Shown here: positions 1 to 51,137 of the stretch, piece after piece | How positions within the stretch are numbered: the first letter of the stretch is position 1 | Layout: each line of letters starts with the position of its first letter | Source of the DNA: Prevotella sp. | GTDB lineage: Bacteria; Bacteroidota; Bacteroidia; Bacteroidales; Bacteroidaceae | Direction of reading: 5' to 3' | NCBI GenBank assembly: GCA_017474925.1 | Contig: JAFVGN010000056.1 | Location: forward strand, 1 to 51,137 | Length of the DNA stretch: 51,137 nucleotides | The notes under the pieces: model-generated | What the model was told of the DNA's origin: nothing | Seen by the model: only the letters and a program-made list of their open reading frames with translations | The model's database searches: none | Translations under genes and position numbers: made by a program

Positions 1-2
1 GC

Positions 3-395
3 TGCTTCATCACTTCGCTGACACTGCCCGCAAAGGCCGTCTACGACCTCTATCGCGGAAGGGCTGACTCTGAGAACAGAATCAAGGAAATCAAGTACGA
101 CTTCTCTGCCGACAAATTCTCTTCCCAAGACTTTTGGGCTACCGAAGCCTGCGACTCCTTTATTATCATGGCATACAACTTCATCAGTCTCTTCAGACAT
201 GCCATTATCAACTCTAAGAAGAGCCATTTCCTCAAGACTATCAGGTACAAGATACTCAGTATTCCTGCATATCTCGAAAAGAAAGGAGATAAAAATATTT
301 TACGTCTTGTGAGAACCATAAATCAGCGGCAGGCATTCCTTGGACTCTGGAGAACAACTGAAAACTTTGACATCACCCGAACTAATTGGGCCTAA
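3..395 (+). CDS. IS1380-type transposase, C-terminal part (cut by window edge)
   Basis: The frame is open from the first bases to a TAA at 393-395, so the gene starts left of the window. The peptide contains a Y-x2-R-x3-E-x6-K signature (YRGRADSENRIKEIKY, about residues 17-32 of the visible part), typical of the last catalytic block of IS4/IS1380-type DDE transposases, followed by the usual C-terminal helices ending in LGLWRTTENFDI. The last six residues after FDI do not look like the family's normal C-terminus, and the stop lies 14 bp inside the 3' end of the convergent IS1634-type gene. I infer that the second element inserted into or next to the 3' end of this one. Family assignment is firm; the truncation is an inference. 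Confidence 0.8.
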   Translation, partial: CFITSLTLPAKAVYDLYRGRADSENRIKEIKYDFSADKFSSQDFWATEACDSFIIMAYNFISLFRHAIINSKKSHFLKTIRYKILSIPAYLEKKGDKNILRLVRTINQRQAFLGLWRTTENFDITRTNWA

Positions 396-2055
396 CGACC
401 GATTTGGGTTTATATCTGTAAGGCAACTCAAGCATATCGAACACATGCCTTTGATTAGCCGTTGGCACAGTATACACGTCCTTGTATTTACCCTCGAAAT
501 GTACTTTTGTATATGAGGCCACCTTGTCAAGGAACTCATGCTCTGTCCAATACCGACGCTGCTTTGGCGGTATGTTCCTGACAGTAAGCCTTAACTGCGA
601 AAGGAGTATCAGCGCAATGAACACGACGAAGATTTTGCCTCTGACAGTCTGCTCGGTATGGTTGCGCATCCTGCGCATGTCGAGCGAGTTCTTCACGTCG
701 TCGAAACTCACCTCCACATCATTCCGCGTCCTGTAACCGCTGAGAGCCTTCCTGGTATCCTTCTCCTCCGTGGACATGAGCACCCAGTAGCAGCTGTCAT
801 TCTCTATGTAGTTCTGTATGGCCTTGTCGTTGTATTCCACCGTCCTCCCCCTCTTGGGCGTCTCGCGGACAGTGAAGTACGTCTCGTATATGTGCTTGTT
901 CTTCTCCATCAACTGACCTGCCTCCAGCTCGTCCTTGCATCTGCGGAGCCGCTGCATGAAGTCGTTCACGATTTTGTTCTTGCGCGTCGGGTCGAAATAG
1001 ATATGGTACCACGTCCGCCCGTATTCCTCGGTAGTTTTGTAGACGGTCTTGCCGTAGACGATACCGCCTTCCTCCGTCTCGATGACGTTGCGTGGTGAGA
1101 GCATCGATGCCCTGTGCTCGGCTATCAGCTTCTTCTGCCATGCCACGGAGGAGGGAACAGGGACGGTGAACTTGTGCCCCTTGTTGGTGATGTACTTCAG
1201 GTTGTACTCGCTGTAGAAGCCCCTGTCGCCGAAGAATGTGAAACGCTTCACTTCAAGCTTGCGCAGCATCTTCATCTCATACTCAATGACGGCCACGTCG
1301 GCCATGCTGCCGGGAGTGACGCAATACCACAGCGGAAGACCGCACGAGACGGAGGACAGCAGGGCGAGATTAACCTGTTCAAGATCCTCTCCGTCACGGT
1401 TGTATCCACGCTCGGCATAAAGATTGCTTGTGCCATAGGTACTCACGCTGGTGATGTCGAAAAGCAGACTGTCGCCCTTGGGCTGCCGCTGCATCCATGA
1501 CTTGAAGAAGGCGTTCCGTCTGTCATCGCTGATGCGGCCCAACAACTCGGATATACGCTGGGAGGTGAGCCCAAGGTCTGAGTAGCCGCGCTCTGCCAGC
1601 CAGTCCTCGGAGCGGCTGAATGCCTTACCCTGGCACACCACGTAGTAGGCCAGGGCGAGGATGGCATCTACGTCATCGGACGGGAATGCGTCAAGCAGGC
1701 TGTCACGAAGCTGAATCCCATTACAGCATTTGTCGAGTACCATCTTCTGGCCAACAAGGATGGTGTACGATACAGACGGGGAATCGCCTGGAGGCAACTG
1801 CTCCTCAAGAATGCCTGAAGAAGCGCAGCCGCCATCGGGTTCTTCGGCATACGTGCCAGCCTCAATGGCTGCCAGCTTCTCAAGGTAGTATCTGTTGTAT
1901 ATGCAGTTGCCGTTAGCGTCCAACTTGCCGATGGACTTGCGTTTATGCGTGGAGTACCCTTTTTCTCTGTTCCAATAGGAATAATCCTCATAAATATAGG
2001 TGATACCCGTCTTTTTCTGGGTAATTTCGATGATGTTGTAACGTGTTTTAGCCAT
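382..2055 (-). CDS. IS1634-type DDE transposase
   Basis: A 557-residue, apparently full-length transposase that cuts and joins its element's ends. The N-terminus (YEDYSYWNREKGYSTHKRK, then SIGKLDANG) matches the opening domain of IS1634/IS4-type transposases. Three acidic positions can be placed: D in LFDITSVS, D in FFGDRGFYS, and the E of a Y-x2-R-x3-E-x6-K block (YRTRNDVEVSFDDVK) near residue 450. No frameshift is seen, so the gene looks intact. A TATATTTG promoter element sits 20 bp upstream of the ATG. It overlaps tail-to-tail with the IS1380-type gene. I could not define clear terminal inverted repeats or a target duplication, so element borders are left open. Confidence 0.87.
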   Translation of the reverse strand: MAKTRYNIIEITQKKTGITYIYEDYSYWNREKGYSTHKRKSIGKLDANGNCIYNRYYLEKLAAIEAGTYAEEPDGGCASSGILEEQLPPGDSPSVSYTILVGQKMVLDKCCNGIQLRDSLLDAFPSDDVDAILALAYYVVCQGKAFSRSEDWLAERGYSDLGLTSQRISELLGRISDDRRNAFFKSWMQRQPKGDSLLFDITSVSTYGTSNLYAERGYNRDGEDLEQVNLALLSSVSCGLPLWYCVTPGSMADVAVIEYEMKMLRKLEVKRFTFFGDRGFYSEYNLKYITNKGHKFTVPVPSSVAWQKKLIAEHRASMLSPRNVIETEEGGIVYGKTVYKTTEEYGRTWYHIYFDPTRKNKIVNDFMQRLRRCKDELEAGQLMEKNKHIYETYFTVRETPKRGRTVEYNDKAIQNYIENDSCYWVLMSTEEKDTRKALSGYRTRNDVEVSFDDVKNSLDMRRMRNHTEQTVRGKIFVVFIALILLSQLRLTVRNIPPKQRRYWTEHEFLDKVASYTKVHFEGKYKDVYTVPTANQRHVFDMLELPYRYKPKSVVRPN

Positions 2056-2074
2056 AAATGCACTTTATTGGGTG

Positions 2075-2108
2075 CAAATATAACCATATAAATTCAAATA
2101 TTCTCAAA
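2075..2108 (-). promoter_or_regulatory. Promoter of the IS1634-type transposase
   Basis: Reading leftwards, TTTG (2105-2108) is followed after 22 bp by TATATTTG (2075-2082), close to the Bacteroidetes -33/-7 pattern. The transposase ATG begins at 2055. Confidence 0.6.
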
Positions 2109-2567
2109 TGAAAGCTATTGAATAACAAATATTTATAGATATTTAACCATATTTTCATGGTTATATTCGGAATTTAGGGATAGAACAGAATGTTGAAAGT
2201 ACTTCTCATGTTTCTTACTCCTTTTTTAATTTTGGCTGCAAAACTACTATCTTTTTAGGCATCCATCGCTATGCAAAATGTAGCAGTTTGCGGAATAAGA
2301 AACTGGCGGTGAAAGGTGCACCATTCTGCCCCGATTTGCGTTGTCATTTTGGAAATCTAACCCGCCACAGAGTCCAATTCCTGGGTTACGATTTGGCAAC
2401 CTAACTCCTTCACCAATCTTCTCCAATTTGCTTTTTGACCCAATTCGAACTTCTTCATTCTTCCCCGTCTTGCCTTTATTTTAGGCCGAATTGCGTTAAT
2501 CTTCCAAAATCGCTTCGTTACAACAACTTTTTTTCGTAACTTTGGCTTTGCCGAACTTACTTAGCAC
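2109..2567. other. Gene-free stretch next to the IS pair
   Basis: About 460 bp of AT-rich DNA with no ORF showing recognisable protein features on either strand. It contains a promoter-like TAACTTTG (2537-2544) preceded by a T-run, about 75 bp upstream of the main promoter of the next gene. It could be the remnant of the element flanks or a displaced upstream region; nothing more can be supported. Confidence 0.4.
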
Positions 2568-2621
2568 TCGGAAAAGCTCAAATATATTTGGCTTTTCTCT
2601 CGTTTTTTCGTAACTTTGCAG
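2568..2621 (+). repeat. 54-bp extended promoter repeat, copy A
   Basis: This block begins TCGGAAAAGCTCAAA and ends TTTCGTAACTTTGCAG. The same 54 bp, ungapped and matching at 45 positions by my alignment, occurs on the minus strand at 41310-41363 upstream of the MATE gene. The conserved 15-mer lies directly upstream of the -33 element, where an UP-like element or regulator site would sit. Confidence 0.75.
2587..2618 (+). promoter_or_regulatory. Promoter of AlkZ-related gene
   Basis: TTTG at 2587-2590, a 20-bp spacer, then TAACTTTG at 2611-2618: a full match to the Bacteroidetes housekeeping promoter. Transcription would start near 2625, about 30 nt before the ATG at 2658. Confidence 0.8.
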
Positions 2622-2657
2622 ATTGAGGATGAAGAAAATGCTTATAGTTGATAAGAT

Positions 2658-3329
2658 ATGATAAACAAAACAGAAATACACTCTTGCCCTGAATTGATGG
2701 CGTATATCCAGGAAGTGGGGTTCCTGCCCTTGCTGGACAGCGGCATTGCGGGCTATTCGGCTGAAGACGTGGTGGACGAGGACAACCGCTACGTGGTATA
2801 TGCGGACGGTGGCTGGGATTGGCCGCTGTGGAAATGGAAAGGCCCTATCGTGCAGGAGGGTAATTGTGTCTATGGCAAGTTCTTCGCCAGCAAGGCAGGA
2901 TTCATCAGCCGTAAGTGGTGGCCAGACTTCTGCAACTACCGACGCACCAAGCACCCGGCACCTGCGGAGGGCAGTATCGAGGAAGCCATCTTGCTGACAC
3001 TTGCAGAGCACGGCAGTCTGATAACGCGGGAGCTTAGGGCCATCTGCGGCTTTACGGGAGCGGGCATGCGGAGCAAGTTCGACGGCTATATCACTCGTTT
3101 GCAGATGGCCTGCCGTATTATCACCGAAGACTTCATCTATCCGCAAGACAAGCACGGCAGGGAATACGGATGGGGATGGTCGCTGCTGACGACACCTGAA
3201 CAGCTGCTTGGACAGAATGGCAGCCTGACGGAGCGCTCACCAGAGGAATCGTACAACAGGATACACTGTCACTTGCAGCACATTCTGCCAACAGCGACAG
3301 AGAAACAGATAGTAAAGCTGATAGGATAA
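2658..3329 (+). CDS. AlkZ-related protein (winged-helix-like)
   Basis: A 223-residue cytoplasmic protein without signal peptide. It resembles the short AlkZ-related proteins of Bacteroidales: a tryptophan-rich segment (DGGWDWPLWKWKGPI, about residues 50-64, and KWWPDF), then a helical/winged-helix-like part (EEAILLTLAEHGSLITRELRA) and a basic region ending in an aromatic strand (GREYGWGWSLLT). True AlkZ/YcaQ proteins are larger DNA glycosylases acting on interstrand crosslinks; this shorter form may only share the fold, so I do not assign an enzymatic activity. The start follows a strong promoter. The next gene begins 3 bp after its stop, so the two are probably cotranscribed. Confidence 0.6.
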   Translation: MINKTEIHSCPELMAYIQEVGFLPLLDSGIAGYSAEDVVDEDNRYVVYADGGWDWPLWKWKGPIVQEGNCVYGKFFASKAGFISRKWWPDFCNYRRTKHPAPAEGSIEEAILLTLAEHGSLITRELRAICGFTGAGMRSKFDGYITRLQMACRIITEDFIYPQDKHGREYGWGWSLLTTPEQLLGQNGSLTERSPEESYNRIHCHLQHILPTATEKQIVKLIG

Positions 3330-3332
3330 GAT

Positions 3333-4283
3333 ATGAAGATAGTAATACTGGACGGTTACGCGGCAAATCCAGGGGACTTGTCGTGGAAAGAGTTAGAGAG
3401 CATGGGCGAGGTGACTGTTTACGACCGCACCAAAGCCGACGAAACTGTGGCCAGGGCAACTGACGCCACCATCGTGCTAACCAACAAGGTCGTCATCAAC
3501 AAAGCGGTCATCGACCAGCTACCCTATCTGAAATATATCGGTGTGCTGGCAACGGGCTACAACGTGGTGGACATAGAGGCTGCCCACGAGCGCGGCATCA
3601 TCGTGACGAATGTACCTGCCTATAGCACGGAAAGCGTGGCACAAATGGTCTTTGCACACCTGCTGACGTTGACGAACCGCACGGAGCACTATGCCGTCGA
3701 CGTCCGCAACGGCCGTTGGAGTACCAGTACCGACTTCTGCTATTGGGACACGGTGCTGACTGAACTCGCGGGCAAGACATTCGGCATTGTAGGGCTTGGT
3801 AATGTCGGCCAGCGCGTGGCAACCATAGCCCAGGCTTTCGGCATGAAGGTTTCGGCCTTTACCAGCAAGGAGCAACAGCAGCTGCCACCGTACATCAGGA
3901 AGCAGCCCCTGGAAGAATTACTAACGGCAAGCGATGTTGTCAGCCTGCAATGTCCGTTGACCCCAGACACGCGTCATCTGATCAATAGCCAGCGGCTCCA
4001 GCTCATGAAGCCTACCTCCATCCTCATCAACACTGGACGGGGGCCGTTGGTAGACAACCAGGCGATAGCCCAGGCCCTTCAGGAAAAACGACTGGCAGCT
4101 TTCTGTGCCGACGTGCTGACCGAGGAACCGCCTTCCATCAACAATCCCCTACTGAAAGAACCCCATGCCTATATCACCCCACACATTGCATGGGCAACAA
4201 CAGAGGCACGACAACGGCTTGTCAGAGTCGCTGTCCAGAATGTCCGTTCGTTTGTGAACGGCACGCCACAAAATGTCGTTTAA
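3333..4283 (+). CDS. D-2-hydroxyacid dehydrogenase (glycerate dehydrogenase-like)
   Basis: A 316-residue NAD-dependent dehydrogenase of the D-isomer 2-hydroxyacid family, which interconverts 2-oxoacids such as hydroxypyruvate and D-2-hydroxyacids. The Rossmann motif GLGNVGQ is at about residues 154-160 with flanking substrate-domain halves (IGVLATGYNVVD; NVPAYSTESVAQ). The catalytic triad can be placed as Arg236 (NTGRGP), Glu265 (LTEEPP) and His284 (ITPHIAW). Length is normal. It sits 3 bp behind the AlkZ-related gene and converges on murF-alr with an 18-bp gap. Within the family it looks most like HprA-type glycerate dehydrogenases, but substrate cannot be read from sequence alone, so no symbol is given. 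Confidence 0.88.
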   Translation: MKIVILDGYAANPGDLSWKELESMGEVTVYDRTKADETVARATDATIVLTNKVVINKAVIDQLPYLKYIGVLATGYNVVDIEAAHERGIIVTNVPAYSTESVAQMVFAHLLTLTNRTEHYAVDVRNGRWSTSTDFCYWDTVLTELAGKTFGIVGLGNVGQRVATIAQAFGMKVSAFTSKEQQQLPPYIRKQPLEELLTASDVVSLQCPLTPDTRHLINSQRLQLMKPTSILINTGRGPLVDNQAIAQALQEKRLAAFCADVLTEEPPSINNPLLKEPHAYITPHIAWATTEARQRLVRVAVQNVRSFVNGTPQNVV

Positions 4284-4301
4284 AAAGCCTCGTGACAACA
4301 G

Positions 4302-6689
4302 CTAATCTTGGAAGTAGACTTTCTTGACCCGGTTGCTGATGCTGGTCAGGACTTCATAAGGAATGGTGTCAAGGACATCGCTGAGGACGGTGACAGGCAG
4401 GTGCTCGCCAAAAATCTCTACCATGTCGCCTTCTTGGCAGGGAATGTCCGTCACGTCAATCATGGCCACATCCATACAAATATTACCCACGTAAGGTGCT
4501 TTCTGACCGTTGACCAGACAATAGCACGCTCCACGGCCCAGATGGCGATTCAGACCGTCAGCATAGCCAATAGGGATGGCGGCAATGACGGAATCGCGCT
4601 TTAGGATGCCCTTACGGCTATAGCCCACGGTTTCGTCCTTGGGGACGTGACGCAATTGGAGTATCGTGGTCTTAAGCGTCGAGACGGTGCTCAGCATACG
4701 ATTATCGCGCGGATCAACGCCATAGAGTCCGAGTCCGAGCCTGCACATGTCGAGCTGACGCTCAGGAAAATGTTCGATGGCTGCCGAGTTGTCCATGTGG
4801 CGCAGAATCTTGTGTGTGAAAGCTGCCTGCAACTGACGGCTAGCCTCATCGAACTTCTGGAACTGCATGGCTGAGAAATGGTCGAAGTCGTCGCTGTCAG
4901 AACCCACGAAATGACTGAATACGGAACGTGGAATAATGGCATTCTGGCTCTTCAGGCGACGGATGAGTTCATCCATGTCGTGCTCAGGGTCAAAGCCCAG
5001 GCGGTGCATTCCCGTGTCAAGCTTGATATGGACAGGCCAGCCCGTGATGCCCTGTTTCTCTGCGGCACGAATGAGCGCGTCCATCAGTCGGAACGAGTAA
5101 ACCTCAGGCTCCAGGTCGTAGTCGAACATGGTATTGAAAGCTGTCATTTCAGGATTCATCACCATGATGTTCTGTGTAATGCCATTGTGGCGTAACGTGA
5201 CACCTTCGTCGGCTACGGCAACAGCCAGGAAGTCGACACGATGGTCCTGCAGGGTCTTGGCCACCTCTACGGCTCCGGCTCCGTATGCATCGGCCTTGAC
5301 CATGCACACCAGTTTGGTCTCGGGCTTGAGGAAGGAACGGTAATAGTTAAGGTTGTCGACCACGGCATTGAGATTGACTTCGAGTATTGTTTCGTGTACC
5401 TTCTGCTCCAACCGCTCTGTTATGCGGTCAAAGCCAAAAGGACGAGCTCCCTTGACCAATACCACCTCGTCGTGAAGCTGCTGTAGAAGATCGCTATTCA
5501 GGAAATCGTCTGTGGTGGCAAAGAATATGGAAGAGGGAAGGCTGAAAACATCAGCGTTAGCGGAAATACGCGGTCCGATGCCTATCAGACGGCCGACATT
5601 ACGCTCCATGCAAAGGGCATTAACCTCGTGATAGAGTTCCTGATCGGCCTTGCCACTCTGGAAGATGTCGCTGAGGATCAACGTACGACGACGCTCATCG
5701 TTGACACGTCGCGACATGAAGTCAAGGGCAATGTCGAGCGAGTTGATGTCTGAGTTATAGGAGTCGTTGATGAGCGTGCAGCTGTGCTGGCCTTCCTTGA
5801 CCTCCAGACGCATGGCCACAGGCTCCAGGCGAGCCATACGCTCAGCCAGCTGTTGGGGAGTGACACCAAGATAGAGTGCTGTGGCGGCGACGGCCAGAGA
5901 GCACGTGATGGAAGCCTCATCGTAAAACGGCAGCTGGTAGGCAGAGAGCAGTTCTTCGCGTCGCCACCCAATCTTCTTGCCCTTGAAGCCGAAGCGACGG
6001 ATGCAACGACTGACAAGGTCGTCGTCGGCATTGTAGATAAGCACCTTGGCATCGTGGAAAAGTTTCAATTTCTCCATACACTTCTCTTCCAGAGAACGGA
6101 AATTCTCCTGATGGGCGGAACCTAAGGACGTCAGCACTCCGATGGTGGGCTGGATGATATCGTGCAAGGCATCCATCTCGCCCAACTGGCTGATGCCCGC
6201 CTCGAAAATGCCCACCTCAGTCTGGTCGTTGAGCAGCCACACGGAAAGAGGAACTCCAATCTGCGAATTATAACTCTTGGGGGAACGGGTGACCACATGG
6301 TCGGGCGAGAGAACCTGATAGAGCCATTCCTTCACCATCGTCTTTCCATTGGAACCCGTAATGCCCACAACAGGTATGTTGAACTCGTCACGATGACGCT
6401 CAGCCAGTCGCTGCAGGGCTTCCAGCGGTGATGGTACCACCAGGTAGTTGGCGTCAGGGCGCATGTCGGCAGGCAGGTCGCTGACAACAAAGTTGCGCAC
6501 ACCACGACGATACAGGTCGCTGATATAGCGATGTCCGTCGTTACGGGCAGTCTTCAGTGCAAAAAACAGGGTTTCCTCTGGGAAACAAAGTGAGCGGCTG
6601 TCAGTCAACAGCCACCCTATCTGTGCATCGGCAGTACCGATACGTCTTGCTCCAAGGAGCGTCGTGATTTTCTCTATCGTGTAATTCAT
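4302..6689 (-). CDS. murF-alr: Bifunctional MurF ligase / alanine racemase
   Basis: A 795-residue fusion of two peptidoglycan enzymes, a known Bacteroidetes arrangement. Residues 1 to about 435 are MurF-like (UDP-MurNAc-tripeptide:D-Ala-D-Ala ligase), with ATP-binding GITGSNGKT at about 109-117 and the LINDSYNSD segment near 307. Residues about 436-795 are alanine racemase: the PLP lysine is Lys465 in MVKADAYG, and the catalytic-tyrosine region is VGYSRKG. Alr makes D-Ala, which after dimerisation by Ddl (not in the window) is the MurF substrate. Its ATG overlaps the stop of the GSCFA gene by 4 bp, so translation is probably coupled. It is the last gene of the fkp operon. Confidence 0.95.
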   Translation of the reverse strand: MNYTIEKITTLLGARRIGTADAQIGWLLTDSRSLCFPEETLFFALKTARNDGHRYISDLYRRGVRNFVVSDLPADMRPDANYLVVPSPLEALQRLAERHRDEFNIPVVGITGSNGKTMVKEWLYQVLSPDHVVTRSPKSYNSQIGVPLSVWLLNDQTEVGIFEAGISQLGEMDALHDIIQPTIGVLTSLGSAHQENFRSLEEKCMEKLKLFHDAKVLIYNADDDLVSRCIRRFGFKGKKIGWRREELLSAYQLPFYDEASITCSLAVAATALYLGVTPQQLAERMARLEPVAMRLEVKEGQHSCTLINDSYNSDINSLDIALDFMSRRVNDERRRTLILSDIFQSGKADQELYHEVNALCMERNVGRLIGIGPRISANADVFSLPSSIFFATTDDFLNSDLLQQLHDEVVLVKGARPFGFDRITERLEQKVHETILEVNLNAVVDNLNYYRSFLKPETKLVCMVKADAYGAGAVEVAKTLQDHRVDFLAVAVADEGVTLRHNGITQNIMVMNPEMTAFNTMFDYDLEPEVYSFRLMDALIRAAEKQGITGWPVHIKLDTGMHRLGFDPEHDMDELIRRLKSQNAIIPRSVFSHFVGSDSDDFDHFSAMQFQKFDEASRQLQAAFTHKILRHMDNSAAIEHFPERQLDMCRLGLGLYGVDPRDNRMLSTVSTLKTTILQLRHVPKDETVGYSRKGILKRDSVIAAIPIGYADGLNRHLGRGACYCLVNGQKAPYVGNICMDVAMIDVTDIPCQEGDMVEIFGEHLPVTVLSDVLDTIPYEVLTSISNRVKKVYFQD

Positions 6690-7480
6690 AATGCGAAGGT
6701 AGTATATTTTTTTCGTAACTCCGCTATTTTTAACATTGTTTTATCCATCAGCTCGCGATACTCCTTGGAATCGGGATTGAAGGGCTGATGTGCAAGAGCC
6801 AATTTCAGAGGCTGCCATTCCTTCAGGTACGTCTTGGCTTCTGAGGAGAAATAGGCCTCTATGAGCCGTTCCCAAATATAGTCGACAGCCTGTGCGGAGG
6901 GGTGCAGCATGTCAGGCGCATAGAAACGATAGTCGCGCAATTCGTCCATGAAGATTTCATAAGCAGGGAAGTAGGCAACCTGCTGGGCTTTCAGACGGTC
7001 GGCTGCCAGCAAGAGAGTAGCCTTGGACAGCATGCTCTCATGATAGCCGTACTTGCGGTATCGGATAGGACTGACGGTCAGTACGACATGCACTTGTGGA
7101 TTGCGCTGCCGGAGAATGTCCACAGCCTGACCAAGCCAAGCGGCACACTCGTCAACAGTCAGTTTTTCCTCCTGGAACAAAGAAGCTGGCCGTTTCTGAC
7201 AGTTGTCGACAATCTCACCTGTTTCCTTAAGCCGATAGACATGATTGGTTCCCAGTGTGAGGAAAACCGTTTGGGGAGATACCTGGCAGCGTTCAATGGT
7301 ATGGAGGATGCTGGCAGGATTATACATAGTGCCGTAGGGGTTGACCGTTACGGGAAAGCCTTCGTCGCGGAATCGCTGTCCGATGGAGTCGGCAAAGCAA
7401 GAGCCTACGAAAAGCAGCTCTACACAGGCTTGTATCTCGAAGCCTGGCTTCGGTATGTCAACAATCGTCCTAAACTCCAT
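6686..7480 (-). CDS. GSCFA-domain protein
   Basis: A 264-residue protein named for its conserved motif, visible here as VGSCFADSIGQRF (residues 25-37). GSCFA proteins resemble SGNH-type hydrolases; further blocks such as LGTNHVYRL, LTVSPIRYR and the late D-x-L-H (DMLHPSAQAVDYIW) fit that view, with Ser27, Asp and His as possible catalytic residues. The substrate is unknown. No signal peptide is seen, so it is probably cytoplasmic. It is squeezed between fkp (start and stop overlap at 7480) and murF-alr (4-bp overlap). That context suggests a cell-surface glycan or cell-wall role, but this is inference. Confidence 0.88.
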   Translation of the reverse strand: MEFRTIVDIPKPGFEIQACVELLFVGSCFADSIGQRFRDEGFPVTVNPYGTMYNPASILHTIERCQVSPQTVFLTLGTNHVYRLKETGEIVDNCQKRPASLFQEEKLTVDECAAWLGQAVDILRQRNPQVHVVLTVSPIRYRKYGYHESMLSKATLLLAADRLKAQQVAYFPAYEIFMDELRDYRFYAPDMLHPSAQAVDYIWERLIEAYFSSEAKTYLKEWQPLKLALAHQPFNPDSKEYRELMDKTMLKIAELRKKYTTFAL

Positions 7481-10125
7481 CAGCTTCTGCTTACTTGCAA
7501 GCCCGTCTTTGACAATGTCATGTCCACAAAGCGGGCATTGGGATTTGGCTGGGCAGCATTGATGATTTGTTTGATTCGGGCAGCAGCCTCAGGGTCCTTG
7601 GCCACCATGTACAGATAACCTCCACCACCAGCACCTGGGAGTTTGTAACCCAGGCAGAGATCGTCGACAAGGTCAGTAATGCTACGGACGTTGTCTGGAT
7701 TGGTACCGCTGTCAATCAGCTGATTTTGCTGCCACGTCTTACGAATGAGCTGACCCATCGTGACGAAGTCCTGACGCTGAATAGCCTCATACATATCCAA
7801 CGCATGGGCTTTCATTTCGCGCAACTGACATAGTTCGCGCTGATGGTTGAGGAACATACGTCGCACGATTTCGGCCAGAATCTTCTTTGCCGTACGAGTG
7901 ATGCCTGTATAATAGAGCAGATGGCACTGGGCATACTCTGGCTGGGTATAGACGGCATCGGGAAGCCAGCGCACCAGCGGATTCTGGTCGAAGCCCCGCT
8001 GGGTCTCCAATAGTTTCACGCCACCCAAGACTCCTCCGAACTGGTCTTGCCATCCGCCTCCCGTCGTCAACAGCTGTTCCAGAATAAGGGTACGCCGTCC
8101 TATCTCGTTCTTGTCCCAGGCCAACGAGCAGAAATCGTTGAGAGCCCCAAGGACGGTAGAAGCCAGGATGCTGGAAGTGCCAAGACCGCTGCCTGCGGGG
8201 ATGGCGGAAAGCAGGGTAAGCTCTATGCCACATCCAAAATCCTCCAACTGACTTCGGAGTGAAGGATAGGTCTGCTGGGAGAAACCTGGCAAGAATCCTG
8301 CCAAAGCCAAAGCAGCCTTGGGGATGGAGAATGGCGATCCCACCTTATTATATTCGGCCAGCTGCTCGTATGTCTCTATCAGCTCCCTGGCACCAAGGTC
8401 GATGCTACGCAACACCAAATGGGGTTCGCGGCACGGTTTGACATAGGCCTGCAAGGGAGGCTGGCCATTCAGTTCGATGGCGATGTTGACGACAGTACCT
8501 CCTTCCATCAGACAATAGGGCGGAGTATCAGTCCATCCACCCGCCAAGTCGATACGCACTGGTGAACGTCCCCACACTATTTGGTCCGGGAATACCGAGA
8601 GACGGGGATGCTGCTTCTCTGCCAGCACGCTCTCCGTCATTCCTTCACGCAGCAAGGAAAAGGCCTGACTGCTTTCGCCACGGAACATGGCATCATGGAT
8701 GCGGGTCATCAGCGGTGCCGACTCTGCTATGGGTGCAGGCATGGGCAGATGCATTTCACGGAACTCACGGGCGGCATCGTCCAGGTCGAGCTGGAAGAAC
8801 ACACTATGCTGCCAGTTACGGACCATTGCCGGCCAATTCCTGGCACGGAAATTGCGCCGTTGTGCGAACAAGCGCCTCAAGTTGGCAACGTTCGAGATAT
8901 CCTCGGCCGAGAGATAGTCTACCGCCAAGGATTCCAGATGATCCAGATTTTCCAACGTTTCCAAGCCCTCTAATACGGGGAACTGCTTGCGCTGCTGCTC
9001 GCTGCCGGCAAATTTATCGTCGATATGGTATTGACGGATGCAATAGCGGGTGTCGCCAATAGGAATGATGTCAACACACTGTCCTGGGTTCAAGGTCACC
9101 GTCCAGTCATTGTCTGGCACACCTGTAACAATATTGTTGTTGGTCAGTGTCCAGCAAGGCCCGATGCAGCTATTCTCAATCCACAGGTTATAGTTCTTCT
9201 CAGTAAAGCGACAATGGGTCAATGCGTTTTGGGTAAAAATACTGGGATGTGGCTTGCGGTCGTGATGCATGATGTCGCGCTGGTCGATGACGATGTTCTG
9301 GATGGCAACCGTTGAGGATATCATCTCGCCAGAAGTGCCAAAATGATAGAACTCGCCACCCTGCAAAGGCACGATGGCCACGGAGAGATCCTGAAGCTCA
9401 GGGTCGATGATGGTGGGAGTGGTACCCAGCGAACAACCGAACTCAGAATACAGGTCGTATTCCTTGAGTTGCGAATCGCCATCCTCCGAGCGCTTCATGA
9501 GCAGCTGCACAGCACGATCGGAAAGCATCCATATGCCGATATCCGTCAGATAGAAATGCTCTCTCTGCAAATCCGTCAGACACTCAACACTTGGTTTCTG
9601 GAGCATCATCTTCAGAACGTTAGGGCTACGACGGTCACTGACGAACACACCATGGTTCCTGGCTATGGAAGCATCGAGCCACAAACCAAAGCAGACCACG
9701 TCAGCATCAGGTATAGGGCCAATGCGCCCAGCAGCACGGATATATACATCGCCACTGACAATCATGGTAGTCAGCCGCCTGGGTGCCTGCTCCATCATAC
9801 GCTCATAGAGGGGTAGCTGCAAATCGAGCAGCGTTTGCGACAGGTGCTGGCCACGTTCCCAGCGAAACACAGGTATCGGAGTCAAAATCTTGCCGCTGGG
9901 GGCATAGGCAGGCAGGCGTCGGCTCTGACCACCTGCATGAAGGATGATACAGCGTTCGCCACCCAGCCAGTCCTTAGCTTGTTGGAGCAACCAGGTTGTA
10001 CCCCCACCCGACCCCAATTTGTGGCCAACGGGATCGTTGGTACAGAAAAACTCGTCATGCGACAATCCTGTCACATCGTGAAAACATTCCACCAAATTAG
10101 GGGGCAAGGAGAGTAGTTTCTTCAT
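7480..10125 (-). CDS. fkp: Bifunctional L-fucokinase / fucose-1-phosphate guanylyltransferase
   Basis: An 881-residue protein that phosphorylates L-fucose and converts fucose-1-phosphate to GDP-fucose for surface glycan fucosylation. The N-terminal half is the pyrophosphorylase: LHAGGQSRRLPAYAPSGKIL (about residues 62-81) is its nucleotide loop. The C-terminal half is a GHMP kinase with three motifs: VRIDLAGGWTDTPPY, AIPAGSGLGTSSILA (ATP-binding) and KLPGAGGGGYLYMV. It is somewhat shorter than the roughly 950-residue Bacteroides Fkp, but all motifs are present. It heads a coupled operon (fkp, GSCFA, murF-alr) and diverges from a FucP-type permease across a promoter pair, which supports exogenous fucose salvage. 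Confidence 0.92.
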   Translation of the reverse strand: MKKLLSLPPNLVECFHDVTGLSHDEFFCTNDPVGHKLGSGGGTTWLLQQAKDWLGGERCIILHAGGQSRRLPAYAPSGKILTPIPVFRWERGQHLSQTLLDLQLPLYERMMEQAPRRLTTMIVSGDVYIRAAGRIGPIPDADVVCFGLWLDASIARNHGVFVSDRRSPNVLKMMLQKPSVECLTDLQREHFYLTDIGIWMLSDRAVQLLMKRSEDGDSQLKEYDLYSEFGCSLGTTPTIIDPELQDLSVAIVPLQGGEFYHFGTSGEMISSTVAIQNIVIDQRDIMHHDRKPHPSIFTQNALTHCRFTEKNYNLWIENSCIGPCWTLTNNNIVTGVPDNDWTVTLNPGQCVDIIPIGDTRYCIRQYHIDDKFAGSEQQRKQFPVLEGLETLENLDHLESLAVDYLSAEDISNVANLRRLFAQRRNFRARNWPAMVRNWQHSVFFQLDLDDAAREFREMHLPMPAPIAESAPLMTRIHDAMFRGESSQAFSLLREGMTESVLAEKQHPRLSVFPDQIVWGRSPVRIDLAGGWTDTPPYCLMEGGTVVNIAIELNGQPPLQAYVKPCREPHLVLRSIDLGARELIETYEQLAEYNKVGSPFSIPKAALALAGFLPGFSQQTYPSLRSQLEDFGCGIELTLLSAIPAGSGLGTSSILASTVLGALNDFCSLAWDKNEIGRRTLILEQLLTTGGGWQDQFGGVLGGVKLLETQRGFDQNPLVRWLPDAVYTQPEYAQCHLLYYTGITRTAKKILAEIVRRMFLNHQRELCQLREMKAHALDMYEAIQRQDFVTMGQLIRKTWQQNQLIDSGTNPDNVRSITDLVDDLCLGYKLPGAGGGGYLYMVAKDPEAAARIKQIINAAQPNPNARFVDMTLSKTGLQVSRS

Positions 10126-10158
10126 GTTGTCATTAGTTATTCCATTCTATTACGGCTA

Positions 10159-10190
10159 CAAAGGTACAAAAACTCGGCTAGACTACCAAA
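10159..10190 (-). promoter_or_regulatory. Promoter of the fkp operon
   Basis: On the minus strand TTTG (10187-10190), 20-bp spacer, TACCTTTG (10159-10166). The fkp ATG starts at 10125. Confidence 0.8.
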
Positions 10191-10246
10191 TGTTTATTGC
10201 AGTAAAAATTCTATAGAAAAGATGATGATAATTGCGAAAAAAGTAC

Positions 10247-10254
10247 TAACTTTG
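10247..10254 (+). promoter_or_regulatory. -7 element of the FucP-type gene
   Basis: TAACTTTG followed by C, 24 bp before the chosen ATG at 10279. No good -33 box at the usual 20-bp distance. An upstream in-frame ATG at 10222 would place the coding start ahead of this promoter, which is why the later start was chosen. Confidence 0.6.
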
Positions 10255-10278
10255 CTGCGGAAACCAACATACTTGCTT

Positions 10279-11670
10279 ATGGAACTACTTGAAAACAAAT
10301 CCTTTTCTCTTCGGCAAATAAACGGCTCTGTCTATGCATTCATCCTGATAACGGCATGTTTTGCCCTATGGGGATTTGCCAATAACGTGACAACTCCAAT
10401 GGTTGGTGCCTTTTCCAAAATATTCCGAATAAGCACTACCGAAGCTGCGATGGTACCTGTAGTTTTCCATCTTGGCTATTTCTGCATGGCCTTTCCTGCA
10501 GCCATCTTCATCCAACGCTATACCTTCAAGACGGGTGTCCTGGTGGGACTCGGACTCTATGCCCTTGGCGCGCTGCTGTTCCTGCCAGCCAAGGCCATCG
10601 GACTGTTTGCACCTTTCCTCATAGCCTATTTTGTGATGACGTGTGGACTGTCTTTCCTTGAAACCAGCTGTAACCCCTATGTCTTCTGCTTAGGAAAATC
10701 AGAGGAGGAAGGGAAGGAGAAAGGAGAGCGAAAAGGCATCCAGCGTCTGAATGCCGCACAGGCTTTCAATGCCATAGGTTCGTTGGTCGGCATGCTTGTT
10801 GCCATGTCCGTGCATTCACGTCTCAGCCCTGTTGACACTAACCACCGATTGCAATTACCCATTAAAGAGTTCGACATCATCAAGAATCACGACCTGAGTA
10901 TCCTAATTCAGCCTTACATCTATATTTCTGCCATTGTCATCATATTGCTGGTAGTGATATTTCTCAGCAAAAAGGGATGGGAGGTAAAGAACGAAGTCTG
11001 GAAAGAAGATGGGGAGAATAATGGTGTAAATAGAGGAAACTTCTTGACGACAATACAAGAACTGCTCCAGCATAAGAATTACCGCGAAGGGGTGATAGCA
11101 GAATTCTGCTATGTCGGAGCACAAGCCGGCTGCTGGACCTACATTATCCTATATGGCACACGAATTTTCATGGCAGAAGGCATGACAGAACAGGAGTCAG
11201 AGATATTGTCGCAGGAGTACAATATCATTGCGATGATTTTCTTTGCCTGCGGCAGGTTCGTCTGCACTTGGCTGATGCAATGGTTCTCGCCAGAGCGCTT
11301 GCTGTCAACGATGGGAATTATTGCCCTGTCGGCCCTGATAGGCGTCATTTTCTTCACAGACCGTCATGGTATCTATTGTCTGGTAACGGTCAGCATTTGC
11401 CTGTCGCTGATGTTCCCTACCATCTACGGTCTGGCACTTCGTGACATTGGCAAGAACATCAAGATAGCTGGTGCAGGACTTATCATGGCCATTCTGGGCG
11501 GTTCGTTTTTCCCGCCCATTCAAGCCATGATTATCGAAAGTGAGGCAACACTGTTCGGACTGCCCAGCACAAACCTGTCCTTTTTTATTCCGCTGATTTG
11601 TCTGGCGATGATCATTTGGTTTGGCCACCGCGCTTACGTACGGCACTCCATACAAGGAACGCCAGAATAA
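10279..11670 (+). CDS. FucP-type sugar MFS transporter (L-fucose permease-like)
   Basis: A 463-residue inner-membrane permease with about 12 hydrophobic segments. Features of the FucP/GlcP branch of the major facilitator superfamily are visible: FALWGFANNVTTPM in the first helix, ETSCNPYV in helix five and QAFNAIGSLVGM after the central loop, which carries a charged insert (GKSEEEGKEKGERKG). Proton-coupled uptake of fucose or a related sugar is the likely role, supported by divergent fkp. An in-frame upstream ATG at 10222 is rejected because a promoter -7 box lies between the two. The 3' end overlaps the convergent yfhO-like gene by 59 bp. Confidence 0.82.
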   Translation: MELLENKSFSLRQINGSVYAFILITACFALWGFANNVTTPMVGAFSKIFRISTTEAAMVPVVFHLGYFCMAFPAAIFIQRYTFKTGVLVGLGLYALGALLFLPAKAIGLFAPFLIAYFVMTCGLSFLETSCNPYVFCLGKSEEEGKEKGERKGIQRLNAAQAFNAIGSLVGMLVAMSVHSRLSPVDTNHRLQLPIKEFDIIKNHDLSILIQPYIYISAIVIILLVVIFLSKKGWEVKNEVWKEDGENNGVNRGNFLTTIQELLQHKNYREGVIAEFCYVGAQAGCWTYIILYGTRIFMAEGMTEQESEILSQEYNIIAMIFFACGRFVCTWLMQWFSPERLLSTMGIIALSALIGVIFFTDRHGIYCLVTVSICLSLMFPTIYGLALRDIGKNIKIAGAGLIMAILGGSFFPPIQAMIIESEATLFGLPSTNLSFFIPLICLAMIIWFGHRAYVRHSIQGTPE

Positions 11671-14107
11671 GCAGCAAGAACACATAAGCCACATAAGCTA
11701 TCGTCTCCGTACGGTCGATGCTCTTGGGGAAGAAGCTCAGCACCACCTCATGCTTGCCGGGTTTCACCTTCAGGGCACGCAAGACATAGTCTACACGACC
11801 TAACTCCTGCTCTACTCCATCGACGGTAGCTGTCCAGCCTGGATAATAGATTTCAGAGAAGACCACGACACCACCCTTGTCAGAGTTGACCTCGTAAGTC
11901 AGCTGATTGGGTTCATAGGCCTTGATGCTGACCAAGCTCACAGAATCCTGTGCAACGGCATCGCCCAAGACGTCATGGAACTTCTTGTCACTGACAGCCT
12001 CGTGCCGCAGGGCTAACCGTCCCATCATGTCGAGCTCCTGATTAGCATTGTCGACATAGTTCACCTTGTCAACGAACCACGCATTTCCGTAAGCATAGGG
12101 ATTATCGATGGGGACAGTCTGACCACCCTGCAAAGGCAGGATGAAATACTTTGTATTGAGCATGTTCAATACTGGACAGATAGAGTCACCGTTCACCAAG
12201 GTCATGTCACCGCCAGCATCGGCAATGGCACCAAACAGGCGATGCATCTCTGGTTCAATCTGGGCATCGATAAGCTCCTGATAGCGACGCAACTTGGCAG
12301 CATGATAGCCACCAATGCTCTTCACATAATAGGAAGTCTCGTTCTCGTTGAAAGTAGATGTGGCGAGATTCAAGACACGGAAGTCAAGGGAGTTGTCCTG
12401 AAGGATGTGGTCGATGGAAGCCGACTTCTGTATAGGCTCGTCACGGACGCTGGCCGAAACAAACATGCCATCGTTCAGATAACGTTTGTTCACCTGCCAC
12501 ATGTCAAACAGGCACAATACCACCAGACAGCCTACCATCACCTCTTTGCGCAGCTTATTGTACTTATAGAGCAGCAGACATGCCGTACCAATGATGATAA
12601 TCCAGAACGAGCGCCAACAATCAGCCGTAAACACAGCCACACGCATCTCGGTCAGATTCTGAACCAACGGTGCCAGCTGGTCGGACGGTATCTGGCTCAT
12701 GGCCTGCATCTCTGTGCTGCTGATGTAGCTGGGGAAAAAGAATTTCGGCATCAGGGCAAAAAGCAATGCGATGCCTCCTGTCAGGGCGAAGGACGTATAG
12801 AACCATTTGGCCTTGGTCTTCATCAGCTCCGGCTCATCCACGAGTTTCTTCAATGCCAGCATGGCCAGCAAGGGAATAGTAAACTCAGCGATGACAAGGA
12901 TAGAGGCCACGGTACGGAACTTGGCATACATCGGAATGTAGTCGAGGAAGAAATCAGTAAACGGCATGAAGTTCCTACCCCATGACAGGAGTACCGACAG
13001 GATGGTAACGATGAGTAAAGCCCACTTCATGGGACCTTGGACAATAAACAAGCCCAGCACGAAAAGCATGAGCACAAAGGCTCCGACATAGACGGGTCCC
13101 ATGGTCATGGGCTGCTCGCCCCAATACTGGCCTATCTGCTGGTAAACGCCCAAATAGTCGTTATTGGCATGCTTCATGGCCGTCTGGCTTTCTGCCATCG
13201 GAACGGAGGCGCCACCCTTTGTGTTGGGCACCAACAACGTCCATGTCTCGTCCACGCCATAGCTCCACTGGGTGATATAGTCGCGGTCAAGGCCGCTGGA
13301 TGTCTGGTTAGCAGCATTCTCCTTGACGAGCTCGCTCTTGCCTCGCATGGACTCCTGCCCATAAAGCCACGTATGGTAAAGGTTGGACATGTTCAGGCTG
13401 ATACCAATGGCCGCACCTATCACACAGGCAGCGGTAGCCTTCAGCAAGTGCTGATAGGCTTTCTTCTGGAAACCTTCTATGAGGAAGGCTATGACCATTG
13501 CCACAATAATAAACAGATAGTAGTAGGTCATCTGCACGTGGTTGGCCAAAACCTCCAAGCCAGCAAAGAAGGCCGTAACGACTAATCCCCATAGGTATTT
13601 ACCCCTGTATGCCAGCACGACACCTGCAATCATGGGAGGAAGATAGGCCAATGCCATCACCTTCCAATAGTGGCCGGCAGCAATAATGATGAAGAAATAA
13701 CTGGAGAACGCCCATATCACGGAACCCAGCATAGCCAAGTACCAACGGAAATCGAAAGCACGCAGCAGAATATAGAAGCCCAGCAGATAGGCGAAGACAT
13801 ACCATACGATGTCAGGCAGCCACAGATGATAGGCATTACCAGCCTGATTGAGCACTGTTGTACTCTTGTACGACGGAGCCATCTGGTAAGTAGGCATTCC
13901 ACCAAACAAGGCATTTGTCCAGCGGGTTTGTTTACCTGTACGCTGTTGGTACTCCACCATTTCCTGACCTGCTCCTCGTCCGGCAGACGAGTCATGACGA
14001 TAAAGGATGCGCCCCTCGATATCGGCAGGGAAGAAATAAGCAAACGAAATTACTGCAAATAAAAGCACTGCCAGCACGTCAGGCAGCCAAGTTTTCAGAC
14101 TCTTCAT
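11612..14107 (-). CDS. YfhO family membrane protein
   Basis: An 831-residue polytopic membrane protein. An N-terminal anchor (VLAVLLFAVISFAYFFP) is followed by a periplasmic loop with the family-like HDSSAGRGAGQEMVEY and NALFGGMPTYQM, then about a dozen membrane segments to around residue 540. A large soluble part follows, with a final helix near 800 and a basic tail (VRKRGGQTK). YfhO proteins are GT-C-fold membrane proteins; Bacillus YfhO acts in glycosylation of lipoteichoic acid. The substrate in Bacteroidales is not known. The gene is transcribed alone from a promoter overlapping that of mtnN, and its last 59 bp overlap the MFS gene tail-to-tail, unusual for two conserved genes. Confidence 0.85.
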   Translation of the reverse strand: MKSLKTWLPDVLAVLLFAVISFAYFFPADIEGRILYRHDSSAGRGAGQEMVEYQQRTGKQTRWTNALFGGMPTYQMAPSYKSTTVLNQAGNAYHLWLPDIVWYVFAYLLGFYILLRAFDFRWYLAMLGSVIWAFSSYFFIIIAAGHYWKVMALAYLPPMIAGVVLAYRGKYLWGLVVTAFFAGLEVLANHVQMTYYYLFIIVAMVIAFLIEGFQKKAYQHLLKATAACVIGAAIGISLNMSNLYHTWLYGQESMRGKSELVKENAANQTSSGLDRDYITQWSYGVDETWTLLVPNTKGGASVPMAESQTAMKHANNDYLGVYQQIGQYWGEQPMTMGPVYVGAFVLMLFVLGLFIVQGPMKWALLIVTILSVLLSWGRNFMPFTDFFLDYIPMYAKFRTVASILVIAEFTIPLLAMLALKKLVDEPELMKTKAKWFYTSFALTGGIALLFALMPKFFFPSYISSTEMQAMSQIPSDQLAPLVQNLTEMRVAVFTADCWRSFWIIIIGTACLLLYKYNKLRKEVMVGCLVVLCLFDMWQVNKRYLNDGMFVSASVRDEPIQKSASIDHILQDNSLDFRVLNLATSTFNENETSYYVKSIGGYHAAKLRRYQELIDAQIEPEMHRLFGAIADAGGDMTLVNGDSICPVLNMLNTKYFILPLQGGQTVPIDNPYAYGNAWFVDKVNYVDNANQELDMMGRLALRHEAVSDKKFHDVLGDAVAQDSVSLVSIKAYEPNQLTYEVNSDKGGVVVFSEIYYPGWTATVDGVEQELGRVDYVLRALKVKPGKHEVVLSFFPKSIDRTETIAYVAYVFLLLILAFLVWSAVRKRGGQTK

Positions 14108-14131
14108 TACAATTTTTTATCTTTTTTGGTG

Positions 14132-14161
14132 CAAAGATAGGAATTTTTTTTCGTATATTTG
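14132..14161. promoter_or_regulatory. Back-to-back promoters of yfhO-like gene and mtnN
   Basis: TATCTTTG reads leftwards at 14132-14139 (ATG at 14107) and TATATTTG reads rightwards at 14154-14161 (ATG at 14185). The -7 boxes are only 14 bp apart, so polymerase occupancy at one should exclude the other. Confidence 0.65.
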
Positions 14162-14184
14162 CAGCCTAATTCAAAAAAAACAAT

Positions 14185-14841
14185 ATGAAAACAGGAATAA
14201 TTGTAGCTATGGATAAGGAGCTGCATCAGTTGCAGCAACTGTTTAACAATGAAGACGTATGCGTCATCAAGTGCGGTATAGGAAAAGTCAATGCTGCTTT
14301 AGGTGCCCAGCGCATGATTAACGAGTTCCACCCTGACGTCATCATCAATAGTGGCTGTGCTGGCGGCAATGGGGACGACATCCAGATACAGGACATCATT
14401 ATTGGTTCAGAGGTATGCTACCATGATGTCTATTGTGGCACCGCCATTGACAACACCACCGTATACGGTCAGGTTCAGGGGTTGCCAGTCCGCTATCAGG
14501 CAGACCCGTACTTGCTGCGCAAAGCTCAGGAATTAGCATCCAACATGGAACATCAGTCACTCAAGTTCCACACAGGATTGATTGTCACAGGCGACTGGTT
14601 TGTTGACACCCAAGAGAAGATGCGCGACATCATCGGCCACTTCCCTGACGCCAAGGCCGTGGACATGGAATCCTGCGCCATTGCTCAGACTTGTTATATC
14701 AACAAGGTACCTTTCATCTCGTTCCGCCTCATCAGCGACATCCCCCTGAGAGACAACAAAGCGTCACAGTATCACGACTTCTGGGACAATGTGGCAGAAA
14801 ACTCCTTCCAAGTCACCCGTTCCTTCTACGAGTCGCTATAG
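14185..14841 (+). CDS. mtnN: 5'-methylthioadenosine / S-adenosylhomocysteine nucleosidase
   Basis: A 218-residue cytoplasmic nucleosidase that hydrolyses MTA and SAH to adenine plus the thiopentose, clearing SAM by-products and feeding autoinducer-2 precursor formation. Family features: TGIIVAMDKELHQL at the start, NSGCAGG around residue 53, and the purine/ribose-binding VDMESCAIAQTC with LISD about twenty residues later, containing the catalytic aspartate. Length is slightly under the usual 230. It is a single-gene unit: its own promoter upstream and a strong hairpin terminator 2 bp after the stop. Confidence 0.9.
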   Translation: MKTGIIVAMDKELHQLQQLFNNEDVCVIKCGIGKVNAALGAQRMINEFHPDVIINSGCAGGNGDDIQIQDIIIGSEVCYHDVYCGTAIDNTTVYGQVQGLPVRYQADPYLLRKAQELASNMEHQSLKFHTGLIVTGDWFVDTQEKMRDIIGHFPDAKAVDMESCAIAQTCYINKVPFISFRLISDIPLRDNKASQYHDFWDNVAENSFQVTRSFYESL

Positions 14842-14843
14842 AA

Positions 14844-14878
14844 AAAGTGCAGGCCCCAACAGCCTGCACTTTCTCTTT
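14844..14878. terminator. Terminator between mtnN and typA
   Basis: A perfect 11-bp stem (AAAGTGCAGGC / GCCTGCACTTT) with a 7-nt loop, flanked by an A-rich left side and a T/C-rich right side. It can serve both convergent genes. Confidence 0.88.
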
Positions 14879-14894
14879 CTGACTACGGTAGCGC

Positions 14895-16697
14895 TTATTG
14901 CTTATTAGCCTTCTTGCGCTGGTCGTGGTCGAGTATGATTTTTCGCATGCGCATCGACTTGGGAGTCACCTCCACCAGCTCGTCTTCCTTAATATATTCC
15001 AGACACTCCTCCAGCGACATCACCACTTTCGGAATGATGCGGGCCTTGTCGTCCGTACCAGAAGCACGGACATTGGTCAACTGCTTGGCTTTGCAGACGT
15101 TGATGACAAGGTCGTTGTCATGCACGTGTTCGCCAACGACCTGCCCCATATAGACATCCTCACCTGGATCGATGAAGAACTTGCCTCTGTCTTGCAACTT
15201 GTCAATGGCATAGGCGAAGGCATTGCCCGTCTCCAATGCTATCATGGAACCGTTGACGCGGCGTTCAATGTCACCCTTGTAGGGCTGATACTCCTTGAAG
15301 CGATGGGCCATAATGGCTTCGCCCTGGCTGGCGGTCAGCACATTGGTACGCAGGCCGATGATGCCTCGCGAGGGAATATCGAACTCAATATTGGTACGTT
15401 CGCCCTGACTCTCCATAGAGGTCATCTCGCCCTTGCGGCGCGTCACCATGTCTATCATCTTTGATGCAAACTCCTCAGGAACGTTAATGGTCAGCTCCTC
15501 TACAGGCTCACACTTCCGTCCGTCTATTTCCTTGTAGATGACCTGGGGCTGTCCTACCTGCAGTTCATAGCCCTCACGTCGCATGGTCTCTATCAGCACA
15601 CTCAGGTGCAGCACGCCACGACCTGAGACAACCCACTTATCCGTCGAATCCTCAAACGGTTCAACGCGGAGAGCAAGGTTCTTCTCCAGTTCCTTCTCCA
15701 GACGGTCGTTGATGTGACGCGAGGTGACATACTTACCCTCCTTGCCAAAGAATGGCGAATCGTTGATGGTGAACAGCATCGACATGGTCGGCTCGTCGAT
15801 GGCAATAGGCGGCAGTGGCTCTGGATTCTCGATATCACAAAGTGTATCACCGATTTCGAACTTCTCCAGACCAATGACGGCACAGATGTCACCACAATCG
15901 ACCTGACTGGTACGGACATGTCCCATGCCGTCGAAAGTATGCAGCTCTTTAATCTTGGTTTTCTCCAACGAACCGTCACGGTGAGAAATGGTCACCTGCA
16001 TACCGTCTTTCAACTGGCCACGATGGACACGGCCTACAGCAATACGACCTGTGTAGCTGCTATAGTCCAAAGAGGTGATCAGCATCTGCGGAGTACCCTC
16101 TATCTGCTTAGGAGCAGGAATCACCTCAACAATCTTATCCAACAAATAGGTAATGTCGTTTGTCGGCTTATTGTAGTCCTCGCCCATCCAGCCGTTCTTG
16201 GCCGAACCGTAGACCACAGGGAAATCCAGCTGGTCTTCTGTGGCATTCAGCGAGAACATCAAATCGAACACCATCTCATAGACCTCTTCAGGACGGCAGT
16301 TGGGCTTGTCCACCTTGTTAACCACCACAATGGGTTTCAGTCCTATCTGCAATGCCTTCTGCAACACGAAGCGCGTCTGGGGCATGGGACCCTCAAAAGC
16401 ATCAACCAGCAACAGACATCCGTCAGCCATGTTCAGCACACGCTCCACTTCGCCTCCGAAGTCAGAGTGTCCTGGAGTGTCAATGATATTGATTTTCGTT
16501 CCTTTCCAGTTAATACTCACATTCTTTGAAAGAATGGTGATGCCTCGTTCGCGCTCCAAGTCGTTAGCGTCCAACACCTGGCTCGACAGGTTCTGCCCCT
16601 CACGGAACAGGTTGCCTGCCAGCATCATTTTGTCCACGAGCGTCGTCTTGCCGTGGTCTACATGCGCGATAATTGCAATGTTTCTGATATCCTGCAT
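14895..16697 (-). CDS. typA: Translational GTPase TypA/BipA
   Basis: A 600-residue ribosome-binding GTPase related to EF-G and LepA, involved in 50S assembly and stress or cold adaptation. The G1 loop is AHVDHGKTT (about residues 10-18); G2/switch is DANDLERERGITI; G3 is DTPGHSDFGGEV; G4 is NKVDKPN. The C-terminal TypA-specific domain contains MRREGYELQVGQPQV and TRRKGEMTSMESQGERT. The length is standard. It is monocistronic: promoter TACCTTTG 26 bp upstream of the ATG, and the shared terminator downstream. Confidence 0.97.
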   Translation of the reverse strand: MQDIRNIAIIAHVDHGKTTLVDKMMLAGNLFREGQNLSSQVLDANDLERERGITILSKNVSINWKGTKINIIDTPGHSDFGGEVERVLNMADGCLLLVDAFEGPMPQTRFVLQKALQIGLKPIVVVNKVDKPNCRPEEVYEMVFDLMFSLNATEDQLDFPVVYGSAKNGWMGEDYNKPTNDITYLLDKIVEVIPAPKQIEGTPQMLITSLDYSSYTGRIAVGRVHRGQLKDGMQVTISHRDGSLEKTKIKELHTFDGMGHVRTSQVDCGDICAVIGLEKFEIGDTLCDIENPEPLPPIAIDEPTMSMLFTINDSPFFGKEGKYVTSRHINDRLEKELEKNLALRVEPFEDSTDKWVVSGRGVLHLSVLIETMRREGYELQVGQPQVIYKEIDGRKCEPVEELTINVPEEFASKMIDMVTRRKGEMTSMESQGERTNIEFDIPSRGIIGLRTNVLTASQGEAIMAHRFKEYQPYKGDIERRVNGSMIALETGNAFAYAIDKLQDRGKFFIDPGEDVYMGQVVGEHVHDNDLVINVCKAKQLTNVRASGTDDKARIIPKVVMSLEECLEYIKEDELVEVTPKSMRMRKIILDHDQRKKANKQ

Positions 16698-16722
16698 ACC
16701 TATTATTATTCAAATTCGGGTG

Positions 16723-16730
16723 CAAAGGTA
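16723..16730 (-). promoter_or_regulatory. -7 element of typA
   Basis: TACCTTTG reading leftwards, 25 bp from the typA ATG, preceded by a T-rich stretch. Confidence 0.65.
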
Positions 16731-16877
16731 CAACTTTTTAATTAGAAATGAGGAATTAGGAATTAGAAAATGTGATTACTGGGCTATTTAATTGTTAATT
16801 TATGTTATATGTGGCTTATTTCGTCCCAAAACATTTCATAATTTCGAATTTCCAATCCCTAATTGCCATTTTTTTTG

Positions 16878-16885
16878 TACCTTTG
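16878..16885 (+). promoter_or_regulatory. -7 element of rpsO
   Basis: TACCTTTG after a run of eight T residues and G. It leaves an untranslated leader of about 85 nt before rpsO, longer than at most other promoters in this window. Confidence 0.7.
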
Positions 16886-16890
16886 CAGCC

Positions 16891-16975
16891 GCATTTGAAG
16901 ATGTACCCCGTCTGTGATGAGGGCGGCAAGCATCTGAAAGATGTAATAGTATCAACTTTTTAATTCATCAAAACA
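16891..16975 (+). promoter_or_regulatory. Structured 5' leader of rpsO
   Basis: The leader contains two similar short hairpins. CATTTGAAGATG (around 16892-16903) and CATCTGAAAGATG (around 16934-16946) each fold on a small GA-type loop and are separated by a G/C-rich segment. Ribosomal protein S15 represses its own mRNA through leader structures in several phyla, so this is a candidate autoregulatory site. That link is inference; no known S15-leader class was recognised. Confidence 0.35.
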
Positions 16976-17245
16976 ATGTATTTAGATTCCGCAAAGAAGA
17001 CTGAGATCTTCGGCCAGTATGGCAAGGACGCCAAGGACACTGGTTCTGTTGAGAGCCAGGTGGCTCTGTTCACCTATCGTATCGCTCACCTCACTGAGCA
17101 CCTGAAGAAGAACCACAAGGACTTTGGTACCGCCCGCGCCCTGACAAAGATGGTAGGTCGCCGTCGTAAGCTGCTGAAGTATCTCTACGACAAGGACATC
17201 AATCGCTATCGTGCACTTATCAAGTCTCTCGGCCTGCGTAAGTAA
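16976..17245 (+). CDS. rpsO: 30S ribosomal protein S15
   Basis: An 89-residue protein of exactly the usual length. It binds 16S rRNA in the platform of the small subunit. Recognisable stretches are GSVESQVALFTYRIAHLTEHL and KDFGTARALTKMVGRRRKLL, followed by YLYDKDINRYRALIKSLGLR. Codon use is strongly optimised, as expected for a ribosomal protein. The gene stands alone between a long leader and an intrinsic terminator. Confidence 0.98.
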   Translation: MYLDSAKKTEIFGQYGKDAKDTGSVESQVALFTYRIAHLTEHLKKNHKDFGTARALTKMVGRRRKLLKYLYDKDINRYRALIKSLGLRK

Positions 17246-17263
17246 AACAAGGTAGAAAGAAAA

Positions 17264-17303
17264 AAAGAGAGGTTGTTTCTGGCGAAGCAACCTCTCTTTG
17301 TCT
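17264..17303. terminator. Bidirectional terminator between rpsO and the GH28 gene
   Basis: A perfect 12-bp stem (AAAGAGAGGTTG / CAACCTCTCTTT) with a 12-nt loop. On the minus strand it is followed by a T-tract (the A-run at 17258-17266), so it ends the ftsX-to-GH28 transcript strongly as well as rpsO. Confidence 0.88.
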
Positions 17304-17317
17304 TGTATCATGTCACG

Positions 17318-18823
17318 TTATTGCAGCGTGATGTTCACATTCTCCTTCTTGACGTTCTCGGCATTGGTGAAGGTAGCATCTTTCTTGGCCTTGATGACGA
17401 TATTCTTCAGGTTAATTCCCTGAATCGGCATCTCAGGCAAACCGTTGAACTCCATGGCACGTCCGGCACCGTTGCAGACGATATCCTGGATGTCGATATT
17501 GCGGAAAATAGGAGTTTCCTCCGTCACAGGAGCCTTGGTGGTATTGTCAGGATTGTCACCGTCAGCCAGCATCTCGGCCACTGACTTGCCGCCATAGTAC
17601 ATGTTGAAGGTGATGGCATCAGTCTTGATGTCAGTCATGGAGATGTCGCGGATGAAGATGTTCTCCACGATACCGCCACGACCACGGGTCGACTTGAAGC
17701 GCAGACCCACGTCAGTACCCAGGAACTGGCAGCTCTTCACAAGGATGTTTCTCACGCCACCGCTCATTTCCGATCCTACCACAAAACCACCATGACCAGC
17801 AAATACCGTACATCCGTCAACGACGACATTCTCACAAGGGATGCCGCGACGACGACCGTCAGCGTCCTTTCCGCTCTTGATGCAGATGCCGTCATCGCCA
17901 GCATCAAACTTTGAGTTGACAATCAGTGCATTCTTGCATGACTCCAGATCGAGGGCATCGCCGTTCTGGGCATAGGCAGGGTTACGCGCGAGTACATTGT
18001 CTAATATGATATTCTCACACATCAGCGGATGGATGTTCCAAGCAGGCGAATTCTGGAAGATGACACCCTGAAGCAGCACGTTCTTGCAATTGACCAGGCT
18101 GATCATGACAGGACGCAGGAAACGCTTGTAGGCATTCCACTCTGCCTCCGACGTAGCCTTCACGACGTTCATATCAGCTTTCTTTTCTGCATCGGCATAG
18201 CCCTGCGAGGGAACCCAGTAGTCGCTGCGTACAGCCACGCCGCCTGGACGGGCAAGCACTTCCTTCCACTGAGCGTCAGTCATTTTCGACCTCTTGACAG
18301 GACGCCAGAACTGACCGTTTCCATCAATGACGCCACGTCCCGTGATGGCAATGTTCTCACAGCCATTGGCTGTCAGGGGCGACTGGCAACGACGGGTATC
18401 AAGTCCTTCGAACGAGGTCTTGATGATAGGATAAAGCGACTCATCGGGAGAGAACAGGATGACGGCACCAACCATAAGGTGAAGGTTGATATTCGACTTC
18501 AGCTCAATAGGTCCTGTAAACCACACACCAGCAGGGACGATGAGCTTTCCACCACCCTGACTGCTCAACGTATTGATGGCCTTGGCAAAAGCATCGGTAT
18601 TCAGGAAGATGCCATCACCAACGGCGCCAAAGTCCTTGAGGTTGACCTGGCGGTCAGGAAATTTTGGAGCAGCAACCTCTGGCATCTGGAAGGGCAGATC
18701 CTTGGTGTAGTGCTTGTAGGGGTTTTCACAATTAGCACATACCTTGCCTTTGTCGCAAGCATGCTTCTGGGCTGTGGCTGTCAGCGAGATGCCTAACAGC
18801 AGGAGAAAGATTAGTTTTTTCAT
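17318..18823 (-). CDS. Glycoside hydrolase family 28 (polygalacturonase-like)
   Basis: A 501-residue secreted enzyme with a Sec signal peptide (MKKLIFLLLLGISLTATAQ). The pectate-lyase-like beta-helix N-cap is VNLKDFGAVGDG (about 60-71). GH28 catalytic aspartates fit Asp289/Asp292 (NGDALD) and Asp310/Asp311 (AGDDG), with His344-Gly345 (GHGG) and Arg375/Lys377 (LRFKS). It should cleave galacturonan backbones in pectin, probably in the periplasm. It starts 13 bp after folK, so it may be the tail of the ftsX operon, an odd neighbour for housekeeping genes; no separate promoter is visible. Confidence 0.92.
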   Translation of the reverse strand: MKKLIFLLLLGISLTATAQKHACDKGKVCANCENPYKHYTKDLPFQMPEVAAPKFPDRQVNLKDFGAVGDGIFLNTDAFAKAINTLSSQGGGKLIVPAGVWFTGPIELKSNINLHLMVGAVILFSPDESLYPIIKTSFEGLDTRRCQSPLTANGCENIAITGRGVIDGNGQFWRPVKRSKMTDAQWKEVLARPGGVAVRSDYWVPSQGYADAEKKADMNVVKATSEAEWNAYKRFLRPVMISLVNCKNVLLQGVIFQNSPAWNIHPLMCENIILDNVLARNPAYAQNGDALDLESCKNALIVNSKFDAGDDGICIKSGKDADGRRRGIPCENVVVDGCTVFAGHGGFVVGSEMSGGVRNILVKSCQFLGTDVGLRFKSTRGRGGIVENIFIRDISMTDIKTDAITFNMYYGGKSVAEMLADGDNPDNTTKAPVTEETPIFRNIDIQDIVCNGAGRAMEFNGLPEMPIQGINLKNIVIKAKKDATFTNAENVKKENVNITLQ

Positions 18824-18836
18824 ATCATTTGTTTGT

Positions 18837-19307
18837 TTAAGGGTTAGTTTCTTGTATTTCTTTTAACGGTACCATCACGAAGTCGCGCTCGTGCATCAGC
18901 GGATGGGGAATCTTCAAGTCGGGCTCGTCAACGGTCATGTCGTCATAGAGCAGGATGTCGATGTCGATGGGCCTGTCGCTGTATGCCGGGAGCCGTGGTG
19001 TCAGCGGTGAGCGGCTGGAGGCGATAGTTTTCTTCTTCCTCCCCATGTCACGCTCTATCTCCTGAGTCAGCATCAGTACTTCACGCGGCGTTTTTCCTGT
19101 CTGGCAGAGGATGACGGCATTGAGGAACTTGTTCTCTGACTCGAAGCCCCAGGGAGCGGTTTCCATGAAGGACGACTGCCGTACGACCTCTCCTACTCTC
19201 TCGCCAACCAGCCTGATGGCTTTCTTCAGGTTTTGCTCCTTGTTGCCAAGATTGGTGCCCAAGCCCAGATAGACCTGATGCAACTCCCGTTTCTCACAAT
19301 CAGTCAT
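18837..19307 (-). CDS. folK: HPPK, dihydropterin pyrophosphokinase
   Basis: A 156-residue cytoplasmic enzyme of folate synthesis that transfers pyrophosphate from ATP to 6-hydroxymethyl-7,8-dihydropterin. Typical blocks: [16 protein letters not shown] at the start, [17 protein letters not shown], and the metal-binding [13 protein letters not shown] with [15 protein letters not shown] near the end. It overlaps queA by 8 bp and belongs to the conserved ftsX-DUF3098-uppP-truB-queA-folK run. Confidence 0.95.
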
Positions 19308-20442
19308 CCAGTATCAGCATGGCGTCTCCATAGCAACCAAACTTATAGCCATTCTCAATGGCTTTGTCGTAGGCTTCCATAATCAGGTCGTAACCTCCGA
19401 AGGCTGCCGTAGCCATCAACATGGTAGACTCAGAATGATAGAAATTGGCCACCATGCTGTCAGCCAGTCCGAACTCGTAGGGCGGGAAGATGAAGCGGTT
19501 GGTCCATCCCTCATACTCTTTCAGCATGCCGTCAGTACCTACGGCCGACTCTGTGGCACGCATCGTGCTGACACCTACCACGCAGATATGACGCCCCTTG
19601 ACCTTGGCTTCGTTGACCACGCGGCAGGCTTCCTCGTTGATCGCCATCTGCTCAGAGCTCATCTTGTGCTTCGTAAGGTCTTCCACCTCAATGGTATCGA
19701 AGGCTCCTAATCCGCAATGTACCGTGATAAAGGCGTAGTTGACCCCCTTGATTTCCAGACGCTTCATCAGTTCGCGGCTGAAATGCAGCCCTGATGCAGG
19801 AGCCGTCACAGCACCTTCGTTCTTGGCGAAGATTGTCTGGAAGTTCTCCATGTCTTCTGGCAAGATATCACGCTTGTTGATGATATAGCGGGGCAGCGGA
19901 GCAGAACCCAGGGCAAACAGCTCCTCCTTGAACTCGTCATGCGGACAATCGTAGAGGAAGCGCAGCGTACGCCCGCGACTGGTCGTGTTGTCTATGACTT
20001 CTGCCACCATCGGGCCGTCTTCCTCAAAGAAGAGCTTGTTGCCGATGCGGATCTTACGTGCTGGTTCAACCAGCACATCCCAAAGCCGCAACTCTTCGTT
20101 CAATTCGCGCAGCAGGAACACCTCGATCTTGGCATCTGTCTTCTCTTTCGTACCAAACAGACGGGCTGGGAACACCTTTGTGTCATTAAGCACCATGACG
20201 TCACCTTCGTCAAAGTAGTCAATGATGTTACGGAACTGCAGGTACTGGTCTGTATCTTGTCCGTCAGCATCCTTGGCAAACATGTCGATGGTCTTGCTCT
20301 TACGGTGTATGACCATGAGTCGGCACTCATCGCGACGGTACACCTTCTCTTCTGTTCCGTCATCGTCCTTAAAGACCTTGTGAGGCGGTTCCAACGCCAG
20401 ACATTCCTCTGGGAGTCTAAATCTGAATTGTGACAGTTTCAT
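19300..20442 (-). CDS. queA: tRNA preQ1(34) S-adenosylmethionine ribosyltransferase-isomerase
   Basis: A 380-residue enzyme that adds the epoxycyclopentanediol ring to preQ1 at the wobble base, the penultimate step of queuosine. Family segments: [44 protein letters not shown] and [19 protein letters not shown], with GDAMLILDD at the C-terminus. It has about 35 residues more than the shortest QueA proteins, with extra charged residues near 25-60. It lies in the conserved operon, 16 bp after truB and overlapping folK by 8 bp. Confidence 0.95.
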
Positions 20443-20458
20443 TGCTTTATTTCGTTAT

Positions 20459-21178
20459 TTACCTTTTTATGCTTTTTTCGTCTTCAACATGCTGTGCGGA
20501 CAGCCACTCAGGGAAATCGTCGAGTGTGAGACAGTTCTCAATGCTGACATCTCCTACCCGCGTACGGCAAAGGGCTGTCAGATAGGCTCCGCTGTCCAGT
20601 GCCCGCCCGATGTCGCGTGCCAGACTGCGGATATAGGTTCCTTTGCCACAAACCACACGGATGCTCATCAGCATGGCCGAGGGGTCAAAGTCCAACAGTT
20701 CTATCTCGTCAATACGCACCGTCTTGGCTTTCAGCTCGACAGTCTCGCCCTTGCGCTTCAGCTTATAGGCACGGTCGCCGCCAATCTTGACTGCCGAATA
20801 GGAGGGCGGCACCTGCTGTATCTCGCCAACAAAGCCGGCAAGAACCTGCTCTATCGCCTCGCGAGTGATGTGATCCGTCGGATAGGTCATGTTCACCTCG
20901 TGTTCCATGTCGTAGCTGGGCGTCGTGGCTCCTAACTGCAAGGTGGCCGTATACTCTTTCGTGTCCAGTTGCAGGCGCTCTATCTCCTTGGTCTTCTTGC
21001 CCGTACATAGGATGAGCACGCCTGTGGCCAGCGGGTCGAGTGTGCCGGCATGCCCCATCTTCACCCGCCGCACGCCAATTCGTCGCGACACACGGGTACG
21101 GACATAAGCCAGGGCACCAAATGACGACATGCGATATGGCTTGTTGATATATATGAATTCGCCCTCCGTAAAGTTCAT
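20459..21178 (-). CDS. truB: tRNA pseudouridine(55) synthase
   Basis: A 239-residue enzyme that forms pseudouridine in the T-loop of tRNA. The catalytic aspartate is Asp48 in GHAGTLDPLATGVL. YINKPYRMSSF at the start and KGTYIRSLARDIG further on are typical TruB blocks. It starts directly after the uppP stop (TAA-ATG, no gap), so translation is probably coupled. It is one of two tRNA modification genes in this operon, with queA. Confidence 0.96.
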   Translation of the reverse strand: MNFTEGEFIYINKPYRMSSFGALAYVRTRVSRRIGVRRVKMGHAGTLDPLATGVLILCTGKKTKEIERLQLDTKEYTATLQLGATTPSYDMEHEVNMTYPTDHITREAIEQVLAGFVGEIQQVPPSYSAVKIGGDRAYKLKRKGETVELKAKTVRIDEIELLDFDPSAMLMSIRVVCGKGTYIRSLARDIGRALDSGAYLTALCRTRVGDVSIENCLTLDDFPEWLSAQHVEDEKSIKR

Positions 21179-22039
21179 TTAGTCGACCATTGCTAATGAG
21201 TGACCAGTAAGCAGCAACACCAGGATGATGCCACCCACGATGATACGATAGTAACCAAAGGCCTTGAAGCCGTATTTGGTCAGGAAGGCCACAAACCACT
21301 TCATGGCCAGCAGCGCCACGACGAAAGCCACCACACAGCCCAGGATGAGCATCGTGATGTTATGAGGCGTAGCCCAGGCAGCATCCTCCTTCAGCAGGTC
21401 GAGCAAGTCGAGCAGCGTAGCACCAGCCATCGTGGGCACGGCCAGGAAGAACGAGAACTCTGCCGCACGCTGGCGCGTCAGCCCCTGCGTCATGCCGCCC
21501 ACGATGGTTGCCATCGAGCGCGACACGCCAGGAATGACTGATATACACTGGTAGAGACCTATGTTGAAAGCACGCCTTTCGTTTACCCGATTGACATCGC
21601 TTCCTTTGTTAAACAACTTGTCGCAGAACAACATGAAGATACCGCCAACCACCAGCATAATGGCCACCACCAGCACGGAGTCGAGCAGCCAGTCGAGCAG
21701 TCCCGACTTCTTGGCCAGCAAGCCGATGACCACGGCAGGTATCACGCCCACGATGAGCAGCCAGTAGAAATAGAAACGATGCTTCAACTTCTGAAACAAG
21801 CTGCTTCCTGCGGGGGCAGGGGTATTGTTGAATATGAAGAAACGCTTCCAGTAGAGGCATACCACTGACAGGATGGCACCAAACTGGATGATAAACGTGA
21901 AGGCATGCACAAAGGGGTCACCCTGGGGGATTCCCAACAGGTTTTGGGTGATAATCATATGTCCCGTCGACGAGACAGGCAGGAACTCAGTCAGGCCCTC
22001 TACAATCGCAATGATAATAGTTTCTATCCAATCCATCAC
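21179..22039 (-). CDS. uppP: Undecaprenyl-diphosphatase
   Basis: A 286-residue integral membrane enzyme of the BacA/UppP type that recycles C55-PP to the lipid carrier used for peptidoglycan and surface glycans. The active-site blocks are EGLTEFLPVSSTGH (Glu14, Glu18, His27) and PGVSRSMAT (about 170-178). About eight hydrophobic helices are present. The ATG overlaps the DUF3098 stop by 4 bp and the stop abuts truB. No bacitracin-resistance specialisation is implied by the sequence. Confidence 0.96.
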   Translation of the reverse strand: MMDWIETIIIAIVEGLTEFLPVSSTGHMIITQNLLGIPQGDPFVHAFTFIIQFGAILSVVCLYWKRFFIFNNTPAPAGSSLFQKLKHRFYFYWLLIVGVIPAVVIGLLAKKSGLLDWLLDSVLVVAIMLVVGGIFMLFCDKLFNKGSDVNRVNERRAFNIGLYQCISVIPGVSRSMATIVGGMTQGLTRQRAAEFSFFLAVPTMAGATLLDLLDLLKEDAAWATPHNITMLILGCVVAFVVALLAMKWFVAFLTKYGFKAFGYYRIIVGGIILVLLLTGHSLAMVD

Positions 22040-22296
22040 TCTTCGCCTTTCACCTCTTCACCATTCACTTTTTCTCCCTTCGGACGACGCACCACAGCAT
22101 AAACCATTGCCACGAAGCCTGCCAGACATACCAGTGGCGCCACTTTGATGCGACGGGCACTGAAAATGTCAGGATTGTAAGCCGTATCCGTCGAGCCAGG
22201 ACCGCTCATCAGCAGAAAGCCAATCACTATCACCGCCATGCTGATGGCCAGAAGAACAAAGTTCACTTTATCAAATGCAAAATCTCTCTTATCCAT
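22036..22296 (-). CDS. DUF3098 small membrane protein
   Basis: An 86-residue protein with two membrane helices (VNFVLLAISMAVIVIGFLLM and VAPLVCLAGFVAMVYAVV) separated by GPGSTDTAYNPDIFSARRI, the conserved DUF3098 core. Function is unknown; it is always found beside ftsX and uppP in Bacteroidetes, suggesting a cell-envelope role. Its hydrophilic tail (KGEKVNGEEVKGEE) is encoded by a repetitive purine-rich stretch resembling intergenic low-complexity repeats and is probably not functional. Overlaps uppP by 4 bp. Confidence 0.88.
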   Translation of the reverse strand: MDKRDFAFDKVNFVLLAISMAVIVIGFLLMSGPGSTDTAYNPDIFSARRIKVAPLVCLAGFVAMVYAVVRRPKGEKVNGEEVKGEE

Positions 22297-22345
22297 TTGC
22301 TGTTATTATTGTTTCCGTTACTTTTTTACTATTTACGTTCAGCAC

Positions 22346-23224
22346 CTATATCTTATACAGTTCGCCTGCCTTCATCCGCAGGAACTTGTTCACGGCAAGC
22401 CACGCACACAGGGCGGTAATGATGATGCCGAACAGCAGCACGCTGGCAGCCGTGATGGCCAGCACCTCCCACGTCACGACATCCTCGATACCAGGCTGCG
22501 TCATATAGAGCCCGTAGACACCTGAACCCAGCACGCAGATGGCCAGTATGGCCGCTATGATGCCAATACCCACGGCCTGTTTCAAGAACGGCCTGCGGAT
22601 GAATCCCCACGAGGCACCCACCAGTTTCATGGTGTGAATGACGAACCGTCGGGCATAGACACTCAGCCTGACCGTGTTGCTGATAAGCGAGAACGACACA
22701 AACGTCAGCAGTACGGCCAACACCAGCAGAATGAGGCTCACACGGCTGATGTTCACATTCACGCGGTCCATCAGGTCCTCCATATAGGCCAGGTCGCTGA
22801 CACGCTTGTCGTTTCTGATTTCCTTCGCTATCCACACCAGCGAGTCATGGTTGGCATAGTCGGCTTTCAGCCGTATCTCCAAGGTCGCAGGAAACGGGTT
22901 GAAGCCCAAGAATTCAGTCGGGTCGCTGCCCAGCTCCTTCACCTGCTCGCGCTGAGCCTGCTCCTTGCTGATATAGTCAATATTGCGACTGTAAGGCCGA
23001 TGGTACAGGTCACGGCAGAACAGTTTCGCATCGTTTACCGACACGGAGTCCTTCAGCATCACAGTAACCTTCAGGTTCTCCTTCATGTGGACGGACAGGT
23101 TGTGAGCCGACAAGACGAAAAACACCACCAAACCCAACAGAATAAGCACCATCGTAGTACTTATGCACAAGGTCACGGCCTGCATACCACGACGGCTGCG
23201 GGTTCTTTTTTGCTTCTTACTCAT
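22346..23224 (-). CDS. ftsX: Cell division protein FtsX
   Basis: A 292-residue permease-like protein with four membrane helices: one near the N-terminus (TMVLILLGLVVFFVLSA), a periplasmic domain of about 130 residues, and three more from about 165 on (VSLILLVLAVLLTFVSFSLISN onwards). FtsX with the ATPase FtsE links septation to peptidoglycan hydrolase activation; ftsE is not adjacent here, as usual for this phylum. The basic N-terminus KKQKRTRSRRG is cytoplasmic. It is the first gene of the operon running to folK and probably the GH28 gene. Confidence 0.93.
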   Translation of the reverse strand: MSKKQKRTRSRRGMQAVTLCISTTMVLILLGLVVFFVLSAHNLSVHMKENLKVTVMLKDSVSVNDAKLFCRDLYHRPYSRNIDYISKEQAQREQVKELGSDPTEFLGFNPFPATLEIRLKADYANHDSLVWIAKEIRNDKRVSDLAYMEDLMDRVNVNISRVSLILLVLAVLLTFVSFSLISNTVRLSVYARRFVIHTMKLVGASWGFIRRPFLKQAVGIGIIAAILAICVLGSGVYGLYMTQPGIEDVVTWEVLAITAASVLLFGIIITALCAWLAVNKFLRMKAGELYKI

Positions 23225-23258
23225 AGTCTCATTTAGACGTAATACACCAAATTTCGTG

Positions 23259-23318
23259 CAAAATTACAAAATAATTATGAAATACAACTCAAGAATTAAG
23301 ATTTATTTTATAATTTTG
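23259..23318. promoter_or_regulatory. Divergent promoters of ftsX and the radical SAM gene
   Basis: TAATTTTG reads leftwards at 23259-23266 and rightwards at 23311-23318; both are followed by CACG. The right one is only 8 bp from the ATG at 23327, so the radical SAM mRNA would be almost leaderless. Confidence 0.65.
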
Positions 23319-23326
23319 CACGCATT

Positions 23327-24109
23327 ATGAGTACAGTAATTTATAATTCACCCATTTTCGGGCCTGTCCATAGCCGTCGGTTAGGAATTTCGCTGGGCAT
23401 CAACCTGCTTCCGGCAGACGGCAAGGTATGTAGTTTCGACTGCATCTACTGCGAGTGCGGATTCAACGAAGACCACCGCCCCACCCTGCCAATGCCGACA
23501 CGCCAACAGGTGGCCGAACGACTGGAACAGCAATTGCAGAAGATGGTGGCCGAGGGACAGCTGCCCGACGTGCTGACCTTTGCGGGGAACGGTGAGCCCA
23601 CCTGCCACCCCCACTTCGCTGAAATCATCGACGACACCATTAGGCTACGCAACCAGTATTGCCCTGAGTCCAAGGTCAGCGTGCTTTCCAACTCCACCAT
23701 GATACACCGTCCTGAGGTACACGACGCGCTGATGAAGGTGGACAACAACATCCTGAAGCTCGACACCGTGGATCCCACCTATATCAATAAGGTAGACCAC
23801 CCCAACGGCACCTACGACGTCAACCGCATCGTAGAGAGCATGAAAGCCTTCCACGGCCACATCATCATCCAGACCATGTTCATGCGTGGTGTCATCGAGG
23901 GCACCTCGGAGTCCGTCGACAACACAGGCGATGAGTATGTCGGCCCCTGGCTTGAGACCGTCAAGGCCATCGCCCCTCAGCAGGTCATGGTCTATACCAT
24001 CGACCGCGAGACGCCCACCAGAGGACTGCAGAAAGCCACCCACGAGCAGCTGGACGCCATCCGCGACCGTGTCATCGCAGCAGGCATCCCCTGCAGCGCC
24101 AGCTACTGA
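23327..24109 (+). CDS. Radical SAM protein (COG0731-like)
   Basis: A 260-residue radical SAM enzyme. The 4Fe-4S ligands are Cys35, Cys39 and Cys42 (CSFDCIYC); GNGEPTCHP (near 88) fits the SAM-binding GGEP-type loop. The N-terminus NSPIFGPVHSRRLGISLGINLLP is characteristic of a small family of stand-alone radical SAM proteins of unknown substrate. No extra Fe-S cluster motif or SPASM domain is seen. Monocistronic, followed by a large inverted repeat that can act as terminator. Confidence 0.9.
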   Translation: MSTVIYNSPIFGPVHSRRLGISLGINLLPADGKVCSFDCIYCECGFNEDHRPTLPMPTRQQVAERLEQQLQKMVAEGQLPDVLTFAGNGEPTCHPHFAEIIDDTIRLRNQYCPESKVSVLSNSTMIHRPEVHDALMKVDNNILKLDTVDPTYINKVDHPNGTYDVNRIVESMKAFHGHIIIQTMFMRGVIEGTSESVDNTGDEYVGPWLETVKAIAPQQVMVYTIDRETPTRGLQKATHEQLDAIRDRVIAAGIPCSASY

Positions 24110-24180
24110 CAGCAATAGAACACACATCATCTATCAAATCACGCGATTTTTTTAATAACTAAGTCGTATTCAGCAGACGA

Positions 24181-24225
24181 TGCGACAGATTTGGGAGGGT
24201 ATTTCCGAATCTGTCGCAGTTTTTG
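24181..24225 (+). terminator. Inverted repeat / terminator after the radical SAM gene
   Basis: An 11-bp perfect inverted repeat (TGCGACAGATT 24181-24191; AATCTGTCGCA 24208-24218) with a 16-nt loop and then GTTTTTG. A third CTGTCGCA follows at 24231-24238, and CCGACAG occurs at 24273-24279 before the next promoter. It may therefore also be an operator cluster. Confidence 0.55.
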
Positions 24226-24290
24226 TATGTCTGTCGCAAGCATTTGAGGCGAAAATCATGAGAAAGCTTTCATCCGACAGAAAAACGGCC

Positions 24291-24298
24291 TATCTTTG
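24291..24298 (+). promoter_or_regulatory. -7 element of the large lipoprotein gene
   Basis: TATCTTTG followed by CA, giving a leader of about 45 nt to the ATG at 24351. The -33 region reads CTTT rather than TTTG. Confidence 0.65.
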
Positions 24299-24350
24299 CA
24301 ACACCAAACCAACAAACATCATTCTCTAACAACTTTAAAAATTTACGACT

Positions 24351-26645
24351 ATGACGAAGAAGAGTTTAATGGTAAAGACGATGTTCATGAACATCCTTAC
24401 CGCAGGTGTTTTTGCTTTCACATTCGGAATCACACTGACCGCTTGCTCTGACGATTATAGCGACGAGGCAAAGGCCTCAGACAACGATGCCGTACCCGCT
24501 GGTGCCGACACACGCATCCTGGAGGCCTACGGTTTGATGTACACCGACTTCGAGACGGAGAACGACGTACAGATCCTCAACGCTGACACCACAGAGATTG
24601 CCGTCAGCAAGAAGCTGGCCGACAAGCTCGGCATCACATCGTTCGTAGGACATCCGCTCGGCATCTGGCAGGCTATCGACCAGCTGCCCTACGCACGCAA
24701 GGCTACCGAGGAGCGCCTGCAGGGCGACCTCTACATCCTGAAAGTACAGACCGCTACCGTTGCAGAGCTCATCGGTGACAAGAACGCACAGCTCAGCACT
24801 GCCGTATACGTCAATGACGACGCACCCGCAATGACTCGCAGCATGTCCAAGGGCTTCTCCAGCTATGGAGCCAAGTACGTAGACGAGACAGGTACCGTAC
24901 ACCCCGCTGTCATCCACCTGACTGATCCCTACGGCTACGACAAGCCCTACCACAACGAGAACGACATACCCGAGATGACTCGTGGAGCATCCAAGAACGG
25001 ACGCTACCAGTACTATACCGCTGAGGAGCTGGCCAAGGGTACCACTCGCGCACTGGGTGCATCGATGCACGTCAACGTACTGTCCATCCACGACAAGCTC
25101 AGCTTCAAGCACAAGTTCGAGATGCAGGGCGCTCCCACGGACACTATCACCGTAAGCGGCCAGGTGCCCATCGACTACGACCTGAACTACTTCATGACCC
25201 TCGAGGGAGGCGTAAAGTGGAGCGGATGGCTGCCTGAGCTCTACGTCAAGAAGTTCGAGACCGGTCTGGACGGCGACTTCGCATTCAGCCCAGAGGCTTA
25301 CCTCTCATTCACCGCCAGCGTGGACCTGAAGGACAAGTACCAGCGCCTGACCCTGGCCACCTTCGGATCGTACACCTTCACCTTCGTAGTAGGAATGGTA
25401 CCCGTCTGCATCGTGGTCAATCCCGCACTCTACATGAAGTTCAACGCCAGCGCTGAGGGCAGCGTCCGCGTAGGATTCAAGTACGACTACGCCAACAGCT
25501 TCAAGGCCGGCATCCGCTACAAGGACGGCTGGAGCGTCATCAAGGACTTCGAAGAGCGGAAGAACGACTTCAAGTTGATCAAGCCCGAGGGCAACTTCAC
25601 CGTCAAGGCCGGCATGGGATTCTACCTGGGAGTGAACGTGATGGTCTACGGAGTAGCAGGACCAGAGGTAGGCGTAGGACCCCAGCTGTCGAGCAAGGTG
25701 AGTGGCACATACCGCCCCTTCGAGGAGAATCCTGACAAGCGCTCTGAGCTCACCGCCAATGTAGAACTGAATGTACATGCCTATGCAGGAGCCAAGATCT
25801 CCCTCTTCGGATACAAGCTGGCACAGTGGAGCACAGAGTCAGTACTGGCAGGCCCCTGGACCATCTTCAAGTACCCCAGCGACGGTACGGAGCACAAGGA
25901 CCCCAACAAGCAGAAGCAGGAGAATCAGAACGCTTTCTGGGCCAAGGCCATGGCAGCATTCAGCAACGGTTCAGCAGCCATCAACCAGGAGTACGAGACG
26001 CTCATCAACCAGCTCATGCAGATGAACGACATGACTCGCGACGAGGCCATCAGCGACATTGCCAACACGGTGCTGAAGGGATATGACATCACGAAGATCG
26101 ACCTCACCAACGTCAGCATCCTGAACGACCTGCAGGAGAAGTACAACGACTACAAGGACTACACCAACGTCAAGTACGGTGAGTTCTGCAGAATCAAGAA
26201 CCTATTGGAGATAGGTGAGATGGTCAAGGCCAACTGCGCATTCCAATTCTATGCCGACCAGATCAATGGATGGGGCGAGAGCATCGACTTCGTGGAGATT
26301 GGCGACGAGTTCAAGAAGACCTACAACCGCGATCCTGAGCAGACCAACGGCGACGTGAAGACCATGCTGGAGCTGGCCATCACCGCAGGAAAGATCTGCT
26401 ACCAGAAGAACAGCAGAGAGTGGAACGCCGCATACACCTACCTGATGAACCACGTCTACTCCAACAACAGCTTCTACGCGAAGAATTGCAAGCAGCGCGC
26501 AGCTTACGACACGATGATGATCTGGAGCAGGATATACCACAAGAACGTGGCTGGCAGGGAGAACTGGGACAACATGGCCTGCGACTTCAACGCATACATC
26601 AACAGAATCTACCAGATTGAGCGCTCTGGCATCGAAATCAGGTAA
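24351..26645 (+). CDS. Large lipoprotein of unknown function, strongly biased codons
   Basis: A 764-residue protein with a lipoprotein signal: lipobox LTAC with Cys32, followed by SDDYSDE, an acidic stretch like the Bacteroidetes lipoprotein export signal, so surface exposure is likely. The middle (about residues 230-480) is rich in alternating polar/hydrophobic strands and glycine; the last 250 residues are helical and rich in Asn, Tyr and Lys. I recognise no catalytic family. Lys, Asn, Asp and Tyr are almost always AAG, AAC, GAC and TAC, far more uniform than the neighbours, which points to very high expression. It is a single-gene unit closed by its own terminator. Confidence 0.75.
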   Translation: MTKKSLMVKTMFMNILTAGVFAFTFGITLTACSDDYSDEAKASDNDAVPAGADTRILEAYGLMYTDFETENDVQILNADTTEIAVSKKLADKLGITSFVGHPLGIWQAIDQLPYARKATEERLQGDLYILKVQTATVAELIGDKNAQLSTAVYVNDDAPAMTRSMSKGFSSYGAKYVDETGTVHPAVIHLTDPYGYDKPYHNENDIPEMTRGASKNGRYQYYTAEELAKGTTRALGASMHVNVLSIHDKLSFKHKFEMQGAPTDTITVSGQVPIDYDLNYFMTLEGGVKWSGWLPELYVKKFETGLDGDFAFSPEAYLSFTASVDLKDKYQRLTLATFGSYTFTFVVGMVPVCIVVNPALYMKFNASAEGSVRVGFKYDYANSFKAGIRYKDGWSVIKDFEERKNDFKLIKPEGNFTVKAGMGFYLGVNVMVYGVAGPEVGVGPQLSSKVSGTYRPFEENPDKRSELTANVELNVHAYAGAKISLFGYKLAQWSTESVLAGPWTIFKYPSDGTEHKDPNKQKQENQNAFWAKAMAAFSNGSAAINQEYETLINQLMQMNDMTRDEAISDIANTVLKGYDITKIDLTNVSILNDLQEKYNDYKDYTNVKYGEFCRIKNLLEIGEMVKANCAFQFYADQINGWGESIDFVEIGDEFKKTYNRDPEQTNGDVKTMLELAITAGKICYQKNSREWNAAYTYLMNHVYSNNSFYAKNCKQRAAYDTMMIWSRIYHKNVAGRENWDNMACDFNAYINRIYQIERSGIEIR

Positions 26646-26670
26646 ACAGCCTCTGAACATAAAAAAAAAC

Positions 26671-26700
26671 AAAGCTCCCTCCATGGGAGCTTTATTTTTG
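26671..26700 (+). terminator. Terminator of the lipoprotein gene
   Basis: A 9-bp perfect stem (AAAGCTCCC / GGGAGCTTT), 5-nt loop, then TATTTTT. An A-run precedes it, so it may also stop leftward transcripts. Confidence 0.85.
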
Positions 26701-26819
26701 CGGAGAGAACAACAAAGCCCCGAGTTTTTCCTCGGAGCTTTGAACCTGTTCTTTTTACCTGCGGAGAACAGCAAAGCCCCGAGTTTTTCCTCGGAGCTTT
26801 GAACCTGTTCTTTTTACCT
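26700..26819. repeat. Two tandem units: tRNA 3'-end fragment plus terminator hairpin
   Basis: Units at 26700-26760 (61 bp) and 26761-26819 (59 bp) are nearly identical. Each begins with GCGGAGA(GA)ACA, the sequence of the tRNA-Ser 3' acceptor end, followed by an imperfect hairpin (AAAGCCCCGAG / CTCGGAGCTTT) and AACCTGTTCTTTTTACCT. The third occurrence of the first segment is the tRNA itself. On the minus strand this reads as tRNA end, terminator, tRNA end, terminator. Confidence 0.85.
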
Positions 26820-26820
26820 G

Positions 26821-26908
26821 CGGAGAGAACAGGATTCGAACCTGCGAGCCAGTTTTGCCGGCTACACGCTTTCCAGGCGTGCCTCTTCAACCACTCGAGC
26901 ACCTCTCC
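26821..26908 (-). tRNA. tRNA-Ser (anticodon GGA)
   Basis: An 88-nt type II tRNA with long variable arm. Acceptor strands GGAGAGG and TCTCTCC pair over 7 bp (last pair G-U), discriminator G as expected for serine. The anticodon loop is CTGGAAA, anticodon GGA (26872-26874), reading UCC/UCU. The T-arm contains GGTTCGAATCC. No CCA is encoded. Its promoter is 17 bp upstream. Confidence 0.95.
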
Positions 26909-26924
26909 TTGTTGAAAACGGGTG

Positions 26925-26932
26925 CAAAGGTA
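26925..26932 (-). promoter_or_regulatory. -7 element of tRNA-Ser
   Basis: TACCTTTG reading leftwards followed by CACCC, 17 bp before the first base of the mature tRNA. Confidence 0.7.
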
Positions 26933-26991
26933 ACTATTTTATTTGAGCTTTCAGCTTGAAACAAAGACTTTGTGATTCGTTTTACACATAT

Positions 26992-27774
26992 TTAACAATC
27001 AAACACCCTTGAAACATTTTGGTTGGTCTGACGGCAGACCTCCTCTGGATTGACACCATAGGCTTCAGCCAGACGATTGACGACGTGGGTGATAAAAGCA
27101 GGTTCGTTGCGCTGGCCACGTTGGGGAACGGGAGCCATGTAAGGGGCATCGGTCTCGAGGACGATGCGATCCAGGGGGACGGCCTCAGCCAAGGTCTCAG
27201 GCAAATGGCTTTTCTTGAAGGTGAGCACGCCCCCTATGCCCAGCACAAACTGTGGGAAGTCAAGGAGCTGGCGTGCCTCCTGGACGTTGCCTGTGAAACA
27301 ATGGAACACGCCTCCTGGCAGCTTGTCGGCATACTGACGAAGAATGGCAACCAACTCGTTCTGGGCCTTGCGACAATGTATCATCAAGGGCAGGCGCGTT
27401 TCCACCGACCAGCGCACCTGCTGTTCGAAAGCCTGTAGCTGTTCGTGCTCGAACTCACGACTCCAATAGTAGTCGAGGCCCACCTCGCCTATGGCCAACA
27501 GGCCGGAAGTGGGGAGCTGGTGGCTGATGACTTGCCAGATGGACTCCAGCTGCTGACTCCAATCGGCATGCACCTCCTCTGGGTGTAGTCCCAGCATGGG
27601 GTAGCAGTAGTCAGGATAATGCTGACAAGTGTCGAGTACGGTCTTGCAGGATGACAGGTCGATGGCTGGAAGGAAAATCCTGTCGCAACCAGCAGCACGT
27701 GCCCGCTGTACGACATCATCGCGGTCAGCATCGAACTCTTGACCGTCCAGATGACAATGGGTATCAATAAACAT
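26992..27774 (-). CDS. TatD family metal-dependent hydrolase
   Basis: A 260-residue TIM-barrel hydrolase. Metal ligands: His6 and His8 in DTHCHLD, Glu in GEVGLDYYW, His in PLMIHCRKA, His in FHCFTGN, and Asp in ETDAPYMAP. TatD-type proteins are DNases or D-aminoacyl-tRNA/nuclease-like hydrolases; the exact substrate cannot be told. It is downstream of the polyprenyl synthase gene on the same strand with a 40-bp gap, and the tRNA-Ser follows. Confidence 0.93.
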   Translation of the reverse strand: MFIDTHCHLDGQEFDADRDDVVQRARAAGCDRIFLPAIDLSSCKTVLDTCQHYPDYCYPMLGLHPEEVHADWSQQLESIWQVISHQLPTSGLLAIGEVGLDYYWSREFEHEQLQAFEQQVRWSVETRLPLMIHCRKAQNELVAILRQYADKLPGGVFHCFTGNVQEARQLLDFPQFVLGIGGVLTFKKSHLPETLAEAVPLDRIVLETDAPYMAPVPQRGQRNEPAFITHVVNRLAEAYGVNPEEVCRQTNQNVSRVFDC

Positions 27775-27814
27775 GGGAAACGGAGGAATTAACTACTTCT
27801 GAATGTCAAGCGTC

Positions 27815-28789
27815 TTATTTGTCACGATGAAGCATCTCGTCCATATACTGGCGCAGGGGCTGCTTGCGATTCTCAAGGACATTCACCCTGTCGAGCGTCT
27901 GGCGAGCAAGATCAAAGTAATAGCTGATCTTGTCCTCACACAGCTGGCGGATTCCAATCTCGTCGTAGAGACGCGTGACAGCCTGTACCTTCTCCTGACG
28001 GTCGAAAGTAGTGGCAGTAATCCATTTTTTCAATTCTGCACGCTGTGAGTCATTGGCTCGGTTGCAAGCATTGATGAGCATATAGGTCTTCTTGTTGGAC
28101 GTGATGTCGCCACCGATGGCCTTGCCAAAGACCTTGGGGTCGCCATAGACGTCAAGCAGGTCATCCTGCAACTGGAAGGCCAGTCCCAGCTGTTCACCCA
28201 CCTGATACATTAGCTCTGCATCCTGCTGGGGCGCATCAGCCAGAAGAGCCCCCATCTTCAGGGCACAAGCCAAGAGCACGGAGGTCTTCAGACGAATCAT
28301 CTCGATATACTCGTCTTCCGTGACGTCTGTTCGTTGTTCGAAAGCCATGTCATACTCCTGTCCCTCACCGATCTCAAGCGCTGTCACGGTGAAGAGGTCG
28401 AGCACTTCACGAAGCTTGTCGGCAGGAACCTGTGCCACACGCTGATAGGCCAGCACCAGCATGGAGTCGCCTGAGAGTATGGCCTTGTTGGCATCCCAGC
28501 GACGATGCACCGTCTCATGTCCGCGACGCATGTCGGCATTGTCCATCAGGTCGTCGTGCAACAAGGTGTAGTTATGATAGGTCTCGAGTCCGACGGCAGG
28601 CATGAGGATGTCCTCGGGTTGCTCTTTCCACAGGTTGTAGCCCAGAAGCATCAGGACGGGACGAATACGTTTGCCACCAAGAGAGAGCACATACTGGACA
28701 GGCTCGTAAAGCGATGACGGCTGACGATTATAGGACAGACTGGCAAGGAAGTCGTTGACTTGCTGTAAGATTTCGTTTGAGGATTTCAT
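27815..28789 (-). CDS. Polyprenyl (trans-isoprenyl) diphosphate synthase
   Basis: A 324-residue isoprenoid chain-elongating enzyme. The two aspartate-rich motifs are DDLMD (79-83, in LLHDDLMDNADMRRG) and DDLLD (in LQDDLLDVYGD). GGKRIRP near residue 38 is the diphosphate-binding block. Tyr74 five residues before the first motif suggests a short-chain product (C15-C20) rather than a quinone tail, but this is tentative. It lies between tonB and tatD on the same strand; ispH, elsewhere in the window, supplies the C5 precursors. Confidence 0.92.
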   Translation of the reverse strand: MKSSNEILQQVNDFLASLSYNRQPSSLYEPVQYVLSLGGKRIRPVLMLLGYNLWKEQPEDILMPAVGLETYHNYTLLHDDLMDNADMRRGHETVHRRWDANKAILSGDSMLVLAYQRVAQVPADKLREVLDLFTVTALEIGEGQEYDMAFEQRTDVTEDEYIEMIRLKTSVLLACALKMGALLADAPQQDAELMYQVGEQLGLAFQLQDDLLDVYGDPKVFGKAIGGDITSNKKTYMLINACNRANDSQRAELKKWITATTFDRQEKVQAVTRLYDEIGIRQLCEDKISYYFDLARQTLDRVNVLENRKQPLRQYMDEMLHRDK

Positions 28790-28796
28790 ATGATTC

Positions 28797-29513
28797 TTAT
28801 AATTTAAATACGATGGGGATACATACCTTGGTGCGACAGGGAAGATCGTTCTGGATGCCAGGCTTCCAGTTGGGCATCATGCGAAGCACACGCATCGCCT
28901 CGCGATCGCACTCGACAGAGAGCGACTGGGTGATGCTGATGCCTGTAATGCTGCCGTCCTTCTCAACATAGAACACGGCCACGACCTTGCCCTGTAGCTT
29001 ATTCTTACGGGCAGGATAGGGATAGCGCAGGTGCTTGGTCAGCCACTTCATGAACTCGACGGCACCACCAGGAAACTGAGGCAGGTCTTCGACAATATGG
29101 AAATTGAGGGGATTGTCAGGGTCGACACCCATCGGAGCCAGCGCCTTGTCGTTGTCGAGCTGTTCCTCCAGTTCCTTGAGCAGCGTCTCGTCGTCGTTGC
29201 CTTCTTTCTCGCCCTCAAGCTCCTCGTCGGGCTGCTGCAGTTCAGCATCGTCGTCGACAATACGCAGCTGCTCGGCTTTCTCGACCTGAGGCTTCTCCTC
29301 AAACTGGGCAATCATCTCAACATTCGACATAGGGACCAGTTCACTTTCGTGGACCAGTTCGTCCAGGTCAAGGGCATCGAAAGAGGCATCTTCCGCCACA
29401 GAATTCCACTCCAGCGAGACATAAAGAAAAGCCAGCACCAGCGTCAGTCCCAGGAGGAACCCTGTGGTGCGATGCTGATCCATATCAGCTCTTGGAGTCT
29501 TCTTTTGTTCCAT
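28797..29513 (-). CDS. TonB family energy transducer
   Basis: A 238-residue TonB-like protein. A short cytoplasmic N-terminus, one membrane anchor (TGFLLGLTLVLAFLYVSL, about 17-34), an acidic periplasmic linker (EKPQVEKAEQL through EEQLDNDK) and a C-terminal TonB domain (PQFPGGAVEFMKWLTKHLRYPYPA, with GKVVAVFYVEKDGSI and REAMRVLRMMPNWKPG). It transmits inner-membrane energy to outer-membrane TonB-dependent receptors. The first ATG at 29513 is chosen; a TTG four codons upstream overlaps the promoter -7 box. ExbB/ExbD are not in the window. Only 7 bp separate its stop from the polyprenyl synthase ATG. Confidence 0.88.
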   Translation of the reverse strand: MEQKKTPRADMDQHRTTGFLLGLTLVLAFLYVSLEWNSVAEDASFDALDLDELVHESELVPMSNVEMIAQFEEKPQVEKAEQLRIVDDDAELQQPDEELEGEKEGNDDETLLKELEEQLDNDKALAPMGVDPDNPLNFHIVEDLPQFPGGAVEFMKWLTKHLRYPYPARKNKLQGKVVAVFYVEKDGSITGISITQSLSVECDREAMRVLRMMPNWKPGIQNDLPCRTKVCIPIVFKL

Positions 29514-29522
29514 ATTGACGTG

Positions 29523-29530
29523 CAAAGGTA
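29523..29530 (-). promoter_or_regulatory. -7 element of tonB, almost no leader
   Basis: TACCTTTG ends only 9 bp before the ATG, so the transcript start should fall within a few bases of the start codon. Confidence 0.65.
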
Positions 29531-29606
29531 TAAATTTATTGAGAATTAAGAGTTAAGAATTAAGAATTATTTAAAGGCTTTAGGATTCTATATGCAATAT
29601 TTTACG

Positions 29607-29614
29607 TACCTTTG
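29607..29614 (+). promoter_or_regulatory. -7 element of porQ
   Basis: TACCTTTG followed by CC, 23 bp before the ATG at 29638. Confidence 0.65.
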
Positions 29615-29637
29615 CCGTTGATTGTAGTAAAAAGCAG

Positions 29638-30618
29638 ATGAGACTTGTTGGAACATACAGGCTAAGAAGGCTGGTCAGAGGAGCGATTTCCTTTGTCCTT
29701 CTTGTCTTTTTACCATCGTCGGCCTGGGCACAAGAGAGCCAGGAGGTGTACAGTTTCCTGCGGTTGCCTGTCAGTGCCCACGCTGCGGCACTGGGCGGTG
29801 ACAACATCACGCTGAACGACGACGATCCCACGCTGGGATTTCACAACCCTGCACTCATCAACGGTGTGACAGACAAGAGTATAAACCTGAATTTCATGAC
29901 CTACATGGAAGGAGCCAAGACTGCATCGGCATCGTTTGTCAAAGCCTACAAGGAACGGGCAACATGGGCTGTGTCGGCACAGTACATGGACTATGGTTCG
30001 ATGAAAGAGACCGATGCCAGCGACATCCAGACTGGCGAATTTTCCGCTCGCGACATTGCGCTGGCCGGCAGTTTTGCCTATATGCTCTCCAACCGCATCA
30101 GCGGTGGCATCACAGCCCGCTTCATATCTTCCCACATTGCCAGCTATTCATCGGCAGCAGTAGCCATAGACCTGGGCGTCAACTACCTGGACGAAGAACG
30201 TGGCTGGTCGCTTTCTGCCGTTGCCAAGAACCTGGGCGGACAGATTAAGGCCTACGACGATGATTTTGAGCGCATACCCATCGACCTGCAGATAGGCGTT
30301 GCCAAAAGGCTCATAGGCTCCCCCCTGCGTTTGTCGGCAACACTGTCGAGACTGAACAACTGGGACCAGGGGTTCATCAAACACCTGGCCATTGGTGCAG
30401 ACCTGCTCCTGGGCGACAACATCTACGTGGCCGCAGGCTATAATTTCCGTCGTTCGAGCGAAATGAAAATCAGCTCTGGCGATGGAGACAGCAATCATGG
30501 TGCAGGAATCAGCGTAGGTGCCGGACTGCAACTCGAACGCTTCAAGCTACAGGCGGCCTATGCCAAATATCACGTGTCAGCTTACTCCATATTAATAAAT
30601 GTCAGTTACTCCCTATGA
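29638..30618 (+). CDS. porQ: Type IX secretion system protein PorQ
   Basis: A 326-residue outer-membrane beta-barrel with signal peptide (hydrophobic [15 protein letters not shown], cleavage after AWA). The PorQ/PorV-type start is visible: [37 protein letters not shown], seen here in pieces at about residues 39-75. PorQ is thought to anchor the T9SS attachment machinery (with PorZ) that transfers cargo onto A-LPS. It overlaps cmk by 4 bp. Presence implies the organism has a type IX secretion system, whose other genes are outside this window. Confidence 0.85.
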
Positions 30619-31307
30619 AAAAAATTACAATAGCTATTGACGGTCATTCGTCATGCGGAAAAAGCACGATGGCCAAGGACTTGGCCCGTGAAGTCGGATA
30701 TGTATATGTTGACACGGGTGCCATGTATCGCAGCGTGACCCTCTATGCCTTACGCAACGGGCTGTTCACGGCCGACGGCATCGACGAAGCCGGATTGCGC
30801 AAGCAGATGGCAGACATCCACATATCGTTCAAGTTCAATGCAGAGACTGGTCGTCCTGACACTTATCTGAATGGCGAGCTGGTAGAGCAGGAAATCCGTA
30901 CGATGGAGGTCAGCAACCATGTCAGTCCCATAGCCGCACTCGGTTTTGTGCGCGAGGCCATGGTGGCCCAACAACAGGAAATGGGGCTTGGCGGTGGTGT
31001 CGTGATGGACGGAAGGGACATCGGCACCGTGGTATTCCCCAACGCAGAGCTGAAGATATTTGTCACAGCCTCTGCTGAGGTCCGGGCACAGCGTCGCTTT
31101 GACGAGCTGAAGGGCAAAGGCATGGATGCCGACTACGACGAGATACTGAAGAATGTTCAGGAGCGCGACTTCATAGACTCGCATCGCGAGGTTTCTCCCC
31201 TGCGCAAAGCCGACGATGCCATCGAGCTGGACAACTCCAACATGACCATTGCCGAACAAAAGCAATGGCTCATAGACCGCTTTAACGAAACACTGGGCAA
31301 GTCTTAA
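30615..31307 (+). CDS. cmk: (d)CMP kinase
   Basis: A 230-residue nucleoside monophosphate kinase that makes CDP/dCDP. The P-loop is GHSSCGKST (about 9-17); [15 protein letters not shown] and [14 protein letters not shown] are typical Cmk blocks for CMP binding. The ATG overlaps the porQ stop (ATGA), so translation is coupled. It converges on ispH with a 4-bp overlap. Confidence 0.96.
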
Positions 31308-32218
31308 GTCGACAGGCTCAACTGGATGGCATCGCGACACTGCTCCATCAGCCATTTGGGTGTTGAGGTAGCTCCGCAGATGCCAATGGTTTGTATTCCC
31401 TCAAGCCAAGAAGAGTCTATCTCTTCAGGACCTTCTATGAGATGGGTGTTCGCATTGACGCGCAGACATTCATTGAACAGCACCTTACCATTTGAGCTCT
31501 TGCGGCCACAGACAAAGAGGATGAGGTCGTGACGGGTGGCAAACTGCGAGATGTTGGGCATGCGGTTGGCCACAGAACGGCAGATGGTGTCAAAACTCCT
31601 AAAGGTGGCATGGGGCGTTATGTGCGTCTGGATGTAGTCAATGATACGATGAAACTCGTCGAGCGACTTGGTGGTTTGGGAATAAAGATAGATGTCGCGA
31701 GTGAAATCGAGCTTTTTCACATCATCGAAACTCTCAATGACGATAGCCGTTGACTGCGTTTGTCCCACCAGACCAAGAACTTCTGCATGACCTTTCTTGC
31801 CGAATATAACAATCTGGGCCTCCCCCGCCCCACAAGAGGGGGGCATAGAGGCAGGCAGATGCTCCAAGGTGGAAGGAATTTGCGAGAGATATTGTTTCTT
31901 GATACGCTTCTGTAGCTGTAGCACCACAGGACAAGTAGCATCTATAATCTCGATATTGTTTTGACGAGCCAGTTCATAAGTCTCAGGAGGTTCCCCATGG
32001 GCTCGCAGCAAGACCTTTACGTCATGCAGCTGGCGCATCTGGTCGTGGTCGATGGTCACCAAACCCATCTGGCGCAGGCGCTCACATTCCATGCCGTTGT
32101 GGACAATGTCGCCCAGACAATAGAGTGTAGCCCCACTTGCCAGTTCCTCCTCAGCTTTCTGAATAGCAGTAGTCACTCCGAAGCAGAAGCCACTGCCCTT
32201 GTCAATCTCGATTTCCAT
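31304..32218 (-). CDS. ispH: 4-hydroxy-3-methylbut-2-enyl diphosphate reductase
   Basis: A 304-residue Fe-S enzyme, the last step of the MEP pathway giving IPP and DMAPP. Cluster ligands are Cys12 (GFCFGV region), Cys96 (DATCPVV) and Cys213 ([10 protein letters not shown]). Other blocks are present ([29 protein letters not shown]). Residues about 111-133 ([23 protein letters not shown] in two pieces) have no counterpart in the family, where KRIKKxY is followed almost directly by [14 protein letters not shown]. The extra DNA is G/C-block, palindromic and resembles the intergenic repeats of this window. The frame is kept, so the protein is probably functional. Confidence 0.92.
31820..31888. repeat. 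REP-like palindromic insertion inside ispH
   Basis: 69 bp encoding the extra 23 residues of IspH. On the minus strand it reads with C-blocks then G-blocks (GCCTCTATGCCCCCC ... GGGGCGGGGGAGGC), a foldable palindrome of the same style as the CCTCTCCCCC/GGGGGCAGAGG repeats at 41.5-49.4 kb. The length is a multiple of three. Confidence 0.6.
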
Positions 32219-32233
32219 GAGCTGTGAACAGTA

Positions 32234-33334
32234 TTATTTCCTCAGGTTGGCAAAATAGGTCTCAAGAAGACGATGGGCAGCCATGAAAGAGGTCTGTCTG
32301 CCTTCCAAGACAGAACGTTCAGCCTCAAGCAACTGCTGCTCAATGACAGGATTGTTATAGAAGTTGAGACGCAAGTGCTCATTAATACTCTCGTACATCC
32401 AGTATTTGGCCTGTTCATTACGACGATAATGGAAATAGCCATTGGCCTTGACAAAATCAATATACTGGTAAATCATGTCCCAAACCTCCTTAATACCTAT
32501 ACCATAGAAACCGCTATAGCACAACACCTTAGGGAGCCATCCGCTTTCAGGCATGGGGAAAAAGTGCAACGCGTTGCGGAAGTTGGTGGCAGCCATCTTC
32601 GACTTCTCGACATTGTCACCATCACACTTGTTGATGACGATACCGTCGCAGATTTCCATAATGCCGCGCTTAATACCCTGTAGGTCGTCACCCGTTCCTG
32701 CCAACTGGATGAGCAGAAAGAAGTCAACCATTGAGTGGCACGCTGTCTCGCTTTGTCCTACACCCACGGTCTCGACAAATATTTTATCGAATCCTGCTGC
32801 CTCGCAGAGGATGATGGTCTCACGCGTCTTACGTGCCACACCACCCAAGGAACCTGCCGTAGGACTAGGGCGGATAAAGGAATCGGGATGGACTGACAAC
32901 TTCTCCATGCGTGTCTTGTCGCCAAGAATGGAACCCTTGGAACGCTCGGACGAAGGGTCAATGGCCAACACGGCCAGCTTGCCGCCCTTTTCCTTAAGCA
33001 CATGGATACCAAACTCGTCGATGCTGGTCGACTTGCCTGCCCCAGGAACTCCGCTGATGCCCACACGAATGCTGTTACCACTATAAGGCAAGCACTTGTT
33101 GATGACTTCCTGAGCCTTGGACTGGTGGTCGGGATTGACACTCTCGACCAAGGTGACTGCCTGCGACAGGACGGTGACATCCCCCTTGACGATGCCCTCA
33201 ACCAGCTCTGCCGCTGAGAGTTCACGACGACGGAAACGTCTGTTCTTCAGATAGGGATTGATGATGGATGGTTGCTCTACGCCACTATTGACTTGCAAAC
33301 CTGCATATTCGGAACTGTTTTCAGGATGATCCAT
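32234..33334 (-). CDS. meaB: Methylmalonyl-CoA mutase-associated GTPase MeaB
   Basis: A 366-residue G3E-type GTPase chaperone that protects and reloads B12-dependent methylmalonyl-CoA mutase. Walker A is GISGVPGAGKSTSID (about 95-109); further blocks are AIDPSSERSKGSILGDKTRM, ETVGVGQSE (switch) and NKCDGDN (base recognition). The mutase subunits are not in the window. It lies 15 bp upstream of ispH and may be cotranscribed with it. Presence points to succinate-to-propionate metabolism, common in this group. Confidence 0.93.
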   Translation of the reverse strand: MDHPENSSEYAGLQVNSGVEQPSIINPYLKNRRFRRRELSAAELVEGIVKGDVTVLSQAVTLVESVNPDHQSKAQEVINKCLPYSGNSIRVGISGVPGAGKSTSIDEFGIHVLKEKGGKLAVLAIDPSSERSKGSILGDKTRMEKLSVHPDSFIRPSPTAGSLGGVARKTRETIILCEAAGFDKIFVETVGVGQSETACHSMVDFFLLIQLAGTGDDLQGIKRGIMEICDGIVINKCDGDNVEKSKMAATNFRNALHFFPMPESGWLPKVLCYSGFYGIGIKEVWDMIYQYIDFVKANGYFHYRRNEQAKYWMYESINEHLRLNFYNNPVIEQQLLEAERSVLEGRQTSFMAAHRLLETYFANLRK

Positions 33335-33346
33335 GAAGATTGTATT

Positions 33347-34423
33347 TTAAGAATTTGTATTGTCTGCATTGATGATGATGGTGACCTTCGGTTTCTGGGG
33401 GTCGTTGGTAATCATCAGGATACGGGGACGGGTACGTGCTTTTTTCAAGTCGTCGCGTATACCCGTAATCTTAAGCTTCGTCGACTCGCCCGGCATCAGG
33501 CGGCTCTTGTCAAGAGATATCTTCAAGCCACGTGTAAACATCTGCAGCGATGTGATTCTCAATTCCGAACGACCTGTGTTGACAATATCGATCACCTCCT
33601 TCTTTTTGGCCTTCCCTTCGAAAGCTAAATTCACGACTTCCGTTGACAACTGAATAGCCGGTGGATTCTGAATGGTCTCAGAGAAGGATGGCAACAAGAC
33701 AGCAGAAACGCCTATCTCGTGGTCGGAACGAACCTTATCGCCAGGATTGCCTGCCAAGTAGACCGATGACTGGGTCAGGCCATAGTTATGCAACTTCTCC
33801 GAGTTCAGAGTCACCATAATGGTTCCTGTTTCAAGCGGGTGAAGCTCCTCCGGCACGACAGTCGCAGAAAGATAGGGAGGCAAATGCATCAGATTAGGGT
33901 GGTATGTTTGGTTACCATTATTATATATCCGCAATTCCTGCTCCAGGCGATCGCCTTTGTTGACGTCGTCGAACTCCAGCTCATTGGTACTCAGTCGCAG
34001 GTCACCCATCTCGACAGGATAGTGGGCAGAAAGGTCGACATAGTGCTCAAGCACCTGTCCCTTCATACATATATAGATAGGCTTGTCCGAAGCGTTGGTA
34101 TAGACAGCAGCCTGCTTGTCAAAATGACCAAGCAATTTGGCATCGTAGGTCATCTTGATCTGGAACTTGTCGCTGAGGTCGCCAAGGGGATAGTCAACAA
34201 TGGTACATGAGCAGTCAGGACGTACTTTTTCAATCCTGACCTTACGGCTACCCTTGGTCTTGAATTCAAACACGGCCGTGATGGGTTGTTTCCAAGCTGT
34301 ACGGCCTACTTCTACCGTTGTCTTCTCTGCAACTATTTTCTGGGCTGATGCTGGGCATGTCCCCAGCACAAGCAGGCAGAACACAGAAGATCGAAGATGG
34401 AAGATGGAAGATAAAGTATTCAT
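33347..34423 (-). CDS. DUF1573 protein, exported
   Basis: A 358-residue exported protein. The ATG at 34423 gives a signal peptide (SVFCLLVLGTCPASAQK); a GTG at 34444 in the same frame overlaps the upstream gene and is less likely. DUF1573 Ig-like modules are seen: AVFEFKTKGSRKVRIEKVRPDCSCTIVDYP (in two pieces, about 45-75) and later repeats of NNGNQTYHPN and NTGRSELRITSL type. Such proteins have PapD/ASH-like folds of unknown role. The early signal-peptide codons are built from a repeating atcttcc motif. It is translationally close to the alpha-2-macroglobulin gene and 12 bp upstream of meaB. Confidence 0.82.
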   Translation of the reverse strand: MNTLSSIFHLRSSVFCLLVLGTCPASAQKIVAEKTTVEVGRTAWKQPITAVFEFKTKGSRKVRIEKVRPDCSCTIVDYPLGDLSDKFQIKMTYDAKLLGHFDKQAAVYTNASDKPIYICMKGQVLEHYVDLSAHYPVEMGDLRLSTNELEFDDVNKGDRLEQELRIYNNGNQTYHPNLMHLPPYLSATVVPEELHPLETGTIMVTLNSEKLHNYGLTQSSVYLAGNPGDKVRSDHEIGVSAVLLPSFSETIQNPPAIQLSTEVVNLAFEGKAKKKEVIDIVNTGRSELRITSLQMFTRGLKISLDKSRLMPGESTKLKITGIRDDLKKARTRPRILMITNDPQKPKVTIIINADNTNS

Positions 34424-34436
34424 AATTGTTCTAATC

Positions 34437-37400
34437 CTATTCACTAATTATAAAGATGGTCGACGGTGCTGTGGCACGATACTCCGGAGCGTATGCACAC
34501 TGCACGGTACACGTACCTGACTCATACTTGCCAGCACGGTCGATGTAATATTCTGTTTCTATCACATGTTTTCCCTTGGCCAGACCATAATAATAGTAGG
34601 TCGTTGCATAGTCCTTGGGAGATATGTAAGCGCCTCCCTGATAGCCCGAAAGCTGGCGGACAGGTTCCATGCAGGCAGCACGACGGTCGACTACCTGCAC
34701 AAAATCAAGGTCACGTGCAGTCTCGATGGTAATACGCACCTTTATCCTGTCACCCACTTTACAGGGCTGTTGCGGAGCGATGACCTCTCGACGAATCGTG
34801 ATACCGCTATGCGAGGACTCCACCTCACTGGTCCGCTGTAAGTACTGTGCATAGACTGCTCCCCAGGAAGTACCTTCAGAGGTCTTGGTGGCTGTGAATA
34901 TTCTACCCTGAGGCTCATTGACGGCAGTCTTGACATAGCCCAGTCCTGCAGTAGCCGCTAGCGTATTCACGGGTGTTCCGTCAATGGCAAGAACGGTATT
35001 CTCCCTGGGTGCCAACAGCGTCTTGTTATCATTCAAGAACGCCCAAATGGCATTCACCGAGTTGATGGGTGTGTCCCAAGCCTGCGTACGCTTTTCCTGA
35101 AGGAGCCAGCGACGCATCTCATCCACCGTCTGGACATCTTGAGGGGTAATGGCCTGAATGGCTTCAATGGCTGCCACTTCTGTAGGTATCTTATAGTCGT
35201 ACCAGGAATAGGAGGCACGCTGGGTATCGTAATAGCGGCCCATCTCCTCAGTATAAACCGTATACTCCTTCAGGCTTTGCACATATTCTCCAGCCTTCTT
35301 GTGCTCGCCATGTTTGGCAAGGACAATAGAGGTAAGAGCCTTCTCGTAAATGCTCTGACGCTTGATGTCCTTCTTCAGCAGGACTATCAGATAGTCGTTG
35401 GCATTCTTCACGTCAACAGGGAGCTGACGTCCATCAACAGCACAGAGATAAAGCCAGCGCAGGGCGGTAAACGAGGGGAATGTGGGCTTATGTCCTTTCT
35501 TCTCCTGCTTCTTCATTTCAGCCACCAGCTCCACCATTTCCTTACCGATGTATCCAAAGGCCTTGCGCTGTATTTCCTTTAAGTCGTTGCAGACACCGGT
35601 CATCTGCTGCAATCGCACCAACATCTCCTCGACAGCAACGGTGATACTGGTACTGCCTTGCATTCCAGGATACCATGAGAACGACCCGTCAGCATTCTGC
35701 AGTTTCTGCAACTTTTCCAAGGCCGTAGCAAGACGGTTGCCAATGGCATTGGAGTCGAAAAAGTCTGCCAGACGCTGTTTTTGTTCTGTTTCCCGATCTG
35801 CAGCTGCCATCCACGGGGTCTCATTGAGCACAAGGTCTTTCAGTTCCTCATTCTTTTCCAATTGAGAATGGAGCGTGGATGGAGCATTCTCTGCCTCGCG
35901 CTGCCACTGTTCAAAGATGGTTTTCACCTGCGGACTCTGTGACAGCAACGTCTTAGCCAGCTGATTACTATAGTAAGAGGCTGCTTGGTCGATGGCACTG
36001 TGTTCCCACGGCTGTCCGACGACGGGCAAGGCCTGCACCATCAGCCACGCTGGATTGTTCGTATATTCGATGGTCAGCTTCTGCTGGGTGGTACCTTGGG
36101 GGAAAAGCGCCTTCAGGTCGATGGTCTTCACCCCAGGTTCATGCTGGGTATAAGGAACGGTCTTGGTGACATATTCCCTGTCAGGCAGTACGGGCAGATA
36201 GTGCTGCTCTCCGTCCGAGAAGCCTTCACCGGCAGCTGTTACTTGACATATCAAGAGCTGAGTGGTAAGGGATGAAAACACCGAGGCATCCAGTTTGAAA
36301 AGCGCAGAGGCGGTCTTTTCGCCCTCAACGCTGAAAGGCACTTCCTGCTCAAAAACCACAGCATTGCTCTCTGGGTCAAGAAGTGTCAGACGAGCCTTGC
36401 CGCTGACAGCCTTCTCACCTGTATTGAAGATGCGGGCAGAAACTTGCGCCTCGTCGCCCATGCGGATAAAGCGCGGCACATTGGGTTGAATCATGATGTC
36501 CTTCTTAGCCACAGCCTCGCCCTCTATACTGCCATACAACATCTGGGCGGTATGAGCCACACCCATCAGGCGCCATGTGGTCAGGCTCTCAGGCAGCGTA
36601 AACGCCATCACCACCTGCCCGTCTTTGTCGGTCGTCAGCGAAGGATAGCAGAAAGCCGTCTCGTTCAGGTTCTCGCGTAGCTGGACCTCCTGCTTTTCAT
36701 CTGGAGCATTAGCCTCATCACTTGCACCCTGGCCCCCATCCACCACGTCATACATGACGACTTCTTTTGCCGACTCGTCGTTGCCCTGAATGCCCATGGA
36801 GCTGACAGCCGTATCTTCCATCACTGCCGGACTTGCCATCGTCTTATACAGTCGGTTCGAGCCACGCATCAGCATCCTTTCGATAGACCTATAGGTGGGC
36901 AGCACGCTGTCGTCAAAACAACTGAACGTCAGACTGTTCACTTTCAGAAGCGGTTGGTAGCGTTGATGGGCCATCCACTGCAACGGGTTTGCAGAACGAA
37001 AGTTCCAACGGGTAAAGGGCTGGGGCAGATAGTTCATCGGAGTAAAAGACCATTGGTGTTGGCGTATCTGGTCCAGACTCTTGTCGTAAAGCACGGCCAT
37101 CAGCGAGGCATCAGCCGGTGTGCCGTCAGGATTCACCACCTTCAGCCGCCACTCCTCCTGCTGTCCGGGAACCAGCCTGTCACGGAACGTCTCCCATGTC
37201 AGTCGCAGTTTCTTGTCTGGCATCGGACGCTTGATACTCTGCTGATGGACGTAACACTGGTCGTTCTTCATCCATGCATAGGTCACGAGCAGACCGTTGC
37301 CGTATTCTTCACGATAGGTGAATTTCCTGTTGAGCAGTTCTCCGTTCTTTTTCACCACACCACTTTCAATCACCTTGTCGCCTGCAAAAATGCCATAGAC

Positions 37401-39917
37401 GATATGAAGGTCCGGATCGACAGATCCCACCTGCAATGTGACGGGTGTACCGTCGTTGGGGAACTGATTGTGCGACACATAGAACCAGTCATGGGTCTCA
37501 AAAGCAGGCTTCACGTCGTCCAGGCCGAAAACAACGAACTTCATGTCAACCTCGTCGTCACCACAAACAGCTTCCAGACGATGCTCGCCAGACTTTAGCT
37601 TCCACGGACTTGTCTGCTGGGCAACATTGGCAGCACACTCCCGCCACCGGCCTCCGTCAATACGGTATCTGACCTGTCCCTCAATTTCCTGTCCTGCGGC
37701 ATTCCTGCGCGTGAAGGTCACCTTCGGCAGCTGATCGCTACGCACTTGCTGCGGCAAGTCACAAGTCAGAGCGGTAGGTTTCGAACCCAGCGGTAGCGTC
37801 TGTGTGCCGCTGTGTGTCTCGCCTGCCACATCCGTCACATCAGCCTCCACCACGAAATGGTAGAACATCCTGGTGTTCGTCAGACTGTCTGGCAAGAGCA
37901 GAGGCACATCCACGCAGAATGTTCCGTCGTCACCCGTCACTACATCACCTTCGTTCACCGTTTCCTCCTGCAGGCCGCGACCAATATAGCCGCTCTGCCA
38001 ATACCACGAATAGTTCATCCACCAGAAGGCCACCCGTCGTTTCACCGTATAGTGCACCTTTGCATCCTGGACGGGAGCACCGGTATAGCTCAAAGCCTTG
38101 CCCTCCGTACGGACGGTGTCCCCAGCCTGATAGGCATCCTTGTATTCTGAGAACTCTACCTGGAACGTAGGACGCTTGTATTCCTCCACACTAAAGCTCG
38201 TCGAACCGTTGTTGGCCCGGACTGTAAAGCGTCCGTTCAGCAGTCCCTTGGGCAGGGTCATCTCTGTGGCACACTTACCATAGCGGTCTGTCGTCAGCCA
38301 TTTCTCTGCAACCAGCTTGTTGTTGGCATCCCGCAGTTCCACTTTCACACGTTTGTTCGCCACAGCCACATTGTCCAATGCCGACAGTTCCTGCCACACG
38401 ATAGCCGTCACATAGACGGTCTGACCAGGACGGTAGATGCTGCGGTCGGTAAACAGGTTGGTATGCTCTGCGTTATACTGCCTTTCATAGAAGCTGTAGC
38501 GTCCATAGCTTCCTGACGGCCGATTATAGGCATCTGTCGACGTGTAGGCAAAAACCTCTGACGGATTACGATCGTCATGACTGACCGTCACCTCGCCTTG
38601 TCCGTTACAGGTCAGCGTCTCCGTCTTGCCGCTACTGTTCCATCCTCCTCGGTACGTCAGACGTAAAGAGGCTTGTGGTATAGGCTGCCCCGTACGGGCA
38701 TCAACCACCACATAGCGCACTTGGTCCTGGGGCAGCGACTGCGTCAGAATCCTTACACCAGAAACAAAATACAATCGTCGCGACGTCTCCGTCTGGGCAG
38801 ACGAGAACTCTATCACGTACACCCCTGGCTCCAGACCTGGCAACTCCACGGAGTCCTTAAAGAACTCATAGTCTTGATGCCCCTTGAAATGCAGCGTCCT
38901 TGTAAGGTCATGACAGATTTTCAGCTGAGATTTCAGTTTCTTGTAATCGTCCTCTGGATCCAGCTTCGTGTCGCCTTTCAACGAGGTCCTATAGACTTGC
39001 ATCGTCAGGCTCTCAACATTGCGTATCTGCTCTATCCTGATGGTTTGCGGTTCCTGAGGCATAGCCACAAGCTTAGGCATTTTTGACGTAAACATCGGGC
39101 GTGTCAGCTCACGCTCCATATTGCGAAGGTGGTTGGCACGCTGCCATGAGCCCCACCTTTCAAGCGACTTGCGCAAATAGGTGACACGCTGCTCGACGGC
39201 AAAGTTGTCACCCATCATATTCAGTCGCTTGATGGCGATTTCGCAAGCCTCTGGCAGATCGCCATAGACCTCGGCCAACGAGTCGAGCGACGCGATGTCG
39301 TCAAAGGCATTGACACCTGTGAGACAGGCTGCCCTGCGGTTTCCCGCCTTGGTATAGAAATCGTGCAACAGTTTCCACGCCTCTAACTCACTGCCCACAA
39401 CGCTCAACAGGTCGTCACCGTAATAAGTCTTGCTGTCCTGGCCCTTGATCACGAAAGGAACGTAGTCGTCAGTCTTCACCCGTGCCAATGCTGCAGCATG
39501 CGCCAAAGCCTGCTCACGGAAAACTTTCGACTGTTCCATAGCATCCTCTTCCAACGCATAGGCATTATTCTCATACACCTTCGACAACACGGCGTCATAT
39601 ACGGCCTTCACCACTTCGTCCTTGGTGCGCAGGCTCTCTTCTTTCAGTCGTACGACGGCAGGCCGCAAAGAATCTGGAGCCACCTCGGCCAGCAAGCGTG
39701 AGTGCAGAAGGGTCGACTTCAGCAGATGTCCGTAAGCACCTTCCTTCTGAGCCTTCACTTCTATCTCTTGTAAATGCCGGATAGCCGTCTGGGGCAAGTC
39801 CTTTTGTTGGGCTTCTTCCACCTGTTTCCACAGTTGCTGATATGTCTGAGCTATTATTCCCATAGGTAAGAGCAGCAATGCCATCAAAAACGTCATCAGT
39901 TTACATTTCATACGCAT
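34437..39917 (-). CDS. Alpha-2-macroglobulin family protein
   Basis: A 1826-residue exported protein (signal peptide MTFLMALLLLPMGIIAQ). An N-terminal helical region of about 300 residues is followed by macroglobulin domains, including an MG2-like segment (NLFTDRSIYRPGQTVYVTAI, about 480-500), the A2M core (ETAFCYPSLTTDKDGQVVMAFTLPESLTTWRLMGVAHT in pieces) and a C-terminal alpha/alpha toroid (LQNADGSFSWYPGMQGS). Bacterial A2Ms trap proteases in the periplasm. The thioester motif CxEQ is absent: the equivalent site reads PWEHSAIDQAASYYSN. So covalent trapping is unlikely. Its stop overlaps the alternative GTG of the DUF1573 gene. It has its own promoter. Confidence 0.9.
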   Translation of the reverse strand: MRMKCKLMTFLMALLLLPMGIIAQTYQQLWKQVEEAQQKDLPQTAIRHLQEIEVKAQKEGAYGHLLKSTLLHSRLLAEVAPDSLRPAVVRLKEESLRTKDEVVKAVYDAVLSKVYENNAYALEEDAMEQSKVFREQALAHAAALARVKTDDYVPFVIKGQDSKTYYGDDLLSVVGSELEAWKLLHDFYTKAGNRRAACLTGVNAFDDIASLDSLAEVYGDLPEACEIAIKRLNMMGDNFAVEQRVTYLRKSLERWGSWQRANHLRNMERELTRPMFTSKMPKLVAMPQEPQTIRIEQIRNVESLTMQVYRTSLKGDTKLDPEDDYKKLKSQLKICHDLTRTLHFKGHQDYEFFKDSVELPGLEPGVYVIEFSSAQTETSRRLYFVSGVRILTQSLPQDQVRYVVVDARTGQPIPQASLRLTYRGGWNSSGKTETLTCNGQGEVTVSHDDRNPSEVFAYTSTDAYNRPSGSYGRYSFYERQYNAEHTNLFTDRSIYRPGQTVYVTAIVWQELSALDNVAVANKRVKVELRDANNKLVAEKWLTTDRYGKCATEMTLPKGLLNGRFTVRANNGSTSFSVEEYKRPTFQVEFSEYKDAYQAGDTVRTEGKALSYTGAPVQDAKVHYTVKRRVAFWWMNYSWYWQSGYIGRGLQEETVNEGDVVTGDDGTFCVDVPLLLPDSLTNTRMFYHFVVEADVTDVAGETHSGTQTLPLGSKPTALTCDLPQQVRSDQLPKVTFTRRNAAGQEIEGQVRYRIDGGRWRECAANVAQQTSPWKLKSGEHRLEAVCGDDEVDMKFVVFGLDDVKPAFETHDWFYVSHNQFPNDGTPVTLQVGSVDPDLHIVYGIFAGDKVIESGVVKKNGELLNRKFTYREEYGNGLLVTYAWMKNDQCYVHQQSIKRPMPDKKLRLTWETFRDRLVPGQQEEWRLKVVNPDGTPADASLMAVLYDKSLDQIRQHQWSFTPMNYLPQPFTRWNFRSANPLQWMAHQRYQPLLKVNSLTFSCFDDSVLPTYRSIERMLMRGSNRLYKTMASPAVMEDTAVSSMGIQGNDESAKEVVMYDVVDGGQGASDEANAPDEKQEVQLRENLNETAFCYPSLTTDKDGQVVMAFTLPESLTTWRLMGVAHTAQMLYGSIEGEAVAKKDIMIQPNVPRFIRMGDEAQVSARIFNTGEKAVSGKARLTLLDPESNAVVFEQEVPFSVEGEKTASALFKLDASVFSSLTTQLLICQVTAAGEGFSDGEQHYLPVLPDREYVTKTVPYTQHEPGVKTIDLKALFPQGTTQQKLTIEYTNNPAWLMVQALPVVGQPWEHSAIDQAASYYSNQLAKTLLSQSPQVKTIFEQWQREAENAPSTLHSQLEKNEELKDLVLNETPWMAAADRETEQKQRLADFFDSNAIGNRLATALEKLQKLQNADGSFSWYPGMQGSTSITVAVEEMLVRLQQMTGVCNDLKEIQRKAFGYIGKEMVELVAEMKKQEKKGHKPTFPSFTALRWLYLCAVDGRQLPVDVKNANDYLIVLLKKDIKRQSIYEKALTSIVLAKHGEHKKAGEYVQSLKEYTVYTEEMGRYYDTQRASYSWYDYKIPTEVAAIEAIQAITPQDVQTVDEMRRWLLQEKRTQAWDTPINSVNAIWAFLNDNKTLLAPRENTVLAIDGTPVNTLAATAGLGYVKTAVNEPQGRIFTATKTSEGTSWGAVYAQYLQRTSEVESSHSGITIRREVIAPQQPCKVGDRIKVRITIETARDLDFVQVVDRRAACMEPVRQLSGYQGGAYISPKDYATTYYYYGLAKGKHVIETEYYIDRAGKYESGTCTVQCAYAPEYRATAPSTIFIISE

Positions 39918-39936
39918 CTCTGATTTGATTTACGGA

Positions 39937-39944
39937 CAAAGGTA
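39937..39944 (-). promoter_or_regulatory. -7 element of the alpha-2-macroglobulin gene
   Basis: TACCTTTG reading leftwards, 20 bp from the ATG at 39917, preceded by TTGTTG. Confidence 0.6.
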
Positions 39945-39983
39945 CAACAATTAGTTGACAAAATATGGATGATAACGGATAAT

Positions 39984-41300
39984 TTAAAGAAATTTCGTAT
40001 CTGTACCATCGTATTTTACTTTTGTTCGGAAAAAAAGGACGGTCTGCAACACGCCTCGTGCTATCAAATAGAGAATCATGGCCAGCCAAAGTCCGTGGTT
40101 CCCCATTTCAGGCATCAGCAGGAATACACCCGAGAAAAACACCGCTGCAGCGAGGCATGACGACTGTAGCATACCACGGCTATAAGTGATGCCGATAAAA
40201 AGGCCGTCCCACACGAAAGCAGCCACCCCCGCCACAGGGATCAGATAGGCCCACCACACATATTGGCGGGAAGCCTCGACCACCATCGGCTCATCAGTGA
40301 GCAATCGCAGGAAAGGCATACCTCCTATGATATAGACCGTTGAAAAAAGCATGGTCATCCCTGCTCCCCACAGAAACAGGCGACGTAACAGACGACGAAA
40401 TTCCACGGCATCTCCTGCCCCCCAGTATTTTCCTCCCAATGCTTCGCCAGCAAAAGCAAAGCCATCCATCACAAAAGAAAACAGCAGATAAAGTTGAAAG
40501 AGCAACGTATTGACCGCCAAGAGCGTGGAACCTTGCCGTGCACCCGCTGAAGTAAAATAGAGATTGACAGCCACCAGGAACAACGTTCGCAGGAAAATGT
40601 CCCTGTTCACCCGCAGGAAAGGTTTCAGTTCTTTCATCCGGGGTATGTTGATCGAAAACGGCAACTGCCGATAATTCCTCCAAAGCAGACCAGCAGCAGC
40701 CAGAAAACCGATATACTGTGCTACGCAAGTGCCAATAGCCACCCCCTCCACCTTCATGCCAAACCCATACACCAACGTCAACGAGGCCAATATATTGGCA
40801 ACATTCTGAACGACACTGACAAACATCAGGAGATGCGAGCTTTGCATTCCTATGAACCATCCGTTCAAGGAGTAGACGCCCAACATGGCCGGTGCTCCCC
40901 AAACCACAATATCAAAATAGGTAGAAGCCAACGAGCGTACGTCAGCCGTAGGGCCGACAAACCAAAGCATTAGCTCGCGTAACGGCCATTGAAATACCAA
41001 GATGAACATGGCCACCGCTAACGATACAAAGCCCGACCGTACCAAGAGTCGCGTCACTTCCACATCGTCGTTCCGTCCCAATGCCTGGGCAGTCAAGCCA
41101 CTTGTACCCATGCGCAGGAACCCAAACACCCAATAGAGCAGATTGAAAATCATAGCCCCAACAGCTACAGCACCGATGTAGGCAGCATCGCCCATGTGAC
41201 CTACAATGGCGGTATCCACCAGTCCCAACAGCGGTGTTGTTATATTAGACGCTATAGCTGGCAAGGCTATTTTAAGAATATGATTATCTATCCTGTTCAT
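39984..41300 (-). CDS. MATE family efflux transporter
   Basis: A 438-residue inner-membrane antiporter with about 12 helices. MATE signatures: LKIALPAIASNITTPLLGLVDTAIVGHMG near the start (seen in pieces, residues about 9-36), GTSGLTAQALGRND, and in the second half FAFAGEALGGKYWGAGD. It looks closest to the DinF branch. The ATG at 41300 is chosen because the strong promoter ends 13 bp before it; the longer open frame to 41378 would run through the promoter. Substrate unknown (cationic drugs, or other metabolites). Confidence 0.9.
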   Translation of the reverse strand: MNRIDNHILKIALPAIASNITTPLLGLVDTAIVGHMGDAAYIGAVAVGAMIFNLLYWVFGFLRMGTSGLTAQALGRNDDVEVTRLLVRSGFVSLAVAMFILVFQWPLRELMLWFVGPTADVRSLASTYFDIVVWGAPAMLGVYSLNGWFIGMQSSHLLMFVSVVQNVANILASLTLVYGFGMKVEGVAIGTCVAQYIGFLAAAGLLWRNYRQLPFSINIPRMKELKPFLRVNRDIFLRTLFLVAVNLYFTSAGARQGSTLLAVNTLLFQLYLLFSFVMDGFAFAGEALGGKYWGAGDAVEFRRLLRRLFLWGAGMTMLFSTVYIIGGMPFLRLLTDEPMVVEASRQYVWWAYLIPVAGVAAFVWDGLFIGITYSRGMLQSSCLAAAVFFSGVFLLMPEMGNHGLWLAMILYLIARGVLQTVLFFRTKVKYDGTDTKFL

Positions 41301-41309
41301 CGCTCTTCG

Positions 41310-41363
41310 CTGCAAAGTTACGAAAAGTCGCGCGAACCGCCAATTTTTTTTGAGCTTTTCCGA
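41310..41363 (-). promoter_or_regulatory. 54-bp extended promoter repeat, copy B (MATE gene)
   Basis: On the minus strand TCGGAAAAGCTCAAA, then TTG with a 20-bp spacer to TAACTTTG (41313-41320) and GCAG. It aligns ungapped with 2568-2621 at 45 of 54 positions. The ATG follows 12 bp after the -7 box, with GAAGAG as possible ribosome site. Confidence 0.8.
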
Positions 41364-41384
41364 ATTATTCACAGCCATCGCTCC

Positions 41385-41626
41385 CCACCGCGCAGCCGTT
41401 CAAAAACGTCATCGCGTCGTACCGCGCAGCCTTATAAACACTCATCAGGGCCGTCCCGCCTCGAAGAATAAAAGAATCATCAGGGCCGTAACCTGATACA
41501 AAAACCCACAAAAGGTTGTCGGCTTCTGCAACCTTTTGTTTTAGCCTCTCCCCCTTGACGGGGGCAGAGGTTTGGAGAGGGGGTGGAGCCCTCCTTAGGA
41601 CAAGGAGGGTCGGGTGGTTGTGAATT
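41385..41626. repeat. Composite intergenic repeat, copy 1
   Basis: Modules in order: REP-like palindromes (GCGCAGCCGTTCAAAAACG; CATCGCGTCGTACCGCG), an AAAAGGTTG hairpin, then G/C-block palindromes (CCTCTCCCCCTTGACGGGGG; CCCTCCTTAGGACAAGGAGG) and GGGTGGTTGTGAA. The same modules recur at 43.4, 46.0, 47.2, 48.3 and 49.3 kb. No gene is seen here; short open frames crossing it have no protein features. Confidence 0.85.
41508..41543 (+). terminator. AAAAGGTTG hairpin, copy 1
   Basis: An 11-bp perfect stem ACAAAAGGTTG / CAACCTTTTGT, 10-nt loop, then TTTTA. One of six copies in the accessory region. Confidence 0.7.
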
Positions 41627-42382
41627 TCATTTTTTATTCATTCTAACAAATGGAACCCTCAAACACACACCACCCGAAAAATACTGGCATTGCTGTAGCG
41701 AGACCTGCAACATCACATACCGGAACAAGGTACAATCCGCCCCTACATTCACCCCATCACCGTCGTATTCACCAATCACCCTCAAAGACCGGAAAAAAGA
41801 CGGTTGGAATGTCAGTCCACCAACGACGCCATTCCATTTCTTATTACTATCCAATTTCCAGTGTCTGTAAGCCAAATGTACTCCAATATATTGTTCCAGC
41901 AAATCGAAATGCTTACTCGCTGCCACATAATAATTCCGATAGTAATTGCTCTGTGACTCCCCTTTATTAAGAGACCCCCAAACGTCCTGGCCACCCACGA
42001 CTATCGATGGCCACCATTTTGATTCTCGCAATGGCTGCAATCTCAAGGAAAAATATCTGTCTTTGGTATAGAACCCCACTTCAGCATTTTTATCCTTATT
42101 CTTATGGAGCTTTATTAATGTATATCCATACCCCACTTCAATCCATCTAAACGGCTGCACCGACAAGTAGTTTGACCACGAGTTATATTTCTCGCCATCA
42201 AGAGTCATTTTGTCAGGTATCATGTGCTCGTTCAGATAGTGAGCACCTATATGTCCCACAGGCACTGTGTCCATGTCTGCAGAGGGCACACTGATCAAGC
42301 CACCCATGCCATAATACTGCTGTGCAAAGGCGCCATGCGTTAAAAACAACGCTACTATTATCGATATAATCCTGTACCCCAT
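41627..42382 (-). CDS. YjbH-like outer-membrane protein, N-terminal-half type
   Basis: A 251-residue exported protein (signal peptide RIISIIVALFLTHGAFAQ). It resembles the N-terminal half of YjbH: GLISVPSADMDTVPVGHIG near the start, then SVQPFRWIEVGYGYT, RYFSLRLQPLRESKWWPSIVVG, GGQDVWG and YYVAASKHF, alternating strands of a barrel. YjbH acts in exopolysaccharide export in Enterobacteria. The gene starts inside the end of the upstream gene (25-bp overlap), which resembles the C-terminal half of the same family. Last residues VRMNKK are encoded next to the repeat border. Confidence 0.65.
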   Translation of the reverse strand: MGYRIISIIVALFLTHGAFAQQYYGMGGLISVPSADMDTVPVGHIGAHYLNEHMIPDKMTLDGEKYNSWSNYLSVQPFRWIEVGYGYTLIKLHKNKDKNAEVGFYTKDRYFSLRLQPLRESKWWPSIVVGGQDVWGSLNKGESQSNYYRNYYVAASKHFDLLEQYIGVHLAYRHWKLDSNKKWNGVVGGLTFQPSFFRSLRVIGEYDGDGVNVGADCTLFRYVMLQVSLQQCQYFSGGVCLRVPFVRMNKK

Positions 42383-43230
42383 TTTACATTCGTTTGATAT
42401 TCACGTTCATTCTCTTCAGGATCTGTATGATACATTTTCATGGAGTATCCGTTCGCCTGGGCATTATAGGTCAGTCTGAAATTCGATGCGGGTCTCACCC
42501 TAAACTTCTTATCCGACTTCTTATAAGGCGGTATCATCATCACTACCTTGAATCCTCCTGCATATCGGTACGTATTACTAATGTATGGTGAGACATAAGG
42601 CTCAAAATACTGTGCAAAAGCGCCAATTGAACAATGTCTGAAGTGGCAATACACTTCACCCTCCACGCCATAGTCCTTGTTGATGTAGCGCCCACCACTA
42701 ATTCTGAACTCCGTGGTCCACTTGTCTATCCAGAAATTAGCACCCGCAACGGCGGTCACTGTCCAATCCTTTCCATCAAACGTCTGCTCTTTCGTTGAGC
42801 ACCACCATGAGCTTGTCAAGCCTGCTTGCGCCTGCAGCATAAGCCATGAGTTGACAGGCATCATCCATCTTGCATCCAAGCCGTATCGTTCGCGACTGAA
42901 CAATCCCCCCGTAAACTTCAGATGCTGGTCTTTGGCGAAAGCCAATTCTTTTGACAGCGCAACGATACCCAGTCTAAGACTGTTGTATTTATCAGGATAT
43001 CCATAGTTCACTGCCGCAAAGCTCAGCTGTCCTGCCGTTTCCCAACCATGTCCCATGTTCCATTTCACTCCTGGGGTCAAATTGATCAACACGTTATAGA
43101 GCCTCTTAAAATCCGTGTCATTGTAGTTAAGTTCCGCTCCACAGAACAAATCCACCTGCCCTGCTTTTTCTTGGCCATAGCCAGAAAGAATTCCAAACAA
43201 TAGAAGTATAATGATCGTCCCTCTCCTCAT
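42358..43230 (-). CDS. YjbH-like outer-membrane protein, C-terminal-half type
   Basis: A 290-residue exported protein (TIIILLLFGILSGYGQ). The strand-rich sequence ends like YjbH C-terminal barrels: GRYINKDYGVEGEVYCHFRH (about 195-214), IGAFAQYFEPYV, then GGFKVVMMIPPYKK. The ATG at 43230 is preferred to an upstream in-frame start at 43278, which would precede or overlap the -7 box. Together with the overlapping next gene it makes a YjbH-type pair in reversed domain order. Probably involved in surface polysaccharide export; inference from family only. Confidence 0.6.
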   Translation of the reverse strand: MRRGTIIILLLFGILSGYGQEKAGQVDLFCGAELNYNDTDFKRLYNVLINLTPGVKWNMGHGWETAGQLSFAAVNYGYPDKYNSLRLGIVALSKELAFAKDQHLKFTGGLFSRERYGLDARWMMPVNSWLMLQAQAGLTSSWWCSTKEQTFDGKDWTVTAVAGANFWIDKWTTEFRISGGRYINKDYGVEGEVYCHFRHCSIGAFAQYFEPYVSPYISNTYRYAGGFKVVMMIPPYKKSDKKFRVRPASNFRLTYNAQANGYSMKMYHTDPEENEREYQTNVKWGTGLYR

Positions 43231-43266
43231 CACATCTTTTTCATCTTTACTGAATTTATTTAGGAG

Positions 43267-43274
43267 GCAAAAGT
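43267..43274 (-). promoter_or_regulatory. -7 element of the YjbH-like pair
   Basis: TACTTTTG reading leftwards after a T-run (TTTTTTTG), 36 bp before the chosen ATG. Confidence 0.55.
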
Positions 43275-43364
43275 ACAAAAAAACATTTAAAACGCACTAT
43301 TTTACCAAAAATAATTTTCCAGAACGCAATATTTTACCATCATTCCCGACTCAAAACGCACAAA

Positions 43365-43398
43365 AAGAGGGCTGGCAGCATAAACTGTCAGTCCTCTT
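43365..43398 (-). terminator. Hairpin with 14-bp stem, copy 1
   Basis: AAGAGGGCTGGCAG / CTGTCAGTCCTCTT pairs over 14 bp including two G-U pairs, 6-nt loop; on the minus strand a TTTTTG tail follows. No gene lies directly upstream on that strand other than smalltalk, which has its own copy. Confidence 0.6.
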
Positions 43399-43477
43399 CG
43401 TCTTACATCAGCCATCATCCATCGGCCATCAGCCTTATAAAAAACGTCATCGCGTCGTCCCGCGATACCAAAACACC

Positions 43478-43513
43478 ACAAAAGGTTGTCGGCCTCTGCA
43501 ACCTTTTGTTTTA
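43478..43513 (+). terminator. AAAAGGTTG hairpin, copy 2
   Basis: Same 11-bp stem as copy 1; the loop reads TCGGCCTCTG; T-tract TTTT follows. Confidence 0.65.
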
Positions 43514-43660
43514 GCCTCTCCATATAGGGAGAGGTTGGGTGAGGGTGGATGCTTCTTTTACTTCTTTTCTTCGCGCCGAAGAAAAGGAGATATTGGGGTC
43601 TGGGGGTATCACCCAGTGTCAGCACCCTCGAAATCTTCGGGTTCCGGTCATATTTGGACG

Positions 43661-43703
43661 AACCAAAAAGAGGGCTGGCAGCATTGAACTGTCAGTCCCC
43701 TTT
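43661..43703 (-). terminator. Terminator of the smalltalk gene (14-bp hairpin, copy 2)
   Basis: Near-duplicate of 43365-43398 with one mismatch in the stem; on the minus strand it is followed by CTTTTTGG, about 50 bp after the smalltalk stop. Confidence 0.65.
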
Positions 43704-43751
43704 GTCGTTTTTCGGGAAAGTTTTCGAGGAACTCACCATCTATCTTCCATC

Positions 43752-43868
43752 CTACATCGTGAACGGTCCGTGTCCCATGCAGCTGGTGGTTCCCAGTGCC
43801 GTCAGGGCAGCGGTAGCAGCCGCGATGCAGATGCGGAGGATAACCTCCCATACAGAATTCTTTTTCAT
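43752..43868 (-). CDS. Smalltalk miniprotein
   Basis: A 38-residue protein. Start MKKNSVWEVILRICIAAATAALTALGTTSC (given here in pieces by position: basic head, then helix of residues 8-30) and end MGHGPFTM. A positively charged N-terminus, one hydrophobic Ala-rich helix and a short tail match the 'smalltalk' family of tiny Bacteroidales proteins, usually found beside HU-type DNA-binding protein and amidase genes. Neither neighbour is present here. Function unknown; Cys30 in TTSC could be a lipidation site. Too short for most gene finders. It is closed by a hairpin terminator. Confidence 0.8.
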   Translation of the reverse strand: MKKNSVWEVILRICIAAATAALTALGTTSCMGHGPFTM

Positions 43869-44083
43869 AGCATCATATTTTTAGGTTTATAATCGGTTTT
43901 GTTTTTCGAGGAAGGAGGAAGGAGTAACGAGTGTCTGCGGTTCATAAAAATGAAAACAGTACCAGACCAGGGATCCTCTTGAAGCACATACCGAATGTAG
44001 TTTATCATTGCATCCCACTTATATCGAAAGCTCACATTGCACTCGCAATACTTGTATCGCATTCCTGCTGTAAGACTAAGCAT
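43865..44083 (-). pseudogene. IS66 TnpB, C-terminally truncated
   Basis: The first 50 or so residues match IS66 TnpB (start LSLTAGMRYKYCECNVSFRY, then DAMINYIRYVL and DPWSGTVFIFMNRR). Normal length is about 115 residues; the match stops near RRHSLL and the rest (PPSSKNKTDYK) is encoded by low-complexity GGAAGGAG-type repeat. It overlaps tnpA by 8 bp as usual for IS66. TnpC is missing, so the element is dead. Confidence 0.72.
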
Positions 44084-44414
44084 AATTACGAATTCGCATT
44101 AAACGTTGGACAATGGTCACTAAGTCACTCGGAGTAATCTCACGGACTGTCAGCTTCAAACCCTTTGGGAAACTCAGCATAACCTCTTTTATATAACTCT
44201 CTGTTGATGGCATAGGATGAGTCGATTCATTTGACTCGGGAATTTCAGTGATAACAAGATCACCACACTGGACCTGCTCTTCATAAGACTCCATCTCAAA
44301 CTTCTCCTGCTTCAACGCCTCTACCATCTCATAGTAGTCCAACATGTTTTCGCGGCAGGAGTCCGCTACCCTCACCTTCTTGTGACTCTTTTGCAAGTCA
44401 CGGAATTGCTTCAC
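44076..44414 (-). pseudogene. IS66 TnpA-like gene split by IS1595
   Basis: Residual 112-residue frame with an IS66-OrfA-like end (FPKGLKLTVREITPSDLVTIVQRL). It now opens at a GTG immediately left of the IS1595 element. Removing the element and one copy of the TCTTTT target duplication joins it to an ATG at 45443 and restores MEIKDYVKQFRDLQK in frame, so the insertion hit about codon 4-5. The old promoter TAATTTTG survives at 45477-45484. Confidence 0.75.
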
Positions 44415-44424
44415 ATAATCTTTT

Positions 44425-44450
44425 ATTGGGTTAGGCGCTTAGAGCGCACT
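44425..44450 (+). repeat. IS1595 left inverted repeat
   Basis: Begins ATTGGGTTAGGCGC and ends AGAGCGCACT; pairs with 45404-45429. Confidence 0.88.
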
Positions 44451-44489
44451 AATAATTGTTAATATTCGATTATTCTGTATAATAGTTGC

Positions 44490-44497
44490 TACCTTTG
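44490..44497 (+). promoter_or_regulatory. -7 element of the IS1595 transposase, leaderless arrangement
   Basis: TACCTTTG ends only 4 bp before the ATG at 44502, so the mRNA should begin at or very near the start codon. Confidence 0.7.
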
Positions 44498-44501
44498 TAG
44501 C

Positions 44502-45392
44502 ATGTTAGAAAGATATCAATTCCGAGGCGTGAACTCACTACGTTTTTACCAACATTTTGTCTCTGAGGAGTCCTGTTACGAATACCTCTCTGGAATCAAA
44601 TGGGAAGGTGGTCAGTATGTTTGCAAGAAATGTGGCAACACTCACTATTGCAAAGGTTGGCTTCCGTATTCTCGCAGATGTACCAGGTGCAAGTATGACG
44701 AAAGCCCAACCGCAGGCACCATGTTTGACAAGTGCAAGTTCTCGATTCTGCTTGCTTTCCACATAGCCTTCAAGATCAGCACTAAGAAGAAAGGAATGTC
44801 TTCTGAAGAACTGTCCGAGGAATATGAACTCCGTCAAAAGACCTGCTGGGAATTTAAATGGAAAATACAGCAGGCGATGCAAAGTTCTGGAAACTATCCA
44901 CTTACGGGAAAAGTCCATGTAGACGAGTTCTTCGTTGGCGGTGCAGAGGAAGGGGTGTTCGGAAGAGGAAGTAAGAACAAACGCCTTGTCGTCGTTGCCC
45001 TTGAGATTGTCAATGAAGGCTTTGGTCGCGCGTATGCCGAGGTTATTGACGATGCTTCGGCCAAGTCGCTTCGTCCATTCTTTGAACGAAGGATAAGCAA
45101 GAACGCTGAAATTATAACGGATGAGTGGAATGGCTATAAACCACTGAAGAAGGATTATCCGAAACTTACCCAAGTCCCGTCTGACAAAGGCAAAAACTTT
45201 CCGCAATTGCACATACACATTATGAATATCAAGGGGTGGCTCAGAGGCATCCACCATCATTGCTCGAAAGAGAGGCTTCAGGGGTACTTGGACGAGTACC
45301 ACTTTCGGTTCAATAGGCGAGCATCCAAGGACACAATCTTCGATGTGCTCATTCGTAGAAAGATGTTTTACGAACCAAAACGCCTAAAATAG
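44502..45392 (+). CDS. IS1595-family (ISXO2-like) transposase
   Basis: A 296-residue transposase. The N-terminal zinc ribbon has paired cysteines (CKKCGNTHYC and CTRCKYDE), followed by the ISXO2-like DDE domain: Asp in VHVDEFFVGG (about 146), Asp in IITDEWNGYK (about 206), and the late HHHCSKERLQGYLDEYHFRFNRR with the Asn/Glu/Lys positions of the family. No frameshift or internal stop, so the element may be active. It starts 4 bp after its promoter -7 box. Confidence 0.93.
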   Translation: MLERYQFRGVNSLRFYQHFVSEESCYEYLSGIKWEGGQYVCKKCGNTHYCKGWLPYSRRCTRCKYDESPTAGTMFDKCKFSILLAFHIAFKISTKKKGMSSEELSEEYELRQKTCWEFKWKIQQAMQSSGNYPLTGKVHVDEFFVGGAEEGVFGRGSKNKRLVVVALEIVNEGFGRAYAEVIDDASAKSLRPFFERRISKNAEIITDEWNGYKPLKKDYPKLTQVPSDKGKNFPQLHIHIMNIKGWLRGIHHHCSKERLQGYLDEYHFRFNRRASKDTIFDVLIRRKMFYEPKRLK

Positions 45393-45403
45393 GGCATTTC
45401 GCA

Positions 45404-45429
45404 AGTGCGCTCTAAACGCCTAACCCAAT
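45404..45429 (-). repeat. IS1595 right inverted repeat
   Basis: AGTGCGCTCT ... CGCCTAACCCAAT; reverse complement matches the left repeat except at one base. Confidence 0.88.
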
Positions 45430-45476
45430 TCTTTTATTTCCATATTGCGCTTAACCTTAGTGAATAAAATCTTGCG

Positions 45477-45484
45477 CAAAATTA
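45477..45484 (-). promoter_or_regulatory. Residual promoter of the IS66 tnpA-like gene
   Basis: TAATTTTG reading leftwards, 33 bp before the original ATG at 45443. It now drives only a few codons before the IS1595 end. Confidence 0.55.
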
Positions 45485-45509
45485 GAAAAAATTTATCTCA
45501 ACAAAATCC

Positions 45510-45644
45510 GGTCAGGTCCAAGGTTCGGACGCTTACCAGCTCATCCTCGAAACCGCCAACGGTAAGGATTACTGGATTCACGTCTCCTGCCGCAAGAACC
45601 GCAAGAAGAACCGCCACCAAGTCATCAGGTATCTCAAGAAGTAG
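45510..45644 (+). pseudogene. C-terminal fragment of an unknown basic protein
   Basis: An open frame ending in TAG at 45642-45644 encodes GQVQGSDAYQLILETANG, then KDYWIHVSCRKNRKKNRHQ and VIRYLKK. Codon use (AAG, AAC, CGC, CTC) is gene-like and a good terminator follows, so this looks like the tail of a real gene whose 5' part was removed at the border of the IS66 remnant. The basic end suggests nucleic-acid binding; family not recognised. Confidence 0.45.
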
Positions 45645-45656
45645 CTATCAATTCAC

Positions 45657-45690
45657 ACCTCCACTCGCCTCTCAGCTAGTGGAGGTTTTC
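45657..45690 (+). terminator. Terminator of the truncated gene
   Basis: Perfect 9-bp stem ACCTCCACT / AGTGGAGGT, 12-nt loop, then TTTCTCT. Confidence 0.8.
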
Positions 45691-45756
45691 TCTAATTCTT
45701 GACAGATTTTGAGCCAATTTTTGTTTGAATTTTGAGCGAAGCGACCCTAATTCTCC

Positions 45757-45864
45757 AATTGACTTTCCCCTCCGGGCCGTCGAGCTAAACCTTCTCAAAT
45801 TCTTGATTAATCTTGCCGTCGGGCGCAAGCATTTTCAAAGCGTTACAATTTGTAACGGTTTCAT
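45757..45864. repeat. Shared segment S, copy 1
   Basis: Shares AATTGACTTTCCCCTCCGGG and the following CCGTCGAGCTAAACC, and at its other end GGGCGCAAGCATT plus the palindrome CGTTACAATTTGTAACG (45841-45857), with 48786-48949. The two copies differ in the middle. Confidence 0.75.
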
Positions 45865-45869
45865 TGCTG

Positions 45870-45901
45870 CAAAAATACGACTTTTACTTGAAACCGCCAA
45901 A
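45870..45901 (-). promoter_or_regulatory. Promoter in unit R1
   Basis: TTTG (45898-45901), 20-bp spacer, TATTTTTG (45870-45877), reading leftwards. Downstream it reaches only segment S with a nine-codon ORF (MKPLQIVTL, 45835-45864); no longer gene follows, as if a cassette had been lost. Confidence 0.65.
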
Positions 45902-46072
45902 TGTTTGCCACTTTTTCATGCGGATATGTAATCCACCTGCAGATCATCTGAGCGCGCAGCCGTCAAAGACTTCATCGCGTCGTCCCGCGATACCATTTGG
46001 TAAAGGTTATCGCTTCCCAACGCGCAGCCCTATAAAACACTCATCAGGGCCGTAACCTGATACCAAAACACC

Positions 46073-46108
46073 ACAAAAGGTTGTCGGCTTCTGCAACCTT
46101 TTGTTTTA
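46073..46108 (+). terminator. AAAAGGTTG hairpin, copy 3
   Basis: Same stem and TCGGCTTCTG loop as copy 1, then TTTTA. Confidence 0.65.
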
Positions 46109-46257
46109 GCCTCTCCCCCTTGACGGGGGCAGAGGTTTGGAGAGGAGGTGGTCCCTCCTTAGGATAAGGAGGGGCGGGTGGTTGTGAAAGAACCCTTCAA
46201 GGGTGAAGGGGACTGGGGATGTTCGAAAAAAGGGATGTTCGATAAACGCAATATGTA

Positions 46258-46536
46258 TTACTTCTCGAAATACCCTTTTTCGCTATACTGCGACCAGCGG
46301 AGGTACATCTCCTGATAATGATCCTTGATGAACTCTGAAATCTTGGCAATCTCACGGTCATTAAGAATACCACGGTTCTGAAGCATGGTATCACCGTTGC
46401 TCTTTACGAAGAATTTGGCAGAGCCTCCCTCTGTGAGTTTACTGTCACTGGCATGCACATGCATACACTCCACAACACAGAAAGACGTAAAATACAAGTA
46501 ATAGCCAGCTACCTTATAATCGTAATACTTTGGCAT
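46258..46536 (-). CDS. DUF4160 protein
   Basis: A 92-residue cytoplasmic protein. DUF4160 features: GYYLYFTSFCVVECMHVHA (11-29, with the conserved HVHA), GSAKFFVKSNG, then GILNDREIAKISEFIKDHY and MYLRWSQY. The usual NE-HNPPH segment is altered to FCVVECMH. DUF4160 genes are often paired with DUF2442 or similar small genes and have been suspected as toxin-antitoxin-like, but the function is not established. It is the last gene of a three-gene operon, 3 bp after the previous stop. Confidence 0.72.
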   Translation of the reverse strand: MPKYYDYKVAGYYLYFTSFCVVECMHVHASDSKLTEGGSAKFFVKSNGDTMLQNRGILNDREIAKISEFIKDHYQEMYLRWSQYSEKGYFEK

Positions 46537-46539
46537 CGT

Positions 46540-46761
46540 TCAGTCCTCCATGTATTTTAGGTTCTGCTGCAAGTAGCGACTTGCTATGGAAAGTTCAATA
46601 TCGTCCATTGTAGTTTCAAGCACTTCTCCACTAGCACTAAAAACAACGGCCTTATCGGGGCTATTCAGATTAAGCACGTGGATACACTCATCCTTTCGGG
46701 TAAAGGCATATCCATTGATGATGATGTCGGCCTCATCGGCAATGGTCTTGATATCAGGCAT
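46540..46761 (-). CDS. Small protein of unknown function (DUF4160 operon, gene 2)
   Basis: A 73-residue acidic protein starting MPDIKTIADEADIIINGYAF (ATG at 46761; an upstream GTG at 46776 lies deeper in the previous gene). It contains short strands (CIHVLNLNSPDKAVVFS, GEVLETTMDDIE) and a C-terminal helix. No family recognised. It overlaps the end of gene 1 by 8 bp and is followed by the DUF4160 gene after 3 bp, so the three are translated together. Confidence 0.7.
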   Translation of the reverse strand: MPDIKTIADEADIIINGYAFTRKDECIHVLNLNSPDKAVVFSASGEVLETTMDDIELSIASRYLQQNLKYMED

Positions 46762-47053
46762 AAGCAATACGTACACTTTTAATAGATTTCAAGAAAGAGG
46801 CAGAGTCAATGTACAGTCCCTCGAGGATGGGCTTCAGGTCGATATATTCCTCCTCGGGCTCAGCATTATGGCTGTATTTGGCCAGCACCACCAGATAGCC
46901 GTCGTCCCACTTCACAACATCAACATACCGTTCCAAGCTATAAGGCGCCCGGAAACGGATATTATAGCCGCCAAAACTAAAGGCGGTAAAGCCATCTGCG
47001 CTGCTGAGCAGGGCTTCGTTACTTTGGGGAGTTGTCTTGTTACAACCTGTCAT
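46754..47053 (-). CDS. Small protein of unknown function (DUF4160 operon, gene 1)
   Basis: A 99-residue protein, start MTGCNKTTPQSNEALLSSAD. The ATG at 47053 lies 16 bp after the R2 promoter; the TTG start six codons upstream falls in the -7 box and is rejected. Distinct blocks: FSFGGYNIRFRAPYSLERYV, VVKWDDGYLVVLAKYSH and EEEYIDLKPILEGLYID. I recognise no function; the two-strand FGGYNIRFR / GYLVV pattern suggests a small alpha/beta fold. It opens the operon with DUF4160. Confidence 0.7.
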   Translation of the reverse strand: MTGCNKTTPQSNEALLSSADGFTAFSFGGYNIRFRAPYSLERYVDVVKWDDGYLVVLAKYSHNAEPEEEYIDLKPILEGLYIDSASFLKSIKSVRIAYA

Positions 47054-47068
47054 CTTTCTTATTTTTTG

Positions 47069-47100
47069 CAAAAATACGAATTATTTCTGAAACAGCCAAA
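47069..47100 (-). promoter_or_regulatory. Promoter in unit R2 (DUF4160 operon)
   Basis: TTTG (47097-47100), 20-bp spacer, TATTTTTG (47069-47076): a full consensus match reading into the three-gene operon 16 bp downstream. Confidence 0.85.
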
Positions 47101-47273
47101 TGTTTGCCACTTTTTCATGCGGACATGTAATCCACCTGCAGATCATCTGAGTGCGCAGCCCTATAAAACACGCCATCGCGTCGTCCCGCGATACCATTTG
47201 GTAAAAGGTTATCGCTTCCCAACGCGCAGCCGTTCAAAAACGTCATCGCGTCGTCCCGCGATACCAAAACACC

Positions 47274-47312
47274 ACAAAAGGTTGTCGGCTTCTGCAACCT
47301 TTTGTTTTTTTC
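47274..47312 (+). terminator. AAAAGGTTG hairpin, copy 4
   Basis: Same stem and loop, with a strong TTTTTTT tail on the plus strand. Confidence 0.7.
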
Positions 47313-47527
47313 CTTCCCTGAGGGGAGGAAATACAAAGGAGAGGTGGAGACCCTTCAAAGGTGAAGGGGACTGGGGTTGTTCGAAAAAACCTTTTGTTTT
47401 AGTCTCTCCCCCTTGACGGGGGCAGAGGTTTGGAGAGGAGGTGGTCCCTCCTTAGGACTAGGAGGGGCGGGTGGTTGTGAAAGAACCCTTTAAGGGTGAA
47501 GGGGACGGGGGGTAAGTCTTCATTTTC

Positions 47528-48025
47528 TTAGTCAGGCTTGCCAAAGTCATTTTGATGCCCCTCGGCTATCATATCGGCATAACACTCGTGTTCCTTCCTA
47601 TAAATGACATGAAAGAAGAATGGTTCTGAAACACCCTCTACTTCAACAACGTGGTTACAAAAATCATGTAAATGATGCTGGGTCATGTATCTATTGAACA
47701 TTGCAGAAAACAATCTACTACGATATTCCTGAACAGGAATTTTCTTATTTGACGGAACAAAATGGATGAAATCGCAGAAGAAGCTAAGTATAACATTCTG
47801 ATGTCTCTGCATGATATTTGCTAAACAGTCCTCTATCTGAGCCAAAACATGATGACCTGTAACATTCTGTCCTTTCACACGTGCTAAACCAACCTCAATA
47901 ACCTCTATATCTTTACTGGCTAAGAAGTCAAGTAAGACATTTGATATAAGGCCACTCCGTTCTGTGGTAAACTGTAGCTTATATTCATCACCACTTTCTG
48001 AGGTGATGGTATATACCTCGTTCAT
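47528..48025 (-). CDS. 165-aa protein of unknown function
   Basis: Start MNEVYTITSESGDEYKLQF. Strand-rich first 40 residues, then helices (NIMQRHQNVILSFFCDFIHF, QEYRSRLFSAMFNRYM) and many histidines in the C-terminal half (QHHLHDFCNHVV). It ends EGHQNDFGKPD beside the repeat. No membrane segment or known motif. Its ATG overlaps the stop of a 48-aa gene (ATGA), so the two form a coupled pair under promoter R3. A toxin-antitoxin-like or immunity-type pair is possible but not shown. Confidence 0.7.
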   Translation of the reverse strand: MNEVYTITSESGDEYKLQFTTERSGLISNVLLDFLASKDIEVIEVGLARVKGQNVTGHHVLAQIEDCLANIMQRHQNVILSFFCDFIHFVPSNKKIPVQEYRSRLFSAMFNRYMTQHHLHDFCNHVVEVEGVSEPFFFHVIYRKEHECYADMIAEGHQNDFGKPD

Positions 48026-48168
48026 TTCAGATTGATGACCTTTGTTGGTTTAACCTCGTCTGAGCACAATTTTTCAAGCCACAGGTATTTTTGTACGCCT
48101 ATCTTGCGTATATGCTCCTCAAGTTTCCTTGATGGATTCTTTATAACTGTTGTCTTTGTGTAGCTCAT
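48022..48168 (-). CDS. 48-aa small protein coupled to the 165-aa gene
   Basis: Encodes MSYTKTTVIKNPSRKLEEHI followed by RKIGVQKYLWLEKLCSDEV and KPTKVINLK. It is basic and helical in the middle. Support for reality: it lies 28 bp after the R3 promoter -7 box, uses an ATG, and ends in a 4-bp ATGA overlap with the next gene. Function unknown; size and coupling resemble antitoxin or leader genes. Confidence 0.62.
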   Translation of the reverse strand: MSYTKTTVIKNPSRKLEEHIRKIGVQKYLWLEKLCSDEVKPTKVINLK

Positions 48169-48195
48169 ATTGCAATCTTCTTATATAGTCCGCTG

Positions 48196-48227
48196 CAAAA
48201 ATACGAATTATTTCTGAAACAGCCAAA
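48196..48227 (-). promoter_or_regulatory. Promoter in unit R3 (48-aa/165-aa pair)
   Basis: TTTG (48224-48227), 20-bp spacer, TATTTTTG (48196-48203), reading into the 48-aa gene. Confidence 0.83.
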
Positions 48228-48330
48228 TGTTTGCCACTTTTTCATGCGGACATGTAATCCACCTGCAGATCATCTGAGTGCGCAGCCCTATAAAACACGC
48301 CATCGCGTCGTCCCGCGATACCAAAACACC

Positions 48331-48368
48331 ACAAAAGGTTGACGGCCTCTGCAACCTTTTGTTTTTTT
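48331..48368 (+). terminator. AAAAGGTTG hairpin, copy 5
   Basis: Same stem; the loop reads ACGGCCTCTG; TTTTTTT tail on the plus strand. Confidence 0.68.
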
Positions 48369-48490
48369 CCTTCCCTGAGGGGAGGAAATACAAAGGAGAG
48401 GTGGAGCCGGTGGAGCCCCTTTAGGCAAAGGGGACGAGGGATTTCGAAAAAGTCAATTCCTTTTGGTTCTTTTCGAAAAGAATACATCAG

Positions 48491-48739
48491 TCAAGGAGGG
48501 TCGGGTGGTTGTGAAAAAGGTAATACCTTAATCTCAGCAATCTTTGCCTCATACTCGGCAGCCATTGCTTTCATGCGCTCCTCATAATCAGCTTTCAATG
48601 CCGCAGTAGCCTTGGCGACAGCCTCTTCTATCAGACGGTCAACATCTGACTTGCGGATCATATCCGTAGCTATCTGATTAAGCAGGCGCAGGACTTCACT
48701 GTCCTTCTCCTGAATCTTGTTTTCTTGAGCATTAGCCAT
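48491..48739 (-). CDS. Coiled-coil ORF whose 3' end lies in a repeat
   Basis: An 82-residue protein, MANAQENKIQEKDSEVLRLL then a charged Ala/Glu/Lys-rich helix (RLIEEAVAKATAALKADYEE, MAAEYEAKIAEIK) that should form a coiled coil. The last eleven residues (VLPFSQPPDPP) are encoded by the GGGTGGTTGTGAAAAAGG part of the composite repeat, so the original C-terminus was probably replaced when the repeat arrived. It could also be the tail of a once larger protein. No promoter is clear. Confidence 0.5.
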   Translation of the reverse strand: MANAQENKIQEKDSEVLRLLNQIATDMIRKSDVDRLIEEAVAKATAALKADYEERMKAMAAEYEAKIAEIKVLPFSQPPDPP

Positions 48740-48785
48740 AACAGCTCAAACGTTAATTGTTAACCGTTAACTTGAACAATCCTCT

Positions 48786-48949
48786 AATTGACTTTCCCCT
48801 CCGGGCCGTCGAGCTAAACCTTCTCAAATTCTTGATAGATTTTGAATCAGTTTTTCGAGCGATTTTGAGCTACGCAACCCCAGCCAAGCTCGCTTGAACA
48901 TTGTAGGGCGCAAGCATTATCAAAGCGTTACAATTTGTAACGGCTTCAT
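48786..48949. repeat. Shared segment S, copy 2
   Basis: Second copy of the segment at 45757-45864. It has the same palindrome CGTTACAATTTGTAACG (48926-48942) and the same nine-codon ORF MKPLQIVTL on the minus strand (48920-48949), with Lys as AAG instead of AAA. The middle of the copy is longer and different. Confidence 0.75.
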
Positions 48950-48995
48950 GCTCTGATACCGCTCTTCCTGTGCTTACGACAATAGAACGTTTACA

Positions 48996-49106
48996 TCATT
49001 TTCCACAGCAATGCTTGAACTTTTTGCCAGAACCGCAAGGACACAGGTCGTTTCTCCCCACTTTCTTGTTCGTTAAGGTCTTTATTTCTGCTATACACGT
49101 ACACAT
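48996..49106 (-). CDS. SEC-C motif miniprotein
   Basis: A 36-residue protein, [16 protein letters not shown] followed by [20 protein letters not shown]. The second part is a complete SEC-C metal-binding motif (CxCxGSGxKxKxCC), as at the end of SecA and in many small proteins, binding zinc. Apart from two further Cys (positions 2 and 4) there is nothing else. The gene has its own promoter 28 bp upstream. Either a genuine zinc miniprotein or the last exon-like remnant of a longer SEC-C protein. Confidence 0.65.
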
Positions 49107-49133
49107 GTATCAGTTCCTTTCTCATTTAGATTG

Positions 49134-49141
49134 CAAAGGTA
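49134..49141 (-). promoter_or_regulatory. -7 element of the SEC-C gene
   Basis: TACCTTTG reading leftwards after TTTTCG, as at the other strong promoters of the window. Confidence 0.65.
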
Positions 49142-49194
49142 CGAAAAGTTTTGTAAACTTGTTCGTTTTTGCACGGAAATTTATTTTAAGCCGC

Positions 49195-49755
49195 CAATTT
49201 ATCCCTTTTTCACAACCACCCGCCCCTCCTTATCATAAGGAGGCACCACTACTTTTCGAAATCCCCCGGCTCCACCACTTTTTTCGAACATCCCTTTTTC
49301 GAACAACCTCAGTCCCCTTCACCCTTGAAGGGGGTCCACCTCTCCCCGTATCCCCTCTCCTCAGGCGAGGGGAAAAACAAAAGGTTGCAGAAGCCATCAA
49401 CCTTTTGTAGTGTTTTGGTATCGCGGGACGACGCGATGAAGTCTTTGACGGCTGCGCGTTGAGAAGCGAAAACCTTTACCAAATGGTATCGCGGGACGAC
49501 GCGATGGACTTTTTATAAGGCTGCGCGGTGGCAGAGCGATGGCGTTTTTTGAATGGCTGCGCGTTGGGAAGCGATGGCGTTTTTTAAAACGGCTGCGCGG
49601 GACAGAGCGATTGGCTTTTTCTTCTTCGAGGAACGAGGAACGAGGAAGGAGGAACGAGAACACTCCGAGGGCAGAAATATACCCGCAAAACATATCTCCT
49701 TCCTCGTTACTCCTTACTCCTTCCTCGAAAACTGGACATTTCTCCTTCCTCGAAA
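49195..49755. repeat. Composite intergenic repeat, copy 6, inverted and extended
   Basis: The modules occur in opposite orientation to copies 1-5: CACAACCACCCGCCCCTCC first, G/C blocks, the AAAAGGTTG hairpin (49377-49408), then at least four REP-like palindromes (GGTATCGCGGGACGACGCG; GGCTGCGCGTTGGGAAGCG) and a low-complexity GAGGAACGAGGAAGGAGG stretch with its complement (CTCCTTCCTCG) to 49755. No gene seen. Confidence 0.85.
49377..49408 (-). terminator. AAAAGGTTG hairpin, copy 6 (inverted)
   Basis: Same 11-bp stem with loop CAGAAGCCAT, opposite orientation; it lies downstream of the UpxY-type gene on the minus strand. Confidence 0.55.
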
Positions 49756-49761
49756 ACCACC

Positions 49762-50436
49762 TTAGTCGTTTGTTTCGACTTTTTCCAGGAAGTGGGAGGG
49801 GATGTAGGCGGTGGTTAAGCCGGACTGCAGGCCCTTGATATAGATGACTACACGCTTTTGTCGGGCGATGCGGGCAACACGGCCCGTAATGCCTTCGAAG
49901 GGACCAAAGGTGACACGCACCAACTCGTCAGACACGAAATGGCAGGTCTTCAAATCGACCTCCATCACATGCTCGTCGAGCAAGGCCGTGGCCTTGACCA
50001 ACGGCTCCATGTCCCGGGAACTAATCACCAACGGGGGATTGTAACCATTGACGCCTGTATCGAAATGGTTGTAATAGTAGGTGGTGTAACGCGACTCCCT
50101 GGAGTTCCTGACATACTTCTCGGCTTCTTGCTCCGTCACGTAGGCAAAAAGAAGGTTCATGAAAGGAAGCAGCTTTCTCTGCTTCTTGCCTGTCTCCTTG
50201 TTACGGATGTCTTTCCAGACCTTGGCCAGATAGACGTAGGTGCCGTCTTCAATGATGGCGTCTGCAACGGCCTGAGCCTTACCATACTTGATACGGAGAA
50301 CATACCACCCTCTTTCTTCGCATGGGGCATATCTTACCGACACCCCTGTCTTTGAGCTTTTCGCTTCGGGGAAGACAAAGGAGGCAAATCCTTTGCTGTT
50401 TTCATCCTTGATACTAGCATTATCCAACGCGTTCAT
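49762..50436 (-). CDS. UpxY-type NusG family antiterminator
   Basis: A 224-residue NusG paralogue. An unusual 45-residue N-terminal extension precedes the NGN domain (RGWYVLRIKYGKAQAVADAI, then FMNLLFAYVTEQEAEKYV), and a C-terminal KOW domain follows (VRVTFGPFEGITGRVARIA). In Bacteroides, UpxY proteins are the first genes of capsular polysaccharide operons and prevent premature termination within them. Here the downstream region has no glycosyltransferases within 8 kb, only repeats and small genes, then YjbH-like genes. Upstream about 210 bp remain to the IS1380-type gene; no consensus promoter or invertible-promoter repeats are seen there. Confidence 0.85.
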   Translation of the reverse strand: MNALDNASIKDENSKGFASFVFPEAKSSKTGVSVRYAPCEERGWYVLRIKYGKAQAVADAIIEDGTYVYLAKVWKDIRNKETGKKQRKLLPFMNLLFAYVTEQEAEKYVRNSRESRYTTYYYNHFDTGVNGYNPPLVISSRDMEPLVKATALLDEHVMEVDLKTCHFVSDELVRVTFGPFEGITGRVARIARQKRVVIYIKGLQSGLTTAYIPSHFLEKVETND

Positions 50437-50647
50437 ATCGGACTTCCTATATCATTATAGCTCTCTTTTAGTATAACCTAAAATCCGCAACTAATAGTCA
50501 TGCGGACTAATTTTGCCGTCTTGCCATCCATCTGCGGAATCTCCAGCCACGACAGGTGCAATTACGTGTTGTCCTCGCCCAGTTTCCCCTTACCCCGTCA
50601 AGCATTATAGGGGCTTTATGCTGTCTTTGAGCCGCAAAGTCTGTTTC

Positions 50648-51137
50648 TCATCCGTCAGCAAGTGCAAAAGGGTTCAGATATGATTGGTTGTCCGTGTAGA
50701 TGTTCAGTTCATAGTGCCTTGCCGTCCTTATCCATTTGGCAGGCACGCTGATGAACTTGAACACAAAGGCTTTGATGCGGCTTGTCTTCTTCAGTCCGAA
50801 TGCTTTCGTGTCAAGCCTCCCCATGAGGAACTTGTAGAAGTTGTGTATGATTGCCGTCAGCATCAGGAACACGGTGTTCTCTGCCATGAAGGACTTTGGC
50901 AGCCTTGCCCATCCGAAGCCATTGTTCATGTCGTCAAAGATACGTTCCTTTCCGCCTCTGAGGTTATAGAACTCCACAATCTCGCGATTGGTTGATGTAT
51001 AGTAGTTGGTCAGGATGCAGCGGTAAGTGTACTCTCCTTCCCACAAGTCCTGCTCACCGTCCATGCGACGCTCCCGCTGTATGACGAGGCGATATGCCTT
51101 GCCCTCCCATTTCTCCGTGATGATGGAATTCAGTTCA
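50648..51137 (-). CDS. IS1380-type transposase, C-terminal part (cut by window edge)
   Basis: The frame is open to the right edge (…TEKWEGKAYRLVIQRERRMDGEQ), with the true start outside. The Y-x2-R-x3-E block is YNLRGGKERIFDD, followed by NGFGWARLPKSFMAENTVFLML and ISVPAKWIRTARHYELNIY, typical of the IS1380 C-terminus. It is a different member from that at the left window edge. Its stop at 50648 faces the upstream region of the UpxY-type gene, so the insertion may have removed that gene's promoter. Confidence 0.88.
   Translation of the reverse strand, partial: ELNSIITEKWEGKAYRLVIQRERRMDGEQDLWEGEYTYRCILTNYYTSTNREIVEFYNLRGGKERIFDDMNNGFGWARLPKSFMAENTVFLMLTAIIHNFYKFLMGRLDTKAFGLKKTSRIKAFVFKFISVPAKWIRTARHYELNIYTDNQSYLNPFALADG

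Follow-up and report, generated by a model that had tools for sequence, protein, structure and literature searches.

Near-identical spacers punctuate a candidate modular array of small gene blocks in a Prevotella genome

The window, a stretch of 51,137 nucleotides from a Prevotella genome, contains a series of small gene blocks punctuated by six copies of one composite repeat (41,475-49,441; five direct, one inverted). We tentatively read this series as a modular array whose blocks, lying between near-identical spacers, might be exchangeable by RecA-type homologous recombination, a reading that we consider quite possible though short of probable. Unrelated blocks share leaders, and in most aligned pairs the stretch in common stops close to the -7 box; the leaders are mostly host-specific, the same blocks recur with different leaders, the repeat copies are mosaics, and a structured element within them is enriched at UpxY-like genes. 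No description of such arrays was found in the open-access literature searched.

A repeat search, self-BLAST and a covariance model agree on the six copies that the initial annotation had counted (Table 1). Its view that the same repeat lies throughout holds for the core, which is present in all six, and fails for the promoter leader, which occurs on copies 3, 4 and 5 only. The longest identical stretch (repeat search, self-BLAST) joins 47,067-47,196 to 48,194-48,323, 130 nt at 100% identity. As mosaics, the copies have different closest relatives along their length: copy 4 is closest to copy 5 in the leader, to contig C30 in the hairpin and to copy 3 in the block GC2. Counted genome-wide, the sequence CATCGCGTCGTCCCGCGATACCA has 19 matches at three or fewer mismatches in the 2.28-Mb assembly, 18 of them exact, while the reversed control pattern has none, so that its repetition is not due to chance. 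The matches are confined to contigs C14, C15/C34 and C30, except for one in C42 with two mismatches. The core thus counted lies at three places of the assembly, which is 64% complete, and the leader at just four sites, short promoter-like matches aside.

Table 1. Features of the array and its flanks, in window coordinates
Feature	Position	Strand	Basis and remarks
MatE-family transporter, end of conserved left flank	39984..41300	-	PF01554
Composite repeat copy 1: variant REP, hairpin, GC block; without promoter leader	41377..41624	+	repeat search, self-BLAST, covariance model; core 41,475-41,543
YjbH-like protein, first part	41627..42382	-	PF06082 E 3e-16
YjbH-like protein, second part	42358..43230	-	PF06082 E 0.003, below cut-off
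Composite repeat copy 2: REP and hairpin	43430..43521	+	self-BLAST, covariance model; core 43,445-43,513
Smalltalk protein, 38 aa	43752..43868	-	NF033879 E 1e-11
IS66 remnant: left end, orfA, truncated orfB	43932..45538	-	80-90% DNA identity to intact IS66 in locus L157
IS1595-type element, interrupts IS66 remnant	about 44,428-45,419; transposase 44,502-45,392	+	PF12762
Repeated gene fragment, read as Bro-N-type remnant	45749..45864	-	also at 48,778-48,949
Composite repeat copy 3: leader (reads on -), two REPs, hairpin, GC blocks	45868..46231	+	core 46,039-46,108
Trio DUF7724 / DUF7723 / DUF4160	46258..47053	-	PF24849, PF24848, PF13711
Composite repeat copy 4, complete; leader (reads on -) and REP 47,067-47,196	47067..47511	+	core 47,241-47,309
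48-aa / 165-aa pair (p48/p165)	47528..48168	-	
Composite repeat copy 5; leader (reads on -) and REP equal to copy 4 over 130 nt	48194..48516	+	core 48,298-48,366
IS66 TnpC fragment	48491..48739	-	homology ends about 14 nt from copy 5
SEC-C peptide, 36 aa	48996..49106	-	PF02810 E 1e-11
Composite repeat copy 6, inverted; without leader	49208..49620	-	core 49,373-49,441
UpxY-like NusG paralogue (antiterminator family)	49762..50436	-	NF033644 84 bits, E 1e-23

Two of the supposed blocks are partly IS66 debris. In particular, the open reading frame annotated as a coiled-coil gene is a TnpC fragment, its stretch 48,530-48,729 matching the TnpC gene of L157's intact IS66 at 94% DNA identity, and a 112-aa ORF (44,076-44,414) together with 43,932-44,083 corresponds to IS66 orfA/orfB (90%). 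Assignment to IS66 follows TnpC and TnpB homology, as the proteins of the reference element match PF03050 and PF05717 and DNA identity to it is 80-94%. Within the repeated fragment at copy 3, 45,810-45,865 is matched at 94% within an ORF of locus L100 similar to the Bro-N protein in L099. NCBIfam and Pfam matches bear out the smalltalk and SEC-C peptides, and every named non-IS gene lies on the minus strand, where the initial annotation had placed nearly every one; by eye, a possible gene end on the plus strand was seen at about 45,520-45,643. The NusG paralogue falls below the curated cut-off of NF033644 (84 against 100 bits) and also just under that of PF02357, and is therefore called UpxY-like only.

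Among 398 genus genomes, the own genome counted, DUF7723 was found in 15 and p165 relatives in 38. DUF6169 is weakly matched in four of 19 p165 members (best E 0.007); p165 had no match in the PDB by sequence and none by fold at E 0.001, the best fold matches being mostly acetyltransferase-like with TM below 0.5. PADLOC gave no match at E 0.01 for nine block proteins. We suppose that the blocks might act in defence or as toxin-antitoxin (TA) pairs. An origin as phage cargo was rejected, as searches of viral contigs gave no confirmed relative of p165 or DUF7724.

In seven species, and weakly in an eighth, unrelated blocks have one spacer in common, and in seven of these eight hosts one pair or more has a shared stretch that stops 1-20 nt past the -7 box of the promoter. 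This end point lies 1-13 nt past the -7 TTTGC for at least one pair of unrelated blocks in each of G000, G052, G081, G162, G167 and G203, and about 20 nt past it in G073. In the own genome, leader and REP are common to the trio, p48/p165 and a PIN pair in C15, the pairs agreeing over 130 nt at 100% or 145-175 nt at 83%, and most of them ending at TATTTTTGCA. The shared stretch of G081 (146-178 nt at 89-97%) lies upstream of the trio, a 69-aa gene and DUF3791, and also about 0.5 kb upstream of an UpxY-like gene; the 69-aa gene, which has no Pfam match, reads like an antitoxin. G162 has its shared leader at HEPN, a PolyVal kinase, small ORFs and p48/p165, with two pairs whose shared stretch stops upstream of the promoter. 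Further cases are a SocA pair and DUF7724 in Prevotella sp. tf2-5 (G167; 231 nt at 95%), SocA and p48/p165 in G073 (80 nt at 90%), the trio and a p165-like gene in G052 (80 nt at 91%), and a weak stretch in G203 (56 nt at 84%). SocA and p48/p165 also share a stretch in G209, a different one (109 nt at 93%), which stops before a -7-like box and hence need not be a promoter.

By the criterion used, shared leaders occur at 4/22 p48/p165 loci (Fisher 0.008) and 4/15 trio loci (0.002), compared with two of 106 control genes, which form one pair; these counts omit the G073 and G052 pairs, include a weak trio match in L109 (49 nt, 82%) among the trio loci, and rest on start coordinates that for several p48 and trio genes are off by some bases, which can lose matches. 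The remaining 18 p48/p165 and 11 trio loci have no shared leader by this criterion. When the window is left out, 3/21 (0.03) and 3/14 (0.011) loci are left, and when no positional criterion is applied, any repeat of the upstream 260 nt is found in 14/22 and 8/15. Across all genes, the excess of shared leaders is only mild: loci with the structured element have 10 pairs in 649 kb, and the other sets have 4 pairs in 623 kb. The exact leader pattern had no match in the contigs of the named genomes searched. Between hosts, setting aside the p48 leaders of G073, G282 and G209, similarity is confined to 41-57 nt at 77-80% in G162 and G203.

If the spacer were itself a promoter that moves or is copied, placed by insertion or conversion before several genes of each host, one would likewise expect a single unit to precede unrelated genes and to end at similar points, and the genes would not have had to move; small mobile elements with outward promoters are well established. 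In keeping with this, the shared leader of G073 is also the p48 leader of G282 (93%), and it may have travelled with p48 and then been copied to SocA. This case lowers our confidence both in block exchange and in the promoter-joining idea set out below. However, terminal repeats, target duplications and empty sites were not found in a non-exhaustive search, the leader is confined to the four assembly sites given above, and gene content is non-syntenic too, which indicates that genes did move. We consider such a promoter unlikely to account for the array.

The element at the core of the repeat combines a REP-like palindrome with a hairpin whose loop is constant and whose stem covaries; it is a structured element without an Rfam match. 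Over the whole window, a tRNA alone reaches an Rfam gathering score, and 41,300-49,760 has only matches far below theirs; identity with a known RNA was thus rejected. Of 200 genus genomes, 22 carry the element, with low copy numbers of about 1-10 each; one exact match was seen on a viral contig. A count of T-runs took in 58 copies, compiled by hand. UpxY-like genes lie within 1 kb of 5/48 element clusters, where 0.08 were expected ignoring contig ends; this count includes the own genome, drops REP-only rows and duplicate contigs (C34, G162:C44), and leaves out 11 of 41 NusG-type rows (positions 1-149 or 1-147, 55-63 bits) taken as housekeeping NusG.

The element could also be a REP-like intergenic repeat or terminator that settles in loose intergenic space, non-autonomous and moved in trans or only duplicated, while defence genes and IS debris share a variable island and nothing is exchanged. 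In support of this, its 72 clusters lie in 37 tandem, 15 convergent and three divergent gaps (14 at a locus edge, three far), and in tandem gaps the element shows no strand preference (19 opposite, 16 same). In one metagenome-assembled genome, elements also lie between the core genes folK, rpsO and typA (named by reading), and three genomes share the order of HU-like gene, element and amidase. Furthermore, synteny is not preferentially broken at elements: neighbours are kept across the element in 8/19 comparisons and on its other side in 4/23, and, with the HU and amidase families left out, in 0/4 and 0/7. This test is weak, as it rests largely on these two gene families and its comparisons are not independent (38 pairs listed, 12 of opposite orientation left out); block shuffling exactly at the structured element is not supported by it. 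What an intergenic repeat leaves unexplained is why unrelated genes have the promoter end in common, with identity that often stops shortly after the -7 box, and why most leaders are host-specific. We regard it as a serious but somewhat doubtful explanation.

The cassette-like behaviour proposed in the initial annotation accordingly finds a divided response. In its favour are the core at three places, the mosaic copies, the leaders shared by unrelated blocks, and the fact that other species also have p48/p165, the trio and the PIN pair, combined and ordered differently and in some cases also between such repeats; against it stand the order test, weak as it is, and the conserved HU-like gene and amidase. 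Similar arrays in several related species, mostly with another spacer, suggest, without proving it, that blocks were swapped. A four-helix gene is intact after p165 in G282; in G073, at its junction with the element, 28 codons of it are left. The gene left of MatE is kept in six of eight fetched MatE loci, and on the right of MatE no gene is kept in any of the eight. The best relative among 397 sampled genus genomes has 73% DNA identity at MatE, and at this distance no deletion, exchange or movement of a block was seen; ffh could not serve as a core-gene yardstick for block transfer, since G209 gave no match and G282 no real one.

Under exchange by RecA, the region would be an array of modules, each a small transcription unit and most in one orientation, next to UpxY-like and polysaccharide-type genes, with spacers in which terminator-like hairpins, serving the preceding unit, are followed by a promoter for the next; the hairpins would terminate transcription and the promoter would be active. 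Within a host, one spacer recurs and the blocks between its copies differ. Since each block lies between spacers that are nearly the same, homologous recombination of the RecA type could remove it, duplicate it, or replace it by a block from a same-species donor that has the same spacers on either side, and a block from elsewhere would come to lie downstream of a spacer already in place. In the own species, the spacer would also have accreted the REP-like palindrome and covarying hairpin found elsewhere in the genus. If so, gained blocks would be immediately expressed and insulated, which would help to explain why small gene blocks collect beside Bacteroidales polysaccharide loci; and if blocks change while the spacer stays, gut bacteria would have a simple way to gain and lose defence or TA genes without an integrase.

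Because at least one pair in each of seven hosts has a shared stretch ending 1-13 nt (about 20 nt in G073) past the -7 TTTGC, it is tempting to go further and speculate that promoterless TA or defence blocks cross species as recombinase-free cassettes and are joined, at the transcription start or immediately beyond it, to the terminator-promoter spacer that the recipient already has, possibly because the open promoter complex or the transcript start is favoured for joining. Each species would then keep its own spacer as a socket, and arrays would grow by socket duplication. We hold this to be decidedly unlikely.

Integron arrays likewise hold small unrelated genes, mostly in one orientation, with related foldable spacers between them. 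Their cassettes mostly lack promoters, whereas the spacer here carries one upstream of each block. As the initial annotation had noted, no integrase is in sight: neither intI nor any other integrase or tyrosine recombinase was found among the Pfam-scanned ORFs of 39,984-51,064. The array is like UpxY-led capsule loci of Bacteroides, in which UpxY lies near polysaccharide genes, in that its UpxY-like paralogue has neighbours of polysaccharide type (YjbH in the window, and a flippase and glycosyltransferase-like genes in G073), and it differs in that small gene blocks intervene.

The closest known kind is the rAID array (recombinase-associated acquired interbacterial defence) of Bacteroidales. 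According to the accessible part of its description, co-oriented short genes and conserved intergenic motifs occur in Bacteroidales hosts, and the mode of gene gain is not settled (PMC12247911). By this likeness, part of the spacer might serve as the recombination site of a site-specific recombinase supplied in trans, like those of integrons or rAID arrays; however, the scanned ORFs include none of the tyrosine recombinases found upstream of rAID arrays, nor is one present among ten proteins of the G081 and G167 loci that were scanned, and spacers of different hosts have little sequence in common, which makes this most improbable. The small genes here are co-oriented on the minus strand but have 36-165 codons; conserved spacers are present, which may or may not correspond to the rAID motifs. 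Against the rAID criterion of at least two co-directional genes below 41% GC, p48/p165 have 38.4% and the trio 45.2%. The contents here are TA-type and unknown pairs with no recognised T6SS immunity genes, and an UpxY-like gene adjoins the array.

CGTC-tagged REPs, as far as the accessible portion of their report describes them, have a stem of 8-9 bp starting AT, a loop of 4-5 and a CGTC (or TGTC, CCTC) tag, occur in Bacteroidetes among others, and have no associated transposase gene (PMC3733652). The palindrome here is likewise short and intergenic, its stem starting AT in most copies, with the tail ACC(A); in contrast, its stem has 6 bp, a CGTC/TGTC tag is present in only five of 23 aligned copies (w2, w4 and three of G073), copy number is low, and a second, covarying hairpin follows (compared with the same portion of PMC3733652). 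Structured intergenic repeats also accompany RAYT/REP (TnpA-REP) subclass 2.6 of Bacteroidetes, as partly described in PMC6006769, and the own genome encodes Y1 transposase-like ORFs. Unlike in a REPtron, its three Y1_Tnp loci had no significant composite match in their fetched flanks (1.9-2.8 kb each), and a RAYT origin of the REPs was rejected. By its description in the accessible part of that report, the MITE with minisatellite of Porphyromonas gingivalis is likewise a composite repeat in a Bacteroidales genome (PMC4596501).

Six copies of a composite repeat are interleaved with small gene blocks at 41.4-49.6 kb of the window, as the initial annotation had proposed, and the blocks between the copies read on the minus strand, which it had described for nearly every non-IS gene. 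The source genome is a MAG (64% complete, 2.28 Mb, 66 contigs) of which the window is contig C14 (51,137 bp), and the genus set includes Prevotella sp. tf2-5, rumen MAGs and one roe-deer abomasum MAG. The left-hand neighbour of MatE is kept in six of the eight MatE loci fetched from relatives, whereas the window genes to its right were found in none of the eight; thus, the array starts where synteny ends. Among 397 other genomes, sampled from a larger genus, the closest MatE match reaches 73% DNA identity. In the source genome, contigs C15 and C34 have 8,182 bp in common at 99.99%, with divergence beginning at the REP array, and contig C30 ends just past two copies of the structured element, the core of the repeat.

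The strongest pattern is given by the promoter side of the spacer, the leader upstream of each block, rather than by the structured element. In the source genome, one leader plus REP is common to the DUF7724/DUF7723/DUF4160 trio, the pair of 48-aa and 165-aa genes (p48/p165), a PIN-type pair on C15 and the gene remnant at copy 3. The similarity mostly ends 1-2 bases past TATTTTTGC, the -7 box of the Bacteroidetes type, and each gene's own 5' leader comes next. A similar layout with a different spacer sequence, in which blocks recur under other leaders, is found in the genus-set genomes G081, G162, G167 (tf2-5), G073 (RUG693), G209 and G052, and weakly in G203. The leader is common to the trio, a 69-aa antitoxin-like gene and DUF3791 in G081 (where it also lies ~0.5 kb upstream of an UpxY-like gene, and a Bro-N gene has 123 nt in common with it); to HEPN and its partner, a PolyVal kinase, small ORFs and p48/p165 in G162; to the SocA pair and DUF7724 in G167; and to the trio and a p165-like gene in G052. 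In G073 and G209, SocA and p48/p165 have a stretch in common, a different one in each host. Past TTTGC, the shared stretch runs mostly 8-9 nt in G081, 1-2 nt in G167 and G203, ~8 nt in G052 and ~20 nt in G073; two pairs in G162 end 2 and ~13 nt past it and others stop some 20 nt before, and in G209 the stretch stops immediately before the -7-like box. Leaders are mostly host-specific and little alike between hosts (G162 and G203 match weakly over 41-57 nt), the exception being the leaders of p48 in G073, G282 and G209, which match. Because those of G073 and G282 are 93% alike, the G073 leader seems to belong to p48, with SocA as its apparent recipient. At another tf2-5 locus (L079), a leader is common to genes read as ugd and rmlC and to a 367-aa gene (68-213 nt, 87-100%).

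Under identical criteria, a leader shared with an unrelated gene was found for 4 of 22 p48/p165 blocks and 4 of 15 trios, compared with 2 of 106 control genes; tests without the window gave 0.03 for p48/p165 and 0.011 for the trio. When all genes are counted, the difference is small, with 10 shared-leader pairs in 649 kb of element loci versus 4 in 623 kb of other loci. Break points were tested on orthologous genes flanking the element in the same orientation in two genomes. Across the element, the neighbour was conserved in 8 of 19 comparisons, against 4 of 23 for the neighbour on the opposite side, so this low-power test does not support the element as a preferred break point; all conserved cases belong to the HU and amidase families, outside which the counts are 0/4 and 0/7, respectively. 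The proposal of shuffling at the repeats holds only in part: the same blocks occur in other orders elsewhere, but the break-point test lends no support to a preference for the element.

Our preferred reading, with somewhat less than even confidence, is that the small transcription units of the array are independent of one another, that their spacers stay alike within a host, and that blocks are acquired, dropped and swapped through homologous recombination in those spacers. RecA-type recombination within near-alike spacers would exchange the blocks, the leaders would act as promoters, transcription might terminate in the spacers, and the blocks may serve in defence. The spacer copies in the array are mosaics. 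Three spacers were folded: that of G162 gives a stem that carries a T-run (-23.9 kcal/mol, z -6.5), that of G081 a hairpin lacking the T-run (z -5.6), and that of the source genome hairpins with z from -1.6 to -3.7. The nearest described kind is the recombinase-associated acquired interbacterial defence (rAID) arrays of Bacteroidales (PMC12247911). Unlike in these, no recombinase was found in the array region, in line with the initial remark that no integrase was in sight.

Relatives of p165 occur in 38 and of DUF7723 in 15 of 398 genus genomes. G073 has the order UpxY-like gene, element, SocA pair, element, p48/p165, element and, farther on, flippase and glycosyltransferase-like genes; G103 has p48/p165, PIN pair, element, a second small pair, nucleotidyltransferase, element; RUG195 has two SocA-type pairs with an element between them; and MAG SRR12081303_bin.15 has an element, an UpxY-like gene, small genes resembling a toxin-antitoxin pair (weak Pfam hits) and a double element. 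Truncated genes lie at or near repeats: the four-helix gene downstream of p48/p165 is intact in G282, whereas in the 93% identical block of G073 it is cut to 28 codons exactly at the element. At most, p165 is distantly related to DUF6169, and its predicted fold gives a weak acetyltransferase-like match. A defence-type island in tf2-5 (L231) carries AbiEi-like/AbiEii, a SocA pair, DUF7724, AbiH and a reverse transcriptase.

The element consists of a REP-like palindrome and, after it, a hairpin of variable stem and almost constant loop. Both stems covary strongly in 23 copies from the source genome and ten others: pairing is kept in 94.6% of cells, changes on both sides are seen at 13 of 17 base pairs, and 0 of 500 shuffles reached this level. 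Two window copies carry the REP stem ATCAGG/CCTGAT instead of ATCGCG/CGCGAT, the entire stem having changed with pairing preserved. No Rfam family matches the element. By covariance model, the source genome has ten full copies, including one on C34, a duplicate contig; they lie at three places (the window contig C14, C15 and C30). The element is present in 22 of 200 genus genomes, the source included, with 1-8 matches in each other carrier. An exact REP pattern occurs at 31 loci among 84,980 species, and every locus bears the title Prevotella, Prevotellaceae, Xylanibacter or Bacteroidales; the sole exact match of the element pattern among viral contigs is on a 129.5-kb contig (L271). The 72 element clusters lie in tandem (37), convergent (15), divergent (3) and unclassed (17) gaps, with no strand preference seen. 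Of 58 copies, 42 have a TTTT run after the palindrome, on its minus strand, and 10 have one after the hairpin. Gap placement and T-runs fit a putative terminator or REP-like element.

IS debris also lies in the window, where an IS1595-type element is inserted into IS66 orfA and the orfB fragment terminates at a 29-nt repeat. This repeat is purine-rich and recurs inverted at 97%. A second repeated fragment apparently derives from a Bro-N-type gene, and part of it occurs twice in locus L100.

Coordinates of features in the window and in fetched loci
Feature	Location	Coordinates	Remark
Element copies with swapped REP stem	window	41,475-41,543; 46,039-46,108	
29-nt repeat	window	43,903-43,931; 49,703-49,731	orfB homology stops at first
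IS66 orfA/orfB piece	window	43,932-45,538	out of order, 3 kb from TnpC piece
IS66 TnpC fragment	window	48,530-48,729	terminates ~14 nt from copy 5
Bro-N-type fragment	window	45,749-45,864; 48,778-48,949	
Part of Bro-N-type fragment	L100	12,730-12,782; 13,186-13,241	
Shared-leader sites	L079	5,176-5,385; 8,369-8,436; 12,380-12,591	
Defence-type island	L231	11,628-19,313	
DegT aminotransferase of C15	L029	6,187-7,717	two overlapping frames, 240 + 278 aa
42-nt tandem unit	L251	4,807-5,054	beside element
Exact element-pattern match	L271	3,165-3,186	

An UpxY-like gene lies within 1 kb of 5 of the 48 element clusters in 22 genomes (expected 0.08) and within 10 kb of 9 (expected 0.5), and a purpose-built UpxY model adds a case in G074 and an UpxY remnant on C15; the window gene owes its UpxY label to a score of 84 bits, short of the cut-off of 100. 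A DegT aminotransferase adjoins the element in the source genome, G055 and G099, and further neighbours, their names partly assigned by reading, include rmlC, ugd, sugar transferases and sodB. On C15, the order is broken UpxY remnant, REP plus leader, PIN-type pair and DegT gene; DegT is a single frame in G055 and G099 (434/454 aa). Another site of the element has an HU-like gene on one side and an N-acetylmuramoyl-L-alanine amidase on the other; this order is kept in three genomes (L234, L256, L268, L270 and L252), in one of which, G018, it occurs three times. In one MAG, elements punctuate folK, rpsO and typA (named by reading), whose window counterparts lie in the corresponding region with no elements between them. 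The 42-nt tandem unit of L251 has typA on one side and a 526-aa NusG-like gene on the other.
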